DNA of 64,000 nt. It comes from Hymenobacter daecheongensis DSM 21074 (GTDB lineage: Bacteria; Bacteroidota; Bacteroidia; Cytophagales; Hymenobacteraceae). The DNA lies in NCBI RefSeq assembly GCF_900141805.1, contig NZ_FQYN01000006.1, forward strand, positions 62,001-126,000, written 5' to 3'. The notes below the pieces were generated by a model. It was not told where the DNA came from. It saw only the letters and a list, made by a program, of their open reading frames with translations, and did no database searches. Of the stretch, positions 1 to 64,000 are shown one piece after another. Position 1 is the first letter of the stretch. Every line of letters begins with the position of its first letter. The translations under genes were made by a program, and so were the position numbers.

Positions 1-610
1 CGCGGTCATACTCCAGGTAGGTCTGGCGGTAGCCGATCCAGGAAATCTGGCCGCGGATAAACTTGTTCTGCTCCGGCATCTGCTTCAGCGCATCCACCAC
101 CTTGCGCGAAATAATGCGGAAGTCGCCGGTATCTACCGGGATGGAAATGCTGGTGATATTGGCCAGCAGGCGGTAGAATAGCTTGGCGGTGAGCTTCTTG
201 GCCGCGCTTTCGCCCTGGCGCGAGCGGCGCTTGGCGTATACTACTTCGTAGCCCTCTTTCAGCTTCTGATACAGCGCGGGAATCAGTTCCGGCGGGTCCT
301 GCAAGTCGGCATCAATGATAACCACGGCCTCGCCCGCCGCCAGGTCCAGCCCGGCCGTCACGGCAATCTGGTGGCCGAAGTTGCGGCTGAAATCGATGTA
401 GCGCACCCGCGGGTCGCGGGCCGCCAGGTTCTGCACCAGGGCCAGGGATTTATCGCGCGAGCCATCGTTGATAAAGATGAACTCGTAGCGCAGCTGCATT
501 GGGTCCAGCACCCCGCTTAGGCGGGTGTAGAGCGTAGCAATGTTGTCTTCCTCGTTGTAGATGGGAATAATGACGGAAAGATCGGGGGCGTGAGGGTGAC
601 GCACAGACAT
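1..610 (-). CDS. Family 2 glycosyltransferase, DPM1/GtrB type (3' part beyond window)
   Basis: A GT-A fold glycosyltransferase that probably moves a sugar onto a polyprenyl phosphate at the inner membrane. The 203 residues visible start at an ATG (608-610) and show the N-terminal nucleotide-binding strand VIIPIYNEEDN, then INDGSRDKS and the DADLQDPPEL metal/nucleotide site near residue 95. A RRSRQGES segment and a VDTGDFRIISRKVV stretch follow, as in the DPM1/GtrB/ArnC group. The C-terminus, where this group often has two membrane helices, lies outside the left edge. It starts 9 nt after the stop of the upstream methyltransferase gene, so the two are probably one transcript. The family is clear; the exact sugar is not. 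Confidence 0.9.
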   Translation of the reverse strand, partial: MSVRHPHAPDLSVIIPIYNEEDNIATLYTRLSGVLDPMQLRYEFIFINDGSRDKSLALVQNLAARDPRVRYIDFSRNFGHQIAVTAGLDLAAGEAVVIIDADLQDPPELIPALYQKLKEGYEVVYAKRRSRQGESAAKKLTAKLFYRLLANITSISIPVDTGDFRIISRKVVDALKQMPEQNKFIRGQISWIGYRQTYLEYDR

Positions 611-619
611 ACGAATAAA

Positions 620-1363
620 TTAGACGGGCTTCCGGGCCAGCGCAAAGGTGCTGATGCCTACGGGAAGATTGACATGACGCAACAGGCGATTTTCAAGCCG
701 CAGCAGCGTGAGCAAGGCTCCATTCAGCGCTCCGGGCAATAGTTTCAGGTCGCCGGAAGGAAGGCTTTTGGGTGTGGGGCGCAGGCGCTGGAGCAGCCGG
801 ACGGCCGCGGCGGGCGCAAACAGCGCGGAGTTCCAGTAGGAAAGCCGCTCCACAGTCAGGTTTGCCCGTGTGAGCGCCACGCGCAGCTGCGGGCCGGAAT
901 AGCGCCGAAAATGATGATTTACCACGTCGTGCTCGCTCCACAGCAACTGAAAGGCCGGCACGAACACCAGCAGCCGGCCGCCGGGCCGCAGCACCCGCCG
1001 CCATTCGAGCAAGGCCCGCTGTTCGTCCTCAATATGCTCCAGCACATCCGAAGCCACCACCACATCGAAGCTGGCATCGGCAAAGCTCAGCCGGGCACCG
1101 TCCATCTGCTGCACGTTCGGAATCTGCCGCTGCCGGGCCAGGGCAATGGCCGGCTCACTCAGGTCGATGCCCGTCAGATTGGAGTAGCCTTCGGCCCGTA
1201 GCCGCTGCTGCAGCGGGCCGCCAGAACAGCCCACTTCCAGAATGGCGGCATCTTTGGGCAAGTGCATATTCTGGATAAGCGCGAACACAGCATCGCGGCG
1301 GGCCCGAAACCACCAATGCTGCTCCTCCAACTCATGATAGGCTGTCTCGTACGCTGAATCCAT
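620..1363 (-). CDS. Class I SAM-dependent methyltransferase
   Basis: 247 residues. Motif I is ILEVGCSGG (about residues 42-50), followed by the acidic motif near TGIDLSEPAI and the VLEHIEDE / LRPGGRLLVFVP motifs of Methyltransf_11/23 proteins. The substrate cannot be read from sequence. Pairing with a DPM1-like glycosyltransferase 9 nt downstream suggests a glycan or lipid-carrier substrate. The ATG start (1361-1363) is supported by a perfect TACCTTTG box just upstream on the same strand (1375-1368). Confidence 0.85.
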   Translation of the reverse strand: MDSAYETAYHELEEQHWWFRARRDAVFALIQNMHLPKDAAILEVGCSGGPLQQRLRAEGYSNLTGIDLSEPAIALARQRQIPNVQQMDGARLSFADASFDVVVASDVLEHIEDEQRALLEWRRVLRPGGRLLVFVPAFQLLWSEHDVVNHHFRRYSGPQLRVALTRANLTVERLSYWNSALFAPAAAVRLLQRLRPTPKSLPSGDLKLLPGALNGALLTLLRLENRLLRHVNLPVGISTFALARKPV

Positions 1364-1367
1364 AGCA

Positions 1368-1375
1368 CAAAGGTA
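1368..1375 (-). promoter_or_regulatory. Bacteroidota -7 promoter box (TACCTTTG)
   Basis: Exact TAnnTTTG match on the minus strand ending 4 nt before the ATG of the methyltransferase gene. With transcription usually starting a few bases after this box, the mRNA would have almost no leader. Confidence 0.55.
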
Positions 1376-1774
1376 TTTGATTAGGTGAAGTATCCGGATG
1401 GGGCTTTCAGATTGGCCGGAGCCGCCGGTTCACCCGGCTTTGGCAGTGATTGTACCTGCCTAGCTGCCTAAATGCTAGGACTTATCGCCTAGCAAAGTGT
1501 CGTAAGCTTGCCCGTGGGCATGGTTTTCCTGATGTATAAAGTTCCTACCTTCGCGTGCTGCGAAGGATGTTTTCATGATTGTTTCTGAAAAAACGCCTTT
1601 TGCTGTTGCTGTTGACCTTTGCCGCTTTGGATTCTGAGGTTGAGCAAAAGCAGAATAAGCACCCCAACAAAAATCAGTGTGCTACTCAGATGCTTTAGAG
1701 AATGGCAAAATGAGCGTTTCGTCGAATCAGGCGAGGCTAACTTTGTCCGGCCCTTCTTCTTTTTATAGTTTTTA
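1376..1774. other. Intergenic region between divergent genes
   Basis: About 400 nt between the methyltransferase (minus) and the GT39-like gene (plus). It is more AT-rich than the surroundings and has no convincing frame. The only signal I see is a TAACTTTG box at 1738-1745, a likely -7 element for the gene starting at 1775. Confidence 0.5.
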
Positions 1775-3343
1775 ATGGATACAGCTTGGGTGTTGAGTGC
1801 TCCTCAATTTGTGTTGCTGGCAGTCACGGGGCTGCTGGCCGTCGGTAGCGGCATGGCCTGGATCCGGGGCCGCTATGGTTTAGCTTTAGGCTTGCTTATG
1901 GTGGCCGCCTTCGCACTACGGCTGCTCATGGCCTCGCTCGATCCTTTTCTGCATGAATGGGATGAGCGCTATCATGCCTTGGTCGCCAAGCACATGATAG
2001 CGGATCCGCTCCAGCCCCTGCTACGCGACCGAGCCTACCTCCCCTACGACTACAAAAGGTGGGGCGGCAATATGGTGTGGCTACACAAGCAGCCGTTGTT
2101 TTTATGGCAAATGGCCCTGAGTATGAGTCTGTTTGGGGTCAATGAGCTAGCGTTGCGGCTTCCTAGTGCTTTGCTTACTAGTTTGTTACTGTATCCGGTG
2201 TATCGTTTGGGCTACCTGCTTTTCGCTAGCCGCGATACTGCTTACCTGGGCGCGGTACTGGTAGCATTTGCTTATTTTCAGCTCGAACTGGTCAGTGGCT
2301 ATATTGGCATGGACCACAACGACGCAGCCTTTTTGGTATACGTCACGGCCAGTATCTGGGCGTACTATGAGTATCGGGCCGCCACCCAGCGCCAAGTGGC
2401 GTGGCTGGTAGCGGTGGGCGTGCTGGCCGGGGCGGCCGTATTGTGCAAATGGCTTACGGGCCTGCTGGTATATGCTGGCTGGGGAATAGCCTTGCTTCTC
2501 GACCCGGTGCGCCGCCGCGCCTTTGCCGAGTATGTCCGGCTAGCAGCTTCGGCGGGCGTGGCCGTTCTGGTGTTTCTGCCCTGGCAATTGTATACGGCTT
2601 GGCGCTTCCCACTCGAAAGCGCTTATGAGCGGGCGTATAACACGCGCCATTTTTTTGAGAAGCTGGAAGGCAACGATGTTCCTTGGTACTATCACTTCAC
2701 CATGCTGCCCGTGCACTACGGCGTCATGTTAGGGCTGGTAGTGGTAGGTATCGTGTGGGTGCTACGGCGCGGCTTCCGGCTAGTGGAGATATTTAGTATT
2801 GTGGGGGTTGCACTTGTGTTTTTCACGCTGGCGGCTACCAAGATGTTCACTTACCTCTACGTGATAAGCCCACTGCTGCTGCTACTGGCCGCCGTGCCGC
2901 TCGGGGCCGCGGCCGCTTGGGTGCGGGCTCGGTCAGGGCAGGCAAGACCCGCCACGCTGATTGTGGGTCTACTAGGGCTTATCTGGCTCGATGCCCGGCC
3001 CCTGGCTATCTATAATCGCCACTTTCAGGAAGAATATTTCCCGATGATGCGCGGCTCCATAGGGCGCGCCCGTTACCTGAACAATACCGCCATTTACCGT
3101 ACTCTGGATGCCAACGTACCACCCGGCTACGTCGTTTTCAATGCCCCAGACGGCGACGAGATAGCCGCTATGTTCCACTGCAACCGCCCGGTTTATGCTT
3201 GGTGGCCCTCGGAAGCAGAGCTGGCAACTTTGCAGGCGCAGGGAATGCGCGTGGCGGTGTTTCCCGACCGCCCAGACCGCGTAGTGCCGGACTATGTACG
3301 GCAGTCGCCGGGAGCTATTCTGCTATGGGGTAATCCCCGATAG
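1775..3343 (+). CDS. GT39/ArnT-like membrane glycosyltransferase
   Basis: 522 residues with about 10-12 hydrophobic segments. After the first two membrane helices there is a short loop with the acidic pair HEWDERYHALVAKHM (about residues 62-76), the position of the catalytic Asp-Glu in PMT/ArnT-type GT-C enzymes that use polyprenyl-phosphate sugars. A C-terminal periplasmic part of about 120 residues follows. The role is inferred: transfer of a sugar from a lipid carrier to an envelope acceptor. A TAACTTTG box lies 30 nt upstream of the ATG. The downstream lipoprotein gene follows after 49 nt but has its own promoter box. Confidence 0.8.
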   Translation: MDTAWVLSAPQFVLLAVTGLLAVGSGMAWIRGRYGLALGLLMVAAFALRLLMASLDPFLHEWDERYHALVAKHMIADPLQPLLRDRAYLPYDYKRWGGNMVWLHKQPLFLWQMALSMSLFGVNELALRLPSALLTSLLLYPVYRLGYLLFASRDTAYLGAVLVAFAYFQLELVSGYIGMDHNDAAFLVYVTASIWAYYEYRAATQRQVAWLVAVGVLAGAAVLCKWLTGLLVYAGWGIALLLDPVRRRAFAEYVRLAASAGVAVLVFLPWQLYTAWRFPLESAYERAYNTRHFFEKLEGNDVPWYYHFTMLPVHYGVMLGLVVVGIVWVLRRGFRLVEIFSIVGVALVFFTLAATKMFTYLYVISPLLLLLAAVPLGAAAAWVRARSGQARPATLIVGLLGLIWLDARPLAIYNRHFQEEYFPMMRGSIGRARYLNNTAIYRTLDANVPPGYVVFNAPDGDEIAAMFHCNRPVYAWWPSEAELATLQAQGMRVAVFPDRPDRVVPDYVRQSPGAILLWGNPR

Positions 3344-3354
3344 CCATTGCCTGT

Positions 3355-3362
3355 TACCTTTG
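3355..3362 (+). promoter_or_regulatory. Bacteroidota -7 promoter box (TACCTTTG)
   Basis: Exact consensus 30 nt upstream of the ATG at 3393. It supports that start over the upstream in-frame codon at 3294, which lies inside the preceding gene. Confidence 0.55.
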
Positions 3363-3392
3363 TTAGTCCCTTTTTTTTACTTGTTTTCTGTC

Positions 3393-3941
3393 ATGATTAA
3401 ACACTTGCCCGCCGCCGCACTTCTGCTGACTCTGTCACTGGCCGGATGCTCTCCCAAGACTGATGACGCGCAAAGCGCCAACGTCTTAGCTGAAAACGAC
3501 TTTGACCACCTCGATGGCTGGGCGGGCGATTTGCCGGCATTGGCCACGCTCTCCAAAACCAAAGCCCACTCTGGTGCCTACAGCACCAGCGTTCGGCCTG
3601 GGTTCGATTATAGCCTGGGCTTCAGCAATGTGCTGGGCAAGCTCACGGATAGACGGCCACAAAAAATCACTATCAGTGCTTGGGTGATGCTCCCCAACGA
3701 CCAGGCAAATGCGCGTCTCGTAGTAGAAATCAAGGATCCGAATAAGTCGGATGACCTACTATATAAAGCTTTGGAGCTGCGCTCGGTAGTGAAGAAGTAC
3801 AACGAATGGCAGCAAGTTGAGCAGACCATTGAAATGCCGGCCACTGCTGCTGTTACCAGCCGGCTGCTAGTTTATCTGTGGCGCGCCGATAGCAATGAGC
3901 CCGTCTATCTGGACGATATGAAAATAAGCCGAGTAGATTAA
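3393..3941 (+). CDS. Lipoprotein with carbohydrate-binding-like domain (copy 1)
   Basis: 182 residues. It opens with a lipoprotein signal ending in LSLAGC, so Cys about 20 would be lipidated. The rest is one domain with an FDHLDGW N-terminal strand, AHSGAYS, ISAWVMLPND and a final PVYLDDMKIS. This pattern is typical of jelly-roll carbohydrate-binding modules (CBM_4_9/CenC-like). It has no catalytic residues. The next gene (4216-4773) is a clear paralog with the same order of motifs, so this is a tandem duplication. I infer a cell-surface glycan-binding or structural role from the fold pattern and the nearby glycosyltransferases. Confidence 0.75.
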   Translation: MIKHLPAAALLLTLSLAGCSPKTDDAQSANVLAENDFDHLDGWAGDLPALATLSKTKAHSGAYSTSVRPGFDYSLGFSNVLGKLTDRRPQKITISAWVMLPNDQANARLVVEIKDPNKSDDLLYKALELRSVVKKYNEWQQVEQTIEMPATAAVTSRLLVYLWRADSNEPVYLDDMKISRVD

Positions 3942-3974
3942 TCTGCTTGCCGGTATCCCTACCGTCCCGAAATT

Positions 3975-4041
3975 TGAGACGGGCACAAAATATCCGAACG
4001 TCAAGTGCAACTTGGCGTTCGGATATTTTGTGCCCGTCTCA
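3975..4041. repeat. Near-perfect long hairpin between the two lipoprotein genes
   Basis: A perfect 25-bp inverted repeat (3976-4000 with 4016-4040) continues inward through one G-T pair into a 5-bp stem (4002-4006 with 4010-4014). The result is a stem of about 31 bp with a 3-nt loop at 4007-4009. There is no T-run after it, so it is not a standard intrinsic terminator. It sits between paralogous genes and could be a transcript-processing signal or a small palindromic insertion. Confidence 0.85.
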
Positions 4042-4164
4042 GGCGGTATTTTCGGATCGAAACCATGCCGGGCAGCGGCCTGACTTCTGTGCTTCCTTGA
4101 GAGATTCAAGAAATTTGAACTCCCTGCAGTGATAATGAAGATGGCGGAGACCGATAGCAACGGC

Positions 4165-4172
4165 TACCTTTA
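4165..4172 (+). promoter_or_regulatory. Probable -7 promoter box (TACCTTTA)
   Basis: One mismatch from TAnnTTTG, 43 nt upstream of the second lipoprotein gene. The spacing is similar to the box before the first copy. Confidence 0.4.
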
Positions 4173-4215
4173 GCTGTTTTTTTAGCCTTTTTATGGCCTT
4201 CTTTTTTTCCTGCTT

Positions 4216-4773
4216 ATGTTGAAATCTACTTCTAAGGCTGCCTTCGCCTTACTTACAAGCCTGTTGCTGAACGGCTGCTCTACTGAAGCGCCGGAAGCCT
4301 CAGCCACGAATGTGCTGGCCGCCAACGATTTTGAAAACCTGGATGGTTGGCTGGCTGACTCGCCGGCTTTGGCAACTCTGAACCAAGCTAAAGCGCATTC
4401 TGGCCGGTATAGCACCATGGTAAGTGCCGGTCACGACTATAGCTTGGGCTATAACAATACCTTGGGTCGCCTCTCGCCGGAATGGCCAGCCAAACTTACC
4501 GTAGGGGCCTGGGTACTGCTACCCAACGACCAGGCGGCAGCCAAGCTGGTAGTAGAAATCAAAGGCACTGACCCGGCTGCGCCTAGCCTGGTGTATCAAG
4601 CAATCGAATTGCCGAAAGCCGTAAAGCTTTCCAACAAGTGGCAATACGTGGAGCAAACCATTGCCATGTCTGGCACTGCCAAGCCCGACAGCAAACTGCT
4701 GGTCTATTTGTGGCGCGCCGACAGCAAAGAGCCCGTATATCTCGATGATCTGAAAATTTCGCTGGCCAAATAA
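4216..4773 (+). CDS. Lipoprotein with carbohydrate-binding-like domain (copy 2)
   Basis: 185 residues, paralogous to the gene at 3393-3941. The lipoprotein signal ends in LLLNGC. The same landmarks follow in order: NDFENLDGW, AHSGRYS, GAWVLLPND, LLVYLWRADS and PVYLDDLKIS. Both copies share the last third almost residue for residue, which suggests recent duplication with drift in the middle. The gene ends 15 nt before the end of the convergent membrane-protein gene. Confidence 0.75.
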   Translation: MLKSTSKAAFALLTSLLLNGCSTEAPEASATNVLAANDFENLDGWLADSPALATLNQAKAHSGRYSTMVSAGHDYSLGYNNTLGRLSPEWPAKLTVGAWVLLPNDQAAAKLVVEIKGTDPAAPSLVYQAIELPKAVKLSNKWQYVEQTIAMSGTAKPDSKLLVYLWRADSKEPVYLDDLKISLAK

Positions 4774-4788
4774 TAGCGGCTCAACGGG

Positions 4789-6624
4789 TTAGTCCACCAC
4801 TTCTACCGGTACGCGCAGCCGCACGGGCCAGGCTCGATAGTTCAGGCTAATCAGGCTGATTTCACAGATGTAGTGGCCTGGCTTATGAGGCGGCTGTATG
4901 CCAATGGTTTGCGTCCAGGGCTGCCATACATCCACCTCCAACGCCACCTGCGTGGGCTCGGTGTCCGAAGGCCAGTCGTGGTCTTGGTAGAATGCCGTGC
5001 GCACCAGCGTCGGGTGCGGCCCCCGGACACCGGAATGCAGCGGTTGGGCTGCAGCAGGTACGCTCACGCGAATTCTTGCTTTGTGCTGCTTCCCCGCTGG
5101 CAGCGTGGCGGGCAAAGGCGTTGCCAGCGCTAGGCTCACCTGCTGGTGGGCAGCAATGTAGGGTCGTAGCGCTGCGGTATCCTGGGGCGGCTGGGTATTG
5201 AGCACCCGGTAAGGCGTACTGGCAAACCGCAGGTAGTTGGCGGGCAGATCTGCATTGGTGAACGTCTCGAAAGGACCCAGCACTACCTCTGGCTTAGCTC
5301 CTGCCTCGGCTAAGCGCTCAACTTCCCACCCGACTTGCACAGTTTGCGCAGAATCGGGGCTGTTGCGGGCGCTAACCATCATCGTTTCGCTGGCCATAGC
5401 CCACCACGGCCAGCCAACGCGCAGCCGATGCGGGTCAATATTGTCGGGGTACATGATGAACTTGCGCTCTGAGAACTGGCGCGTATACGCCATCAACTGC
5501 TTGAGCCACTGCTGGTAAGCCGTGTAAGGAACGTGCTGATACCACACTGCTCCGAGCCTGGCCACAAGCACCACGGCCAGCAAGCTGCTGGCCAGCGCGG
5601 GGCCCCGGCCGCGCCAAGACCGTTCCAGAGCCGGCAGTAGCTCCATGGCAAAGGGAATGGCTACGAAGAGAGTAAGCGGCAGATAAAGATTTTCGAGGTA
5701 AGTAGCCTCCGTGTAGTCAGGATTGGAAACATTGACAATGAACGTGTAGCCGCCCACGAAAGCCCACACCAGAGCCAGTCGCAGCCACGCAAGCCAAGTT
5801 CCTTGCCGCACGTAGAACGCCGAAAGTGCCAGCAGCAGCACGGGTAGCGCCAGAAAGCCCGTGCCGCACAGCTTCCAGAAATTATGGAAGCTCTCCAGCG
5901 ACAGGTAGTGGGGAAAATACTTTATCAGGTTGGGCGTGAAGGTCATGTGCGTGGCCTCGTATGAGCCCGGCGGAATCAGCATCACCCGCAGCTTGTACAT
6001 AGCCAGCGCCAGTGCCAGCAGCCCATAGTAGGCCCAGTCCTGATAGCGGCGGTTCAGTAGCCAGTCGTAGCTCCAGATAAACAGGAAGGCAATAATGCAG
6101 AGCGGGTGACCGAAGATGAACACGGGTATCAGTGCCGCCAGGGCCAGCGTGCTGAACCGCAGCCGCACGGGAGCCTGCCGCGCAATGCCGGCATAAAACA
6201 GCAAGAGTGCCGTTAGGGCCTGCGGCAACTCCGACTGCGCCCAGTAGAAGGTGCGTGATGCCAGCAATACAAATAACAGCACCACTACCAGCGCTACCTG
6301 CTCGTTGCGCAGCCAATAGGCACAGAGCAGAAAAGCAGCCAGATAGTAGAGAACGAAAACTACAGAATAGAGCCGTAGCACCGCATCCATCGACCAGCCT
6401 GCTTTGATGGCCATGAGCGTGGGCCATTGCGTGACGATGGCCACAAAACGCCGGTTCTGGACAAATAAAGATTTGTCTTTCAGGTAGATGAGTAGATGAT
6501 AGGATAAGTCATAGTAAGCCGAGCGCTCCATGTAAAAGTGCCAGGCGAAAACCAGCAGCACAAGCATAGTAGCCAGGGCCAGTAGGATGGGGCCGCGGCT
6601 GGAGTATTGTTTGGAGAGCAACAT
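4789..6624 (-). CDS. Large polytopic membrane protein, unknown function
   Basis: 611 residues. About 10-11 hydrophobic segments fill the first 390 residues, and a soluble C-terminal domain of about 220 residues, rich in beta-type sequence, follows. The layout (membrane half plus extracytoplasmic half) resembles GT-C-type proteins, but I see no clear catalytic Asp/Glu signature in the first loop. The next upstream gene on the strand, 72 nt away, is a DPM1-like glycosyltransferase, which could supply a lipid-linked sugar. A glycan-related function is inference from context only. Confidence 0.6.
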   Translation of the reverse strand: MLLSKQYSSRGPILLALATMLVLLVFAWHFYMERSAYYDLSYHLLIYLKDKSLFVQNRRFVAIVTQWPTLMAIKAGWSMDAVLRLYSVVFVLYYLAAFLLCAYWLRNEQVALVVVLLFVLLASRTFYWAQSELPQALTALLLFYAGIARQAPVRLRFSTLALAALIPVFIFGHPLCIIAFLFIWSYDWLLNRRYQDWAYYGLLALALAMYKLRVMLIPPGSYEATHMTFTPNLIKYFPHYLSLESFHNFWKLCGTGFLALPVLLLALSAFYVRQGTWLAWLRLALVWAFVGGYTFIVNVSNPDYTEATYLENLYLPLTLFVAIPFAMELLPALERSWRGRGPALASSLLAVVLVARLGAVWYQHVPYTAYQQWLKQLMAYTRQFSERKFIMYPDNIDPHRLRVGWPWWAMASETMMVSARNSPDSAQTVQVGWEVERLAEAGAKPEVVLGPFETFTNADLPANYLRFASTPYRVLNTQPPQDTAALRPYIAAHQQVSLALATPLPATLPAGKQHKARIRVSVPAAAQPLHSGVRGPHPTLVRTAFYQDHDWPSDTEPTQVALEVDVWQPWTQTIGIQPPHKPGHYICEISLISLNYRAWPVRLRVPVEVVD

Positions 6625-6696
6625 AGATAAAGGTCAAGGCGTGCCTGCTGCAATGGGCCGGCATGAACAGAGAGATGGGCCGAATCCTGGTCGGGG

Positions 6697-7419
6697 CTAC
6701 CCGAACAGTCCGTATTTCACGATGCAGTAAATGGCCCGGAACCCGTCGCGCCAGCCAATCTTTTTGCCTTCAGCATAGGTGCGGCCGTAATAGCTGATGC
6801 CTACTTCGTAAATGCGCACATTGGGCACCCGCGAAATTTTTGCCGTCACTTCTGGCTCAAAGCCAAAGCGCTTCTCTTCCAATACGAGGCCCTGAATAAG
6901 GTCGCGGCGGAACAGCTTATAGCAGGTTTCCATGTCGGTCAGGTTCAGATCAGTGAACATGTTCGACAGAAACGTAAGCATCGCATTGCCGATGCTATGC
7001 CAGAAAAACAGGATGCGGTGTGGGTTGCCGCCCATGAAGCGGGACCCAAATACGACATCAGCGAAACCTTTCAGAATAGGCTTGAAGAGGATGTTGTACT
7101 CTTCCGGATCATATTCCAGATCAGCATCCTGAATGATAACATAGTCGCCGGTGGCCTCCCGGATGCCGGTATGGAGCGCGGCTCCTTTGCCCTGGTTCAC
7201 GCTGTGATGCAGAAGCCGCAGACCCATTTCGGGGTAGCGGCTAGCGTAAGCGGTAATTGCTTCTGCCGAATTGTCGGTCGAACAGTCGTTTACCAGGATT
7301 ATTTCCTTCTGAATATTATTAATCAGTTTCAGCCCGCGCAGCAAATCCAGAATCTGGTGGATGGTGCGGGCTTCGTTATAGACCGGAATTACAATGGAGA
7401 TGGTGTCGAACTTAACCAA
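6697..7419 (-). CDS. Family 2 glycosyltransferase, dolichol-phosphate mannosyltransferase-like
   Basis: 240 residues. [10 protein letters not shown] at the N-terminus, VNDCSTDNS, then the [11 protein letters not shown] metal site and a [11 protein letters not shown] segment give a DPM1-like GT-A domain. A C-terminal [16 protein letters not shown] stretch is common in this subgroup. There are no strong membrane helices, so it is probably a peripheral membrane enzyme making polyprenyl-phosphate sugars. The frame begins with TTG (7419-7417) directly before the conserved strand. A TAATTTTG box at 7455-7448 on the same strand supports a start here. Confidence 0.85.
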
Positions 7420-7447
7420 AATACAAGGGGCGTTAAAAAGGTGCGAA

Positions 7448-7455
7448 CAAAATTA
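7448..7455 (-). promoter_or_regulatory. Bacteroidota -7 promoter box (TAATTTTG)
   Basis: Consensus match on the minus strand 28 nt upstream of the TTG start of the glycosyltransferase. A TTGG lies about 16 nt further upstream (near 7474) as a possible -33 element. Confidence 0.45.
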
Positions 7456-7527
7456 AGGTTGAATTTGCTACCAAGCATCATACTCTGAGCAGCAGGGTGC
7501 CTGATGGCAAGCTGAATAGGGCACGCG

Positions 7528-8319
7528 CTACAAGCTGCCCGTGCGCCCGCCATCCACGGGCACGCTAGTGCCGTTTATGTAGCCTGCCGCTGCTGAGGCC
7601 AGAAAGGCTACGGCCTGCGCTACTTCTTCGGCCTGCCCGAAGCGGCCGGCCGGAATCTGGCGCAGCATGGCCGCCTCAATTTCCTCGGCGGGCTGCCCGG
7701 TCTGCTCCACCTTCTTCTGAATCAGGGAGGTATGGCGCTGCGTAATGGTAGCCCCCGGCAACACGTTGTTTACCGTGATGCCGCTGCCGCCCAGCTCGTT
7801 GGCCAGCGTTTTGGCCCAGCTGGCCACCGCCCCCCGAATCGTGTTCGACACGCCCAGATTAGCCAGCGGCACCTTCACCGAGGTACTGATGATGTTGATG
7901 ATGCGCCCATGCCGCCGCGCCTGCATGGCCGGCGCTACTGCCTGCACCAGCAGATGATTGCAGACCAGATGCTGCTCAAACGCCGCCCGAAAAGCCTCTG
8001 CGGGCGCCGCCAGTATGGGCCCGCCCGCCGGCCCGCCCGTGTTGTTGACCAGAATATCGAACCCTTCCGGATGGCCAGCCAGATACTCATGCAGCCGCTC
8101 GGCCAATTGCTCCGGGCTGCTGAAATCGGCCACAATGAAATCGTGATGCTGCCCTTGCGGCGTGGGAAGCGCCGCGGCTACCTGGCGCAGGCGGGTTTCG
8201 TCGCGGGCCAGTAGGGTGATGGTGGCACCGAGGCGGGCCAGTTCTTCGGCCACGGCGCGGCCGATGCCCTGGGTACTGCCGCCCACGAGGGCGCGCTGGG
8301 AAGTGAGGTCGAGTTGCAC
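7528..8319 (-). CDS. SDR-family oxidoreductase with atypical active site
   Basis: 263 residues, Rossmann fold. The cofactor loop is GGSTQGIG (residues 8-15), followed by NNTGG near residue 90 and a C-terminal NGTSVPVDGG, all as in FabG-type SDRs. The usual catalytic YxxxK is replaced: after STSVKVPLANLG the sequence reads VSNTIRG, so Tyr and Lys are absent. This SNxxR subgroup is a recognisable divergent branch of bacterial SDRs. It is divergent from the 3-hydroxyanthranilate dioxygenase gene, so it may belong to the kynurenine region, but its substrate is unknown. Confidence 0.8.
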   Translation of the reverse strand: MQLDLTSQRALVGGSTQGIGRAVAEELARLGATITLLARDETRLRQVAAALPTPQGQHHDFIVADFSSPEQLAERLHEYLAGHPEGFDILVNNTGGPAGGPILAAPAEAFRAAFEQHLVCNHLLVQAVAPAMQARRHGRIINIISTSVKVPLANLGVSNTIRGAVASWAKTLANELGGSGITVNNVLPGATITQRHTSLIQKKVEQTGQPAEEIEAAMLRQIPAGRFGQAEEVAQAVAFLASAAAGYINGTSVPVDGGRTGSL

Positions 8320-8440
8320 GCCCTAAAAGTAGGCAAATGCGCTAAGGTGCCGTGGGGGCACGGGGCGGAAGTTGGTTGTAAAAAAGCGGCCGGCTGCGCA
8401 GGCCGCGCCCGGTGGCGTTTTCTGCTTTTGGAAAGCGCAG

Positions 8441-8492
8441 TACATTTGAGAGGACGGATTGGTGGGCGTGGCACGCAACGCCCACCAATCCG
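8441..8492 (+). repeat. Interspersed repeat with promoter box and 15-bp hairpin
   Basis: The 21 nt at 8441-8461 recur exactly, inverted, at 43645-43625. They begin with TACATTTG, a consensus -7 box pointing at the gene that starts at 8532. Directly following is a perfect 15-bp inverted repeat (8455-8469 with 8478-8492, 8-nt loop), which would form a hairpin in the 5' leader of the dioxygenase mRNA. Confidence 0.75.
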
Positions 8493-8531
8493 GGCCGCCC
8501 TTTCCCACCGAAGCCCTTTAAAAAACCGCCC

Positions 8532-9065
8532 ATGTCTGTTTCGCGCCCCTTCAACTTTCAGCAGTGGATTGATGAGCACCGCCATTTGCTCAAGCCGCCG
8601 GTCGGTAATCAGCAGGTGTTCAAAGACAACAAGGATTTTATTGTGATGGTAGTGGGTGGTCCCAACGCCCGCAAAGACTACCACTACGACGAAGGCGAGG
8701 AGCTGTTTCTGCAGATTGAGGGCGACATTGTGGTCAAGATCATTGAGGATGGCAAGCCGGTAGATATTCCCATCCGGGCCGGCGAAATGTTTCTGCTGCC
8801 GGCTGGTGTGCCGCACTCGCCGCGCCGCCCGGCCGGCACGGTGGGGCTGGTGCTGGAGCGCTACCGCACCGCCGGCGAGCTGGATGGCTTCCAGTGGTAC
8901 TGCGAAAACTGCGGCCACAAGCTTCACGAGCAGTTTGCCGAAATCACCGATATCGTGCAGCAGCTGCCCCCCATTATGAACGCCTTCTGGCAAAACGACG
9001 AGCTGCGCACCTGCAAAAACTGCGGCACCTACATGGAAGCACCTGCTCCGGTGCAGCCGGCTTAG
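8532..9065 (+). CDS. nbaC: 3-hydroxyanthranilate 3,4-dioxygenase
   Basis: 177 residues, the usual length for the bacterial enzyme. It is a cupin Fe(II) dioxygenase that opens 3-hydroxyanthranilate to 2-amino-3-carboxymuconate semialdehyde (ACMS). HYDEGEELF carries the His and Glu iron ligands and PHSPRRP the third ligand. The C-terminal rubredoxin-like second metal site is complete, with CENCGH and CKNCGT (four Cys). The ATG at 8532 begins MSVSRPFNFQQWI, the normal N-terminus; upstream in-frame codons fall in the repeat. It is the first gene of a run with ACMS decarboxylase (52 nt downstream) and kynureninase, the enzymes immediately after and before it in the pathway. Confidence 0.95.
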   Translation: MSVSRPFNFQQWIDEHRHLLKPPVGNQQVFKDNKDFIVMVVGGPNARKDYHYDEGEELFLQIEGDIVVKIIEDGKPVDIPIRAGEMFLLPAGVPHSPRRPAGTVGLVLERYRTAGELDGFQWYCENCGHKLHEQFAEITDIVQQLPPIMNAFWQNDELRTCKNCGTYMEAPAPVQPA

Positions 9066-9117
9066 CGGCTATTAGCCCATCCAACTCCGCTTAACTGCCC
9101 GCCCAACCCCACCCAGA

Positions 9118-10146
9118 GTGCTCAACATCGATATTCACACCCACATTCTGCCTGAGCGCTGGCCCGATCTGCGCGAGCGGTACGGCTACGGCGGCTTCAT
9201 CCGGCTGGAGCATCACAAGCCCTGCTGCGCCCGCATGATGCAGGACGACAAGTTCTTTCGCGAGATTCAGGACAATTGCTGGGACCCGCAGGTGCGGATG
9301 CGTGAGTACGACCAGTTCGGCATTGATGTGCAGGTGCTCAGCACGGTGCCCGTCATGTTCAGCTACTGGGCCAAGCCACACGATGCGCTGGACCTGAGCC
9401 AGCTGCTCAACGACCACATTGCCGGCGTGGTGCAGCGCTACCCCACCCGCTTCGTGGGCCTGGGCACCATTCCGCTGCAGGCTCCCGATCTGGCCATCCG
9501 GGAGCTGGAGCGCTGCATGAAAATCGGGCTGGCCGGCGTGCAGATCGGCTCCCACGTGAACGACTGGAATCTGGATGCGCCCGAGCTGTTTGAGGTGTTT
9601 GCGGCGGCCGAGGCGCTGGGCGCGTGCGTGTTCGTGCACCCCTGGGATATGATGGCCCAGCAGAAAATGCCCAAATACTGGCTGCCCTGGCTGGTGGGGA
9701 TGCCCGCCGAAAGCACGCTGGCCCTGTGCTCTCTCATCTTCGGGGGCGTGCTGGAGCGCCTGCCGAAGCTGCGCGTGGCCGTGGCCCACGGTGGCGGCTC
9801 CTTCGCCAGCACCATCGGCCGCATCGAGCACGGCTTCCAGGTGCGCCCCGACTTATGCGCCATCGACAACAACGTGAATCCGCGCGAGTACCTGGGCCGC
9901 TTCTGGGTCGATTCGCTGGTGCACGACCCCATGATGCTAGATTACTTGGTGAAAACATTGGGCGCGGATAAAATCACGCTGGGCTCCGACTACCCGTTTC
10001 CGCTGGGCGAGTTGGAGCCGGGCAAGCTGATTGCCGCCATGCCTTATCCGGAAGAGATGAAGGCCCGAATGCTGGGGCAAAACGCCCTGGATTGGCTGGG
10101 ATTAAGCGCCGAGCGGTTCGTGAATCCGGTGGCGCACCATGCATGA
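9118..10146 (+). CDS. nbaD: 2-amino-3-carboxymuconate-6-semialdehyde decarboxylase (ACMSD)
   Basis: 342 residues, amidohydrolase-superfamily metal-dependent decarboxylase. It converts ACMS to 2-aminomuconate 6-semialdehyde, steering carbon into catabolism rather than to quinolinate and NAD. Metal ligands are visible: DIHTHILPE (HxH at residues 6-8), VHPWDM near 178, AHGGGSF near 224 and [10 protein letters not shown] near 295. The start is GTG (9118-9120), which puts the HxH motif at its normal place close to the N-terminus. It follows the dioxygenase gene by 52 nt on the same strand. Confidence 0.95.
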
Positions 10147-10205
10147 GCGGACTATAGTGGTGCCCGCACCAAAATCCTGTCGCCGGCCCGGCTCCGGCAT
10201 CTGCC

Positions 10206-10213
10206 TATCTTTG
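10206..10213 (+). promoter_or_regulatory. Bacteroidota -7 promoter box (TATCTTTG)
   Basis: Consensus match 5 nt upstream of the kynureninase ATG. Used as a promoter, it would give a leaderless or nearly leaderless kynU transcript in addition to any read-through from the genes upstream. Confidence 0.4.
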
Positions 10214-10218
10214 CCCCG

Positions 10219-11505
10219 ATGACCGCCTCCCAGCCCACCCCCGCATCCGCCGCCACCCTCGATGCTCAGGACCCCCTGCGCCACTTCCGCGAGCGGTTCC
10301 ATCTGCCGCCCGGCCCCGATGGGCAGCCGAGCGTGTATCTGTGCGGCAACTCGCTGGGGCTGCTGCCCAAGGCGGCGCGGGCGGCCGTCGAGCAGGAGTT
10401 TGCGGCCTGGGAGCGGCTGGGCGTGGAGGGCCATTTCCACGAGCCCTCCATGTGGATGCACTACCACGAAACTCTGGCCGCCGCCACGGCCCGGCTGGTA
10501 GGAGCCCGGCCCCTGGAAGTGGTGGTGATGAACAACCTGACCACCAACCTGCACCTGCTGTTGATTTCGTTCTACCGCCCCACCGTCACGCGCTACAAGG
10601 TGCTGATGGAAGGCGGCGCGTTTCCCTCCGACCAGTACGCGCTGGAAAGCCAGGTGCGTTTGCACGGCCTCGCCCCTGAGGAGGCTATTGTGGAGCTGGT
10701 GCCCCGGCCCGGCGAGCACACGCTGCGCACCGAAGACATTGAGGCCAAAATCCGGGAGCTGGGGGCCTCGCTGGCTACCATCATCCTGGGCGGGGTCAAT
10801 TATTACACCGGGCAGGCTTTCGATATGGCTGCCATCACCAAGGCCGGGCATGCCGTGGGGGCCACCGTGGGCTTCGACCTGGCCCACGCGGCCGGCAACC
10901 TGGAGCTGCACCTGCACGACTGGGACGTGGATTTTGCCTGCTGGTGCACCTACAAATACCTCAACTCCGGCCCTGGCGGCACCTCGGGCGTGTACGTGCA
11001 TGAGCGGTTTGCCAACCGCCCCGACCTGCCGCGCCTGGCCGGCTGGTGGGGCCACGACCCCTCGGAGCGCTTCCAGATGAAAAAGGGCTTTCGGCCCATG
11101 CCCGGCGCGGCCGGCTGGCAGCTCTCCAACGCCCAGATTTTCCCGATGGCCATTCACCGCGCGGCCCTGGCTCTGGTAGATGAGGCCGGCGGCATGGCGG
11201 CGCTGCGCCGCAAGAGCGAGCAGCTCACGGGCTACCTCGAAGCATTGCTGCGGGGCCTGAACCTGCCCGCCACCATGCTCGAAATCATCACGCCCGCCGA
11301 CCCCGCGGCCCGCGGCTGTCAGCTGTCGGTGCTGGTGCACCGCAACGGGCGGGCGCTGTTTGAGCATCTGGCCCAGCAGGGCATCATTGCCGACTGGCGC
11401 GAGCCGAACGTAATCCGGCTGGCCCCGGTGCCGCTCTACAATTCCTTCCAGGATGTGCAGCGGGCCGGCGCGGCCATCGAAAATTGGGTGGCGCAGGCCG
11501 AATAG
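10219..11505 (+). CDS. kynU: Kynureninase
   Basis: 428 residues, full length. It is a PLP enzyme of aminotransferase class V that cleaves 3-hydroxykynurenine (or kynurenine) to 3-hydroxyanthranilate (or anthranilate) and alanine. The N-terminal YLCGNSLGLLP is the family signature. FDLAHAAGN carries the cofactor Asp and His, and CWCTYKYLNSGPGG carries the Schiff-base Lys. The C-terminal PNVIRLAPVPLYNSF is typical. The ATG at 10219 lies just after a TATCTTTG box. Its product is the substrate of the dioxygenase encoded 1.7 kb upstream. Confidence 0.95.
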   Translation: MTASQPTPASAATLDAQDPLRHFRERFHLPPGPDGQPSVYLCGNSLGLLPKAARAAVEQEFAAWERLGVEGHFHEPSMWMHYHETLAAATARLVGARPLEVVVMNNLTTNLHLLLISFYRPTVTRYKVLMEGGAFPSDQYALESQVRLHGLAPEEAIVELVPRPGEHTLRTEDIEAKIRELGASLATIILGGVNYYTGQAFDMAAITKAGHAVGATVGFDLAHAAGNLELHLHDWDVDFACWCTYKYLNSGPGGTSGVYVHERFANRPDLPRLAGWWGHDPSERFQMKKGFRPMPGAAGWQLSNAQIFPMAIHRAALALVDEAGGMAALRRKSEQLTGYLEALLRGLNLPATMLEIITPADPAARGCQLSVLVHRNGRALFEHLAQQGIIADWREPNVIRLAPVPLYNSFQDVQRAGAAIENWVAQAE

Positions 11506-11584
11506 TTATACCTTTTTAATTGTTGGTAGTGCGTAGAAGGAGCTGATGGCGCTTCCGCGCCGTTCAATTTAGCTTACCCGAATC

Positions 11585-12232
11585 ATGGCCGAAGAATACG
11601 CGGACAAAATGGCCCGCAAAACCGACGCCGAGCTGCACCACTACGTGACCGGCCGCGCCCAGTACCGCGACGATGCCGTACTGGCCGCCCTCGACGAGCT
11701 GGCCCGCCGCGGCCAGCCCCACCCCGAGGACTACCAGGTGCGCCCGGAGCTGGAAGCGGTGGTGCAGGCCCAGGTTGCTCAGGCGGCTGAAGTGCGCCAG
11801 CTGGCCGAGCGGCAGACGGAGGTGGCCGCCGCGCCGGATAGCCCCGTGCTGTACTCGCCGGTGACCATTGCCATGTTTTCGATGTTCTTCTCGTTTCTGG
11901 CAGGAGGTATTTTGTTGGCCATCAATATGTTCAGGTTGAAAGAGGGTCGGAAGGGGCTGGCCGTGGTGATGTTTATGCTGGGCCTCATGCTGGCCTCTTC
12001 GTATGCGTTGCAGTGGCTTATGCAAACCTACGCGCTGGGGCTGCGCACGCAGCTGGTCAGTGTGGCTATCAATCTGGTGGCGGTGCTGGCGTATCTGCTC
12101 TTTTTCTGGCCCCGCTACGTGGGGGCGCGGCCCTATGTGAGTCGGCCGTGGCTGTCGGCGCTGCTGGTGTGCATGGCCCTGATTGGGCTGTATATGTGGG
12201 CGTTGCCGCACTTGCTGCCGCTGGCCAAATAA
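11585..12232 (+). CDS. Membrane protein of unknown function
   Basis: 215 residues. The soluble N-terminus of about 90 residues is charged and contains LHHYVTGRAQYRDDAVLAAL. Similar short motifs occur in small membrane proteins of this bacterial group, but I cannot name a family. Four hydrophobic segments follow (about residues 98-120, 128-148, 155-175, 188-208). It is on the same strand as kynureninase after a 79-nt gap. Nothing in it suggests a catalytic role in kynurenine breakdown. Confidence 0.65.
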   Translation: MAEEYADKMARKTDAELHHYVTGRAQYRDDAVLAALDELARRGQPHPEDYQVRPELEAVVQAQVAQAAEVRQLAERQTEVAAAPDSPVLYSPVTIAMFSMFFSFLAGGILLAINMFRLKEGRKGLAVVMFMLGLMLASSYALQWLMQTYALGLRTQLVSVAINLVAVLAYLLFFWPRYVGARPYVSRPWLSALLVCMALIGLYMWALPHLLPLAK

Positions 12233-12316
12233 GGTGGCCCCCGGCTGCCTGGGTGCTGTTGCTAATGGTAGTTTAGCGGCCATGCGGCGGTGTTCGGCGT
12301 TAAAAACCTGATTGTT

Positions 12317-12916
12317 ATGTCGCTGTCATTGCTGCCCCTGCCCCAGGCTGAAGTGCTGCTCGACCCGGAGTTTCTGCCCTTGCCGGCCGCCGAAGCGCTG
12401 CTCGCGGAGCTGACGGCCACCATTGCCTGGCGGCAGGAGCCGATAACGCTGTTTGGCAAACCCGTGCTGCAGCCCCGCCTCACCGCCTGGTACGGCGACC
12501 CTGCGGCCCGCTACGCCTACTCCGGCCTCGCCCTGGAGCCCCAGCCTTGGACTCCCGCCCTGCTCCGTCTGCGCGAACAGGTGCAGGCCGCCGCCGGCAG
12601 CCCGTTCAATAGCGTGCTGCTCAACCTCTACCGCACCGGCCAGGATAGCATGGGCTGGCACGCTGACAACGAACCCGAGTTGGGCCCCGCGCCCGTCATT
12701 GCCTCCGTCAGCCTGGGGGCAGCGCGGCGGTTTCGTTTCCGGCCGCGCCATCCGCAGCAGCTGCTCCACGAGCCGGTGTCGTTGCTGCTGCCCGCCGGCA
12801 GCCTGCTGCTCATGCGCGGCTCTACTCAGCAGCACTGGCTGCACGCGGTGCCCAAAACCGCCGTGCCCACCGGCCCCCGCCTCAACCTCACCTTCCGGCT
12901 GGTGACGGAGCGTTGA
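12317..12916 (+). CDS. AlkB-like 2-oxoglutarate/Fe(II) dioxygenase
   Basis: 199 residues. This is an alkylation-damage repair type oxygenase. MGWHADNEPELG carries the HxD iron ligands (about residues 115-117), followed by IASVSLGAARRFRFR and a C-terminal His in HWLHAVPKT. The 2-oxoglutarate-binding Arg follows in RLNLTFR. The order and spacing match bacterial and eukaryotic AlkB homologs of the ALKBH2/3 type. I chose ATG 12317 (MSLSLLPLP); an in-frame codon 9 residues upstream is possible. It ends at a strong bidirectional hairpin shared with the convergent TonB receptor gene. Confidence 0.85.
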   Translation: MSLSLLPLPQAEVLLDPEFLPLPAAEALLAELTATIAWRQEPITLFGKPVLQPRLTAWYGDPAARYAYSGLALEPQPWTPALLRLREQVQAAAGSPFNSVLLNLYRTGQDSMGWHADNEPELGPAPVIASVSLGAARRFRFRPRHPQQLLHEPVSLLLPAGSLLLMRGSTQQHWLHAVPKTAVPTGPRLNLTFRLVTER

Positions 12917-12932
12917 AAGCGGCCGAAAAACA

Positions 12933-12969
12933 AAAAAGGGCCTTATGCACGCTGCATAAGGCCCTTTTT
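12933..12969. terminator. Bidirectional intrinsic terminator
   Basis: A perfect 16-bp stem (12933-12948 with 12954-12969) has a 5-nt loop and A/T runs on both outer sides. It separates the convergent AlkB-like and TonB receptor genes. Confidence 0.9.
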
Positions 12970-12985
12970 AGAAAAAGAGGGAGGC

Positions 12986-15697
12986 TTACTTGATGTCGAA
13001 CAGCAGGCCCACGTAGCCCATGCGGCCGATACCGGCGCTGCCGTAAGTCTGCACGTTGCCGGCATCGAGCAGGTTGGATACGCCGGCCTGCAGCGTGGTG
13101 CGCAGGGCCGTGATATTGTAGCCGGCCTGCGCGTCTATGGTGTGGTAGGCAGCCACGCGGCCGGTGGCAAACGTAGACTCGTAGATGAACGAGTCGGTCC
13201 AGCGGTAGTTCACGGTGTAGCCCAGCTTGCGGCTCAGGGCCAGGCCGCTCAGGCCGAAGTTATACTTGTGCCGGGGCGTGTTGAAGAACGCCTGGAAGCC
13301 TTCGGGCAAGTCTTTGGAGATAAGGTCGTTGAAGCTGTAGTTGGCCGACAGCACCAGTGGCGTGCCCACCGTGTAGCCCAGGCCCAGCGAAGCGCCCTGG
13401 GTTTTTACCTTCTGCTTCACGTTGGCCGAAATCTGCAATACCCGTACGTTGGGGTTAGCAGCCGATGGTGTAGACGACGGCGTGGTAGGGCGCGTGCCGT
13501 CCGGGTTGCCAATGAACGTCTGCGTGCCGATGAAGTCGTCGTAGCTGCTGCGGAAGTAGTCCACATCGAGCGAAACCTTGCTGGCAATCTGGGCGCGGTA
13601 GCCTACTTCGGCGGTGTTTACCTGCTCCAGGCGCAGCTTATCGGCCCGAAACGGGGCGCCGCGCAGCGTGTAGCCATCGAAGCCGTTGGTGATGTTGCCC
13701 AGCAGCACGGCCCGGCCCACATCGAGGCGGATGTACTGGTCGGTTTGGGTAGCGGCGCGGAAGGCGCGGTTGTAGCTGGCGCGGAAGTTCTGCTGGTTTT
13801 CGCTGCCCATCGAATACACCACCGAGGCGCGGGGCGAAAAGGCGGGCGCGAAGTTCTTGAACTCATCTACCCGGCCCGCCACCGAGAGCTTCAGTCGCTC
13901 GGCCAACAGTGATTTGGTCAGCTGGGCGTAGCCGCCGTACTCGTGGTTCTGCAGGCGGTTGCCGTCCTTGGTATCGGAGAACAGCGAGCCATCGGAGCCC
14001 AGCCGGAACTTGCGGTAGGCCCCGCCCAGAATCAGGTCGGCGAAGCTGAGCTTGAAGTTGTACTGCGCACTCACGTCGTTCATGATGGAGCGCAGAATAA
14101 TGCGGGCACCCTTACCGGGCGTGCCGTCGTGAATGATTTTGTCGCGGGCCGCGTCGAATTCCGGCGTGCCGGGCTGCAGCTGCGGCGCATTTGCGTTGGC
14201 ATAAGCGCGGGCCGTGGCCGCCGCCGCCTCGGCGTTGCGGCCGTTGGTGAGGAAAGCCCCGTTGTAGATCTGCGCATACGTGCCAAAGTACCGCTCGGCG
14301 TAGGTGCCGGGCCGGCGGGCACCGGCCGGGTCTGCCGGGTTCACCGGCACGGTGAAGCCGGGCACCACCTGGGTTTGCAGGAAGCCGCCCAGGAAGCCCA
14401 GGTTGTAGGAGCCGTCGGTGCTGGGGTCGCGCTTGCCCGAATAGTCCTGCGTGGTGTAGCCGCGCACAAACCAGTTGGTGCCCTTCACCTCGGCCCGACC
14501 CTGGTGGCTGCCGCTGTTCTCGAAGCGGTAGCGGCTGGCTCCCTGGAAGATAGTGTTACTATTGGTGAACTTGTAGTCCACGGTTGCCTTCACGTTGTCG
14601 GTCAGCAGATACGAAACCGACGGGTTTATTTTATAGATGTGGGCCTTCTGGTTGCCCACAATCAACTCTTTTTCCGAGTAGCCGGGCAGGAATACCGTCT
14701 GGCCGTTCAGCGCGCCGCCCGAGGGGCCGAAAGTGGTGCCGATGTCGCCGTAGCGGCTCACAGCATCGTAGCCCAGGTTGGAGTTGGCGGCGTGGTTGTT
14801 GGGCTCAATCAGAACGGAGGTCGGGTCCTGGTTATCGGCCAGCCAGTCTTTAGCCGTCAGGGCTCCGCCGGTCAGCTTGAAGGCGAGGCGGTCGGTCAGC
14901 TTTTTGGCGTAGCGCAGCTGGCCGTCGAGCAGGTCGCGGTTGCCGCCGCGCAGGCGCACGCTCAGGCCCTCGCTCACGAAGGGGTCTTTGGAGTTGAACA
15001 GAATCACGCCGTTGAAAGCGTTGGCCCCGTACAGCGCCGAGGCCGGACCGTGCACAATTTCAATGCTTTCCACGTCCAGATCCGGAATGCCGAGCAGGTT
15101 GCCGAAGTTGTTGCTCAGGCTGGGCAGCTGCGTATCCATGTAGTCGGCCATCTGAATCACGCGCTCCGAGCGGGAGCTGTTGAAGCCGCGCGTACTAATG
15201 CTGGAGGTCAGCAGGCTGGAGCTGCTCACATCTACGGCCCGGAAGCGGGCCAGACCAGCCAGCAGATCGGGCGTGGTCAGGCTTTCCACCTGCCGCGTGT
15301 TCACTTTCTCAATGGTGACGGGCACCTTCGTGATGGTTTCGGCCACGCGCGAGGCCGATACTACTACCGCGTTGGTGAGGTTGGTGCTCACGGGCAGCAC
15401 CACGCGCACTTCCTGCTTGGCCTGCGAAACGCCCAGCTCGCGGGTTTCATAGCCCACAAACGACACGGAAATAATGACGGGCGGCTCGGTGAAATCGGCT
15501 TTCAGTACAAATTTGCCATCCCGGTCGGTGCTGCTGCCGATGAAAGTGCCTTTGATGAAAACCGTAGCGCCGGGCAGCGGCTCGCCGGCCTCAGTCTGAA
15601 CCACTCCACTGATGGAAATGGCATTTTGGGCCCACAGTGCCGGGCCGCTGAGCAATAGACACAGCAGGGGCAGGAGGCAACGGTAAAGTTTGTACAT
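12986..15697 (-). CDS. TonB-dependent outer-membrane receptor
   Basis: 903 residues. The signal peptide ends near LWAQ (residues 1-23). A carboxypeptidase-regulatory-like beta domain follows (about 27-105, with GEPLPGATV and GSSTDRDGKF). Then come a plug domain (about 130-240, with TRGFNSSRSERV and IEIVHGPASALYGANAFNG) and a 22-strand barrel ending in the aromatic-type terminus YVGLLFDIK. No SusD partner is adjacent, so it looks like a CirA/FecA-type receptor rather than a SusCD pair. It sits inside the kynurenine region, between kynU and the monooxygenase gene, so uptake of an aromatic or metal ligand is possible but unproven. I used the ATG at 15697 because it starts directly at the signal peptide. 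Confidence 0.9.
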   Translation of the reverse strand: MYKLYRCLLPLLCLLLSGPALWAQNAISISGVVQTEAGEPLPGATVFIKGTFIGSSTDRDGKFVLKADFTEPPVIISVSFVGYETRELGVSQAKQEVRVVLPVSTNLTNAVVVSASRVAETITKVPVTIEKVNTRQVESLTTPDLLAGLARFRAVDVSSSSLLTSSISTRGFNSSRSERVIQMADYMDTQLPSLSNNFGNLLGIPDLDVESIEIVHGPASALYGANAFNGVILFNSKDPFVSEGLSVRLRGGNRDLLDGQLRYAKKLTDRLAFKLTGGALTAKDWLADNQDPTSVLIEPNNHAANSNLGYDAVSRYGDIGTTFGPSGGALNGQTVFLPGYSEKELIVGNQKAHIYKINPSVSYLLTDNVKATVDYKFTNSNTIFQGASRYRFENSGSHQGRAEVKGTNWFVRGYTTQDYSGKRDPSTDGSYNLGFLGGFLQTQVVPGFTVPVNPADPAGARRPGTYAERYFGTYAQIYNGAFLTNGRNAEAAAATARAYANANAPQLQPGTPEFDAARDKIIHDGTPGKGARIILRSIMNDVSAQYNFKLSFADLILGGAYRKFRLGSDGSLFSDTKDGNRLQNHEYGGYAQLTKSLLAERLKLSVAGRVDEFKNFAPAFSPRASVVYSMGSENQQNFRASYNRAFRAATQTDQYIRLDVGRAVLLGNITNGFDGYTLRGAPFRADKLRLEQVNTAEVGYRAQIASKVSLDVDYFRSSYDDFIGTQTFIGNPDGTRPTTPSSTPSAANPNVRVLQISANVKQKVKTQGASLGLGYTVGTPLVLSANYSFNDLISKDLPEGFQAFFNTPRHKYNFGLSGLALSRKLGYTVNYRWTDSFIYESTFATGRVAAYHTIDAQAGYNITALRTTLQAGVSNLLDAGNVQTYGSAGIGRMGYVGLLFDIK

Positions 15698-16655
15698 AGC
15701 TGGTAGTACGGGGGGTGGAAAAAGGAAAAATCCCCGCAAATTAAAGTCGTCATGCCTACTAAACAAGCAATTAGCCCCCAGCTCATCAACAAAAACTTAT
15801 AATACAACCTATTGATTATTAAGTTATATGAATGCACAACCTTCGCTACCGATGTTTGCCTACTGAGCCTAAGTTGCGGCGTAGAACGTGCCAGCCCCCG
15901 CGGGGCGGCATATCGGTAGAGCAACTCGCATAAAGTGTTTCAAAAGCCCCAGCGGGGCGGCACTTTCGTTCAACAATTAGTGTCGCCCCGCTGGGGCTTT
16001 GGGCTTTTCTTGCTCCCGGTTGTCTACCAATATGTCGCCCCGCTGGGGTTAGCATGTTCTATTCCGCGCTTTTGGTTAGCAAGTCCTGGTGCATCTGTCT
16101 CCGGTCCCGACCAGTACCGCAATGCCGACGCGCCCTGAGCTGCTATGCATCAGTGCTGCCGGCCCGGTTAGTATTAGTATAGAATATCAGGCGGGCCGAA
16201 GAGATTCGAAAAGGCTTCATCTCCGACGCGGTAATCGCCGATGTGCAGGCCGGCGGCAGTTGAGAGCGAACGGTGTGCCACGGCCACGGCCACCACTGGC
16301 GGCATGGCGGGGAGTGGCGCTAGGTGCGCCGCATGAGCTGCTCCGGCAGGGGTTGGCTGCGCTGCAGCGGGCAGTGCAAGGCAAGTAGCGCCGGTGCTAC
16401 CCATGCGGTTAGCTGAAGAGAGGGATGCACTGGTAAAAGGATAGGGAGATTTGTCTTTCAATGTTGTGGGTATTTGGTCTATTATTTCCTTTAATAATTC
16501 AAAGCTACGAGGCGTTACAAGCATTGTGCCCAGATTTACGCCCGGCCCGGATACTTCCTCGGTCAAGTCCCGTATTTACCCGCTCACCCAACTGCGCGGA
16601 AAGCTTTACTTTCGCCGGTACCCCATCCATCCCGCTCGTGACTCCGCTTTCCAGT
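15698..16655. other. Long intergenic region upstream of kynurenine monooxygenase
   Basis: About 960 nt. The first part is AT-rich and holds the promoter region of the TonB receptor gene. The middle (15883-16060) is a REP-like palindrome cluster. The rest, about 16090-16600, contains short open frames on both strands but none that I recognise or that has supporting signals. A TACTTTCG box at 16607-16614 is a plausible -7 element for the monooxygenase gene. Confidence 0.5.
15883..16060. repeat. Nested REP-like palindrome cluster (CCCCAGCGGGGCG family)
   Basis: Four copies of a GCCCCAGCGGGGCGRCA core are arranged as a nested palindrome. The outer pair is about 41 nt long and inverted (15883-15924 with 16020-16060), sharing the flank ATATYGGTAGA. 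The inner inverted pair is 15941-15963 with 15980-16008, sharing an AAAAGC flank. The outer arms differ at several positions, so this is an old element. The arrangement is like REP/BIME elements moved by REP-associated tyrosine transposases; no such transposase is in the window. Confidence 0.85.
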
Positions 16656-18038
16656 ATGCCTGCTTCTTCCGCTGCCCCTTTCACCTCGCCCGAGCCGCTC
16701 ACCATTATGGGAGCCGGGCTGGTTGGCTCGCTTCTGTCGCTCTACTTGGCCCGGCGCGGACACGAGGTGACGGTATATGAGCGCCGCGCCGACCCGCGCA
16801 AAGCCGGCCCGGTGGAGGGGCGCTCCATCAACCTGGCCCTCTCGGACCGCGGCTGGCGGGCGCTGGAAGGCGTGGGCGTAGGCGACGAAATCCGGCGCGT
16901 GGCCATTCCGATGTATCGCCGCGTGATGCACGACGCGCACGGCAATCTGAGCTTTCAGCCCTACGGCCAAGATCAGCAGGCCATCTATTCCGTGTCGCGG
17001 GCCGGGCTGAACCGTACGCTGCTGGATCTGGCCGAGGCCAACCCGCGCATTCAGCTGCGCTTCGATCAGCAGTGCCTGGGCGTAGATCTGCGGGAGCGCA
17101 CGCTGGCGCTGCGCGATGCCGGCACGGGCGAGCAGCACACGCAGCCGTTTCGCCGCCTCTTCGGCACCGATGGCGCGTATTCGGCCGTGCGGGCCGCCCT
17201 GCAGCGCACCGACCGGTTCAATTATTCGCAGAGCTACCTCGAATACGGCTACAAGGAATTGAACATAGAGGCCGGCCCCGGCGGCGAGTGGCGGCTGGAG
17301 AAAAACGCGCTCCACATCTGGCCCCGCGGCCAGTATATGATGATTGCGCTGCCCAACCTCGACGGTTCTTTCAACTGCACCTTGTTTTTCCCCTACGAAG
17401 GTCTGCACTCCTTCGCCGCGCTCCAGACCCCGGCGCAAGTGCAGGCGTTCTTCGAGGAAGTGTTTCCGGACGTGGTGCCGCTGATGCCCGAGCTGCAGCA
17501 GGAGTTTTTCCAGAACCCGGTGGGCTCACTGGTCACGGTGCGCTGCTTCCCGTGGGCGTTCGATGATGATGTGGTGCTGCTCGGCGACGCTTCCCACGCC
17601 ATCGTGCCCTTCTACGGGCAGGGCATGAATGCCGGCTTTGAGGACTGTACCGTACTGAACGAGCTGCTGGAGCAGCACGGCCCGGACTGGGCCGTCATCT
17701 TCGACCAGTTTCAGCGCCAGCGCAAGCCCAATGCCGATGCCATGGCCGAGCTGGCCGTGTACAACTTCGAGGAGATGCGCGACCGGGTGGCCGATCCGCG
17801 CTTTCTGCTGCAGAAGAAAATCGAGAGCAAGCTCTCGGCCCAGTATCCCGGCCAGTGGCTTTCGCTCTATTCGCAGGTCACTTTTTCGCACACGCCCTAC
17901 GCCGAAGCCTGGCAGAACGGCCAGCGTCAGGAGCAGATTATGCGCCGCCTGATGCCCCACATCCAGACCGAAGCCGACTTCGACCGCGCCGACGTGCAGG
18001 CGCTGATCAAGTCTGAAATGTTAAGTGTTGAGTTTTAG
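16656..18038 (+). CDS. kmo: Kynurenine 3-monooxygenase
   Basis: 460 residues, the usual size. It is an FAD-dependent aromatic hydroxylase that converts kynurenine to 3-hydroxykynurenine with NADPH and O2. The FAD motif GAGLVGSLLSLYLARRG is at about residues 19-35. The second FAD motif is GDASHAIVPFYGQGMNAGFE near residue 310. I chose ATG 16656 because it sits 18 residues before the FAD motif and 41 nt after a TACTTTCG box; the frame is open upstream but that part is not family-like. The last codons and the stop lie in the left arm of a repeat hairpin. It is separated from the other kynurenine genes by the TonB receptor but supplies kynureninase with its preferred substrate. Confidence 0.95.
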   Translation: MPASSAAPFTSPEPLTIMGAGLVGSLLSLYLARRGHEVTVYERRADPRKAGPVEGRSINLALSDRGWRALEGVGVGDEIRRVAIPMYRRVMHDAHGNLSFQPYGQDQQAIYSVSRAGLNRTLLDLAEANPRIQLRFDQQCLGVDLRERTLALRDAGTGEQHTQPFRRLFGTDGAYSAVRAALQRTDRFNYSQSYLEYGYKELNIEAGPGGEWRLEKNALHIWPRGQYMMIALPNLDGSFNCTLFFPYEGLHSFAALQTPAQVQAFFEEVFPDVVPLMPELQQEFFQNPVGSLVTVRCFPWAFDDDVVLLGDASHAIVPFYGQGMNAGFEDCTVLNELLEQHGPDWAVIFDQFQRQRKPNADAMAELAVYNFEEMRDRVADPRFLLQKKIESKLSAQYPGQWLSLYSQVTFSHTPYAEAWQNGQRQEQIMRRLMPHIQTEADFDRADVQALIKSEMLSVEF

Positions 18039-18106
18039 GGTTAGGTGTTAGAAGTCGTTCTAACGAACCCAACATTTAAAACTTAACACTCAACCCTATT
18101 CCTAAT
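18014..18106. repeat. Inverted word-repeat hairpin between convergent genes (TTGAGTG type)
   Basis: The left arm is made of degenerate 7-nt words (TTAAGTG, TTGAGTT and similar) and the right arm is its inverted imperfect copy. It supplies the stop codons of both convergent genes: kmo ends SVEF-stop and the membrane protein ends SVKF-stop, encoded by the same word on opposite strands. Confidence 0.75.
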
Positions 18107-18702
18107 ACTACGCCGGCCCCCAGCCCCAGGCCGGCCCAGGCCTGCGCGGGCGTGTGGGCATCCAGGGCCAGGCGGGCGCTGAGCACCGCGCCTGCCAGCA
18201 GCACCGTGCCCAGCAGCCACCCCAGCAGCGCGGAGCCGGGCGGGCCGCTCAGGTAGAGCAGCAGCAGCAGCCCGGCCGCGCCGCCCACACCCACGCCGTG
18301 GGCACTTATTTTCCAGCTCAGCGAAATCAGGAACGTCAGCAGCACGGCCAGCGCCATGCCAACCATCATCTGCCCCAGCAAAGCATCGAACAAAGCGTGC
18401 TGGGTGAGTACGGTGGCGGCCATGCCAAAGCTGAGGGCCGCCAGCAGCAGCGGCAGCGGCCGCTGGGCCCGCTCGCGCAGCAGCAGCGAGTCCAGCTGCC
18501 CGAACCAGTACAGCACACCCGTACCCAGCGCCGGCAGCACAAACGTGAATACGAACACCACACCCAGCACCAGCCAACGACTGGGTAGTGAGGGCGTTAG
18601 AATGCTTTGGGGCACCTGGTAGCACACCACATAAAACAGATAGGAGGGCAGCAGAAGTGGATGAAATAAGGCAGATAAGATGCTGCTAATCAGTTTGTTC
18701 AA
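18076..18702 (-). CDS. PAP2-like membrane phosphatase family protein
   Basis: 208 residues with about six membrane helices. RERAQRP matches the first phosphatase motif, SAHG the second, and ARLALDAHTPAQAWAG the R..(x)..H third motif. This gives a reduced PAP2/PgpB-type layout often seen in Bacteroidota, where it may act on undecaprenyl or phosphatidyl phosphates. The start is uncertain: I used TTG at 18702, 27 nt after a TACTTTAG box (18736-18729). The frame is open up to 18951 but that would overlap the divergent gene. Confidence 0.6.
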   Translation of the reverse strand: MNKLISSILSALFHPLLLPSYLFYVVCYQVPQSILTPSLPSRWLVLGVVFVFTFVLPALGTGVLYWFGQLDSLLLRERAQRPLPLLLAALSFGMAATVLTQHALFDALLGQMMVGMALAVLLTFLISLSWKISAHGVGVGGAAGLLLLLYLSGPPGSALLGWLLGTVLLAGAVLSARLALDAHTPAQAWAGLGLGAGVVLGIGLSVKF

Positions 18703-18842
18703 GGTATTGTTGCGCGTAAGGGCACCGGCTAAAGTAAGGCATAAAGGGATAGAAGCCCTATATTTAATCACCAATTCAGTCAACCTTTTGGTCGGCTGGA
18801 GGTGTTGTGCGTGCAATCTTCCACCAAAAATATTATTGCTTA

Positions 18843-21491
18843 GTGAAAACTTCTTCTCGATTCCGACAGTGGGGTACCCTACTGTTGCTGGGTGGCGCGG
18901 CCACCGTGGGTGGTGCGCTAGTACTGCAAAAAGGGGATTTAACGCCCGCATTCTATGTCGCCGCTGAGCGGAATGAGACGGAAGAAGAGGACGAAGACCG
19001 CGCCGACCGGCCCGACCTGGCTATGGAGCAGGAATTTGAACTTACCCGCGACCCCCAGACCGGCACCGTGCCCCGCGAGCGGCTCGTAACGGCCCAGGCC
19101 TACGCCCAGCGCCTCATCAATGAGCGGGCCGCCAGCCGGTTAGCGGCCGGCAGCCTCGCTCAGACCACCTGGACCGAGCGCGGCCCCGTGAACGTGGCCG
19201 GCCGCATCCGGGCCCTGGTAGTGGACCCGGCCGATGCCAGCGGCAACACGCTGTGGGCGGGCGCTGCCGGCGGCGGCCTCTGGAAAACCACCAACGCCAC
19301 GGCCGCCTCGCCCACCTGGACGACCGTCGACAATTTCTTTTCCACGCTGGCCGTCACGGCCATTGCCTTCGACCCGCGCGACTCCAACACCATGTACTTC
19401 GGGACGGGCGAAGGCTTCTTCAATGCCGATGCTGCCCGCGGCTTGGGCATCTGGAAATCGACCAACCACGGCGCTACCTGGACGCAGCTGCCCGCCACGG
19501 CCGTTGGCACTACGTTTCACTACGTGACCAAGCTGGTGGTGCACCCCGTAAGCGGCGACGTGTATGCGGGCACCCGCTCGGGTCTGCAGCGCAGCACCAC
19601 CGGCGGCACTTCCTGGACTACCGTGCTGGGCGCGGGCGTGGGCGCCACCTCCAGCCGCATTGCTGATGTGGAGCTGGGAGCCGACAATACGTTCTACGTT
19701 TCTGCTGGCTTGGGTGAGCAGGACGGCATCTACCGCTCCACCACGGGCGCTGCCAACAGCTGGACCAAGCTGAACACGTTGCCTACCTCGGGCCTGCCCA
19801 CCACCGGCTACCGGCGCATCGAGCTGGCCTGCGCCCCCTCCGATGCCAACCGCGTGTACGCCATCTTCGAAAACAGCAGCAACGCGCAGGTGCTTGGCCT
19901 ATACCGCTCCAACGACGGCGGCACCACCTGGACCACCATGAGCCTGCCCGGCGGCACCACCACGGCCCTGGCCAGCTCCCAGGCCTGGTACGATCTGGCC
20001 GCGGCCGTATCGCCCACCAACCCCGATCAGCTGTACGTGGCCGGCCTCGATATTTTCCGTACGCTGGCGGCTAACACTGACCCCGTGGTGTGGCAGAAAG
20101 TATCGGTGTGGAGCACTACTCCCGGCTCCAGCAACTTCGTCCACGCGGATCATCACGTCATTACGTTTGCTTCGGCGGATGGCAACCACGCCTATTTCGG
20201 CAATGATGGCGGCGTTTTCATTTCGACCAATGCCATGAGCACGACGCTGGCACCCATCTTCAGCCAGCGCAACAATGGGCTGAACGTGACGCAGTTCTAC
20301 GCCTTGGCAGTGCACCCCACCAACGTGAACTACTTTCTGGCCGGCGCGCAGGACAATGGCACCCAGAAATATACCACTGCCGGCCTGAACACTACCACCA
20401 CCGCCACCGGCGGCGATGGGGCGTTCTGCTTCATTGATGAGGATGAGCCGCAGTACCAGTTCTCGTCCTATGTATATGCTCAGTATCGGCGCTCCGTCAA
20501 TGGTGGGGCTTCGTTCAGCACCATGAACATCAGCGGCACGGAAGGCTCGTTCATCAACCCGACCGACTACGACAGCCAGACCAACACGCTGTATGCCAGC
20601 TACTCGCCCGGACAACTGCTGCGCTGGCCGGATGCCACTACCGCCGCCGCCTCGGCCTTCAATACCATTCCCCTCTCGCCGGGCTCGGTTTCGAGCCGCG
20701 TTACGCACGTAACGGTGTCGCCGAACAGCACTGGTCGGGGCCGGGTTTTCGTGGGCACCAATGGGGGCCGCGTTATCCGCATAGACGATGCCGCTGGTGC
20801 TACGCCGGTGCTGACGGACATTCGTCTGGGCACGGGCTCGGTTTCGTGCGTGGCCGTGGAGACGGGCAACGACAACCACCTGCTGGTCACGTATTCCAAC
20901 TATGGCGTAGTGAGCGTGTGGGAAACCACCGACGGCGGCACCACCTGGCGCAGCGTGGAAGGCAACCTACCCGATATGCCCGTGCGCTGGGCCATGTTTG
21001 ACCCCGCCAACAGCCAGCGGGCCTTGCTGGCTACTGAGCTGGGCATCTGGGCTACGGATGACCTTTCGGCGCCTGCCACCACCTGGTTCCCAGCCAGTCT
21101 GGGCATGGCCAACGTGCGGGTGAGCATGCTGCGGATGCGCAAATCGGACAAGCAGATTGCCGCCGCCACCCACGGTCGGGGCCTGTTCACTTCCGACGTA
21201 TTCACCCCAACGGCTTCCAAATCGGGTATTTCCATTAGCGACAAGCTGCTCAACGGTGTGTACCCAAATCCCTTCGGGCAGCAGTTGAACGTGGAGTTTC
21301 AGCTCCCCGTCACGGGCGAAGTCGCCTTCACGCTCATCGATACGCAGGGGCGCAAAGTGCTGAGCACTACGCGCCGGGTGGCGGGCCGGCAGGTGGCCGT
21401 GCCGACTCCGGCTGGCTTGGCGGCCGGTGTGTATCTGCTCACGGTGCGGGCCGGCAACGAAACGGCCACGCGCCGCGTGGTACACCGCTAA
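18843..21491 (+). CDS. Secreted beta-propeller (Asp-box) protein with T9SS sorting domain (copy 1)
   Basis: 882 residues. It opens with an N-terminal signal or anchor segment (GTLLLLGGAATVGG) and an acidic stretch. Then follows a long beta-propeller region with several Asp-box repeats (STNHGATW, STTGGTSW, SNDGGTTW, TTDGGTTW), as in sialidase/VPS10-like folds. The last 80 residues, starting GVYPNPFGQQLNVEF and ending in a GVYLLTVRAG strand, are a type A C-terminal sorting domain for type IX secretion, so it should reach the cell surface or medium. The GTG at 18843 begins directly before the signal; a GTG 12 codons upstream is the alternative. It is paralogous to the next gene. Confidence 0.85.
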   Translation: MKTSSRFRQWGTLLLLGGAATVGGALVLQKGDLTPAFYVAAERNETEEEDEDRADRPDLAMEQEFELTRDPQTGTVPRERLVTAQAYAQRLINERAASRLAAGSLAQTTWTERGPVNVAGRIRALVVDPADASGNTLWAGAAGGGLWKTTNATAASPTWTTVDNFFSTLAVTAIAFDPRDSNTMYFGTGEGFFNADAARGLGIWKSTNHGATWTQLPATAVGTTFHYVTKLVVHPVSGDVYAGTRSGLQRSTTGGTSWTTVLGAGVGATSSRIADVELGADNTFYVSAGLGEQDGIYRSTTGAANSWTKLNTLPTSGLPTTGYRRIELACAPSDANRVYAIFENSSNAQVLGLYRSNDGGTTWTTMSLPGGTTTALASSQAWYDLAAAVSPTNPDQLYVAGLDIFRTLAANTDPVVWQKVSVWSTTPGSSNFVHADHHVITFASADGNHAYFGNDGGVFISTNAMSTTLAPIFSQRNNGLNVTQFYALAVHPTNVNYFLAGAQDNGTQKYTTAGLNTTTTATGGDGAFCFIDEDEPQYQFSSYVYAQYRRSVNGGASFSTMNISGTEGSFINPTDYDSQTNTLYASYSPGQLLRWPDATTAAASAFNTIPLSPGSVSSRVTHVTVSPNSTGRGRVFVGTNGGRVIRIDDAAGATPVLTDIRLGTGSVSCVAVETGNDNHLLVTYSNYGVVSVWETTDGGTTWRSVEGNLPDMPVRWAMFDPANSQRALLATELGIWATDDLSAPATTWFPASLGMANVRVSMLRMRKSDKQIAAATHGRGLFTSDVFTPTASKSGISISDKLLNGVYPNPFGQQLNVEFQLPVTGEVAFTLIDTQGRKVLSTTRRVAGRQVAVPTPAGLAAGVYLLTVRAGNETATRRVVHR

Positions 21492-21528
21492 AAGCTGCCG
21501 GAGTTTCCGGCAACCGCCAGAATTTAAG

Positions 21529-21560
21529 AGTGCCAGGGCCGACGCTCTGGCACTTTTTTT
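21529..21560 (+). terminator. Intrinsic terminator
   Basis: An 11-bp stem with one G-T pair (21529-21539 with 21544-21554) is followed by seven T. It separates the two propeller genes, so each probably has its own transcript. Confidence 0.85.
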
Positions 21561-21612
21561 ATTTTTAATATTTATTAAACAATATTTAAAATGACTTTTA
21601 TTACATTGTGCT

Positions 21613-24600
21613 ATGAAGATATTTACTGGTGCTTTGAAGCCGCTGGTTGTGCTAGCCGGCTGGGCGGTGCTTGCCGCAAGTGGTAGTCTGGTCTGGAAGG
21701 CCGCCCCGACAGTGCCGCCGCGCTTAGTCCGGTTGCAGGAGCGCGAAAGAGAGCGGGAAGAAGCGGAGCGCCGCCCCGACCGCCCCGATCTGGTGCAGCA
21801 GCAGGAAGTGGCCCTCACCCGCGACCCGCAGACCGGCACCGTACCCCGTGAGCGGCTGCTGGTGGCCAAAGCCCAGATTGAGCAGCTACTACTAGCGCGG
21901 GCCAGCCAGCGCCCCGCCGCCTCTAGCCTGAGCAACGCCAACTGGACCGAAAAAGGCCCCAACAACATCGGGGGCCGCCTCCGGGCGCTGCTGCCCGACC
22001 CCGCCGATGCTACCGGCAATATCGTATGGGCCGGCTCGGTGGGCGGCGGCCTCTGGAAAACTACCAACGCCGCCAGCGCCGCCCCTACCTGGACGCAGGT
22101 GAACGATGCCTTCGGCAGTCTGGCCGTAACGGCTCTGGCTGCCGACCCCGAAAGCCCCGATATTATGTACTTCGGCACGGGCGAGGGCTTCTACAACATG
22201 GATGCCGTGCAGGGGCTGGGTATCTGGAAGTCTGTGAATCATGGGGTTAGCTGGACGCATCTGGCCGCCACCAACAACAGTAATTTCTACTACGTGCAGC
22301 GCCTGACGGTGGCTCCCAACGGTCACCTCTACGCCGCTACCCGCAGCGGCCTCTGGCGCAGCACCAACAAAGGGGTAGCCTGGACCCAGGTGCTGGGCAC
22401 CGGCAACGGCTCTGTGGTGAATGATTTCGGGGATGTGAAAGCCGCCGCCAATGGCACGCTGTATGCGGCGGCGGGGCTGGTTTTCTCGCCCAATGATGGT
22501 ATCTACCGCTCTACCAACAACGGCAACAGCTGGACCCGGCTGAATACGCTGCCCGGCTCCGGTCTGCCCACCTCGGGCTTCGAGCGAATAGAGCTGGCCT
22601 GCGCGCCCAGTGATGCCAACCGGGTGTACGCCATTTTTCAGAGCAGCTCCACCCGCGGTCTGCTGGACATCTACCGCTCTACCAACGGCGGCAACAGCTG
22701 GCAGGCCCTGCCCAAACCCGACGATGCCGACCCGGACATCACGGCTGCCGACTTCACCCGCGGCCAGGGCTGGTACGACCTGCTCCTGACCGTGTCGCCC
22801 ACAGACCCCAATACGGTGTTTGTGGGAGGGGTTGACCTGTTCAAAACCTCGAATGCCGGTGCCACCGATGCCGCTACCGTGAGTTGGCGGCAGCTAAGCC
22901 ACTGGTATGCCGGCTATGGCTTTCAGTTTGTGCACGCCGACCACCACACAATGGTGTTTGCGCCGGGCTCGGGCACGCGGGCCTATTTTGGCAACGACGG
23001 CGGCTTTGCCACCACCAGCAACGCCACGGCCGTCACGCCTACCATCACACACCGCAACAGCGGCCTGAACGTGACGCAGTTCTTCTCGGTGGCCATGCAC
23101 CCCACCAACGTGAACTACTTTCTGGCCGGGGCGCAGGACAATGGCACCCAGCAGCTTGGACCGTTGGGCGGTCTTGCCAGCCGCGACATCAACGGCGGCG
23201 ACGGCGCGTTTTGCTTCATCGATGAGGACGAGCCGCAGTTTCAGTTTGCCACCTACGTGCGCAGCAATATCTACCGCTCCTCCACCGGCGGCAACGACGT
23301 GACTAACGGCTATTTCTTTCCCGAAACCATCTCGCAGGACAACGGCGGCTCGTTCATCAACCCGATGGAATACGACAGCAAATTCAACGTGCTGTATTTC
23401 GCCTACGGCAACAACCAGCTGCGGCGCTGTATTCGGGCTACCGGCCCCATCGGCAATGCCACGCTGGGGCCAGCCCTGAGTACCATTGCGCTGCCCGCCG
23501 GCTCGGGTGTCGTCACGCACGTATGTATGTCGCCTAATGTCGATAACCGGGTGTATGTGGGTACGGATGCGGGCCGCGTCATCCGCATCGACAATGCCAC
23601 CGGGGCCTCCCCCACGGTCAGTACGCTGTACTCCGATGCCTTCAGCGTATCCGTGTCGTGCGTGGCCGTGGAGCGCGGCACGGCCACGCCCAACCCCGAT
23701 CAGCACCTGCTCCTGACGCTGGCCAACTACGGCGCGGCCGTGGTGAACGTGCGGCAGAGCGTGAACGGCGGCAGCACCTGGACCGCGGCCGAGGGCAACA
23801 TTCCGGATATGCCCGTGCGCTGGGCGATGTTCGATCCGGCGGGCGGCACCCGCGCCATGCTGGCTACCGAGTTGGGCACCTGGACCACCGACGACCTGGC
23901 AGCCACGCCCGTGGTGTGGGCACCTGCCAACACCAACCTAGCCAATGTGCGCGTGGACATGCTGCGCCTGCGCAAAGTGGATAAAAGCGTGGTGGCCGCT
24001 ACTCACGGGCGCGGGCTGTTTACGTCCAACATCTTCGCCATAGCGCCGCTACCGGTGCAGCTGGTGGCCTTCACGGGCCGCGCCACCGAGCAGGGCGTAG
24101 CCCTGAGCTGGCGCACGGCCAGCGAGCTGAATGCCAGTAGCTTTGAGGTAGAGCGCTCCGCCAATGGGCGGGATTTTGGCCGGCTGGCCAGCGTGAAGGC
24201 GGCCGGCACCAGCACTACCACCCGCAGCTATGCCTATACCGATGGCACCGCCGGCCCCGGCCGTCACAGCTACCGCCTGCACCAGCTCGACCTCGACGGC
24301 ACCGCCGCCTACTCGCCCGTGGTGACGGTAGAAATCAAGGAGGCACCCGCTCCCTTGTTTAGCAGCGCCTACCCCAATCCATTCGACCAAAAGCTGACCC
24401 TGCAGCTGCCGCAGCCCATTGGGGCGGGGTTCACGGCCACACTCACCGACGCGCGGGGCCGCACGGCTTTCAGCACCGCGCTACGGGGCGAGGGCCGCCA
24501 GCTGCCGCTGGCCGTGCCGGCGCGGCTGGCCTCAGGCACTTATCTGCTCACGGTGCGCGGCGCGGGCCGCCAGACCACCCAGCGCGTGCAGCGCCGCTAG
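21613..24600 (+). CDS. Secreted beta-propeller (Asp-box) protein with T9SS sorting domain (copy 2)
   Basis: 995 residues. Domain order matches the upstream paralog: signal segment (ALKPLVVLAGWAVLAAS), charged linker, then Asp-box propeller repeats (SVNHGVSW, STNKGVAW, STNNGNSW, STNGGNSW, SVNGGSTW). It has an extra fibronectin-like segment of about 90 residues near 810-900 (LSWRTASELNASSFEVER) that copy 1 lacks. It ends in a T9SS type A sorting domain starting SSAYPNPFDQKLTLQL. A surface or extracellular binding or hydrolytic role is likely, but no catalytic set is identifiable. Confidence 0.85.
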   Translation: MKIFTGALKPLVVLAGWAVLAASGSLVWKAAPTVPPRLVRLQEREREREEAERRPDRPDLVQQQEVALTRDPQTGTVPRERLLVAKAQIEQLLLARASQRPAASSLSNANWTEKGPNNIGGRLRALLPDPADATGNIVWAGSVGGGLWKTTNAASAAPTWTQVNDAFGSLAVTALAADPESPDIMYFGTGEGFYNMDAVQGLGIWKSVNHGVSWTHLAATNNSNFYYVQRLTVAPNGHLYAATRSGLWRSTNKGVAWTQVLGTGNGSVVNDFGDVKAAANGTLYAAAGLVFSPNDGIYRSTNNGNSWTRLNTLPGSGLPTSGFERIELACAPSDANRVYAIFQSSSTRGLLDIYRSTNGGNSWQALPKPDDADPDITAADFTRGQGWYDLLLTVSPTDPNTVFVGGVDLFKTSNAGATDAATVSWRQLSHWYAGYGFQFVHADHHTMVFAPGSGTRAYFGNDGGFATTSNATAVTPTITHRNSGLNVTQFFSVAMHPTNVNYFLAGAQDNGTQQLGPLGGLASRDINGGDGAFCFIDEDEPQFQFATYVRSNIYRSSTGGNDVTNGYFFPETISQDNGGSFINPMEYDSKFNVLYFAYGNNQLRRCIRATGPIGNATLGPALSTIALPAGSGVVTHVCMSPNVDNRVYVGTDAGRVIRIDNATGASPTVSTLYSDAFSVSVSCVAVERGTATPNPDQHLLLTLANYGAAVVNVRQSVNGGSTWTAAEGNIPDMPVRWAMFDPAGGTRAMLATELGTWTTDDLAATPVVWAPANTNLANVRVDMLRLRKVDKSVVAATHGRGLFTSNIFAIAPLPVQLVAFTGRATEQGVALSWRTASELNASSFEVERSANGRDFGRLASVKAAGTSTTTRSYAYTDGTAGPGRHSYRLHQLDLDGTAAYSPVVTVEIKEAPAPLFSSAYPNPFDQKLTLQLPQPIGAGFTATLTDARGRTAFSTALRGEGRQLPLAVPARLASGTYLLTVRGAGRQTTQRVQRR

Positions 24601-24616
24601 CTGCAAAACGCTCAAA

Positions 24617-24660
24617 CACCAAAAAGCCCGTCGGATGCGCATCCGATGGGCTTTTTGGTG
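24617..24660. terminator. Bidirectional intrinsic terminator
   Basis: A 20-bp stem with one G-T pair (24617-24636 with 24641-24660) and A/T tracts inside both arms lies between the convergent propeller and rpoN genes. Confidence 0.9.
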
Positions 24661-24680
24661 TGAGGCATACATTTATTCGC

Positions 24681-26261
24681 CTATAACTCTTTGCGTAGCC
24701 GAGCCACCGGAATATTCAGCTGCTCGCGGTACTTAGCCACGGTGCGGCGCGCAATGTTGTAGCCGCGGGCATTGAGCATTTTCTCCAGCTTGTCGTCGCT
24801 CAGCGGGCGGCCCTTGCTTTCGCCCTCAATTATTTCCTTCAGAATGTGCTTCACCTCGCGGGAGCTGGCATCCTCGCCCGAGTCGGTGGCAATGCCCTCG
24901 GAGAAGAAGTATTTCAGCGGGTAGATGCCGAATTCCGTCTGCACCGATTTGGAGTTGGCCACCCGGCTCACGGTGCTGATGTCCATACCGATTTCGGTGG
25001 CTATGTCCTTCAGAATCATGGGCCGGAGCTTGCTTTCGTCGCCTTCCAGAAAGAACTCGTGCTGGTAGCGCACGATGGAATCCATGGTGCGCAGCAGCGT
25101 TTGCTGGCGCTGCTTGATGGCATCGATAAACCAGCGGGCCGAGTCGAGCTTCTGCTTGACGAAGGTGACGGCCTCTTTCATCTTCTTGTCCTTCTTGGCC
25201 GCCTTGTCGTAGGCCTGAAACATCTCGGTGTAGGCCGGGGCCACGCGCAGGTCGGGGGCGTTGCGCGAGTTCAGCGTGAGGTTGAACTGGCCGTTGTCGG
25301 TGGTCAGAATGAAGTCGGGGATGATATACTGCACCTTGCCCAGGCCCACCGGGCCGGTGCCGCCAGGCTTGGGATTGAGCTTGAGAATCAGGGCAATGGC
25401 TTCTTTTAGCTCATCGTCTTCCAGATCCAGCTTCTGCTGAATGCGCTGGTAGTGCTTCTTGGTAAACTCGTCGAAGGTTTCGCTCAGAATCCGCTCGGCG
25501 TGCTCGGTCACTTCGTCCTGGGGGCGGCGCTCCAGCTGGAGCAGCAGGCACTCCTGCAGGTCGCGGGCAGCAATGCCGGGCGGGTCGAAGCTCTGCACCA
25601 GATGCAGTACACCCTCAATCTCGGCTTCTTCGGCCTCAATATTCTGCGAAAAAGCCAGGTCGTTGGCAATGGCCGACAAATCGCGCCGGATGTAGCCGTC
25701 GTTGTCGATGGAGCCGATAAGCTGGCGGCCGATGGCTTCCTGCTTCTCGTCCAGATCGGCAAAGCCCAGCTGGTCCATCAGGGCATCAATGAGCGAGCCG
25801 CCGGTGTCGGCCAGGGGCATTTCCCGGTCGTCTTCGGGCTCACCGGGGCCGTCGCCCTGCATTTTGTAGCCCGCTATTTCGTCGTCGTTCAGGTAGTCGC
25901 CCAGGTCCAGCTCCTCGTTGTCCTTGGTGGTTTCGGCGGGCTCTTCTTTGGCAGGCAGCTCTATTTCGGGCTGTTCTTCGGCACCTTCGCTGAAGTCCTC
26001 GTCCAGGGTATTGTCGTCGCTGTCGAACTCCGAATCGGGGTCGTCGAAGTCATCGGAGTCGTCCGAATCATCGTCGCGCTCCTGGTCTTCCAGCTCATCG
26101 TCGGTGTTTTCGTCGCCTTCTTCCAGCGCCGGATTTACTTCCAGCTCTTCTTTAATGCGCGTTTCCAGCTCTGCCGTCGGAATTTGCAGCAGCTTGATGA
26201 ATTGTATCTGTTGGGGAGACAACTTCTGCGAGAGAAGCTGCTTCATGTCAAGTCGTTGCAT
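24681..26261 (-). CDS. rpoN: RNA polymerase sigma-54 factor
   Basis: 526 residues. The N-terminal activator-interaction region is Gln/Leu-rich (SQKLSPQQIQFIKLLQ, residues 9-24). A very acidic linker of about 100 residues follows (45-150). Then come the core-binding domain, the helix-turn-helix region (MDISTVSRVANSK) and the RpoN box ARRTVAKYRE near the C-terminus. The factor would direct transcription from -24/-12 promoters with an enhancer-binding ATPase, which is not encoded nearby. The long Asp/Glu linker is typical for Bacteroidota. Confidence 0.95.
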   Translation of the reverse strand: MQRLDMKQLLSQKLSPQQIQFIKLLQIPTAELETRIKEELEVNPALEEGDENTDDELEDQERDDDSDDSDDFDDPDSEFDSDDNTLDEDFSEGAEEQPEIELPAKEEPAETTKDNEELDLGDYLNDDEIAGYKMQGDGPGEPEDDREMPLADTGGSLIDALMDQLGFADLDEKQEAIGRQLIGSIDNDGYIRRDLSAIANDLAFSQNIEAEEAEIEGVLHLVQSFDPPGIAARDLQECLLLQLERRPQDEVTEHAERILSETFDEFTKKHYQRIQQKLDLEDDELKEAIALILKLNPKPGGTGPVGLGKVQYIIPDFILTTDNGQFNLTLNSRNAPDLRVAPAYTEMFQAYDKAAKKDKKMKEAVTFVKQKLDSARWFIDAIKQRQQTLLRTMDSIVRYQHEFFLEGDESKLRPMILKDIATEIGMDISTVSRVANSKSVQTEFGIYPLKYFFSEGIATDSGEDASSREVKHILKEIIEGESKGRPLSDDKLEKMLNARGYNIARRTVAKYREQLNIPVARLRKEL

Positions 26262-26456
26262 ACTTAGAAATGCGTGTAACCCTACCGGAAAACGGAAAGG
26301 GCTCTACTTCAAAGATAGAGATTTCTGTACTTGAGTTGAGGTGAAAAAGTTGAAACTAAATACGGGCCTTGGCTGCCAAAACGCCTGGTTGTCGGCCGCA
26401 AACAAAACAATCCGGCCAGTTTCGGGCCAACTGATTTCAGCGCTAGCCAAAACCTC

Positions 26457-26464
26457 TACCTTTG
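26457..26464 (+). promoter_or_regulatory. Bacteroidota -7 promoter box (TACCTTTG)
   Basis: Exact consensus 34 nt upstream of the asnS ATG. Confidence 0.55.
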
Positions 26465-26498
26465 TTTTTCTGAGTTTTAACCCCGAAATCCGAGTCCG

Positions 26499-27902
26499 AT
26501 GTCTGTCAGAAGATCGAGCGTGCAGGAGTTGCTCCACAGCCAAGAGCTGGAGCGCGAAGTAGTAGTGAAAGGCTGGGTACGCACCCGCCGCGGCAATAAA
26601 TACGTGCAGTTCATCGCCGTCAACGACGGTTCCGGCTTCCATTCCATTCAGGTGGTGGCCGATGCGGAGCGGTTTCCGGAAGAGCAGCTGAAGGCCGACG
26701 GCGTGGAAAACGGCGCGGCCGTGATGGTACGCGGCAAGCTGGTGGCCTCGCAGGGCAAGGGCCAGACGGTGGAGATTCAGGCCGAGGAAATAACGGTGTA
26801 TGGCAAGGCCGATACCGAAACGTACCCGCTGCAGAAGAAGGGCCACTCGCTCGAATTTCTGCGCGAAATAGCCCACCTGCGCCCCCGCACCAACACCTTC
26901 GGGGCCGTACTGCGCATCCGGCACGCCATGGCTTTCGCCATCCACCAGTACTTCAACCAACACGGCTTCTACTACGTGCACACGCCCATCGTGACGGGCT
27001 CCGATGCCGAAGGAGCCGGCCAGATGTTTCGCGTGACCACGCTTTCGGACCAGAACCCGCCGCTGACGGAGGATAAATCCGGTGTGGACTACAAGCAGGA
27101 TTTCTTCGGCAAGCAGACCAACCTGACCGTTTCGGGCCAGCTGGAAGCCGAGGTGGCCGCTATGGCGCTGGGCAAAGTGTACACGTTTGGCCCTACGTTC
27201 CGGGCCGAAAACTCCAACACGGCCCGCCACCTAGCCGAGTTCTGGATGGTGGAGCCCGAAGTGGCCTTCAACGAGCTGCAGGACAACATGGACCTGGCCG
27301 AGGATTTCCTCAAAAGCCTGGTAAAATATGCCCTGGAGCACTGCGCCGACGACCTGCAGTTTCTCAACGAGCAGTACGACAAGGAGTTATTGGGTCGCCT
27401 GCAGTTTGTGGTTGATAATGATTTCCAGCGCCTGACCTACACCGAGGCAGTCGAAATCCTGAAAACCGCCCGGCAGAAGTTCGAATTCCCGGTGGACTGG
27501 GGCACCGATCTGCAAAGCGAGCATGAGCGCTACCTCGTGGAGAAACACTTCAAAAAGCCCGTTATCCTGACCGATTACCCCAAGGATATCAAGGCCTTCT
27601 ATATGAAGCTCAACGACGATGATAAGACCGTGCGGGCCATGGACGTGCTGTTTCCCGGCATCGGCGAAATCATAGGCGGCTCGCAGCGCGAGGAAAACCT
27701 GGAGAAACTGCAGGCCCGCATGGCGGCCATGAACGTGCCCGAGCACGAGCTATGGTGGTATCTGGAGTTGCGCAAATACGGCACCGCGCCCCACGCCGGC
27801 TTCGGCCTGGGCTTCGAGCGCCTGCTGCTGTTCGTGACGGGCATGGCCAACATCCGGGATGTAATTCCTTTCCCCCGCTTCCCCAAGAGCGCGGAGTTCT
27901 AG
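26499..27902 (+). CDS. asnS: Asparaginyl-tRNA synthetase
   Basis: 467 residues, class IIb synthetase. The N-terminal OB-fold anticodon-binding domain (about 15-105) includes [17 protein letters not shown]. Motif 2 is [19 protein letters not shown]. Motif 3 is [21 protein letters not shown], shown here in part: [10 protein letters not shown] then [10 protein letters not shown], the AsnRS-type ending. It charges tRNA-Asn with asparagine. The ATG at 26499 follows a consensus promoter box. Confidence 0.95.
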
Positions 27903-27904
27903 AC

Positions 27905-27946
27905 CACGGATTCGCGCGGATTTTTCGGATTACGCGGATTTTGTAG
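27905..27946 (+). repeat. Short tandem word repeat (CGGATT type)
   Basis: Immediately after the asnS stop codon, a CGCGGATT-like word recurs about four times at 7-11 nt spacing. It is similar in style to the other word repeats at gene ends in this window, but has no inverted partner here. Confidence 0.45.
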
Positions 27947-27962
27947 ACGATTTTTTACGCCG

Positions 27963-27998
27963 AGCGGCGGTTCTTACCGGAACCGCCGCTTTCGTTTT
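27963..27998 (+). terminator. Intrinsic terminator
   Basis: An 11-bp perfect GC-rich stem (27963-27973 with 27980-27990) is followed by a T-rich tract. It ends the asnS transcript. Confidence 0.8.
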
Positions 27999-28015
27999 TA
28001 TGGTAATGCAGCGCG

Positions 28016-28273
28016 CTAGCAGTAGTGCCGCAGTTCCTTGTCGTCTACGGCTACCAGCGTATCCAGCCGGATTTCCAGGCCGTTTTCGAGGCGCAGGTAT
28101 TCCACTTTCTCCCGGATGAACAGGTCTTGGATGATGCCGTGGGTGGTGCTGGGCGGGGTGTCGGGCTCGGGGCGGTAGGTGAGGGTGCAGGGCTGCCGCG
28201 TGGTTGCGCGGGCCTCCAGCTCATCATAGAAGGAGCAGCTGATGGGATGGTATTCGGGCTCGGGTTGACTCAT
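28016..28273 (-). CDS. Rho-binding antiterminator (Rof/YaeO-like)
   Basis: 85 residues. The sequence YHPISCSFYDELEARATTRQ, then KVEYLRLENG and EIRLDTLVAVDD, follows the Rof/YaeO pattern: a small Sm-like barrel that binds the Rho hexamer and blocks its RNA entry. Length agrees with the family (80-90 residues). The ATG at 28273 begins MSQPEPEYHPI; another ATG lies 4 codons upstream. The long open frame continuing upstream is not family-like. The gene is last in a possible run with the membrane protein at 28333-29394 (59 nt gap). The call rests on motif resemblance. Confidence 0.7.
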   Translation of the reverse strand: MSQPEPEYHPISCSFYDELEARATTRQPCTLTYRPEPDTPPSTTHGIIQDLFIREKVEYLRLENGLEIRLDTLVAVDDKELRHYC

Positions 28274-28332
28274 GGCGGCCGGCATTGTTGGGTGCGCACC
28301 TTCTACGCAACTCGGCTCCGGGTAGCGGGCTT

Positions 28333-29394
28333 TTATGACTGATTTTCGGGTGGGTTTGCGCCTGTTGCCGGGGTGCCGAGCAGTGGGCGCAACGGGGCGA
28401 AGAGCGGGTGCCGGTCCAGAATGAGGGCCACGGCCGTGGCTACCACCGGCGCGGCCAGCAGTAGCATCCGGCTCATCTCGCCCGAGAGCAGCATGTGGGC
28501 CAGCACCACCAGCAAGGTTAGGATGGCCGGACCCGCCTGCAGTCGGGGCAGCCATGTCCGGATGGCACTTCGGCCGCCCCAAAACCCCGCCAGCAGCACC
28601 AAGTTGAACAGTCCATACACGCCGCTGCAGATGAACAAACCACGCGCCGAAAACAACCAGCGCAGGTTGCTGACGACGTTGCGGCCGTGGTTCAGCGCAT
28701 TGGCCACGCTGCCCACCGCCGCCGGCGGAGCCCAGGAATCTACCAGCGCGTGCAGACCCAGCAGCAGACCCGCCGCGCCCAGCAGCGCCAGCAGCCGCTG
28801 CCCCCACGGCACGAAGCCCCCATACAGCAGCGCCAGCGGCAAGAACAGTACGAACGATTCTTTCAGCACCGGCCCCAACAGCATAGCAGCCAGCAGCAGC
28901 GGCCCCGAGCGTATGGTGAGAGCATAGTAGAGCACCACCACGGCCAACACCACGGCGCTATCTACCAGCACCAGGCCCGTAACGTAGGTGGCCGCCCCGC
29001 ACGTCATCACGGCGGCCATGCCGATGAGCGCGGGGCCGGCCGCCGCGCCGTGGGCGCGGGCAGTACGAAACACAAAAAGCCCCGCCAGCGCCAGCAGCAA
29101 GCCATTCAGCAGGAAGAAGCTGATGCCCAGCGGCGGCTGGGCACTAGGCGAAACCAAGCCGGTGATGAGGTGCAGACCCTGGGCCAGCGCCCCCGCCAGC
29201 AGGGGCAGTATCACCCGGTAGCGGTGCGTGACGGGCACCTCAAAGTGGCCCTGCGCCATGTGCAGATAGCTACGCTCATCACCCGTATAACCCGCCGGAT
29301 GATTTGCCAGCACCAGATAGGCATTACTCCAAAGCAAGGCCAGCGCCAGCAGGTACACGAGCAAAAAGGACTTGCGGCGGGGGAGTAAGAGCAT
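28333..29394 (-). CDS. Polytopic membrane protein, GT-C-like
   Basis: 353 residues with about nine membrane helices. The first extracytoplasmic loop holds YTGDERSYLHMAQGHF (about 35-50), where GT-C glycosyltransferases place an acidic catalytic pair; beyond that I see no clear signature. It lies 154 nt downstream of the O-acetylation cluster on the same strand, so a role in the same cell-surface glycan is possible. Treat the enzyme class as a guess. Confidence 0.55.
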   Translation of the reverse strand: MLLLPRRKSFLLVYLLALALLWSNAYLVLANHPAGYTGDERSYLHMAQGHFEVPVTHRYRVILPLLAGALAQGLHLITGLVSPSAQPPLGISFFLLNGLLLALAGLFVFRTARAHGAAAGPALIGMAAVMTCGAATYVTGLVLVDSAVVLAVVVLYYALTIRSGPLLLAAMLLGPVLKESFVLFLPLALLYGGFVPWGQRLLALLGAAGLLLGLHALVDSWAPPAAVGSVANALNHGRNVVSNLRWLFSARGLFICSGVYGLFNLVLLAGFWGGRSAIRTWLPRLQAGPAILTLLVVLAHMLLSGEMSRMLLLAAPVVATAVALILDRHPLFAPLRPLLGTPATGANPPENQS

Positions 29395-29548
29395 AGGCCT
29401 TCAAGTATAAGCAAGTTGAAGGTTGTTTTGCGGCCTCCGATTTTTCCCCAGCGCTAACCGGGCGGTCTACTATAGGAACATCAGGGTGCTTCAGCCACTC
29501 ATGGCACATGTAGGCACCCTTGTCTTCACCAATGGTGCCGGGTTGGCT

Positions 29549-30841
29549 TTACAAGTGCGTATGATCGTACAGGTTTGCTGCTTTCTCGTACATATGCCAG
29601 GAAAAATCCGGGTCCTTAGAGGCTTCCTCCCAAGTTGCTTTGCTCTCTAATTCTTTGGCCAGTTGGTTGATAGCTGCCTTGTCAGCCTCCGTGAGGGGAC
29701 GGTAAAGCCGGTAAGCTTGGTTAATAAAGCCGAAGCTAAGGTGGCCCAGATTCTGCTCGCTGCAAATCAGAATTACCACATCGCGGCCGGCTAGTTGCTC
29801 ACCCAAATTCAGTTCGCTCACGGTGCGGGACCCAGGGGTAGTTTCGGGCCAGTACACCCGCTCATTGCTGGACCAGTAGCGCGACGTAGGCGTAAGCAGA
29901 CGTTGGTAGTAAGGGTAAAAATTGTAGAAGCTCTGGGCGAAGCTGTCGCCAATAATCAACGCGTTGGCTCGCTGCTTGCCCGTTTCCGGCTCAAATCGCA
30001 CGCGCGGATACGCCATCGGGTACGGGGGCTTGTCATACATCAGGTTGAGGATTTCCTGAATATCGTTGTCAGTAAAGCGCAGAGAATCGGTTTCGGTGAC
30101 AACCTGGAGACCGTGAGAAGCGAAGTCCGGCAAGTCGCGGTGGGTGAGCTGCTCAACCCGCCGAAACAGCGTATCGGCCACCAAAGCCGTAGCGTAACCG
30201 CTCCAGTGGGTGCCGCCTCGCGGAAACATCGGAAAGCGGGTGGTATCCTGCCAGCGGCCGAGCAGCGCCGCCGCATCCAGCATATTCACCTGGTATTTGC
30301 GGGCAGCCCGCACTACAGCATCGTAGTTGGTGGCATTGCGCGGCTGGGCATCATAGCTTTCCGGGAGCATAGCCGGCAGAATGCGGGGCTTGCCCGGCGC
30401 TACCACCAGCAGCAACTGCGTGCCATGTGCCCGCAACGAATCCTGCACAATCTTCAGGCGGCGAACCAGATGGTTCATTTCCTCGCCGGCGTAGTCGCGG
30501 CCCAGAAACACATCGATGGTGACGGGCTGAAACAGCACATCGTCTTTGCCTACCACAACGACCGGCACGCGGGTTTGGTGGAAAGCCGTATAAGCCAGCT
30601 GATTGCGTAGACGCAACAGCCAGCTGCGAAACCCCAATCTATCCTGCAAGTACGCCTCCATGCGGGGCTGAAAGGTATTGTTGCGCAGTGCCGGCCAGTT
30701 CAGTTCGGGGTGAGGCTGCTGGTCAAAATAGCCATCGAGTGGGGCTACCGTGACTATGCCCAGCTTGGCCTGGAGGGCCGGGGCTAGCAGGAGCAGGAGC
30801 AAGCCGCCAAACAACAGCCTTTTGGGGGAGAGGAACGACAT
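29549..30841 (-). CDS. AlgJ/AlgX-like O-acetyltransferase (SGNH/DHHW-type)
   Basis: 430 residues. The N-terminal membrane anchor (SPKRLLFGGLLLLLLAPALQA) is followed by a periplasmic domain. GTHWSGYATALVADTLF carries the His of the AlgX/AlgJ DxH-like signature, and IIGDSFAQSFYNFYPY carries the GDS nucleophile block of SGNH enzymes. Such proteins move acetyl groups delivered by the MBOAT partner onto an exported polysaccharide. The ATG at 30841 lies 7 nt after the stop of the MBOAT gene, giving tight coupling. It is paralogous to the gene at 32364-33692 on the other side of the MBOAT gene. Confidence 0.85.
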   Translation of the reverse strand: MSFLSPKRLLFGGLLLLLLAPALQAKLGIVTVAPLDGYFDQQPHPELNWPALRNNTFQPRMEAYLQDRLGFRSWLLRLRNQLAYTAFHQTRVPVVVVGKDDVLFQPVTIDVFLGRDYAGEEMNHLVRRLKIVQDSLRAHGTQLLLVVAPGKPRILPAMLPESYDAQPRNATNYDAVVRAARKYQVNMLDAAALLGRWQDTTRFPMFPRGGTHWSGYATALVADTLFRRVEQLTHRDLPDFASHGLQVVTETDSLRFTDNDIQEILNLMYDKPPYPMAYPRVRFEPETGKQRANALIIGDSFAQSFYNFYPYYQRLLTPTSRYWSSNERVYWPETTPGSRTVSELNLGEQLAGRDVVILICSEQNLGHLSFGFINQAYRLYRPLTEADKAAINQLAKELESKATWEEASKDPDFSWHMYEKAANLYDHTHL

Positions 30842-30848
30842 CAGAGCC

Positions 30849-32267
30849 CTAAAAACGGAAGTAAATAAACGGGTTGAAGCTGCTGCCAATAATGTAGCTG
30901 ACGCTCAGGATCAGGAGAATGGCGGTGGCCAGGCTCATGCCCACGGCGCGGGGCAGGGCCAGCTTGTCGGCGGCCAGCGTACCTAGCTCCCAACGCTCTA
31001 CGCGAGGCAGCGCAGCCATGAAGGCAAACAGGGTGGCCAGCGCCAGCGTAACCCAGAATTCGTTGGTGAAGTGCGGCAAATCTGCCAGGCCCCCGCCGAA
31101 CATCCGCCGCACATATGCCAGGGCCTCACCGAGACTTTCGGCCCGGAACAGCACCCAGCCTACTACCGTGATGAGGAAAGTAGGCAGGATACTCAGTACG
31201 CCAAGGCGCTTGTAGAGATTGAGCAGGAAAAGCCGGTCCAGGATCAGAAACAGACCGTGGAAAGCGCCCCAGGCAATAAAATTCCAAGCTGCCCCGTGCC
31301 AGAAGCCCGACAGGATAAACACCGTCCACAGGTTCACATACAGCCGGGAGGGCTTCACGCGGTTGCCGCCCAGCGGAATGTAGAGGTAGTCGCGCATCCA
31401 GCGGCCCAGCGTGATGTGCCAGCGCTGCCAGAACTCGGTGATGCTGCGCGAGATGTAGGGGTTATTGAAGTTTTCGGGAAACTGAAACCCGATCATCCGG
31501 CCAATACCGATGGCCATATCGGAGTAGCCTGAAAAGTCGAAGTAAATCTGGAACGTGTAAGCCAGTGCCCCCAGCCACGCCAGCGGGGCCGACAGCTCCG
31601 CGGGAGCTAGCCCAAAAATTCGGTCGGCTTCCTGACCCAATACGTTGGCAATCAATACTTTCTTCGACAAGCCGATAACGAAGCGAAACAGGCCGGCCAA
31701 CTTATGGTCAATGGTTTCGAAGGCGGCGCGGTGCGTGAGCTGGTCGGCAATTTCGTGGAAGCGCACGATAGGGCCGGCAATCATCTTCGGAAACAGCATG
31801 ATGTAGAGCATGAAGTCCCAGAAGCTGCGCAGGGGCTTGTTTACGCCCCGGTACACATCAATGGAGTAGGTGAGCTTCTCGAAGGTGAAAAAGGAAATGC
31901 CGATGGGTAGCACCACTTTCTCCCACGTCAGGGCCCCGCCGCCAAAGGAGGCCTTCACGGCGCTGAAATTCTCCAGAAAGAAGTTGGCATACTTGAAATA
32001 GAACAGCATCGCCACGTTCAGGATGATGCTCAAAATAAGATAGATGCGCTTCTTATAGCCCTGCGAAGCATCCATCAGGCGGATGATGAAAAAGTTCAGC
32101 ACCACCGAGGCCAGAAACAGCGCCAGAAAGTTGATGCCGCCCCAGGCATAAAACAGCAGACTCGCCGTGAGGGCCACGAAATTCTTCAGCCGGATGGGGG
32201 CCAGATAGTATAGGAGCAGGAAGGCCGGGAAAAAATAGAACAGGAAGAGCGTACTACTGAAAACCAT
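30849..32267 (-). CDS. MBOAT-family O-acyltransferase (AlgI/DltB type)
   Basis: 472 residues with 10 or more membrane helices. Family marks include FYFFPAFLLLYYL, GISFFTFEKLTYSIDVYRG, SGYSDMAIGIGRMIGF and FWQRWHITLGRWMRDYLYIP. The catalytic His is in LSGFWHGAAWNFIAWG. The family carries acetyl groups across the inner membrane for O-acetylation of exopolysaccharides or other envelope polymers. The gene stands between two AlgJ/AlgX-like genes on the same strand, which is the expected partner arrangement. Confidence 0.92.
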   Translation of the reverse strand: MVFSSTLFLFYFFPAFLLLYYLAPIRLKNFVALTASLLFYAWGGINFLALFLASVVLNFFIIRLMDASQGYKKRIYLILSIILNVAMLFYFKYANFFLENFSAVKASFGGGALTWEKVVLPIGISFFTFEKLTYSIDVYRGVNKPLRSFWDFMLYIMLFPKMIAGPIVRFHEIADQLTHRAAFETIDHKLAGLFRFVIGLSKKVLIANVLGQEADRIFGLAPAELSAPLAWLGALAYTFQIYFDFSGYSDMAIGIGRMIGFQFPENFNNPYISRSITEFWQRWHITLGRWMRDYLYIPLGGNRVKPSRLYVNLWTVFILSGFWHGAAWNFIAWGAFHGLFLILDRLFLLNLYKRLGVLSILPTFLITVVGWVLFRAESLGEALAYVRRMFGGGLADLPHFTNEFWVTLALATLFAFMAALPRVERWELGTLAADKLALPRAVGMSLATAILLILSVSYIIGSSFNPFIYFRF

Positions 32268-32363
32268 ACAGGAAGGCGAAAAATGAAATCAGAAAGCAAG
32301 GGACACAGATAACGGCGTGGCGGCTACAGGTATTTCCCTAAAGCGAGCCATGAACCAGAGCAC

Positions 32364-33692
32364 TTATCGCGGCTGCAACAATTCCCGGTCGTACTGCGCT
32401 AAGGCCTGCGCGTGCAGCGAATCGGCCAGCGCGTGGCTACCGCTATACTGCTGCTGCCAGAGGCGCTGCTGGTAGCGAGGATTGGCCTCCAGCTGCTGCT
32501 GAATCTGTGCCACCCGGGCCTGTGCAGCGGTCGGCAGCGGGTAATACAGATCGTAGAGGCGGTCAATTAGCGTGTGGTTTGGCAGGTTATGCTCGGTCAT
32601 GAGCAACAGCAGAAAGTTGCGCGACTCTATCTCGCGACGAAAATCCAGCTGCCCCAGGTTTTCGCCTGTCCCTGTATATTTTTTGTTGTACACGAAAATC
32701 GTCCCATCTATACCCCAAAAGCGTGATTCCGGTGCAAAAAGGGTCTGCAGGTAGGGATAAAACTGCATGAAAGCCCAGTTGAAGCTGTCGCCGATGATAA
32801 GCAGATTGGGCCGCTGCTGCCCGGCCCGCAGCGAATCGAACGTGACGGTGGGGTAGGCAGTAGGATGGTGTCGGTAGGGGAATACCAAGTTCATCGGGTC
32901 GCTCAGGTCGCTGTCGGTAAAGCGCAAGCTATCGGTGCGCACCACCACGGGGCCGTGCCGCCGGAAGTTAACCAGATCGAAGCGGCCGGTCTGCTCGATG
33001 CGGGCAAAGAGCGTGTCGGCCACCAGCGCTGCTCCGTAGCCGCTCCAGTGCGTGCCGCCTTTCGGGAAGAGTGGGTAGCGGGTGGTATCCTTCCAGAGGC
33101 CGAACAGATGCGCGGCATCCAGTAGGTTTATTTGCTGCGCCTTCATCTCGCGCACAAACGCGGTATAGTTGGTGCGGTTAGTTTGGGACTGGCGGAAGGC
33201 CGCGGGCAGTGTTTCGGGCTGGTAGCGGGCTTTGTTGGGGGCCATCACAAACAGCAACGGAATGCCGCGCCGGGCCAGCGCTTCCTGCACGGCCCGGAGC
33301 CGCCGCACGCGGTAGGCCACTTCCTCATCACCCAAGAAATCCTTGCCCTGAGCCGCCGCCACGGGCGAGGGCTGAAACAGCACCAGGTCCTGGCCCACAA
33401 CCAAGTCGGAGGAGCGGGCCACGCCCAGCAGCGACAGCGACAACTGATTGCGCAGCCGGATCAGCCAGCCGCGGAAACCGATATTGTCTTCCAGGTAACG
33501 CTCAAGAGCGGGTTGGAAAGTGCCGGCCAATACGCCTTCCTTGCTAAACTCCGGGTTAGGGGCCGGTGTGTAAGCGCCGTACAGCGGTGCTTCCTGGGCC
33601 CAGTGAAATTTGGCCTGCAACGCCGGAATTAGGCAGAGCAGCAACAGTATGGAGAATAACAGACGCTTGATAGAAACTGACCAGGCAGGCAT
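32364..33692 (-). CDS. AlgJ/AlgX-like O-acetyltransferase, second paralog
   Basis: 442 residues. Its N-terminal anchor (KRLLFSILLLLCLIPALQA) and domain order match the paralog at 29549-30841. GTHWSGYGAALVADTLF and LLIIGDSFNWAFMQFYPY are the catalytic blocks. I chose the ATG at 33692 because it starts directly before the anchor; the frame stays open upstream through the spacer but that part is not protein-like. The gap to the MBOAT gene is 96 nt. Two copies around one MBOAT suggest two acceptor specificities or a transfer relay, as with AlgJ and AlgX in alginate acetylation. Confidence 0.85.
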   Translation of the reverse strand: MPAWSVSIKRLLFSILLLLCLIPALQAKFHWAQEAPLYGAYTPAPNPEFSKEGVLAGTFQPALERYLEDNIGFRGWLIRLRNQLSLSLLGVARSSDLVVGQDLVLFQPSPVAAAQGKDFLGDEEVAYRVRRLRAVQEALARRGIPLLFVMAPNKARYQPETLPAAFRQSQTNRTNYTAFVREMKAQQINLLDAAHLFGLWKDTTRYPLFPKGGTHWSGYGAALVADTLFARIEQTGRFDLVNFRRHGPVVVRTDSLRFTDSDLSDPMNLVFPYRHHPTAYPTVTFDSLRAGQQRPNLLIIGDSFNWAFMQFYPYLQTLFAPESRFWGIDGTIFVYNKKYTGTGENLGQLDFRREIESRNFLLLLMTEHNLPNHTLIDRLYDLYYPLPTAAQARVAQIQQQLEANPRYQQRLWQQQYSGSHALADSLHAQALAQYDRELLQPR

Positions 33693-33870
33693 AGAATAGG
33701 AAACTGAAAATGGAGTCAGTCGGCTGGCCGAAACGTGCAGAGGCCGGGCCGGCAGAAGCGAAGACCAAACGAGCTTTGCTCCAGAGTACAGGCCAAATTC
33801 TGGCAAGAAACAAGTAATCCGGCTATTTGCCAAGTTGGCCCTGGCTACGCGCCCGCGGAAGCCGGCACAA

Positions 33871-33896
33871 AAAAGCCTCTCCCGCAGGAGAGGCTT
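33871..33896 (-). terminator. Intrinsic terminator (minus strand)
   Basis: A perfect 10-bp stem (33873-33882 with 33887-33896) is followed, on the minus strand, by a run of T. It ends the transcript of the small secreted protein gene upstream at 33925. Confidence 0.85.
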
Positions 33897-33924
33897 AAAA
33901 AGGAGAGCAGAAAAGAGGCGCTGA

Positions 33925-34395
33925 TTAGTGTTTGCCCTTTCCTTTCCCTTTGTCATGGCCTTTGCCGTGGCCTTCGTAACGGTCATCGTCATAGTCGTGG
34001 CCGCGACGGTCGTCATTGTTGCGGCCGTAGTATTTTTTGGCCTGGCCGGGTGGCATTCCGTGGGGGTGGCCCTTATACTTGGTGCGGTATTCCTCAATGC
34101 GCGTCCAAGGCTGGACGCCCACGTAGTCGACTACCACAGGGTGGAAAGTGCGGGGGTTGTAGCCGGCGTTGGCCAGGCGGGTCCAGCGGCCGTTGCGCTG
34201 CACCACGTACACCCGGTCGCGCACATCGTAGTAGCCATCAACTTCCGGAATGTAGTAGTACTGCGTGTTTGGTCCCACGGCCGGCCCCCAGGCAGGAGCG
34301 GAAATATTGACGTTGACCTGCGCCTGAGCCGGGGCAGCAACTCCGGCCAGCAGCAAAAGCGCTGCGGCGAGGGAAATTCGGGTGAACGGGTTCAT
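33925..34395 (-). CDS. Small secreted protein with charged, low-complexity tail
   Basis: 156 residues. The signal peptide ends near APAQAQ (about residue 25). The middle part has YYYIPEVDGYYDVRDRVYVVQRNGRW, a pattern (shown here for its aromatic repeats) found in short periplasmic proteins of Bacteroidota without known function. The last 40 residues are almost only Asp, Arg, His, Gly and Lys (DDRRGHDYDDD, then GHGKGHDKGKGKGKH). The His/Asp-rich tail could bind metal or a polyanion. No neighbour suggests a pathway. Confidence 0.7.
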   Translation of the reverse strand: MNPFTRISLAAALLLLAGVAAPAQAQVNVNISAPAWGPAVGPNTQYYYIPEVDGYYDVRDRVYVVQRNGRWTRLANAGYNPRTFHPVVVDYVGVQPWTRIEEYRTKYKGHPHGMPPGQAKKYYGRNNDDRRGHDYDDDRYEGHGKGHDKGKGKGKH

Positions 34396-34629
34396 ACGGA
34401 GCAGAAATTACAGGTGAGAAGATAGCCGGACGTTGGCAAGAACAGCGCCAGAGTGCCTGTGTACGGACTTAGCCCAAACGGAAGTTGGATTGACGGGCAC
34501 AAAACCCTGGTTTTGGTTGTTATTGGCCATCTGTGCCGCCACCCCTCCCGACCCCGGCTTTTTTGGGTTCGGTCGGCCAAATAGATTGGTAAATAACAAA
34601 TTCGGGTGGCGAAAGGAACGCTGTCTGCG

Positions 34630-34637
34630 TACCTTTG
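34630..34637 (+). promoter_or_regulatory. Bacteroidota -7 promoter box (TACCTTTG)
   Basis: Exact consensus 23 nt upstream of the uvrA ATG. No LexA-like palindrome is obvious around it. Confidence 0.55.
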
Positions 34638-34660
34638 CGGACTTATTCGACTTGCTCTGA

Positions 34661-37600
34661 ATGGCTAAGAAAACCAAGGCAGCCGCGGCTGCCGTTACGC
34701 CTGAGATTACCGCCGCCGCGGCCGTGGCGGATAACGCTAATGGCCATACTACCGCCGCCGTGCAGGCCGTGCCCCGCACTGAGTTGGTGAGCGAAGCCGT
34801 GCTGGAAAATCATTCCGACGGCCAGCCCACGCCCGGCGGGGCCGAGGTGGAAGCGCCTTTCATTGAGGTGTACGGGGCCCGGGAGCACAACCTGAAGAAC
34901 GTATCGGTGAGCATCCCGCGGGGCAAGCTCGTGGTGTTTACGGGCATCTCGGGCTCGGGCAAGAGCAGCCTGGCCTTCGACACCATCTACGCTGAGGGGC
35001 AGCGCCGCTACATGGAGACGTTTTCGGCCTACGCCCGCTCCTTCATGGGCGGGCTGGAGCGCCCCGACGTGGACAAGATCGAGGGCCTGTCGCCGGTTAT
35101 CAGCATCGAGCAGAAGACTACCTCGCGCAACCCGCGCTCCACGGTGGGCACCATCACCGAGATTTACGACTTCCTGCGCCTGCTCTACGCCCGCACCGCC
35201 GAGGCCTTCAGCTACGCCACGGGCGCGAAGATGATCCGGCAGAGCGACGAGCAGATCATCAACTACATCCTCAAGCACTTCGCCGACCACAAGGTAGTGG
35301 TGCTGGCCCCGGTGGTGAAGGGCCGCAAGGGGCACTACCGGGAACTGTTTCAGCAGATTGCCAAGCTGGGCTTCACCAAGGTGCGTGTGGATGGCGAGCT
35401 GCTCGACCTCACGGCCAAGATGCAGGTGGACCGCTACAAGATTCACGACATCGAAATCGTCATCGACCGGCTCAAGGCCACGAAGGAGGACCGGTTCCGC
35501 CTCTCCGGCTCGGTGCAGAACGCGCTGACCCACGGCAAGGGCACCATGCTGGTGCTGGACTCCGACTCGGGCAAGACCCAGTTCTTCTCCCGCTTCCTGA
35601 TGGACCCCACCACCGGCATCGCCTACGATGACCCGGCCCCCAACACGTTCAGCTTCAACTCGCCCTACGGGGCCTGCCCCACCTGCAACGGCCTGGGCGA
35701 GGTGCAGGAAATAACGGAAGACTCAGTGCTGCCCGATAAGAAGCTGAGTGTCAGCCGCGGCGGCATCGCGCCGCTGGGCGAGTACCGCGACATCTGGATT
35801 TTTCAGCAGCTGAGCCTGATTCTGAAAAAGCAGAAGTTCAGCCTGAGCACCCCGCTCGAAAAGATGCCCGCCGACCTGATCGGGCGGCTGCTCTACGGCG
35901 TGCCCGAAGACGAGGACGCCGACCCCAAAAAGAGCAACTACACCGAGCCCTTCGAGGGCATCATCCCCTTCCTGCGCCGGCAGATGGAGTCGGACTCCGA
36001 GAACATCCGCGCCTGGATTCAGGAGTACACCCAGGCCCGGCAGTGTCCCGAATGCCAGGGCCTGCGCCTCAAGAAGGAAAGCCTCCACTTTAAGATTGCC
36101 GACAAGAATATCGGCGAGCTGTCGGTGATGGACATCAAGGAGCTGAGCACCTGGTTTGAGGGCCTAGAAAGCCGGCTGACGGAGCGGCAGAACGTGATTG
36201 GCCGGGAGCTGCTCAAGGAAATCCGCAAGCGCATCGGCTTTCTGCTGGAAGTGGGCCTTGAATACCTCGACCTGCACCGCTCCGTGCGGACTCTTTCGGG
36301 CGGGGAAAGCCAGCGGATTCGCCTCGCCACGCAAATCGGCACCCAGCTCGTGGGCGTGCTCTACATCATGGACGAGCCCAGCATCGGCCTGCACCAGCGC
36401 GACAACGAGCGGCTTATCAAGGCCCTGCAGCACCTGCGCGACATCGGCAACTCCGTCATCGTAGTGGAGCACGACAAGGACATGATCATGCACGCCGACT
36501 ACGTGCTCGATATTGGCCCCGGCGCGGGCATCCACGGCGGCCACATCGTGGCCCAGGGCTCGCCAAAGGACATCTTCAACTCCGGCAGCCTCACCTCGCA
36601 GTACCTGAGCGGGCAGAAGCACATTGAGTTGCGCCGGCAGAAGCGCAAGGGCGACGGTGGCCAGCTGGTGCTCAAGGGTGCCACCGGTCACAATCTCAAG
36701 AATGTGACGGCCAAGTTCCCCCTGGGCAAGCTGGTGGCCGTAACCGGCGTATCGGGCTCGGGCAAGTCGAGCCTGATTCACGATACGCTGTACCCGATTC
36801 TGAACCAGTTCTTTTTCAACTCGAAGAAAGACCCGCTGCCCTACCAGAGCATCGAAGGCCTGGAGCTGATTGATAAGGTAATTGAGGTAGACCAGTCGCC
36901 GATCGGGCGCACGCCGCGCTCCAACCCGGCTACCTATACCGGCGTGTTCACTGAAATCCGCAGCCTGTTTGCCTCCCTGCCCGAGGCCAAGATCCGGGGC
37001 TACGGGCCGGGGCGCTTCTCCTTCAACGTGAAGGGTGGTCGCTGCGAAACCTGCGAGGGCGCCGGTATGCGCACCATCGAGATGAACTTCCTGCCCGACG
37101 TGCACGTGCCCTGCGAAACCTGTAAGGGCCGCCGCTACAATCGTGAAACGCTGGAGGTGCGCTTCAAGGGCAAGAGTATCACCGACGTGCTCGACCTGAC
37201 GGTGGAAAAAGCCGTGGAATACTTCGAAAACCAGCCCCGCATCATCCGCAAGATTCAGGTACTCAACGAAGTGGGTCTGGGCTACCTCACCCTGGGCCAG
37301 CAGGCCACCACGCTCAGCGGCGGCGAGGCCCAGCGCGTAAAGCTGGCTACCGAGCTGGGCAAGAAGGACACCGGCAAAACCTTCTACATCCTCGACGAGC
37401 CCACCACCGGCCTGCACTTCGAAGACATCAACCACCTCTCCGACGTACTCCAGAAGCTGGTGGACAAGGGCAACACGGTGCTCATCATCGAGCACAACCT
37501 CGACCTGATCAAAGTGGCCGACCACGTCATCGACCTTGGGCCCGAGGGCGGCGGGGGCGGCGGCACCATCGTGGCCCAGGGCACGCCCGAGCAGGTGGCC

Positions 37601-37681
37601 AAGGTGAAGAAAGGCCACACCGCCCGCTTCCTGGCCGAGGAGCTGAAGGTGAGCCGGTACGCCGACGGGAAGCAGGCGTAG
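34661..37681 (+). CDS. uvrA: Excinuclease ABC subunit A
   Basis: 1006 residues. It is the damage-recognition ATPase of nucleotide excision repair. Both ABC modules are visible: Walker A GISGSGKSSLAFDT near residue 105 and GVSGSGKSSLIHDT near 700. Signatures are LSGGESQRIRLA and LSGGEAQRVKLA, and the C-terminal zinc module is CETCEGAGM...CETCKGRRYN. An extra N-terminal segment of about 65 residues, rich in Ala and Val, precedes the normal start PFIEVYGAREHNLKNV. The first small zinc site of the Escherichia coli protein seems to be lost (EAFSYATGAKMIRQS without Cys), which I believe is usual for this phylum. Confidence 0.95.
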   Translation: MAKKTKAAAAAVTPEITAAAAVADNANGHTTAAVQAVPRTELVSEAVLENHSDGQPTPGGAEVEAPFIEVYGAREHNLKNVSVSIPRGKLVVFTGISGSGKSSLAFDTIYAEGQRRYMETFSAYARSFMGGLERPDVDKIEGLSPVISIEQKTTSRNPRSTVGTITEIYDFLRLLYARTAEAFSYATGAKMIRQSDEQIINYILKHFADHKVVVLAPVVKGRKGHYRELFQQIAKLGFTKVRVDGELLDLTAKMQVDRYKIHDIEIVIDRLKATKEDRFRLSGSVQNALTHGKGTMLVLDSDSGKTQFFSRFLMDPTTGIAYDDPAPNTFSFNSPYGACPTCNGLGEVQEITEDSVLPDKKLSVSRGGIAPLGEYRDIWIFQQLSLILKKQKFSLSTPLEKMPADLIGRLLYGVPEDEDADPKKSNYTEPFEGIIPFLRRQMESDSENIRAWIQEYTQARQCPECQGLRLKKESLHFKIADKNIGELSVMDIKELSTWFEGLESRLTERQNVIGRELLKEIRKRIGFLLEVGLEYLDLHRSVRTLSGGESQRIRLATQIGTQLVGVLYIMDEPSIGLHQRDNERLIKALQHLRDIGNSVIVVEHDKDMIMHADYVLDIGPGAGIHGGHIVAQGSPKDIFNSGSLTSQYLSGQKHIELRRQKRKGDGGQLVLKGATGHNLKNVTAKFPLGKLVAVTGVSGSGKSSLIHDTLYPILNQFFFNSKKDPLPYQSIEGLELIDKVIEVDQSPIGRTPRSNPATYTGVFTEIRSLFASLPEAKIRGYGPGRFSFNVKGGRCETCEGAGMRTIEMNFLPDVHVPCETCKGRRYNRETLEVRFKGKSITDVLDLTVEKAVEYFENQPRIIRKIQVLNEVGLGYLTLGQQATTLSGGEAQRVKLATELGKKDTGKTFYILDEPTTGLHFEDINHLSDVLQKLVDKGNTVLIIEHNLDLIKVADHVIDLGPEGGGGGGTIVAQGTPEQVAKVKKGHTARFLAEELKVSRYADGKQA

Positions 37682-37699
37682 AGCCGATGAAAACCGATT

Positions 37700-37734
37700 A
37701 AAGAGCCTGTTACTTCTTCGTAACAGGCTCTTTT
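37700..37734 (+). terminator. Intrinsic terminator
   Basis: A perfect 14-bp stem (37700-37713 with 37720-37733) with a 6-nt loop ends in TTTT. It terminates uvrA. Confidence 0.9.
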
Positions 37735-37798
37735 GCTGCTGGGTGTCAATCTTCTGTGCCTCTCTCCTGACAGAGAAAGGAAGAAGAGTGTTTTATAA

Positions 37799-37888
37799 AA
37801 ACTACTAAAAGTTATTTGAATTAGTAGTTTATACTTGATGATGTATAGATTTGTAAAGACTACTAATTTAAGGAAGGTTTAGTAGTTT
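37799..37888 (+). promoter_or_regulatory. Operator array of the fic gene: four ACTACTAA half-sites
   Basis: ACTACTAA occurs at 37801-37808 and 37859-37866. Its inverse TTAGTAGT occurs at 37821-37828 and 37879-37886. In both pairs the starts are exactly 20 nt apart, about two helix turns. The flanks are conserved too, giving AAACTACTAA. The array covers the promoter region up to 10 nt before the fic ATG, so it is very probably bound by a dimeric or tetrameric regulator. The Fic protein itself has a C-terminal winged-helix-like domain and is the prime candidate (autoregulation). Confidence 0.8.
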
Positions 37889-37895
37889 TTGACCT

Positions 37896-39257
37896 ATGAA
37901 ATTAGAACAGCCACCAGTTTCCGCTACCCGCGTATTTGAAGATCCGGAAGTGTTCCGGTACTTCCGCAATGAGGATGTGATGAAGCTGGCCCGCCGGGCC
38001 AACCACGAATACTGGTACTGGACGGAGCTAAAGCATCGGCCACTACCGCCGGGCATTACGGCCGACATGCTATGGGCCATCATTAAGGTGAACCGGCAAA
38101 CCAACTTCCGTGAGTTGCGGGTCGGTACTATTGCCGGTTGCCGGTTTCAATACCAGGTGACGGAGCCGACGGTAGAAAAGCTCCACCGCTTCGACCTGTA
38201 CATGGGCGGCATCCTGCAGGCCGATACCCTAATTCCGGCCGATGATAAGAACCGGTATCTGGTCAGCTCCATTATGGAAGAAGCCATTGCATCGAGTCAG
38301 TTGGAGGGGGCCGCCACTACGCGGGAGGTAGCCAAGGACATGCTGCGCAAGCAGCGCAAGCCCCGCAACCAGTCGGAGCGGATGATTTACAACAACTACC
38401 AGACTATTCAGTACATCCTGGCCAATAAGAACGAGGCCCTGACCCCGGAAATGCTCTGCCAGATCCAGGCCCGCATGACGCTGGATACCCTGGAAAATCC
38501 GGAGCACACCGGCCGCTTTCGGCTGAACGACGATGTGCGCGTGGAGGATTATACCACCGGCGAGGTAGTTCATATCCCGCCGGCGCAGAAAGACCTGGCC
38601 GCGCTGCTGGACTGGTACTGCGCCTTTGCTAACGAGGAGATACTGGGCAAAAGCGCGAGCGGACAAGGCTTCATTCATCCCATCGTGCGGGCTTCCATCC
38701 TGCACTTTCTGCTGGGCTACATTCACCCCTTTGCCGATGGCAACGGCCGGACGGCCCGGGCCGTGTTCTACTGGTATCTGCTGCGCAAAGGCTACTGGCT
38801 GCTCGAATACATGTCCATATCCCGGATCATCCACCAGTCGGCAGCCCAGTATGCCAAGGCTTATCTGTTCACGGAATACGATGGTAACGACCTGACGTAC
38901 TTTATCAATTACCAGGTCAAGACCCTGGATGCAGCCTTCACCAGCCTGCAGCAGTATATCGAGCGGAAGGTATCGGAGAAGAAACAACTGCGGGATTTCC
39001 GGCACTTAGTTGGCCTGAATGAGCGGCAGACCGGGATGGTGCAGGAGCTGCTGTCGGAGTCTACAGCTGAATGGACCATTCAGGAAGTAAGCCACCGGTT
39101 TAATTGTGTTTACCAAACTGCCCGCACCGACCTGATGCGGCTGGAAAGCCTGGGCCTGCTGGAAGCCCGCCGGGTAGGCAAAGCCAAACTAGTGTACGTG
39201 CGGGCCGGTGCGTTTGACGAAGTGGTGGCACGGTTGCGGCAGCCGCGCCGGGCTTAG
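37896..39257 (+). CDS. Fic family protein (AMP transferase), class II self-inhibited
   Basis: 453 residues. The Fic core motif HPFADGNGRTARAVF is at about 277-291, with the catalytic His, the phosphate-binding turn and the second Arg intact, so AMP transfer to target hydroxyl groups is expected. The inhibitory helix motif (S/T)xxxE(G/N) is present before the core as ASSQLEGAATT (about 133), placing it in class II. The C-terminus (about 385-440) has a winged-helix pattern, HRFNCVYQTARTDLMRLESLGLL as a recognition segment, seen in Fic proteins that bind DNA. No separate antitoxin gene is adjacent. The gap upstream holds a symmetrical operator. Confidence 0.93.
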   Translation: MKLEQPPVSATRVFEDPEVFRYFRNEDVMKLARRANHEYWYWTELKHRPLPPGITADMLWAIIKVNRQTNFRELRVGTIAGCRFQYQVTEPTVEKLHRFDLYMGGILQADTLIPADDKNRYLVSSIMEEAIASSQLEGAATTREVAKDMLRKQRKPRNQSERMIYNNYQTIQYILANKNEALTPEMLCQIQARMTLDTLENPEHTGRFRLNDDVRVEDYTTGEVVHIPPAQKDLAALLDWYCAFANEEILGKSASGQGFIHPIVRASILHFLLGYIHPFADGNGRTARAVFYWYLLRKGYWLLEYMSISRIIHQSAAQYAKAYLFTEYDGNDLTYFINYQVKTLDAAFTSLQQYIERKVSEKKQLRDFRHLVGLNERQTGMVQELLSESTAEWTIQEVSHRFNCVYQTARTDLMRLESLGLLEARRVGKAKLVYVRAGAFDEVVARLRQPRRA

Positions 39258-39289
39258 CCGAGTGGCTTTATATTAAGACTCTGCCCAGC

Positions 39290-39970
39290 TCAGGCCAGCG
39301 CGGGCGCTCCGTGCTGCTCCCGGTAGGCCGCCTCCAGTCGCCGGTAGCGGCCGCGGAAGTACAGGCCCAACAGCGGGAAGATGAAGGCTGGCAACATGCG
39401 CAGTAGCCACGGATGCACGAAAAAGGCCAGCCCGATGCTCACGCCAAACACGATGGGCGTCATCAGCGGGCGGGCCAGGTCGAGGTCGGGGTGGGGGCAT
39501 TCGTGGGCCGCTACCACTTGGTGGGCCGGGTTGCGAAGATGACGCTGAATAAGGGTCTGCATCAGTCCGGTAGCAATGATGTTGGCGCTATACAGAATCC
39601 AGGGCGTGGCCAGCATCGCATACTCGCTCTGATAGGCGGTAGTGAAAGGCATGAGCACGATACTGAGCAGAAACAACAGATTCAACCACAGTAGCTTATT
39701 GTCCAGGCGGCGCACGAAGCGGAAAATGCGGTGGTGAGCTACCCAATAGACGGCAATGATGAAGAAGCTGAGAAAGAAGCCAACCAGCCTGGGAATCAGG
39801 TGTAGCAGGCCCTGCGCGGCGGCCTGCTCAGTGCGGTGTTCCAGCTCAGGTACTTTCAGCTCAATCACCAGCAGCGTTATGGCAATGGCGAATACGGCAT
39901 CGGTGAACAGAATCACTCGCTCGATCTGGAATGCGTCCCGGTTGTGCGGCGCTTTTTCGTTGTCATTCAT
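39290..39970 (-). CDS. TMEM175-type potassium channel (DUF1211)
   Basis: 226 residues with six membrane helices. The first helix holds RVILFTDAVFAIAITLLVIEL, an FTDAVFAIAITLL version of the FSD signature lining the pore of bacterial TMEM175 channels. Bacterial members are K+-selective tetramers with one six-helix unit per chain, which fits this length. The ATG at 39970 gives a short cytoplasmic lead before helix 1. It probably sets resting K+ permeability; no regulatory partner is visible. Confidence 0.85.
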   Translation of the reverse strand: MNDNEKAPHNRDAFQIERVILFTDAVFAIAITLLVIELKVPELEHRTEQAAAQGLLHLIPRLVGFFLSFFIIAVYWVAHHRIFRFVRRLDNKLLWLNLLFLLSIVLMPFTTAYQSEYAMLATPWILYSANIIATGLMQTLIQRHLRNPAHQVVAAHECPHPDLDLARPLMTPIVFGVSIGLAFFVHPWLLRMLPAFIFPLLGLYFRGRYRRLEAAYREQHGAPALA

Positions 39971-40032
39971 AGCCTGTAGGGCCGGGAAAATGGAACCGGC
40001 CGACTAAAGATAGCGAGCTACTGATATAAGCA

Positions 40033-40066
40033 AAAAGCCGCCGCAGAATATTCCGCGGCGGCTTTT
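40033..40066 (-). terminator. Intrinsic terminator (minus strand)
   Basis: A perfect 12-bp stem (40033-40044 with 40055-40066) has a T-run on the minus-strand side. It ends the DUF4142 gene transcript. Confidence 0.85.
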
Positions 40067-40090
40067 CGTCCCGGTCACCCGGTCTGTAGC

Positions 40091-40762
40091 TTACATGGCC
40101 GCGTGCTTCTTCGACATATCTAGGTGGTTTTGCACCACCGGCATCACCTTCCCGATGAAGCCCTGCACGTCGGCATCCTTGGTCATGGCCTGGTGGGCCT
40201 TCAGCGTGTTCAGAGTTTTCTGGTGGTCCGTCACCATCTGGTCGAGGTATTTCTTCTCGAACTCCTTGCCCGAAAGCTTGCGCATCTCGGCCGCAATGGC
40301 CTTATGCTCCGCGTCCATATCGGGGGGCAGTACCACGTTTTTCTTGCCGGCAATAACTTTCAGGTCGGCCGTCGATTTGGTGTGGTCCTTCACCATCATG
40401 TTGGCGTGCTCCTTGGCCATGCCCGATACGCCTTTTTCCAGAGCCAGCTTGCTGAGTTGAATCTCGTTCTGGTCGCTGGCCGCTGCCGACTGCATAAACT
40501 CCGCGTCGGTGGAATGCGGGGCGGTGGGGCCGGCCGCATCAGCGGGCATAGCGCCAGACGAGTCGGCGTTGGCCGTCACGGTGGGGCCGGCTTCGTTGTC
40601 GATAACGGTAGCATCAGCCTGCACGCCGCCTTCATCGGCCGCTTTGTCCATATCACTCACGGCTTCGCCGGCGGTGCCATCGGTGCGTTTGTTGCCGTCG
40701 CCGCAGCCGGCCAGCGAGAGGGTAGCAGCCAGGAGCAGGCAGGAAAACAGGGGCTTTTTCAT
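40091..40762 (-). CDS. DUF4142 lipoprotein (copy 1)
   Basis: 223 residues. The lipoprotein signal ends in LSLAGC. A low-complexity, acidic linker (about 22-90) leads to an all-helical DUF4142 domain (about 90-220). This shows the ferritin-like pattern EFMQSAAASDQNEIQLSKLA, EHANMMVKDH and KYLDQMVTDHQ. The His-rich helix pairs look metal-binding, but function in this family is not established. The downstream-oriented neighbour at 40804 is a second family member, 41 nt away on the same strand. Confidence 0.82.
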   Translation of the reverse strand: MKKPLFSCLLLAATLSLAGCGDGNKRTDGTAGEAVSDMDKAADEGGVQADATVIDNEAGPTVTANADSSGAMPADAAGPTAPHSTDAEFMQSAAASDQNEIQLSKLALEKGVSGMAKEHANMMVKDHTKSTADLKVIAGKKNVVLPPDMDAEHKAIAAEMRKLSGKEFEKKYLDQMVTDHQKTLNTLKAHQAMTKDADVQGFIGKVMPVVQNHLDMSKKHAAM

Positions 40763-40803
40763 AAACTAGGGTTGGGTTTGGTTGATTGGTACTCAGTGCG
40801 TTG

Positions 40804-41391
40804 TTACTTCATCTCCTGCACCTGGTCCTGCGTTTTGCGGGCCATGTCGAGGTGCTCTTTCAGCGTGGGCAGATACTTGGCCGCAAAGCCGCGAATGTCG
40901 CCGTCGTAGGCATCTTCGCTCATGTCGTCGAACCGCTCCACGTCGTTGGCGTGGTCGTCCACCATCATTTCCAGATACTTCTTGTCAAATTCGAGGCCGG
41001 TGAGGGCGGTTAGCTCGGTGTAAGTTTGCTGCTGGGCCTGGCCCAGGGCGGCGGGTACGGAAATGCCTTTCTGCCGGGCCAGCGCCTGCAACGCGGCATT
41101 CATCTGCGCGTGCTGGGCGGCCATGTGCTGCCCAAACTCCTTGGTGGCGGGCGTCGCGGCTTTCTGCTGGGCCAGCTTGCCTAATTCTACTTCCAGCAGC
41201 CCGTCGCTGGCCGCATCGACCATAAACTCGGCATCGCGCTCCTGCTTCTTGGTGATGTCGGCATCGCCAATGCGCTTTTCGTTCTCGAAGCGGGCCTCGG
41301 CCACGGGGTCTTTCTTGCTGCTGTCGGAGGAGCAGGCTACAGCGGCCAGCAAGCAGAACGGGAGCAGAAATCGGGTGGGTATCATGCGCAT
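40804..41391 (-). CDS. DUF4142 lipoprotein (copy 2)
   Basis: 195 residues. The signal ends in LLAAVAC (lipobox), followed by a short charged linker and a DUF4142 helical domain: AEFMVDAASDGLLEVELGKL, QHMAAQHAQM and KKYLEMMVDDHANDVERF. It is the upstream partner of the copy at 40091 and the two genes probably form one transcript. The two proteins are clearly related but well diverged, so the duplication is old. Confidence 0.82.
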   Translation of the reverse strand: MRMIPTRFLLPFCLLAAVACSSDSSKKDPVAEARFENEKRIGDADITKKQERDAEFMVDAASDGLLEVELGKLAQQKAATPATKEFGQHMAAQHAQMNAALQALARQKGISVPAALGQAQQQTYTELTALTGLEFDKKYLEMMVDDHANDVERFDDMSEDAYDGDIRGFAAKYLPTLKEHLDMARKTQDQVQEMK

Positions 41392-41576
41392 ACGGCTAGG
41401 TAGTCAGACCAAAAACGGGCAGTGCAAGACTATACGCGGCCTGCCGCTAGTGGTTCGCTAGGGCAATAGTTCCCGGCTTGGATTATTTTTTCTCCGGTGC
41501 TTAAACTCGCACCCTATCCGTCCCTCCAAGAGCCGAATCTGACCAACAACTTCCCCACTTTTTCTTCCTTCTTCCC

Positions 41577-42434
41577 ATGAAAGCTTCTGCCACTCTTCGC
41601 TCCCTGAGTTTCGCGGCCCTGGCTAGCACCGCGCTGCTTTTCGCCACCACCAGTTGCAACAAAGACAACACCGCTCCCGCCGACAACCTCGAATCGGCGG
41701 AGGATAACGGCAGCGCCGAGGAAGAAAACGCCGCCATCAGCGACATCATCAACGCCTCGGCCCCCGCCGATGCCAGCGTGGCCGGCAGCGCCCCCGCCGC
41801 CGATGCCGCCGACTACGAGAAAGTGCTCAGCCGCTGCGCCATCCGCACCTACGATGCCACCACGCGCACCCTCACCATCGATTTCGGCACCACCAACTGC
41901 GTGTGTGCCAACGGCAAAACCCGGCGCGGCAAAATCATCGTGCGCTTCAGCCCTGGCCCGTACCGCCAGCCGGGTGCCATCACCACAGTGACGCTGGACA
42001 ATTACTTCGTGAATGACAACCAGCACACCGGCACCCGCGTCTTCACCAACACCGGCAGCGGCTCCTTCACCCTCGACGTGCAGAACGCCAGCATCATCAC
42101 CCCGGCCGGTACGCATAGCTGGAACTCCCAGCGTCAGTACGTCTGCACCGCCGGCTTCGGCACCCCCACCATCCTCGACAATACCTACCAGGTAACCGGG
42201 CAGGCCACGGGCACCAACCGCAAAAACGTGAGCTACACCGCCACCATTCAGCAGCCGCTGCTGAAAAGCTTCGCCGTGGGCTGCGCCCGCCACTTTGTCT
42301 CCGGCACGGTCAGCATCACCAATTCCAAGGAGAAAACGCTACTGCTGAACTACGACCCCACCGGCTCCGCCGCCTGCGACAACATCGCCACCATCACCGT
42401 CAACGGCCGCACCAAAACCATCCGGCTGAAGTAG
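41577..42434 (+). CDS. Lipoprotein of unknown function
   Basis: 285 residues. It opens with a signal peptide ending FATTSC, so lipidation at the Cys is likely. An Ala/Asp/Glu-rich linker follows, then a beta-rich domain of about 210 residues with TLTIDFGTTNCVCANGKTRR, shown for its CxC pair, and repeated GTVSITNSK-type strands. Six or so Cys in the mature domain could form disulfides. I do not recognise a named family. Confidence 0.7.
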   Translation: MKASATLRSLSFAALASTALLFATTSCNKDNTAPADNLESAEDNGSAEEENAAISDIINASAPADASVAGSAPAADAADYEKVLSRCAIRTYDATTRTLTIDFGTTNCVCANGKTRRGKIIVRFSPGPYRQPGAITTVTLDNYFVNDNQHTGTRVFTNTGSGSFTLDVQNASIITPAGTHSWNSQRQYVCTAGFGTPTILDNTYQVTGQATGTNRKNVSYTATIQQPLLKSFAVGCARHFVSGTVSITNSKEKTLLLNYDPTGSAACDNIATITVNGRTKTIRLK

Positions 42435-42440
42435 TTCTTA

Positions 42441-42478
42441 GTGTGCTGATATGCTAATATGCTGATGTGCTGATGAAT
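42441..42478 (+). repeat. Tandem word repeat (TGCTGATR type)
   Basis: Four 8-nt words (TGCTGATA, TGCTAATA, TGCTGATG, TGCTGATG) start directly after the stop codon of the preceding gene. This copy has no inverted arm. Confidence 0.75.
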
Positions 42479-42488
42479 GCCGCACAAC

Positions 42489-42533
42489 GCAAAAGTGGCC
42501 GCCTCCGGAATGGGGGCGGCCACTTTTGCTTTT
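42489..42533 (+). terminator. Intrinsic terminator
   Basis: An 18-bp stem with one G-T pair (42489-42506 with 42512-42529) is followed by TTTT. It terminates the lipoprotein gene. Confidence 0.85.
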
Positions 42534-42569
42534 ACTGACTGATAATCGGGCTACTGTCTCAGCCGCCTG

Positions 42570-42741
42570 CCAGAACAGCCGCATAGCGGCGACAGGTTTG
42601 TAGCAACAGTTACTTAGAAGGGTAAAAGCCGCGTAGCGGTGACAGAACCGCCCGAACGACTCTGTCACCGCTATGCGGCTTTGAACCGCTTTAGGCGCAA
42701 TTCTCTACAAACCTGCCACCGCTACGCGGCTATTCTGTGGC
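42570..42741. repeat. Nested REP-like palindrome cluster (AGCCGCGTAGCGG family)
   Basis: Four copies of AGCCGCRTAGCGGYGRCAG. The outer inverted pair (42577-42603 with 42705-42731) matches at 24 of 27 positions and shares the flank GGTTTGTAG. The inner pair (42627-42646 with 42661-42680) matches at 19 of 20. The geometry is the same as in the other palindrome cluster at 15883-16060, with a different core. Confidence 0.85.
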
Positions 42742-42786
42742 TTTAGGTGGTCCATTCATTGGCTTGTGCTTTCCTTCGCAGAAAGC

Positions 42787-43566
42787 CTATTCGCCCCGAA
42801 ACACCGGCTTGCGCTTTTCCGAAAATGCCGTCACGCCTTCCAGATAGTCCCGCGATTCGCCCGCAATCTGCTGGTAGTCAGCTTCCAGGTCCAGCACCTC
42901 ATCCAGCGAGGCCGCGCCGGCTTTGTTCAGCAGCTGCTTAATCAGGCCGATGGATTTGGTGGGGGCCGCGGCGTAGCGGGCGGCCAGCGCGGCCACGGCC
43001 GCATCCAGCTCGTCGGGCGCTACCACCTGATTTACCATGCCCAGCCGCAGGGCCTCCGCCGCCGTCACCTTCGAGCCCAAGGTGCATAGCTCAAAGGCCT
43101 TAAGTGAGCCTACCAGCCGCGGCAGGAAATACGACGAGCCCGAATCCGGCACCAGCCCGATGTTGATGAATACCTCAATCAGCGAGGCTTCGGTGGAGGC
43201 AATCAGCGCATCGCAGGCCAGGGCCAGGGAGCAGCCCGCGCCAGCCGCCACGCCATTCAGGCGCCCGATAATGGGCTTGGACAGCTGGCGCATAGCCCGG
43301 ATAATGGGGTTGTAGCGCTGGTGCAATGAATCGTAGAAAGTGCTTTGCTCGTCGCCCTGCGCCGCTTTCAGGTCCTGGCCCGAGCAGAAGGCCCGACCCG
43401 CGCCCGTCAGCACCACGGCCCGCACCTGGGTATCGGTGGCTACCTGCTTCAGCGCGTCCTGCAGCTCGTAGCTCAGCGCATTGTTGAAGGCGTTGAACAC
43501 ATCCGGGCGGTTGAGCGTGATGGTGGCCACGCCGTTTTGCACCTCATAAAGCAGGCTGGTATACAT
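42787..43566 (-). CDS. paaG: Enoyl-CoA hydratase/isomerase, PaaG-like
   Basis: 259 residues, crotonase fold. ALSYELQDALKQV is followed by GRAFCSGQDLKA (about 62-73), the oxyanion-hole loop with the CSGQDL wording of phenylacetate-pathway PaaG. Further conserved parts are NGVAAGAGCSLALACD and IGLVPDSGSSYFLPRLVG, the latter with the catalytic Asp position of isomerase-type members. It could act in phenylacetate or general acyl-CoA degradation; no other paa genes are in the window. The ATG at 43566 directly abuts a word-repeat arm, and a promoter-bearing repeat lies about 70 nt upstream. Confidence 0.85.
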   Translation of the reverse strand: MYTSLLYEVQNGVATITLNRPDVFNAFNNALSYELQDALKQVATDTQVRAVVLTGAGRAFCSGQDLKAAQGDEQSTFYDSLHQRYNPIIRAMRQLSKPIIGRLNGVAAGAGCSLALACDALIASTEASLIEVFINIGLVPDSGSSYFLPRLVGSLKAFELCTLGSKVTAAEALRLGMVNQVVAPDELDAAVAALAARYAAAPTKSIGLIKQLLNKAGAASLDEVLDLEADYQQIAGESRDYLEGVTAFSEKRKPVFRGE

Positions 43567-43772
43567 GGTGAAATGGTGAAGTTGTGAAAGGTGAATTTGT
43601 GTCATTGCAAGGCGCAAGCCGAAGCAATCCGTCCTCTCAAATGTACCCAACTCCTTTTCAGCAGAACGCCCCAACGTATGCGCCACATCGGGGCGTTCTG
43701 CCGAAACAAGACTTTTTACCTTTCACAGGACGGATTTTTTCACCACTTCACAATTCCACAACTTCACCTTTC
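43566..43772. repeat. Word-repeat arms (GTGAAATG type) around a promoter-bearing repeat
   Basis: The left arm (43566-43602) and inverted right arm (43741-43772) consist of 8-nt GTGAARTG-like words. Between them are a segment that shares 21 nt exactly with 8441-8461 (inverted, 43625-43645; TACATTTG box pointing at paaG) and a 12-bp perfect hairpin (43661-43672 with 43690-43701). The right arm supplies the ispD stop codon. Confidence 0.75.
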
Positions 43773-44501
43773 CTGCCGCAGCAACGCCTCCGCCACTACC
43801 AAATCCTCCGGCGTAGTAATCTTCAGGTTCCGGTAGTCCCCTTCTACTATATGAATGGGGCAGATGTCTTCCACCACGCTGGCATCGTCGGTGAAGCTGG
43901 GCAACTCGGGCAGTTGGTAGGCGCGGCGCAACAGATCCAGGTCGAAGCACTGGGGCGTTTGCACCAGGCGCAGGCGGGCGCGGTTCAGGGCGTAGGAGCC
44001 GCGCTGGGCCAGGTTGCGCACCGAGTCTTTCGGGGTCACGGCCACCACCACGGCTTTGTGTGTTTCAGCCGCCGCGAAGGCCCGCTCAATCAGGGCGGCC
44101 GAAGCCAGCGGGCGCACGCCGTCGTGTACGGCTACCAGCCCATCCGGCGCGGCCAGGGCTGCCAGCCCATTGCGCACCGAGGCCCAGCGCGAAGCCCCGC
44201 CCGCCACCACCTGATGCGAAATCTGCACTTGGTGCTGCGCACACAGCTCCGACCACACCCCAAACTGCTCAGCCGGCAGCACCACCACCAGCTGCTCTAC
44301 CCGTAGCGCGGCCTCCGCGAAGCGCCGCAACGTGTGCAGCAGTACCGGCTCGCCCAGCAGCTCCAAAAACTGCTTGGGCCGGTCGGCCCCCATGCGCGTG
44401 CCGCTGCCGCCCGCCACCAGTATAGTATAGCGTGGGGTCTTGGGGTCCTGGGAGCTTAGGGGCTTGGGGACTTGGGGACTTGGGGTCTTGGAGTCGTTCA
44501 T
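43764..44501 (-). CDS. ispD: 2-C-methyl-D-erythritol 4-phosphate cytidylyltransferase
   Basis: 245 residues. It is the third enzyme of the MEP isoprenoid pathway, making CDP-methylerythritol. The nucleotide loop VAGGSGTRMGADRPKQFLEL is complete, and VVAGGASRWASVRNGL, VHDGVRPL and TDDASVVE follow at normal spacing. The first 24 residues (Ser/Pro/Lys/Gln-rich) are unusual: they are translated from an 8-nt tandem repeat (CTTGGGGA words on the plus strand). The conserved part would start near residue 24, so either the repeat has extended the N-terminus or the true start is a rarer codon downstream. The stop codon lies in another repeat arm. Confidence 0.92.
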   Translation of the reverse strand: MNDSKTPSPQVPKPLSSQDPKTPRYTILVAGGSGTRMGADRPKQFLELLGEPVLLHTLRRFAEAALRVEQLVVVLPAEQFGVWSELCAQHQVQISHQVVAGGASRWASVRNGLAALAAPDGLVAVHDGVRPLASAALIERAFAAAETHKAVVVAVTPKDSVRNLAQRGSYALNRARLRLVQTPQCFDLDLLRRAYQLPELPSFTDDASVVEDICPIHIVEGDYRNLKITTPEDLVVAEALLRQER

Positions 44502-44659
44502 GGGTTGTGGGCAGAAGCGGGCCGCAAAGTACGCAGCGTCCCCGAACGCAAAACGCCGAATACCCGGCAGGCATTCGGCGTTTTGTGGTTTCAGGAGAAG
44601 AAAAGAGCCGCCGAGAACAAAAACCAAGTTCCCAGGACCCTAAGCCCCCAAGACCCCAC
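44432..44659. repeat. Inverted word-repeat element (CTTGGGGA type) over the ispD start
   Basis: The left arm (44432-44492) is made of 8-nt words such as CTTGGGGA and GTCTTGGG. The right arm (44624-44659) is an imperfect inverted copy ending exactly at the queA stop codon. Between them lies a perfect 13-bp hairpin (44549-44561 with 44573-44585) that could terminate queA transcripts. Confidence 0.8.
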
Positions 44660-45708
44660 TACAGAATCAGCATGGCGTCGCCGTAGCTGAAGAACTTGTA
44701 TTTCTCCTTGATGGCCAACTTGTAAGCTTCTGTCAGCAAGGCGTGGCCGGCGAAGGCGGAAGTCATCATCATCAGCGTGCTTTCCGGCATGTGGAAATTG
44801 GTGAGCAGCGCGTTGGCGATTTTGAAGTCATACGGGGGGAAGATAAACCGGTCGGTCCAGCCCTGGTTTTCCTTCAGGCGGCTATTGGCCGATACCGACG
44901 ACTCCAGCGCCCGCATAGTAGTGGTGCCCACCGCGCAAACGCGCTTCTTGGCATCCAGCGCCTTGTTCACCACCGCCACGGCCTCGGCCGGCACGATGAA
45001 GTTCTCGGAGTCCATCTTGTGCTTGGTCAGGTCTTCCACATCTACCGGCCGGAACGTGCCCAGTCCGATGTGCAGCGTTACCGATGTGACATCTACGCCC
45101 TTGATTTCCAGGCGCTTCATCACCTCGCGGGTGAAGTGCAGGCCCGCCGACGGCGCGGCCACGGCCCCCGTGTGCTTGGCATAAATGGTCTGGTAGCGCT
45201 CCTTGTCGGCCGGCTCGGCTTCGCGCGTGATGGCTTCGCGCGGCAGCGGCGTTTCGCCCAAGTCGTGCAGCGCTTTGTAGAACTCCTCATCCGGGCCATC
45301 GAACAGGAACTTAATGGTGCGGCCGCGGGAAGTGGTGTTGTCGATAACCTCGGCCACCATGTCGCTTTCGCCGAAATACAGCTTGTTGCCGACGCGGATT
45401 TTGCGGGCCGGATCCACCAGCACATCCCAGAGGTGAATTTCCTTGTTCAGCTCGCGCAGCAGAAATACTTCGATCTTAGCGCCGGTCTTTTCCTTGTTGC
45501 CGTAGAGGCGGGCCGGAAATACTTTGGTATCGTTCAGCACGAAGGCATCGCCTTCGCCGAAATACTCGATGATGTCCTTGAACACGCGGTGCTCGATCTT
45601 GCCGCTGTCGCGGTGCAGAACCATCAGGCGTGCCTCGTCACGATTCTTGGCCGGGTGCTGCGCCAGCAGGTTTTCAGGCAGATCAAATTTGAACTCAGAC
45701 AGTTTCAT
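44659..45708 (-). CDS. queA: S-adenosylmethionine:tRNA ribosyltransferase-isomerase
   Basis: 349 residues, normal for the family. It builds the epoxycyclopentane ring of queuosine in tRNA anticodons from SAM. The N-terminal [20 protein letters not shown], then [30 protein letters not shown] and [16 protein letters not shown] are family marks. The ATG at 45708 starts [12 protein letters not shown], as usual. Upstream lies a divergent ABC permease gene with a word-repeat hairpin in between. Confidence 0.95.
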
Positions 45709-45815
45709 GGGCAGCTTATGGGCACTATGAGGGGAAGCTAACAAAATTTTGGGTTGGCAAAAGTACATAAAATGGCCGGATAAATCCTTACTTTTCGCCC
45801 GAAAGCGGCGAAGTG

Positions 45816-45925
45816 GTGAGATAGTGAGATGGTGAAATAGTGAGTTTGATGTTCGGTTTGCGCCGAATGCGCCACTTGCGCCAGCAGAACATTAAACTCA
45901 CCATCTCACCATCTCACCATCTCAC
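45816..45925. repeat. Inverted word-repeat hairpin (GTGAGATR type), copy 1
   Basis: The 39-nt arms (45816-45854 with 45887-45925) differ at four positions, all transitions. Each has three 8-nt GTGAGATR words, then GTGAGTTTRATGTTC. The loop is 32 nt. It lies between divergent genes (queA and the ABC permease). Confidence 0.88.
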
Positions 45926-45936
45926 TAAATCCTCTG

Positions 45937-47196
45937 ATGCTCGCCCTGCGCCTGACTCTGGAAAGCTTCCGCTTCGCGTGGCAAGCCCTCAAATCGAACT
46001 TGCTGCGCACTATATTGTCGCTGCTGGGGGTCACGGTGGGTATTTTCGCCATCATTGCCGTGTTTGCCGTCGTCGATTCTTTGGAAGCCAACGTGCGCCA
46101 GAGCATGAACTTCGTGGGCGACAAGGTGATTTATGTGGATAAGTGGCCGTGGGTATTCGACCCCAAGTTTCCGTGGTGGAAGTTCTTTAACCGCCCCGTG
46201 CCCACCGTGCGCGAGTACCGGCTGCTGCAAAAAACGCTGGGCGAAAACAGCAAAGGCGTGGCCATTTTCGCCACCAACTCCGGCAATACCTTCAAGGCTG
46301 GCTCCAACAGCATGAGCGGCGGCCTGCTGCAGGGCGTGACCTACGACTTCCGCAAAATCTCCGACGTGCCGGTGATGGAAGGTCGCTACTTCACGCCCCA
46401 GGAAATAGAAAGTGCCCGCGGCGTGGCCGTTGTGGGCCACGAGGTGGCCAAAAACCTCTTCCCCAACGGCTCGGCGCTGGGCAAGGTGCTTAAGGCGCGG
46501 GGCCAGCGCTTCGTGGTGATTGGGGTGATGGAAAAAGCCGGCAAAAACGTGCTCGGCATCACCGGCAACGACAATAACTGCATCATTCCGTTCGGCATGT
46601 TCACCAAGATGTTTGCCCTGAACACGGGCGGCATGACCGGCGTGACGCCCTCCATCGGCGTGAAAGGCAGCGACGCCGACCCCGGCCTGCTCGACCTGGA
46701 ATATGAGTTGAAAGGCGTGCTGCGCAATATTCGCGGCCTCAAGCCCCGCGCCGAAGACAACTTCTCCCTGAACCGCCCCGAGATGCTGGCCAACGCCATT
46801 TCCAAGCTGTTTTCCATCATCGGGGTGGCGGGGGCCGTCATCGGCTCGTTTGCTATGCTGGTGGGCGGCTTCGGCATTGCCAACATCATGTTTGTGTCGG
46901 TGAAGGAGCGCACCAATATCATCGGCATTCAGAAATCATTGGGGGCCAAAAACTACTTTATCCTGTTCCAGTTTCTGTTTGAGGCCATCTTTCTGTGTCT
47001 GCTGGGCGGGGCGGCGGGCATCTTCCTGGTCTTCCTGATTACTCTGATTCCGCAGGACTCGCTGCCGCTTACGCTGTCGGCGGCCAATATTACGCTGGGC
47101 CTCACCGTGTCGGTCGTCATTGGCATGCTGGCCGGCATCATTCCGGCGGTGCTGGCTTCCAACCTCGACCCGGTTATTGCCATCCGGTCGAAGTAG
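45937..47196 (+). CDS. MacB/FtsX-type ABC transporter permease
   Basis: 419 residues with four membrane helices: one near the N-terminus (LLRTILSLLGVTVGIFAIIA), a long extracytoplasmic MacB-PCD domain (about 50-280), then three helices near the C-terminus. PVMEGRYFTPQEIESARGVAVVG, shown in part as GRYFTPQEIESA, and NIMFVSVKERTNIIGIQKSLGA are typical. Such permeases work with a MacB/LolD-like ATPase, but none is adjacent, so the ATPase must be encoded elsewhere. Confidence 0.88.
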   Translation: MLALRLTLESFRFAWQALKSNLLRTILSLLGVTVGIFAIIAVFAVVDSLEANVRQSMNFVGDKVIYVDKWPWVFDPKFPWWKFFNRPVPTVREYRLLQKTLGENSKGVAIFATNSGNTFKAGSNSMSGGLLQGVTYDFRKISDVPVMEGRYFTPQEIESARGVAVVGHEVAKNLFPNGSALGKVLKARGQRFVVIGVMEKAGKNVLGITGNDNNCIIPFGMFTKMFALNTGGMTGVTPSIGVKGSDADPGLLDLEYELKGVLRNIRGLKPRAEDNFSLNRPEMLANAISKLFSIIGVAGAVIGSFAMLVGGFGIANIMFVSVKERTNIIGIQKSLGAKNYFILFQFLFEAIFLCLLGGAAGIFLVFLITLIPQDSLPLTLSAANITLGLTVSVVIGMLAGIIPAVLASNLDPVIAIRSK

Positions 47197-47269
47197 CCGG
47201 GCCGGCGCGACCTAACTCAAAGGCAATGGGTTAGGCCAGATGTTAACAAATTGTTAACTTGCGCGTCGC

Positions 47270-47277
47270 TACTTTTG
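47270..47277 (+). promoter_or_regulatory. Bacteroidota -7 promoter box (TACTTTTG)
   Basis: Consensus match with a TTG about 16 nt upstream (47251-47253). It lies 126 nt before the LOG-type gene, which implies a long leader if this is its promoter. Confidence 0.4.
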
Positions 47278-47403
47278 GTCGCTCCGCACTTGTGGGGCGG
47301 CTTTCTTTTTGCCAACTACCTAATATTCTTTCACCTGCGGGTCGGTCGTACCGCTACGGGCGTTTCTGCCTTCTTCCGGCCCTGCCAATCCCACTCCGTA
47401 GCC

Positions 47404-48267
47404 ATGACCAAACTCAAAAAAACGAGCCGTACCAAGCTCTCCGATGAAGTGCTGAACGCGGGCAGCGGCCAAACCATCCGCCAGCCCAACGTCAACGATA
47501 ACAAGGTCAAAACCATCAGCGACATCCGCGAGCAGACCCACGGCGAGCGAACCGTGCAGGTCGATGATGAGCAGCGCATCCGCAAAGCTTTCGTGGACAA
47601 AGACTGGAACGAAATCAAGATTGCCGACTCCTGGCAGATCTTCAAGGTGATGGCCGAGTTCGTGGAGGGCTTCGAGAAGATGTCCAAAATCGGGCCCTGC
47701 GTGTCCATCTTCGGCTCGGCCCGCACCAAGCCCGACAACCCGTATTATAAGATGGCCGAAGAAATTGCGGCTAAGCTGGTGCGCCACGGCTACGGCGTTA
47801 TCACGGGCGGTGGCCCCGGCATCATGGAGGCCGGCAACAAGGGCGCGCACTCCGAAGGTGGCCGCTCGGTGGGCCTGAACATTGAGTTGCCTTTCGAGCA
47901 GTTCAACAACATCTACATCGACCCCGACAAAATCATCAACTTCGACTACTTCTTCGTGCGGAAGGTGATGTTTGTGAAGTACGCGCAGGGCTTCATCGGT
48001 ATGCCCGGCGGCTTCGGCACGCTCGATGAGCTGTTCGAGGCCATCACGCTGATTCAGACCAAGAAAATCGGGCGCTTCCCTATCGTGCTGGTAGGTACTA
48101 AGTACTGGCAGGGCATGTTCGACTGGATTCAGCAGGTGATGCTGGAAGACGAGCAGAATATTTCGCCCGAAGACATGAACCTCGTGCAATTGGTAGACGA
48201 TGCCGAGTCGGCGGTGAAAATTATCGACGACTTCTACTCCAAATATCTGCTTTCGCCGAACTTCTAA
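47404..48267 (+). CDS. LOG-family (TIGR00730) Rossmann-fold protein
   Basis: 287 residues. SIFGSARTKPDNPYY, GYGVITGGGPGIMEAGNKGA and the catalytic MPGGFGTLDELFEA (PGGxGTxxE) define the lysine-decarboxylase-like / cytokinin-activating nucleoside 5'-monophosphate phosphoribohydrolase family. An N-terminal extension of about 95 charged residues is common in this phylum. The likely activity is hydrolysis of nucleoside monophosphates; the physiological substrate is unknown. Confidence 0.85.
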   Translation: MTKLKKTSRTKLSDEVLNAGSGQTIRQPNVNDNKVKTISDIREQTHGERTVQVDDEQRIRKAFVDKDWNEIKIADSWQIFKVMAEFVEGFEKMSKIGPCVSIFGSARTKPDNPYYKMAEEIAAKLVRHGYGVITGGGPGIMEAGNKGAHSEGGRSVGLNIELPFEQFNNIYIDPDKIINFDYFFVRKVMFVKYAQGFIGMPGGFGTLDELFEAITLIQTKKIGRFPIVLVGTKYWQGMFDWIQQVMLEDEQNISPEDMNLVQLVDDAESAVKIIDDFYSKYLLSPNF

Positions 48268-48289
48268 GCGTTGGGCGACAAGTAATTAG

Positions 48290-48321
48290 AAAAGGCTGGG
48301 CGCTTGCGTCCGGCCTTTTTT
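48290..48321 (+). terminator. Intrinsic terminator
   Basis: A 10-bp stem with one G-T pair (48290-48299 with 48310-48319) leads into a T-run after the LOG-type gene. Confidence 0.75.
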
Positions 48322-48450
48322 GATTGTTTTGCTTGCGAGCCGCCTTCGGTGGTACTATTTTGTGTTGGATTTACTTAATCCGGGGCTTTATACCCAAGCC
48401 CTGCGTATCCGTGCTTTACTGTTCATGTTTTTCAGCTGTTCTTTTTCCTT

Positions 48451-49083
48451 ATGAGCGCAATCAAACACATTTATGTAGTGCCCCGGTGGGCCGGCTCGGC
48501 CACCGATGACTGGTATCCGTGGCTGCAACAGCAGCTAGAGGCCGCCGCTGATCCGCTTTTCACCTATAAAGTGCATCTGCTCACGATGCCCGCCTGGGAC
48601 CTGCCTACCATTGAGCACGCCAATAACTACCTGGCGCAGGTGCTGCCGACGCAGTTGAATGAGAATATCTACCTGGTGGGGCATAGCGTGGGGTGCCTGG
48701 CCATTCTGCACTACCTGGCTCAGACGGCCGCCGCGCACCCAGCCGGCGAGAATATGCCGCAGGTGGGTGGCGTGCTGTGCGTAGCGGGCTGGTTTTCAGT
48801 CGATAGTCCGTGGCAGGATATTCTGAACTGGATTCACGCACCCATCGACTTCGAAGCGGCCCGCCGCCTCATTCCGGCCGGCAAGCTGACCGTGCTGCTC
48901 TCCGATGATGACCCATATACTTCTGGCTATCAGGAAAATGAGCGGCTGTGGGTAGAGCGGCTGCGCTCCAACGTGAGCATTTTGCCCGGCCGTCAGCACT
49001 TCAGCACCCGCCTCGATTCGGATATTCTGGATGCCATCCGGGAGCTGGCCGAGGCTCCAGCCGAGTCGGGAGTAGTGCGCTAA
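48451..49083 (+). CDS. RBBP9/YdeN-like serine hydrolase
   Basis: 210 residues, alpha/beta hydrolase. VPRWAGSATDDWYPWL at the N-terminus is the RBBP9 (DUF1234-like) signature. The nucleophile elbow is VGHSVGCLAIL (Ser near residue 80), the acid is probably in LLSDDDPYT, and the His in LPGRQHFS. Small-molecule or acyl-ester hydrolysis is expected; no substrate is evident from context. Confidence 0.82.
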   Translation: MSAIKHIYVVPRWAGSATDDWYPWLQQQLEAAADPLFTYKVHLLTMPAWDLPTIEHANNYLAQVLPTQLNENIYLVGHSVGCLAILHYLAQTAAAHPAGENMPQVGGVLCVAGWFSVDSPWQDILNWIHAPIDFEAARRLIPAGKLTVLLSDDDPYTSGYQENERLWVERLRSNVSILPGRQHFSTRLDSDILDAIRELAEAPAESGVVR

Positions 49084-49099
49084 AGCAGGCTTTAGGGCG

Positions 49100-49141
49100 A
49101 AAAGTACCCGCCGGAAACATTATTCCGTGGCGGGTGCTTTT
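49100..49141 (+). terminator. Intrinsic terminator overlapping the crtY upstream frame
   Basis: A 13-bp stem with one G-T pair (49100-49112 with 49129-49141), extended inside by GGAA/TTCC, ends in TTTT. It would end the hydrolase transcript. It covers the GTG at 49127, which argues that lycopene cyclase starts later. Confidence 0.7.
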
Positions 49142-49150
49142 CTTGTGCCT

Positions 49151-50317
49151 GTGAACCACGATTTCGATTACCTCATTGCCGGCGGCGGCGCGGCCGGCCT
49201 GAGCCTGGCCTACCACCTGAGCCAGGAGCCACTCTTGGCCACCAAGCGCGTGCTGCTGCTGGAGCCCGAGGCCAAGGATCAGAATGACCGCACCTGGTCG
49301 TTCTGGGCCGATGCGCCCACGCTGTTCGACGGCATTGTGGCGCATGAGTGGGGGCGGCTGGCGTTTCGCAGTCCGCAGTTTGAGCGGGTATTTGAGCTGG
49401 GGCGCCACCGCTACAAGATGATTCGGGGGCTGGATTTCTACCGCTTCGTGCGGGCCGCGTTGGCCGCCAATCCGCAGTTTAGCTGCGTGCGGGCGGCGGT
49501 GAATCAATTGAAAAACACGCCGACGGGCGTGGTGGCGCACACCACGGCCGGCACCTTCACCGCCCGCTACGCCTTCGACAGCCGTCCGCCCGCCCTGGAG
49601 CAGCAGCCCGCGCGCTACCGCTACCAGCTGCAGCACTTCGTGGGCTGGGAGGTCGAAACCGAGGAAGATGCCTTCGACCCGACTACGGTGGAGTTCATGG
49701 ATTTTCGGGGCGAGCAGCACCACGAGGCGCGGTTCATGTATGTGCTGCCCTTCACCACCCGCCGCGCCCTGGTCGAATACACCTTATTTTCGGGTGAGGT
49801 GCTGCCCAAATCGGAATACGAGGCGGCGATGCACGTCTATCTGACCCAGACGCTGGGGCTGACGGCGTACCGCGTGACAGCCGAGGAAATCGGGGCCATT
49901 CCGATGACGGACCACCCGCTGCCGGCCGGGGTGGGGGCCAACATCATCAACCTGGGCACCCGGGCCGGGCGGGCCAAGCCTAGCACGGGCTACGCGTTCA
50001 AGCGCATTCAGGCGCACAGCGCCCGGCTGGTGGCGGCTCTGGCTGCTACCGGCACTCCACCGCGCCACCTCACCGGCGACCAGCCCCAATTCCGCCTGTT
50101 CGATACGCTGCTGCTCGACATTATGCAGCGACAGGGTGAACGGACCCGCGACATCTTCGCCGAGCTTTTTGCGCGCAATCCGCTAGAGCGCATCCTCGAT
50201 TTTCTGGATGAGCGCACTTCCTGGCGCGAAAACCTGCAAATCATGAATTCCGTGACGCCCTGGCCGTTTCTGCGCTCCATCGGCCACGTGCTCCGCTGCC
50301 GGCCGGGGAAAAGGTGA
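49151..50317 (+). CDS. crtY: Lycopene beta-cyclase
   Basis: 388 residues. It closes the ends of lycopene to beta-rings for carotenoid pigment. The N-terminal FDYLIAGGGAAGLSLAYHLS is the FAD-binding loop. NDRTWSFWAD is the diagnostic cyclase motif. VEFMDFRGEQHHEARFMYVLP and EYTLFSGEVLP follow, then IPMTDHPLP and GTRAGRAKPSTGYAF. The GTG at 49151 gives a normal N-terminus; an in-frame GTG 8 codons upstream lies in a terminator hairpin. No other crt genes are in the window. Confidence 0.93.
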   Translation: MNHDFDYLIAGGGAAGLSLAYHLSQEPLLATKRVLLLEPEAKDQNDRTWSFWADAPTLFDGIVAHEWGRLAFRSPQFERVFELGRHRYKMIRGLDFYRFVRAALAANPQFSCVRAAVNQLKNTPTGVVAHTTAGTFTARYAFDSRPPALEQQPARYRYQLQHFVGWEVETEEDAFDPTTVEFMDFRGEQHHEARFMYVLPFTTRRALVEYTLFSGEVLPKSEYEAAMHVYLTQTLGLTAYRVTAEEIGAIPMTDHPLPAGVGANIINLGTRAGRAKPSTGYAFKRIQAHSARLVAALAATGTPPRHLTGDQPQFRLFDTLLLDIMQRQGERTRDIFAELFARNPLERILDFLDERTSWRENLQIMNSVTPWPFLRSIGHVLRCRPGKR

Positions 50318-50440
50318 AATAGTGAGATAGTGAAATGGTGAGTTTGATGCTCCGCTTGCGCGATCCGCGCGTTTGGCGCAAGTGGCGCAAGCGGAACATC
50401 AAACTCACCATCTCACTATCTCACCATTTCGCTACTTCAC
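50314..50440. repeat. Inverted word-repeat hairpin (GTGAGATR type), copy 2
   Basis: The left arm (50314-50361) has three 8-nt words and the right arm (50385-50440) four, both followed by GTGAGTTTGATGYTCCGCTTGCGC. It is the same family as 45816-45925, here between two convergent genes (crtY and the ABC ATPase). Confidence 0.88.
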
Positions 50441-51211
50441 CGCCAGGCTCTCTTCGCTTTCCAGAAAAGCCCGCTCGGCCTGCACTACGGCCGCCGACAG
50501 CACCTGCAACCGGGGCTGGGGGCGGGAGAGATTTAAGATATAGCCGGGCAGGGTGGCGAGGTTGTCGAGGTCGTGGGTGATGCAGAGGATGATTTTGTGC
50601 TGGTCCGTGACCCAGCTTTGGAGCAGATCGAACACGCGGCGGCGGTAGTACACGTCGAGTTGCTGGGTGGGCTCGTCGAGGAGGTAGAGGCGGGCATCCT
50701 GCAGGGCGAGCTGGGCCAGCCACACCAGCTGCTGCTCACCGCCCGAAAGCTCGGTAAAGTCGCGGTGGGCGAGGTGGGCGGCACCCACGCGGGCCAGCGC
50801 CTGCTCGGCCAGGGCGTAGTCGGCGGGGCGGTAGGCGCTCAGGAAGCCGTGGTGGCGGAAGCGGCCCATCACGACCAGCTCGCGCACCGCAATGGGGAAG
50901 CCTACGGCCCCGCGCTGGGGCAGGTGCGCCAACAGGCCCGTGGCCGCCGGCCGCCGCACGCCGCGCAAATCCTGCCCAGCTACCCAAACCGCGCCCTGGT
51001 ACGGAATCTGGCCCGTGAGGGCGCGGAACAGGGTGGTTTTGCCGCAGCCATTGTGCCCGATGATGGCCACGAAGGTCGGCTCCGGCACGCACAAAAAAAG
51101 GTTGCGAAGCAGAACACGCTGTTCATACCCCGCAACCAGATTCTGAATGGTGAGTGTTGAATGTTGAGTGTTGAATGCCTGATGATTTGCCTTTTGGCCA
51201 ACGTCAATCAT
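50432..51211 (-). CDS. ABC transporter ATP-binding protein (FepC/BtuD-like)
   Basis: 259 residues. Walker A is IGHNGCGKTTLFRAL, the signature is LSGGEQQLVWLAQ and Walker B is ARLYLLDEPTQQLD. These place it with iron-chelate/cobalamin importer ATPases. No permease or binding-protein gene is adjacent. The first 20 residues before TIQNLVAGYEQ come from a word-repeat arm (TTGAATG words), so the real start may be downstream of the ATG at 51211. The last few codons touch the right arm of the neighbouring repeat hairpin (50314-50440). Confidence 0.85.
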   Translation of the reverse strand: MIDVGQKANHQAFNTQHSTLTIQNLVAGYEQRVLLRNLFLCVPEPTFVAIIGHNGCGKTTLFRALTGQIPYQGAVWVAGQDLRGVRRPAATGLLAHLPQRGAVGFPIAVRELVVMGRFRHHGFLSAYRPADYALAEQALARVGAAHLAHRDFTELSGGEQQLVWLAQLALQDARLYLLDEPTQQLDVYYRRRVFDLLQSWVTDQHKIILCITHDLDNLATLPGYILNLSRPQPRLQVLSAAVVQAERAFLESEESLAVK

Positions 51212-51242
51212 TCAAAATTCAGCATTTAACCCTCAACACTTC
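51147..51242. repeat. Inverted word-repeat element (TTGAGTG type) over an ATPase start
   Basis: The left arm (51147-51180) has 7-nt words TTGAATG, TTGAGTG, TTGAATG. The inverted imperfect right arm is 51206-51242. It covers the N-terminal codons of the ABC ATPase and ends next to the stop codon of the DUF2795 gene. Confidence 0.75.
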
Positions 51243-51464
51243 CTAGTATTCGTCCTCGTTGAACATGAAGTCCTCCTTGGTCGGATAGTCGGGCCATACT
51301 TCTTCGATGTTTTCATAGGGCTGACCATCGTCTTCCAGCGCCTGCAGGTTCTCTACCACCTCCATCGGAGCGCCCGAGCGGATAGAGTAGTCAATCAGTT
51401 CATCCTTGGTGGCAGGCCAGGGGGCATCTTCCAAATAAGAGGCGAGTTCGAGAGTCCAATACAT
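51243..51464 (-). CDS. DUF2795 protein
   Basis: 73 residues, acidic. ELASYLEDAPWPATKDELIDYS and APMEVVENLQALED fit the short DUF2795 helical domain, which is often found as a stand-alone protein in Bacteroidota. The last 20 residues are Asp/Glu-rich. Function is unknown; homologs in other phyla are sometimes fused to regulatory domains. Confidence 0.75.
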   Translation of the reverse strand: MYWTLELASYLEDAPWPATKDELIDYSIRSGAPMEVVENLQALEDDGQPYENIEEVWPDYPTKEDFMFNEDEY

Positions 51465-51604
51465 AGTCGTGGGTGCTACAAAAAAAAGGTGGGCAAAAGT
51501 AGTGGTTTAAAGCCAATTATCCGGCGGGGGCAACGAAACAGAAGCTCACGGCCGGGTTGGGGTTGCTTTAGCAGGCACAACGTAAAACCAGGCCGAATGT
51601 TGGC

Positions 51605-52924
51605 TTATGCGCCCAGGCGCTTGCGCAGCACCTCAATCAGCTCATTTTTGGTGCGGGTTTTTCGCTCGAAAGCCCGGATTTTTCCCTGGAGCATGGTGCG
51701 GAAAGTTTCGTTGCCGGGCGAGTCGCTGAGCTTGCCCAGGTTTTCTTCCAGCACATCCTGCTCCTGCCGGTCATACTTGAGAAACTCGCGCAGGGCCTGA
51801 ATACGCATGTTTACCTGCTCTTCGGGCGTGCCGGCCGGCCCACCCGAGGCGGCCTGCCGCTTGCGCACAAAATGCTCCAGGGCACTCATCTCAAACACCT
51901 TGTCGCAGGCCAGGATGAACTGCTCCCACACGCGGTCCGACTCTTCGCCGCGCACGGGGCCCACCAGCTTCCAGGCCGCCTGCAGCTCTTTGGCCCGCGT
52001 CACGGCCTCGTTCATAGGGCGGTTCAGCAGGGCGTCGGCCTCAGCTACCAGGGCGCGCTTGCGGGCCAGGTTGTCGTCGCCGCTGCCCGTGCCGACGGGA
52101 AGGCCCTCGGGGCGGGGCTTGGTGCTGATGTGCTCTTTCAAGCGCTCAAAAAAGTGGTTGTGGGCCGCCCGGAAGCGCGTCCAGAGCTCATTGGCCTGCT
52201 TGCGCGGCAACGAGCCGCCCACTTCGCGCCAGTCGAGCTGCAGCTGCTTGAGCTTCTTGGTGGTTTCGTCGAACTCGGTGGAGTTCTGCAGGGCTTCCGA
52301 CTTATGAATCAGGTCTTTGTACTTGTCGTAGACGCGGTTGGTCATGGCCTTTTTCTCGGCGATGAACTCCTTTTTGCGCCGGAAAAAATCTTCGACGGCG
52401 GCGTGAAAGCGGGTTTCCAGCTCGTCGGTCAGCTGCTTCTCCACGGGGCCGGTCTTGATCCAGCCTTGGCGCAGGTCCTTGAGCTTGTCGCCGGCTTCCT
52501 GCCAGTCGATGGTGTCGCGCAGGGCCTCGGCCTCCTGAATCAGGCTGATTTTGGTGGCCAGATTTTTCTCCCGGTTGCGGGCAATGGTCACCTTGATGGC
52601 CTCTTCGGCGGCGCTGAGGCGCTGATGAATGGCTTCAAAGTCGCCGAGGCCGTCGTAGGTGGCAATCTGGTCTTTCAGGTGCAGCGCCTTCATCAAAAAC
52701 GAGCCCTTGTTTTCCGACTCGTCCATTTTCTGCAGCAGCTCGTCTACTTTGCCCCGAAACGCCTCGAAGCGCTGGGCGAAGTAGTGCAGGGCCGCTTCCT
52801 CCGATTCTTTCACCAGCCCTACCTGCCGGGCGGGCAGATCCATGAAGGCGCGCAGCCACACTTGGTCGCCCTCGGTGTAGCCATAACGGCGGGCTTCGGC
52901 CAGCAGGTGGTCATATTGTTCCAT
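51605..52924 (-). CDS. DUF349 protein
   Basis: 439 residues, almost all helical and highly charged, with several copies of the DUF349 repeat of about 75 residues (for example LKDLRQGWIKTGPV, LKQLQLDWREVGG, AKELQAAWKLVGPV). Each repeat has the conserved Trp and Gly-Pro/Gly-Gly turn. This length and repeat number are usual in Bacteroidota. Members have been linked to ribosome or competence functions in other bacteria, but the role here is unknown. Confidence 0.85.
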   Translation of the reverse strand: MEQYDHLLAEARRYGYTEGDQVWLRAFMDLPARQVGLVKESEEAALHYFAQRFEAFRGKVDELLQKMDESENKGSFLMKALHLKDQIATYDGLGDFEAIHQRLSAAEEAIKVTIARNREKNLATKISLIQEAEALRDTIDWQEAGDKLKDLRQGWIKTGPVEKQLTDELETRFHAAVEDFFRRKKEFIAEKKAMTNRVYDKYKDLIHKSEALQNSTEFDETTKKLKQLQLDWREVGGSLPRKQANELWTRFRAAHNHFFERLKEHISTKPRPEGLPVGTGSGDDNLARKRALVAEADALLNRPMNEAVTRAKELQAAWKLVGPVRGEESDRVWEQFILACDKVFEMSALEHFVRKRQAASGGPAGTPEEQVNMRIQALREFLKYDRQEQDVLEENLGKLSDSPGNETFRTMLQGKIRAFERKTRTKNELIEVLRKRLGA

Positions 52925-53426
52925 AAAGTGAAGAGCGCCGGAAGGGCCGGGCGAAGGTGGTGGTCGGAAGGAAAATCAGGGCGGAATGCTTTACAAGTTT
53001 ACGGCATGGCGGGCAAATAAGCTGCTTTTGCCCGCTGCTGCCCCGGCCGGGCCGCTGCCGGGCGGGCGGGGGCAGCCGGCGGCGCACCAGCCCCCGCCCG
53101 CCCGGCGGTGGGTTGACCAACGTAAGAAAAAGCCCGAAGGTTGAGCGCTGATGGCCGCGCTAAGCGCATTGCGCTCAGTCGGCTTGGCCGCCAGCTGGGG
53201 GCTGGCCGGCCGGAGAAGGACGCTTGGGCGCCGGCGCGCCCCGCCCGGCAAGAAACCCCGGGGAGCGCGCCGCTGGTTTCGGTTAAATACCTGAAATTTG
53301 ACCCCGGCAGCAAGTAGGTTTGGGCCGGCCGGAGCGCGAGCCAAGCGCCAGGCGGCCGGCCACCGCGCCCGAACCTGCCCGTTGCCCCGTTTCTCACCCG
53401 AATTTCATAGCCCAAGAGCCTCCAGT
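52925..53426. other. GC-rich gap with extreme hairpin upstream of ettA
   Basis: 500 nt without a convincing gene; frames are open on both strands only because the sequence is so GC-rich. It contains a hairpin of about 22 bp made almost only of G and C (53052-53073 with 53090-53111). It also has four G-runs at 53049-53072 that could form a G-quadruplex. There is no clear promoter box. Confidence 0.6.
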
Positions 53427-55091
53427 ATGAGCGACCAGACGATTATCTTTTCCATGGCCGGCGTGACGAAAGTCTATCCGCCGCAGAAAACCGTGCTTAA
53501 AAACATTTACCTCTCGTTTTTCTACGGGGCCAAAATCGGGGTGCTTGGTCTGAACGGCTCGGGCAAGTCCTCGCTGCTGAAGGTCATTGCCGGCGTGGAT
53601 AAGCAGATTCAGGGCGACGTGGTGTGGTCGCCGGGCTATTCGGTGGGCTACCTGGAGCAGGAACCCCAGCTCGACCCCACCAAAACAGTACTCGAGATAG
53701 TACAGGAAGGCGTAGCCGAAACGGTGGCTTTGCTGAAGGAATTTGACGAGATAAACGAAGCCTTCGGGGCCGAAGATGCCGACTTCGACAAGCTGCTGGA
53801 GCGCCAGGGCACCGTGCAGGAGCGCCTCGACCAGCTCGATGCCTGGAACCTGGACAGCAAGCTGGAGCGGGCCATGGATGCGCTGCGCACCCCCGATGCC
53901 GATGCCATTGTGGGCAACCTCTCCGGCGGTGAAAAGCGCCGCGTGGCGCTCTGCCGCCTGCTTTTGCAGGAGCCCGACGTGCTGCTGCTCGACGAGCCTA
54001 CCAACCACCTCGACGCGGAAAGCGTGCTGTGGCTGGAGCAGCATTTGCAGCAGTACAAAGGCACCGTGATAGCCGTAACCCACGACCGCTACTTCCTCGA
54101 CAACGTGGCGGGCTGGATCCTGGAGCTGGACCGCGGCGAGGGCATTCCATGGAAGGGCAACTATTCGTCGTGGCTGGAGCAGAAGTCGAACCGACTGGCG
54201 CAGGAGGAGAAAACCGAGAGCAAGCGTCAGAAAACGCTGGCCCGCGAGCTGGAATGGGTGCGTATGTCGCCCAAGGCCCGGCAGGCCAAGAGCAAGGCCC
54301 GCGTGGCCGGCTACGACAAGCTGGTGAGCGAGGAAGCCAAGGAGAAGGAGCAGCGCCTGGAACTGTTTATCCCGGATGGCCCCCGCCTAGGCGGCCAGGT
54401 TATCGAGGCCCACGGCATCACCAAGGCCTTCGGCGACAAGCTCCTGTTCCAGGATCTGAGCTTCGCGCTGCCGCAGGGCGGTATCGTGGGCATCATCGGG
54501 CCCAACGGCGCGGGTAAATCCACGCTGTTTCGCCTCATCACGGAGCAGCTGCAGCCCGACGCGGGCACGTTTGAAGTAGGGCCCACGGTGCAGTACGCCT
54601 ACGTCGATCAGCAGCACGACACGCTGGACCCCAATAAGTCAGTGTTTGAAACCATTTCGGGCGGCACCGAAACCATGCTGCTGGCCGGCCGCCCGGTAAA
54701 TGCGCGCTCCTACGTGGGCAACTTCAACTTCCGCGGTGGCGACCAGGAAAAGAAGGTGGGCAGCCTCTCAGGTGGCGAGCGAAACCGGGTGCACCTGGCT
54801 ACCACGCTCAAGCAGGGAGCCAACCTGCTGCTGCTCGATGAGCCCACCAACGACCTGGACATCAACGCCATCCGGGCGCTAGAAGATGCGCTGGAGAACT
54901 TCGCCGGCTGCGCCGTCATCATCAGCCACGACCGCTGGTTCCTGGACCGACTGGCCACTCACATTCTGGCCTTCGAGGGCAACTCGGAAGTGGTATGGTT
55001 TGAGGGCAACTTCTCCGACTATGAGGAGGCCAAGAAGAAGCGCCTCGGCGACGTGGAGCCCAAGCGCGTGCGGTATCGGAAGCTGGGGTAG
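53427..55091 (+). CDS. ettA: Energy-dependent translational throttle protein EttA (ABC-F)
   Basis: 554 residues, matching EttA length. It is a ribosome-bound ABC-F ATPase that senses energy state at the E site. There are two ABC modules: GLNGSGKSSLLK with LSGGEKRRVALC, and GPNGAGKSTLFR with LSGGERNRVHLA. The interdomain linker is charged (about 245-310), and the EttA/arm-like insertion (about 95-135) is present. The ATG at 53427 begins MSDQTIIFSMAGVTKVYPP, the normal N-terminus; the frame is open for 43 codons upstream but that part is GC-rich noise. Confidence 0.93.
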   Translation: MSDQTIIFSMAGVTKVYPPQKTVLKNIYLSFFYGAKIGVLGLNGSGKSSLLKVIAGVDKQIQGDVVWSPGYSVGYLEQEPQLDPTKTVLEIVQEGVAETVALLKEFDEINEAFGAEDADFDKLLERQGTVQERLDQLDAWNLDSKLERAMDALRTPDADAIVGNLSGGEKRRVALCRLLLQEPDVLLLDEPTNHLDAESVLWLEQHLQQYKGTVIAVTHDRYFLDNVAGWILELDRGEGIPWKGNYSSWLEQKSNRLAQEEKTESKRQKTLARELEWVRMSPKARQAKSKARVAGYDKLVSEEAKEKEQRLELFIPDGPRLGGQVIEAHGITKAFGDKLLFQDLSFALPQGGIVGIIGPNGAGKSTLFRLITEQLQPDAGTFEVGPTVQYAYVDQQHDTLDPNKSVFETISGGTETMLLAGRPVNARSYVGNFNFRGGDQEKKVGSLSGGERNRVHLATTLKQGANLLLLDEPTNDLDINAIRALEDALENFAGCAVIISHDRWFLDRLATHILAFEGNSEVVWFEGNFSDYEEAKKKRLGDVEPKRVRYRKLG

Positions 55092-55115
55092 GGAGAGAAT
55101 CAAGGCTGGCAATGA

Positions 55116-55143
55116 TTGGCGTTGGAATATTTTTCTACCTTTG
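55116..55143 (+). promoter_or_regulatory. Promoter of the TAC-like operon
   Basis: TTG at 55116-55118, a 17-nt spacer and an exact TACCTTTG at 55136-55143 form a good Bacteroidota promoter. The box ends 13 nt before the first start codon. A small palindrome (CTTAAnnnTTAAG, about 55145-55157) overlaps the start region and could be the antitoxin operator. Confidence 0.6.
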
Positions 55144-55156
55144 ACTTAACTTTTAA

Positions 55157-55663
55157 GTGAAGATTACGGTTGAAGTCGTATGGTTTGCCGAGGGGCTGAA
55201 AGCTCGTTTATACTCTGTTCGGTTGCCTGGGCAGACTGCTCCGGAGACAGTACGGTTCTTCAACCGCATGTCTGCTCACCCGAGCTATGAGTCTGATACC
55301 CGATTCGCCAGTGCTTTGCGAACCTTGCTCGATTGGCTGGATCGAATTATCCGGCTGGAAGGGGCGTTGCTGCGCTTCTTTCGGCCGGGCGAAGGCCAGG
55401 GCCATGCGCTGCCTATAGATAAAGGTCCGCTGCGCCTGTACTGCTACCGGCTCGATGATCGAAACTTATTGGTTTGTGGCGGTGGAATCAAAGCAAGTCA
55501 GACGGTGCAGGAAAGTCCGGATTGTCTGCCTCACTTCAACTTGATGAATTGCGTAGTAAAGGCGTTGCGCCGACGGCATATCGGCCCGGAACGGCTGCCA
55601 CAAGATGCTTCTCAGGCTTACTTACTTGAAATTGAAATTCCTGACGATGAACACCCTGGCTGA
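55157..55663 (+). CDS. Candidate toxin of a toxin-antitoxin-chaperone-like operon
   Basis: 168 residues starting at GTG (55157). There are no membrane helices. The middle, KGPLRLYCYRLDDRNLLVCG followed by GGIKASQTVQE, resembles the core strands of HigB/RelE/Gp49-like proteins, and the ends are charged. I cannot identify catalytic residues, so toxin activity is inferred mainly from context. The next gene is a 135-residue XRE-type helix-turn-helix protein that overlaps it by 17 nt, and a SecB-like gene overlaps that one. The order toxin, antitoxin, chaperone is the order in known TAC operons. It has its own promoter and no relation to ettA, which ends 65 nt upstream. Confidence 0.6.
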   Translation: MKITVEVVWFAEGLKARLYSVRLPGQTAPETVRFFNRMSAHPSYESDTRFASALRTLLDWLDRIIRLEGALLRFFRPGEGQGHALPIDKGPLRLYCYRLDDRNLLVCGGGIKASQTVQESPDCLPHFNLMNCVVKALRRRHIGPERLPQDASQAYLLEIEIPDDEHPG

Positions 55664-56054
55664 TTTACTCGCCCAAACTGCTCCCCGCGAAGAGGAAAAG
55701 CGTTTCGTGGACAAATCCATGCAACTATCCGGTCTTATCTCGGCGGCTATGCAGCGGCAAAGGCTAACGCAGAAAGCATTGGCTGATTTGTTGGGTAAGA
55801 AAGAGTCGGAGGTGAGTCGTTGGCTGAGCGGGCTGCACAACTTTACCCTCAAGACATTGACCCGCCTAGAGGCCGTGTTAGGTGAGGATCTGGTGCTGGC
55901 CTTCCGCGACCAGGCGGCCGCTCCAGCCGTTATCGCCCCGGCCAAAGCCCAGTGGGCCGAATCGGGCAACGACTGGCAAGCAGCGCAACAAGGCAAAAGC
56001 CGGAGCCAGGCCAGCGGGCCCGAGGAACTCTATTCACTTACCCAGGCGGCATAA
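55647..56054 (+). CDS. XRE-type helix-turn-helix antitoxin candidate with C-terminal tail
   Basis: 135 residues. The HTH (about 32-85) includes RQRLTQKALADLLGKKESEV and SRWLSGLHNFTLKTLTRLEA, a clear Cro/C1-type DNA-binding domain. After it comes a tail of about 45 residues, low in order and with isolated aromatics (AKAQWAESGNDW and EELYSLTQAA). In TAC systems such a tail (chaperone addiction region) makes the antitoxin dependent on the SecB-like chaperone; the resemblance is in layout, not in a proven motif. It overlaps the upstream gene by 17 nt and the downstream gene by one base (TAATG), so translation is coupled. Confidence 0.8.
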   Translation: MNTLADLLAQTAPREEEKRFVDKSMQLSGLISAAMQRQRLTQKALADLLGKKESEVSRWLSGLHNFTLKTLTRLEAVLGEDLVLAFRDQAAAPAVIAPAKAQWAESGNDWQAAQQGKSRSQASGPEELYSLTQAA

Positions 56055-56530
56055 TGGCGAATTCCTCTGAAGCGGCAACCGCTCCAAAATTTGTGGCCGA
56101 TGCGCTGACAGTATGCAAAGTGCAGGTGCTCCATCTGTCGCTAGATGATACGCTACCGCCCCTGGCCGGCAGCAGTCAGTACGCCTTTAAGTCAGAAGCG
56201 GATATTCTGTTTAATGCGCTGGAAGCCGACCAGCTACGGGTAGATGTGCATACAACCATTATGGTACGCGCGAAAACCCGGCCAGCCGGAGCCGGTAAGA
56301 TGCGCGTACGGGCGCAACTAGCGGTGGTGTTCCGCTACCAGGGGTTGGATAATTTGCGCCAAACGGGCAAGCTGCCGCTGCCGCTGGCCTGGACGGCGGT
56401 CAGCTTGGCCTATTCTACCATGCGGGGGCAGTTGCAGGCCCGACTGGCCGGTACATCTTTCGGAGAAGCCTGCTTGCCCGTCGTAAGCCCGCAACAACTG
56501 TGGCAGCCCCCCGCGCTTGCGGCGGAGTAG
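56054..56530 (+). CDS. SecB-like chaperone candidate, third gene of the operon
   Basis: 158 residues. It has a SecB-like order of parts. An N-terminal strand pair is TVCKVQVLHLSLDDTLPP. Beta strands with alternating hydrophobics follow (LRVDVHTTIMV, VRAQLAVVFRYQG). A C-terminal helix and turn, AYSTMRGQLQARLAGTSF then CLPVVSP, matches the ARG...G..P.LNL.P.N pattern that ends SecB proteins. It has no signal or membrane helix. Its ATG overlaps the antitoxin stop codon. The similarity is remote, so structure prediction is needed for certainty, but position and fold pattern agree with TAC chaperones. Confidence 0.6.
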   Translation: MANSSEAATAPKFVADALTVCKVQVLHLSLDDTLPPLAGSSQYAFKSEADILFNALEADQLRVDVHTTIMVRAKTRPAGAGKMRVRAQLAVVFRYQGLDNLRQTGKLPLPLAWTAVSLAYSTMRGQLQARLAGTSFGEACLPVVSPQQLWQPPALAAE

Positions 56531-56544
56531 TCCGTCTTTTTTCC

Positions 56545-56586
56545 AGCACAAGCGCCACCGGAAAGCATTCTGGTGGCGCTTGTGCT
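56545..56586 (+). terminator. Hairpin after the TAC-like operon
   Basis: A perfect 15-bp stem (56545-56559 with 56572-56586) with a 12-nt loop lies 15 nt after the last stop codon. No T-run follows, so termination may be weak or need Rho; it may instead protect the 3' end. Confidence 0.65.
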
Positions 56587-56634
56587 TCGTGGCATCAGGG
56601 CAATGGATTAGAAAGCAGTTGCCGGCGCGGCCGG

Positions 56635-56859
56635 CTACACGTCATCGGGCAATACTTCGGCCTCGAAGCCAGCGGCACGCACCAGCGCAATCAGGCCGGC
56701 GGGCGGAATGAAGCCGCTGGGGTGTTCTACCCGCAGAATCCGGTCGCAGTCGTCCAGGTCGAACGTAGCGCGGTAGTCGCTGAACGTGTGGTGAATGCGG
56801 GCCAGCAGCAGCCGGGCATGGTGCCGGGCGCTGACGTTGGTTTTGAATACTTCTATCAT
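56635..56859 (-). CDS. Small conserved-looking protein of unknown function
   Basis: 74 residues, starting at ATG 56859. IEVFKTNVSARHHARLLLAR and FDLDDCDRILRVEH suggest a small alpha/beta fold like ferredoxin-type heavy-metal-associated domains, but the CxxC metal site is missing. Similar short proteins are common in Bacteroidota. It follows a DoxX-like gene on the same strand after 26 nt, so the two are probably co-transcribed. Confidence 0.6.
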   Translation of the reverse strand: MIEVFKTNVSARHHARLLLARIHHTFSDYRATFDLDDCDRILRVEHPSGFIPPAGLIALVRAAGFEAEVLPDDV

Positions 56860-56885
56860 AGCGGGGCAAGCCGGTATCCCGGCGC

Positions 56886-57284
56886 TCAGGCGAGGCTTGC
56901 GGTGGGGCCGGCAAGCGCGCCGGCTTCCGCTTTGCGGCGGTTCAAATGATAAGAGGCCGCAATCAGCAGAAAGCCGATGAAGATGGGCAGCCAGGCGCTG
57001 GGTGGGTCGCCCACGGCGATGCCCGAGTACAGGGCTCCGCTCAGATCGAACACGAAGCCGGCGTAGGCCCACTCGCGCAGGCGCGGAAAGCCGGGCACCA
57101 GCAGGGCCGCCACGCCCAGCAGCTTGGCTACGCCCAGAAACGGCAGCAGGTAGGCCGGGTAGCCCAGATGCTGAAAATATGCTACCGCCTCGGGCACGCT
57201 CAGCACATCGGGCACGGCGGAGGCGGTCATCAGGGCGGCCAGCAGGCCGGTGGAAATCCAGTAGAGCAGGTTGGTCTTTTTCAT
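56886..57284 (-). CDS. DoxX-like membrane protein
   Basis: 132 residues with four membrane helices (about 5-27, 45-65, 72-92, 97-117). The sequence YLLPFLGVAKLLGVAALLVP and the short C-terminal basic tail fit the DoxX/DUF4870-like group of Bacteroidota (DoxX-like family). Function is unknown. ATG 57284 begins MKKTNLLYWIS. Confidence 0.75.
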   Translation of the reverse strand: MKKTNLLYWISTGLLAALMTASAVPDVLSVPEAVAYFQHLGYPAYLLPFLGVAKLLGVAALLVPGFPRLREWAYAGFVFDLSGALYSGIAVGDPPSAWLPIFIGFLLIAASYHLNRRKAEAGALAGPTASLA

Positions 57285-57328
57285 GGCGGAAGAAGGGCTG
57301 CGTTTGGAGGTAGCGGTAGCAGAAGTGA

Positions 57329-57748
57329 CTACTGCGCGGGCTTGTCGTAGTTGAGCAGCCAGTCGATGCCAAACCGGTCGGTGCACATGCCGAAGGTGGC
57401 GTTCCAGAAGGTGTCTTCCAGCGGCATGGTCACGGTGCCGCCGGCCGAGAGCTGGGCGAACAGGCGCTGGATTTCGGCCGGGCTGCCGCAGTCCAGCGAG
57501 AGCGAAACCATGTTGCCCTTCACTATTTTCTGCATCCCGGCATCGGAGGCCATCAGCGTGAAGCTGTCGGTGGTGAGGGTGGAGTGCAGCACGCCCTGTT
57601 GGGCTTCGGCGGGCATCCCTTCCGCGGCCGGTGAGTCAGCAAACGGCTGAATCATCAGCTCGCCGCCCAGGCACTGCTGGTAGAAGGTCATGGCCTCGCG
57701 GCAGGTGCCGTCGAAAGCGAGGTAGGGGTAGATGGAGGGTGTTTTCAT
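57329..57748 (-). CDS. VOC-fold protein, PhnB-like
   Basis: 139 residues. YLAFDGTCREAMTFYQQCLGG at the N-terminus (shown for its fold signature) and FGMCTDRFGIDWLLNYDKP at the end are typical of PhnB/3-demethylubiquinone-like glyoxalase-superfamily proteins. The metal-binding residues of true glyoxalases are not all present. The gap to the DoxX-like gene is 44 nt on the same strand. Confidence 0.85.
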   Translation of the reverse strand: MKTPSIYPYLAFDGTCREAMTFYQQCLGGELMIQPFADSPAAEGMPAEAQQGVLHSTLTTDSFTLMASDAGMQKIVKGNMVSLSLDCGSPAEIQRLFAQLSAGGTVTMPLEDTFWNATFGMCTDRFGIDWLLNYDKPAQ

Positions 57749-58057
57749 GGCGTGGGGGATGGGGGTTATGGGGTTGATTTATGCTAATAAAGATAGTAAT
57801 ATTTTCCAAATGGTATATCGTATAGCCAAAATAATTAGTAATAATATGCTTCGTCAAGGGCAGCAGAGCTTGTATCACCTGCCAACCCGCTTCCCGTTTT
57901 TAGGGGCTGCCTGTCGCTGTCATGCGGGAGTAGCAAGGAAGGGTATCTGTCGAGAGCCTACTCTTTGCGAGGTGATAAATTGATTCAACAAAAAAGCAGC
58001 CCCGCCCACACTACTGCGGACGGGGCTGCTGCTTATTGCGTCAGCGTCAACCAAAAC
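57749..58057. other. AT-rich intergenic region with terminator
   Basis: About 310 nt. The left half is strongly AT-rich and lies upstream of the PhnB-like gene, so it probably holds its promoter, although no exact -7 box is clear. The right end contains the terminator of the gene at 58058. I see no RNA gene or open frame of note. Confidence 0.45.
57991..58030 (-). terminator. Intrinsic terminator (minus strand)
   Basis: A perfect 10-bp stem (57995-58004 with 58021-58030) has a T-run on the minus-strand side after the gene at 58058. A very similar AGCCCCG/CGGGGCT hairpin follows the decayed copy at 62455-62474. Confidence 0.85.
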
Positions 58058-58777
58058 CTACCCTACCGACGGCGCGGTTTCGCTGTCGGCGGCCGCTTTC
58101 GCCGCTTTGCGGGCTTTGGCGGCGGCGCTACGGCCGTAGCTGGCATCGTCTACGCGCATGGCTTCGCGCAGGCGGGCATAGAGCAGCGGGTGCGTGTCGG
58201 TGAGCAGCTCCGTGGCCGAGCGGAAGTCGTCTTTGAGGTAGCGGTTCAGGTCCTGAATCAGCTGGGCGGTGGCGGCGGTGGTTACCTTGCCGGCCTCGGT
58301 AGCGGTTTTGGGCTTGTCGATGCTGTCGTTGTAGGTCTGGGCGGCGGTGGCCAGCTGCTGCACCGCGTCGGGGCTCAGGTTGTAGCTTTTCAGGCTGGCC
58401 ACGCGCTGGGTGGCGGCCTTGCTGACGGCTGCGGCCTGCTCATTAAACAGCAGCGCGCTCAGGTTGCGGTAGTCGCTGCGGGTGCGGGGCAGCGTGCGGG
58501 CTGCCTCCAGGTTCTTTTCCTTTTTGTACAGCAGATACAGCGCATTGGCCGCCTTCACCAGGCCCGCCGTCAGCGCGTCGCGGTGCAGGCCCTTCTGCTC
58601 CGTGGCCCCCTCCGATTTGCGCCGGGGCGACAGGCCCGCCACTAGCGCCAGCTTCTGCCGAAACTCCTCGGCCACCTCGGCAAAAGCGGCCACCGCTTCT
58701 GTTTCCTGCGGATACAAATCTAATACTTCGGCCACTTTGCGGTGGCGCAATACCTGGGCTGCTTGCTTGCGGTCCAT
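58058..58777 (-). CDS. Protein of unknown function, helical, intact copy
   Basis: 239 residues, mostly helical, with no signal peptide or membrane helices. Recognisable blocks are LFNEQAAAVSKAATQRVASL (about 110-129), LKSYNLSPDAVQQLA, TYNDSIDKPKTATE and an Ala/Lys-rich C-terminus. A diverged second copy of the C-terminal 100 residues lies at 62503-63021. I do not recognise the family. The paralogs and their position in an accessory-looking region suggest a lineage-specific protein. Confidence 0.7.
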   Translation of the reverse strand: MDRKQAAQVLRHRKVAEVLDLYPQETEAVAAFAEVAEEFRQKLALVAGLSPRRKSEGATEQKGLHRDALTAGLVKAANALYLLYKKEKNLEAARTLPRTRSDYRNLSALLFNEQAAAVSKAATQRVASLKSYNLSPDAVQQLATAAQTYNDSIDKPKTATEAGKVTTAATAQLIQDLNRYLKDDFRSATELLTDTHPLLYARLREAMRVDDASYGRSAAAKARKAAKAAADSETAPSVG

Positions 58778-58854
58778 AATAAGGAATGATGAAAAGGTGG
58801 GAATTGGATTACACTGGGAAGATGCGCAGCCGATGCGTCATTTCATAGCTCCGG

Positions 58855-59115
58855 CGGCTTCCCGCCCTGCCCGCCGGCCTTCCCGGCACCGCCGGCCCGA
58901 TTTCCGCACCCACCGCCGCCATTTTTACTTCCGACGTTAGGATAAAATAGGCCGTCAATAGGACTTCCCGGTCCGCCGCCGGCCTTCCCGCCGCCGCCGA
59001 TCCGGTTCCCGCGCCTGCCACGGCCATTCCCGGCGTCGCCGATAGGATTTCTTCAGGCACCGTCGCCCTTCCCGCAGTGGCGGAAGGGCATTCCGCCGTT
59101 GCCGCGCTCATTCCA
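58855..59115. repeat. Degenerate 21-bp periodic repeat
   Basis: A TTCCCG-like core recurs every 20-22 nt (starts near 58859, 58880, 58901, 58965, 58985, 59006, 59027, 59048, 59069, 59090, 59111) with GCCG-rich spacers. 21 nt equals seven codons. One minus-strand frame (58809-59111) stays open through the block and would encode Ala/Gly-rich heptads, but nothing else supports it as a gene. Confidence 0.65.
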
Positions 59116-59435
59116 TGCGTCTGCGCTGCTCCCTTGCCCGCGCGCCCGGTTGCCTGACGCGGTGGTCAGATGGCGGCGGGCAGCAGCGCATCGTGGCAAA
59201 GCTGGAGCAGCTGCTCGGGCAGTGCGCGGCGCTGGAAACCCGCATCCGGGAAAGCCGCCGACTGGTTCAGCCGCTGCCGCAAACTGCCCTGCGCGAGGCC
59301 CTGGCCCCGCCGGCGGGGGCGGTGGCGGCGGCCGAACACGCACCCGAGGCCGCCGCCGCCCGCCGCGGCCGCCCGCGCAAGCCGGTGTTTCAGGAAGGCC
59401 AGCAGATGGATTTCGACGGCCTGCTGTTCGAGTAG
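59115..59435 (+). pseudogene. 3' remnant of a type I restriction specificity (hsdS) gene
   Basis: From about 59172 the frame reads GQQRIVAKLEQLLGQCAALE, then RIRESRRLVQPLPQTALREA and a C-terminal RGRPRKPVFQEG. This is the conserved C-terminal helix and tail of HsdS subunits. Full HsdS is 400-600 residues; both target-recognition domains are missing and no hsdM or hsdR gene is nearby. The first 18 codons of the frame are not HsdS-like. A REP-like repeat pair follows the stop codon. Confidence 0.7.
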
Positions 59436-59440
59436 GTGGC

Positions 59441-59516
59441 CAGCCGCGTAGCGAAGTTGTGGCAGGTATGTGGGCGGTGCCCTAGTTGCTGAGTCGCGTA
59501 GCGGCGACAGGTGAAT
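59441..59516 (+). repeat. Two direct copies of the AGCCGCGTAGCGG repeat
   Basis: Degenerate copies at 59441-59472 and 59492-59516, both in plus orientation, are related to the cluster at 42570-42741. They lie just after the hsdS remnant. Confidence 0.65.
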
Positions 59517-59587
59517 ATTGAACCGTGCAACCGGCACTCACTTGGCCTTGCCAGTTGGGCAGACGTGCGCAATGCAACTGCTGGCGC

Positions 59588-60412
59588 TTAGTGCTTACTT
59601 GGAAGAACTGAGCGAGATGGGGTAGTACAGTTAAAATTTGAGAGTCTACTTGTCATCTCCTTACGATAGGGAAGAGGCGTTATGCAGTTTATGCAGGAGG
59701 CATCCAGAAGTATTGCTGCTGATCGGATGTCGTTGTTCGTATCAGTCTTAAGGATAAAGCAGTGCGGATACTTCCGCAATGCCCTCACAATCAGATTTTG
59801 ATTGGTAGCGGGCTGTAAATGGTGGTCTATGTCATTGAAGGTAAGATTAAGCGCTAGCGTGCGGTTGCCTTCTGTGGCACGTTTAAGCGTGTCGTTGGGT
59901 ACTACGGCCTGCGCTCTGGCGATAATGTCCAAGGCGGCAGCCTTTACCAAGTCATCAATTTCCTGTTTAAGAGCAGAGTTGGCCATTTCTATTCCAAAGC
60001 CGTGGCTCATAATGCTTCGTTTAAGCGTTGACGAGTCATGCTGTGCCACCGCCAGTAAAAAATTGTCGTCGGCTTCTGGGGCAACATTGTAGCGTATTTG
60101 CGAATCAGTGATTTGATACCAGCCCGATTGCCGCATCAAGGTTACTACCGCTTCATGAGTGGTTTTTACTCGTTGCTTTTTATCAATTAGGATAACACCG
60201 TACACCAACAGCGGCAACAAACCAACTATGACTAGGCTAGGGAGGCGCCACCGGGGCCAAGCCTCGGATTCATGCAAACCATATGCTTCGATCACCTTGT
60301 AAAATGCCAGCGCTAGAGTGGGAGCGAGCAACAAATACAGCAATAGCAAAGTCCCTCCCGGCGCATACCATAGAAACTTCACGTACTCACTAACCTGGCC
60401 TGCTTCGAGCAT
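59588..60412 (-). CDS. Membrane protein of unknown function next to patatin gene
   Basis: 274 residues. Two N-terminal membrane helices (about 16-38 and 55-75) are followed by a soluble domain of about 200 residues, probably outside the cytoplasm, with DDNFLLAVAQHDSSTLKR and an RTLALNLTFNDIDHH segment. I do not recognise the domain. It starts 33 nt after the stop of the patatin-like gene on the same strand, so the two are likely an operon and perhaps partners. Confidence 0.65.
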   Translation of the reverse strand: MLEAGQVSEYVKFLWYAPGGTLLLLYLLLAPTLALAFYKVIEAYGLHESEAWPRWRLPSLVIVGLLPLLVYGVILIDKKQRVKTTHEAVVTLMRQSGWYQITDSQIRYNVAPEADDNFLLAVAQHDSSTLKRSIMSHGFGIEMANSALKQEIDDLVKAAALDIIARAQAVVPNDTLKRATEGNRTLALNLTFNDIDHHLQPATNQNLIVRALRKYPHCFILKTDTNNDIRSAAILLDASCINCITPLPYRKEMTSRLSNFNCTTPSRSVLPSKH

Positions 60413-60445
60413 CGTAGTGCGAGTTAGAGTAAGAGAAAGGAAGTA

Positions 60446-62275
60446 TCACTGCAGCAAATCCACCTCCCGCAGTTCCTCCCGTATCTCATGCATTGCCTTT
60501 GCGTGCAGTGTGTCCAGCACCCGGCCTTTGGCAACCCAATAGTTGAGCCGGAGCCACCATTTGGCCGCGCCCTGTTTCGGGAATTGGCTGGGCAGCAGCC
60601 GCAGCAGCCGGTCGATACGGGCGCGAAGCAGGCGGCTTATCTCCCCGTCTAGCACGCTCGCAGCCATGCGCGCTGACGACCACGCAGGCGCCGGCACCTC
60701 TACGGCCGAGGAGCCGAGCAGCGGCAGAATCGGCAGGCGGGGGCCGCCGATACCGTCCGGACGGTTGGCGTGCCACTTGGCTATCTGCTCCGTGCTCAGA
60801 TGCTGGTGCCAGTTGGCGAATAGCGCATTGTTCTCGCCGCCAGGCGCGGGGTCGGCGGGCAGCGTGAACCACTGCCGCAGAAAACGCTGGCAGTTGCGGC
60901 GGCCCAGCTGGTAGTCGTGCTCCCGAAACGCCTGGTGCAAAAATCCGCCGAAGGCCCCCACGGTGGCACCCGCCAGGTGTGGCTGTTTGCCTTGGCGCCC
61001 TTCCCGAATGGGTGCCACCACAAAGCGGTTATGCACATCCAGGTCCAGGGCCCGTAGCAAATCTTCGGTTCGGAAACGGGCCTGATTCTGTAAGGCTGTG
61101 TATAGGGCCGGTATTACCTCGCGCATCTTCCGTCCCAGCGGTGCGTACAGGCCATCCTCCATATTGCTCGGGAAAGGGTCAATGAGCAACACTGCTCGGT
61201 CGGCCTTTTTGCCCTCCGGTTTGTTTTTGCCGTCCGCAATAAGGGTGCGACGCACCAGGTTCAGGGGCTCGTTGTCGGTCATTCCTCCATCCACAAACAA
61301 GTACGGTGCCCCGTTGGTATAGGGAGAGTCTTGGCTGGGGGCCCCGTGCCGCCGTACGTGCGCTGGCCGGGTGGGTTCTTTCTGCCACCAGGGTTGGTAG
61401 TGGTCGTAGTGCTGGTTAGTGAAACTAAGCTGCCGGTTGAGCAGCGCTATCGGAAAGGCTCCTGTGGCCAAGGCTGCTGTTTTCAGCAACTCCCAATTTG
61501 CGGTTTCGTTGGGCGTAAGCGGGGCAGTTGGAACTGACACGGGTAGTACCTTCAGGGAAACATTGGGGGCAATAGGGGTACTTGTCGTAGCAGCAATATC
61601 GTTCGGGGTGGGCTGGCTGGCAGAAGCTGGCTGCCGCAGCCGGAATTGGATGTGCTCGGCGTGGTCGGTGAAGCGCTGGGTAGCCCCGCCCGTCTGCGTC
61701 ACCTCATAGGTGAGACCATTGAGATTGGTCAGGGTAAGGTAAAAATCAAGCTGCTTTCCCAGCCAATCGGGCCAGCGAGGCGAAGCGGGCAGCGTCAGAG
61801 CCTCGTCGGCAATAGTCTGTAATACAGTGCAATTCAAGAGGCTTTCTAACTCTTCTAGGTTGCCGTAGCGGTTCAGGTCGCTGGTATCAAGCAGGGCCCG
61901 TATGTCAATCTTATGTACCCAGGCATCATAGAAGCGGCTGGTGTTGCCGTCGAGAACGGCAACGGCGGTAAGGGCAGCACACATTCCCCCGGCCGAGGCC
62001 CCACCCATTGTTTTGAGCCTTACTTGGTGAATAGGCTTGGCTTCCGGCCAGCCAAATGCCTCCTGCTGCAAGGCCGGATTATACCAGTTGTCAAGGGCCT
62101 CAAACAGAAAATTGATGACACCGGCTGTGTAAGCGCCCGCCGAGATGGCCCCGGCCATCACCAGCCCGATTTCAAATATGGGGGGCACTGGCTGCGAAGT
62201 TCCGCCGCTGTCGGGCTGCGTGGCCGCATCGGTAGCCGCTGAAGTAGCGGTGGTGGGGAGGGACATGGTTTCCAT
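60446..62275 (-). CDS. Patatin-like phospholipase, large form
   Basis: 609 residues, about twice a minimal patatin. EIGLVMAGAISAGAYTAGV replaces the usual GGGxRG oxyanion loop. The nucleophile elbow is GGASAGGMCAALTA (GxSxG, Ser near residue 93). The catalytic Asp is in FVDGGMTDNEPLNL near 325. The catalytic dyad is therefore intact, and lipid acyl hydrolysis is likely. The extra C-terminal half (about 380-609) has no domain I recognise. There is no signal peptide. The start is uncertain: ATG 62275 or 62266; a TTG at 62308 is also in frame. Confidence 0.85.
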   Translation of the reverse strand: METMSLPTTATSAATDAATQPDSGGTSQPVPPIFEIGLVMAGAISAGAYTAGVINFLFEALDNWYNPALQQEAFGWPEAKPIHQVRLKTMGGASAGGMCAALTAVAVLDGNTSRFYDAWVHKIDIRALLDTSDLNRYGNLEELESLLNCTVLQTIADEALTLPASPRWPDWLGKQLDFYLTLTNLNGLTYEVTQTGGATQRFTDHAEHIQFRLRQPASASQPTPNDIAATTSTPIAPNVSLKVLPVSVPTAPLTPNETANWELLKTAALATGAFPIALLNRQLSFTNQHYDHYQPWWQKEPTRPAHVRRHGAPSQDSPYTNGAPYLFVDGGMTDNEPLNLVRRTLIADGKNKPEGKKADRAVLLIDPFPSNMEDGLYAPLGRKMREVIPALYTALQNQARFRTEDLLRALDLDVHNRFVVAPIREGRQGKQPHLAGATVGAFGGFLHQAFREHDYQLGRRNCQRFLRQWFTLPADPAPGGENNALFANWHQHLSTEQIAKWHANRPDGIGGPRLPILPLLGSSAVEVPAPAWSSARMAASVLDGEISRLLRARIDRLLRLLPSQFPKQGAAKWWLRLNYWVAKGRVLDTLHAKAMHEIREELREVDLLQ

Positions 62276-62454
62276 CAGTAAGGAACTGTTGCAAATAGTG
62301 AGGAGCAACTAGCAGGTGCCTGAAGGTGCATCGTATCTGCGTTTCCTGCATCCGTGCGACCACTGAATTTTGCCCTGTCTGCCAGCCACTCAGGTGTCCA
62401 ATAGCAGCCACCTAGCCTTCACTATGCGGTTGTGGCGCTATGAACTCCACAAAA

Positions 62455-62474
62455 CAGCCCCGCTCACGGGGCTG
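62455..62474 (-). terminator. Terminator-like hairpin after the decayed paralog
   Basis: A perfect 8-bp stem (62455-62462 with 62467-62474) has a short T-run on the minus-strand side. It corresponds in sequence and position to the terminator at 57991-58030 after the intact copy. Confidence 0.7.
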
Positions 62475-62502
62475 CTCCTTTCCGGCACCAACAGAAACTT
62501 AC

Positions 62503-63021
62503 TCCATCGGCGGCGCGTCCCCATTGCCGGAGTTAGCGGCAACTCTTGTGGCCTGCCCGGCCACTTTGCGGGCCTTAGCTTCGGCGCTGCGGCCATAGCC
62601 TTGTGTGGGTAGACAACATCGGATGCGTGGCGATGAGCAGTTCCGTGGCAGGCCGGAAGTCGTCCTGCCGGTAGCGGCTCAGGTCCTGAATCTGCTGGGC
62701 GGTGGCGGCGGTAGTGGTTTTGGGCTTGTCGATGCCGTCGTTATAGGTCTGGGCAGCCAACTGTTGCAAGGCATCGGGGCCCAGGTTATAGCTCTTCAGG
62801 CAGGCCACGCGCTGAGTGCTGGCCTTGCTGATGGACGCGGCCTGCTCATTAAACGGCAGTTCACCCAAATTCAGGTTGGGTACCTCGTCGCGGAAGGCAT
62901 TGGCCAACTGCTGGCGCAGGTAGCATCCGCGCGTGGCGCGTGCCGCCAGAAGCGCCTCGTTAACCCAGAAAGCGGCTTGGCTGCTAGGCCAAACAAACTC
63001 GATGACGGATGGCAGACTCAT
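62503..63021 (-). pseudogene. Decayed, chimeric paralog of the 58058 gene
   Basis: On the minus strand the segment reads FNEQAASISKASTQRVACL, LKSYNLGPDALQQLA, TYNDGIDKPKT and DFRPATELLIATHPM, matching the C-terminal 100 residues of the intact gene. Near 62600 a short deletion shifts the frame, and the expected C-terminus (about 62503-62595) continues in another frame. The N-terminal part differs from the intact copy. The frame opens with an ATG that overlaps the stop of the dipeptidase gene (ATGA), so a shortened protein ending at 62575 (148 residues) might still be made. Confidence 0.7.
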
Positions 63022-64000
63022 GGGGCGGGGTCGTTGAAATGACGTTCCAGAAAGCGCCAGGCATTGCGCCAGAGCAGGTCGCGCACCCGCTCCCGCACGT
63101 TGTTAGGGTTAAGGGCATCGGCAGGATCCCACTTTCCATCGGCCAGCCCTGCCAGGCGCTGTACCAGGGCATCTTCCACATCGTCGAAGTCCAGCGCGGA
63201 GCGGCTGCACCTGAGTGGCGCAATCAGGCCGTCAAAATCGGAGCCGATGCACAGACAGCGCCAAGTGGCCGGCCCGCCCACGCGCACCATGTACAGAATC
63301 TGGTAGGCCAGGAATTTGAGATGTCGTCGGCGGGTGCGCTCAAGCCAGGAAATGCCGGCATCATCATCGGGGGTGGCGCGACCCATTTCCTGGTCCTCAG
63401 CCCACGCATCATCGGCCATCAGGTCTTCTTCATCTGCTACGTCGGCATCTTCGGCCGCATGTCGGCGCGGGTTTTCCAGCAGGGGGCGTTCTGGAATCAG
63501 CTCGTACTCAGCCCGGCTGAAAATTTCCTTGGCTGTTTTATTAACCCCGGCAATGCGCTTATCAAGCGATAAGCCAATCAGCCCCCTGGAACGGACGATT
63601 TCCTGAATGTCTTCGTCGTACAGATTAATGGACCAGCAGTTGAAATCCTCAGGGGTAACGCCCGGATTAAGCCCGCCCTGATGGTAGTGCACCACCACCA
63701 GATCAGGATCGGTGCGGTGGGGTAGGGCCTTGCGGATGCGCGGCGCGCGGGCACTGCAGCCGGTGGCAGCCCCGTGGCTAAAGATGATGGGCGCGGTCGT
63801 AAATTCCTGCGTCCGCAGGGCATAGTATTGAAGGCGGCTTTCCCGACTCATGTGCTTCACATCAATAAGCACCCCGGCACGCAGGGCTACCCGGATCAGA
63901 TCGGCTCCTACCGTTGTCAGCCCCGCCCTACGCGGATAAAAGCCCGGGTGGCGGGTGATAGGCATGGGCCCGACTTTCATGCGCATCCCAAAGGCGTGGG
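63018..64000 (-). CDS. M19-like (renal dipeptidase family) metallopeptidase, 5' end beyond window
   Basis: At least 327 residues; the frame stays open to the right edge, so the start is missing. LIDVKHMSRES, IIFSHGAAT and CIGSDFDGLIAP match the metal-binding and active-site blocks of membrane dipeptidases (peptidase family M19, amidohydrolase fold). The C-terminal NNVRERVRDLLWRNAWRFLE resembles the family's NPNNVREIAGGNFLRV-type ending loosely. A large acidic insertion (about EDADVADEEDLMADDAWAED) is unusual for M19. The substrate, probably a dipeptide or related amide, is unknown. Confidence 0.7.
   Translation of the reverse strand, partial: HAFGMRMKVGPMPITRHPGFYPRRAGLTTVGADLIRVALRAGVLIDVKHMSRESRLQYYALRTQEFTTAPIIFSHGAATGCSARAPRIRKALPHRTDPDLVVVHYHQGGLNPGVTPEDFNCWSINLYDEDIQEIVRSRGLIGLSLDKRIAGVNKTAKEIFSRAEYELIPERPLLENPRRHAAEDADVADEEDLMADDAWAEDQEMGRATPDDDAGISWLERTRRRHLKFLAYQILYMVRVGGPATWRCLCIGSDFDGLIAPLRCSRSALDFDDVEDALVQRLAGLADGKWDPADALNPNNVRERVRDLLWRNAWRFLERHFNDPAP

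Follow-up and report, generated by a model that had tools for sequence, protein, structure and literature searches.

Gene Organization and Regulatory Features

The window analyzed here is a 64,000-nucleotide stretch of the Hymenobacter daecheongensis DSM 21074 genome. Near one end, it carries three same-strand reading frames, referred to below as T, A, and C, together with several putative regulatory elements (Table 1). T and A overlap by 17 nt and A and C by 1 nt. A first-pass annotation, made from the DNA letters, had described this arrangement, and both the open reading frames and the pattern of selection agree with it. The trio locus of Hymenobacter jeollabukensis (L010) served as the reference for selection and conservation. 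The proteins of the two loci share 82% (T), 72% (A), and 70% (C) amino acid identity, and dN/dS is 0.09 for T and for A. For the C gene, dS is saturated, and third codon positions account for 93 of the 159 differences. L010 also has the GTG start of T. The three overlapping frames are real genes under purifying selection and are usually kept as a trio.

Table 1. Features of the three-gene locus, in window coordinates.
Feature	Position	Strand	Description
TAnnTTTG box, TACCTTTG, putative Bacteroidota-type -7 promoter element	55136-55143	+	Also in L010
Inverted repeat ACTTAA-CTT-TTAAGT, putative antitoxin operator	55144-55158	unstranded	6-bp arms, 3-nt spacer; follows TAnnTTTG box and overlaps GTG start
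Putative toxin gene (T)	55157-55663	+	GTG start, 168 aa; predicted RelE/HigB fold with added N-terminal strand; PDC-M64 model match
Putative antitoxin gene (A)	55647-56054	+	ATG start, 135 aa; HTH_3 and 52-residue C-terminal tail
Putative chaperone gene (C)	56054-56530	+	ATG start, 158 aa; predicted SecB fold; PDC-M64C model match
Hairpin, possible terminator	56545-56586	unstranded	15 perfect bp; no T run on its 3' side

The sequence TAnnTTTG, which we take to be the consensus of the Bacteroidota -7 box, fits the element preceding T, and the window holds 25 such boxes when both strands are counted. A sigma-70 scan was uninformative, finding two sites against 0.9 expected and none upstream of the T start. 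The promoter proposed earlier for the trio is a putative Bacteroidota-type box and has no sigma-70 site to support it. The inverted repeat behind the box is identical to that of L010 at 14 of 15 bases, and most other intergenic DNA has diverged. The 15-bp hairpin reported earlier downstream of the trio forms without a mismatch. It is absent from L010, and terminator-like sites between 54000 and 57500 occur at chance level (four found, 3.5 expected).

Predicted Folds of the Putative Toxin and Chaperone

Pfam and NCBIfam assign only HTH families to the trio. T belongs to no Pfam family and does not reach the PF05973 cut-off, and C has no Pfam match and stays below the PF02556 cut-off. Across the family, Pfam gave scattered single matches for 44 toxins (the best being AIPR_N, E 0.0015, in one member) and, for 33 chaperones, one SecB match at E 0.053 with the rest weak and scattered. 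PDB searches with the T and C family profiles returned five chance-level rows at most and no solved RelE or SecB structure. Since sequence-only searches gave nothing usable, predicted folds were needed.

The model of T was built from six sequences (pLDDT 85.8, pTM 0.83). Its best Foldseek match is HigB of Streptococcus pneumoniae (6af4; probability 1.00, E only 0.013), and VIA-align superimposes the two over 110 residues (Z 8.7, rmsd 3.4). The toxin of the mycobacterial toxin-antitoxin-chaperone (TAC) system, HigB1 (7nbu), aligns over 109 residues (Z 7.4, rmsd 3.9). Toxin-antitoxin proteins, judged by title, make up 44 of the 50 matches listed by VIA-align for this fold. The predicted fold of T is that of RelE/HigB, which bears out the original suggestion of a HigB/RelE-like protein. 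In a small set of ORFs, the T family profile also matches Gp49 (PF05973) toxins, four of them at E 2e-7 to 9e-7 and one more at 2e-5; places of this kind score 6e-6 to 5e-4 with an earlier T profile in whole-genome searches.

Active-site residues of HigB1 include R77, K95, E66, R68, and N73 (PMC9098466, partial text). R93 and K112 of T are invariant in 44 aligned rows and may correspond to R77 and K95, while counterparts of E66, R68, and N73 were not recognized by eye. The unrecognized counterparts, along with ParE structures among the fold matches of T, would suit a poison of DNA gyrase, or a toxin with some other target, better than an mRNA endonuclease. However, the HigB folds are closer (Z 8.7 and 7.4 versus 6.0 for ParE, with steps of about 1 near the limit of a tie), and both the profile link to Gp49 toxins and the two invariant residues point away from ParE. 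We regard a ParE-like activity or another target as quite unlikely and continue with T as a candidate mRNA endonuclease.

The model of C was built from three sequences (mean pLDDT 67, pTM 0.68) and consists of four strands and a long helix. Foldseek returned a probability of 1.00, and its best 19 PDB rows all belong to SecB or SecB-like proteins, among them mycobacterial Rv1957 bound to its antitoxin peptide (the Rv1957/ChAD complex). VIA-align places the model on the SecB fold with Z 10.6 and rmsd 3.3 over 132 aligned residues. As first proposed, the predicted fold of C is that of SecB. The third genes of the sister trios L014, L019, and L021 (as L085, L086, and L091) pass the Pfam SecB cut-off, and the C family profile matches two Pfam-SecB proteins in a small ORF set (E 6e-11 and 2e-6). 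No further SecB was found in the window's own genome.

The Antitoxin Tail Varies with the Chaperone

The window antitoxin contains HTH_3 at residues 33-82, followed by a 52-residue tail that ends in SLTQAA. The antitoxins of known TAC systems come to need the chaperone through a C-terminal extension (PMC5105189, partial text). The Hymenobacter tail is a putative chaperone-addiction region with a ClpXP-like tag. ClpX and ClpP are both encoded in the genome.

Family searches covered Bacteroidota. Third genes of the SecB-like kind were detected in 54 of the 69 usable loci, among them the window, but not in the other 15. Failure of the three genes to stay together in other genomes, which the first-pass annotation had named as evidence against its reading, did not occur. 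Tails of at least 30 residues, a limit set after the lengths were seen, are found in 54/54 loci with the SecB-like gene versus 4/15 without it. The four exceptions are L018, L044, L049, and L056. By eye, the tails of L044 and L049 resemble that of the three-gene locus L051 over the first ~14 residues and are unrelated beyond that point.

These tail counts, like the end-residue counts below, include near relatives, and only a test of independent pairs on the toxin tree allows for kinship. Among ten such pairs, tail and chaperone change together in eight and in opposite directions in none, with no difference in two (median p 0.008). On this tree, made by a quick method, the chaperone label must change 13 times, and well supported branches force 10 of these changes. 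The label is not clustered on the tree beyond chance (180 of 500 shuffles were as low); frequent gain and loss could explain this, but so could third genes that escaped detection. Gains and losses of the tail tend to coincide with those of the chaperone.

Antitoxin ends follow a similar division. A C-terminus of the form [AVL][AGS] occurs in 35/54 antitoxins with a chaperone and 3/15 without, compared with 1/66 toxins and 0/52 chaperones; such ends resemble the ClpXP tag of the TAC antitoxin CmdA. A last residue of A, G, or S is found in 43/54 and 7/15 antitoxins, respectively, and in 16/66 toxins and 9/52 chaperones. Because seven of the 15 chaperone-less antitoxins also end this way, the looser measure separates the groups poorly. 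The possibility that A/G/S ends arise as an artefact of gene overlap was ruled out: they occur in 18/22 antitoxins that do not overlap the next gene and 23/30 that do, a check on 52 of the 54 rows (the window and L084 were left out).

The 69 usable loci exclude those at contig ends (L043, L046, L070), one with no antitoxin found (L068), one with a cut antitoxin (L078), five entries with an interrupted toxin (L041, L058, L073, L074, and L080, of which L041 and L080 are one place), a copy of L024 (L042), and repeats of one place (L001, L009, L011, L012, L059, L060). L014 and L021 were scored as chaperone-positive by their Pfam SecB match rather than by the profile.

The RelE/HigB and SecB folds, the co-variation of tail and chaperone, and the [AVL][AGS] ends together point to a type II TAC operon whose toxin and chaperone escape Pfam, a reading to which we assign a probability of about 0.86. 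The 15 loci of the family in which no SecB-like gene was detected would fit a plain two-gene HigBA module, with an unrelated beta-rich protein encoded behind it by chance in the window. Such a coincidence is highly improbable given that the third gene has a predicted SecB fold, occupies the same place in the large majority of loci, and tracks the antitoxin tail in its presence. If the trio is a TAC operon, the evolution of chaperone addiction can be tested directly in close relatives that differ in having the chaperone and the tail (for example, L020 and L076 versus L025 and L084).

Distribution of the Family

At E <= 0.001, toxin homologues were found in 8 of 99 related genomes, counting the window's own, and in 68 of 395 genomes of a phylum sample, where some weak rows are Gp49 toxins or a possible sister family. 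At E <= 1e-9, they were found in 24 of 395 genomes of a class sample. An ABC-F gene precedes the trio in both the window and L010. A search of 25 other genomes yielded 24 further ABC-F loci from the same genus, and blastn detected no trio-like DNA within ~1.5 kb downstream of them (less in one). Thus, the trio is patchily held.

Plasmid records contain two toxin matches, one on the H. swuensis plasmid pHsw1 and the other in Bacteroides. In both copies, the annotation reads hypothetical protein, HTH regulator, and hypothetical protein, the third gene of the Bacteroides copy being known from annotation alone. The toxin had no match in phage records. Among predicted phage contigs, one three-gene copy (L084) adjoins a terminase gene, and chaperone-less copies lie in seven others, six of them mutually close (L083 and L119-L124; L124 has a truncated toxin frame). 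L119 (3998-5035) encodes a 98-aa tailless antitoxin and no chaperone, with a DUF2442 gene next; L120-L124 are similar.

Remoter toxin relatives of 175-200 aa sit beside HTH genes in L104-L115 and may form a sister family. Three of these were scanned, with no Pfam match better than E 0.02.

Restriction and BREX Genes beside the Trio

Genomic context was examined in 47 loci that have a toxin, a SecB-like gene, and longer flanks (L151-L190 and L204-L210). Four of them, with an interrupted toxin or no intact antitoxin (L204, L205, L206, L210), enter this count and not the tail count. The neighbor search covered relatives of 20 proteins. A same-strand restriction or BREX gene lies at most 300 nt upstream of the toxin in 14 of the 47 loci. 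PADLOC models identified the upstream gene in nine (L152, L153, L155, L157, L159, L161, L162, L163, L170), and similarity to PADLOC-named proteins alone did so in five (L156, L181, L187, L188, L206). Removing L152 and L153, which were picked for such a flank, and the near-copy L156 leaves 11 of 44, with other near relatives kept. In three loci, the trio stands between two defence genes, namely HsdS and HsdR (L152), type III Mod and Res (L153), and BrxC and PglX (L162). In L161, it follows BrxL.

In small control sets searched for relatives of the same 20 proteins, no defence gene lay within 300 nt upstream at any of eight two-gene loci or three Gp49 loci. A Fisher test gave p 0.053, but its 13 controls included L199 and L203, in which no toxin was found, so that significance is not established. 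The window trio itself has no adjoining defence gene among those searched for. Support for the phage-defence link suggested earlier is contextual and comes from some relatives within or beside restriction and BREX operons, not from the neighbors of the window copy.

L152 (4090-11093) is a type I restriction operon with the order HsdM-HsdS-T-A-C-HsdR on one strand, in which the borders of the trio measure 71 and 3 nt.

A Possible Shutdown Switch against Phages

In known TAC systems, phage proteins can act as triggers. The antitoxin CmdA, which has LAA at its C-terminus, falls to ClpP degradation once the T4 capsid protein takes its chaperone (PMC11618068, partial text), and the major tail protein of lambda sets off a HigBAC TAC (PMC11980606, partial text). 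The Hymenobacter trio is probably a self-shutdown switch against phages. T would be a ribosome-dependent mRNA endonuclease, and A would neutralize it and use the inverted repeat that overlaps the start codon to repress the operon. Because of its tail, A would depend on C, which would hide the ClpXP-type C-terminal tag. The likeliest way to lose C would be its diversion by a phage structural protein or another unfolded protein. ClpXP would then destroy A, T would be freed, and translation would stop.

Alternatively, phage defence may not be the main use of the TAC, which would then act mainly as a sensor of stress or protein export or as a selfish addiction module carried by mobile DNA. The window copy, which follows a conserved ABC-F gene and has no neighboring defence gene among those searched for, would suit such a role, and so would relatives on plasmids and in predicted phage contigs. 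We consider it unlikely, though a serious contender, because a quarter of the context loci, after removal of the selected and near-copy cases, have a closely spaced same-strand restriction or BREX gene upstream, three have defence genes on both sides, and PADLOC includes the trio among its defence candidates.

A wider reading concerns the family as a whole. The Bacteroidota RelE-fold TAC family might form a second line of defence embedded in restriction-modification and BREX operons, with at least ten gains or losses of the chaperone, most of them accompanied by a change in the tail; we put this forward tentatively, at somewhat under even odds. A phage that defeated the first system would produce proteins that draw off the chaperone, the antitoxin would be degraded, and translation would be stopped.

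Relation to Known Systems

TAC systems with HigB, HicA, or MqsR toxins, as well as CmdTAC, are established (PMC5105189, PMC11980606, PMC11618068, all partial texts). The mycobacterial TAC (HigB1-HigA1-SecB-TA, Rv1955-Rv1957) has the same gene order (T-A-C), a RelE-fold toxin, an HTH antitoxin with a C-terminal extension, and a SecB-fold chaperone. Its structures are among the best fold matches of the window proteins (7nbu and 7awk for T, 5mtw for C). However, the sequence profiles of the Hymenobacter family, which belongs to Bacteroidota, do not find it. In addition, the Hymenobacter toxin differs from HigB1 in its predicted extra N-terminal strand and in having fewer recognizable active-site residues.

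The E. coli CmdTAC system (PD-T4-9) appears to share the T-A-C logic, a SecB-like chaperone, and a ClpXP-type antitoxin end, which is LAA there and QAA here (PMC11618068, partial text). Unlike the Hymenobacter toxin with its predicted RelE fold, CmdT is an ADP-ribosyltransferase. PD-T4-9 models match none of the three window proteins; the HTH protein has a weak PD-Lambda-2 match. Two Bacteroidota loci, L087 (888-2136) and L088 (888-2114), carry a small gene, a SecB-like PD-T4-9_C gene, and then a CmdT-like PD-T4-9_A gene. They are CmdTAC relatives in which the toxin comes last.

Another close counterpart is PDC-M64 of PADLOC-DB 2.0, whose models match all three window proteins (E 4e-23, 5e-24, and 6e-7) and two proteins of L010. 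PDC-M64 was entered as a phage-defence candidate with no description or mechanism, and not as a TAC. The open-licence literature searched does not name PDC-M64. Nor does it describe the trio, which is weak evidence of absence, and the partial texts of PMC4257090, PMC5105189, PMC11980606, PMC11618068, PMC4361572, PMC9098466, and PMC10440598 contain no description of it. The earlier view of a new TAC type should be toned down, since the trio was already in PADLOC-DB, though not as a TAC. What is new here is the TAC identification, the repeated gain or loss of a chaperone in one toxin family, and the occurrence of trios beside and inside restriction and BREX operons. If these readings are right, PDC-M64, an unexplained defence candidate, gains a concrete and testable mechanism, and strongly diverged RelE-type TAC systems are added to Bacteroidota.

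Two-gene Gp49/HigB toxin-antitoxin systems (PF05973) are related in that the T profile reaches Gp49 toxins beside HTH genes. They differ in the neighboring HTH proteins, which in L096-L102 are short (91-98 aa).

Two other loci resemble TAC systems of different kinds. L089 (694-1929) has a small gene that is toxin-like by eye, an HTH gene whose product ends in PNAA, and a Pfam-SecB gene, and is a probable TAC of another type. In L093 (497-1809), genes that are HicA/HicB-like by eye precede a weak SecB match (18.5 bits, below the cut-off), possibly representing a HicAB-type TAC in Bacteroidota.
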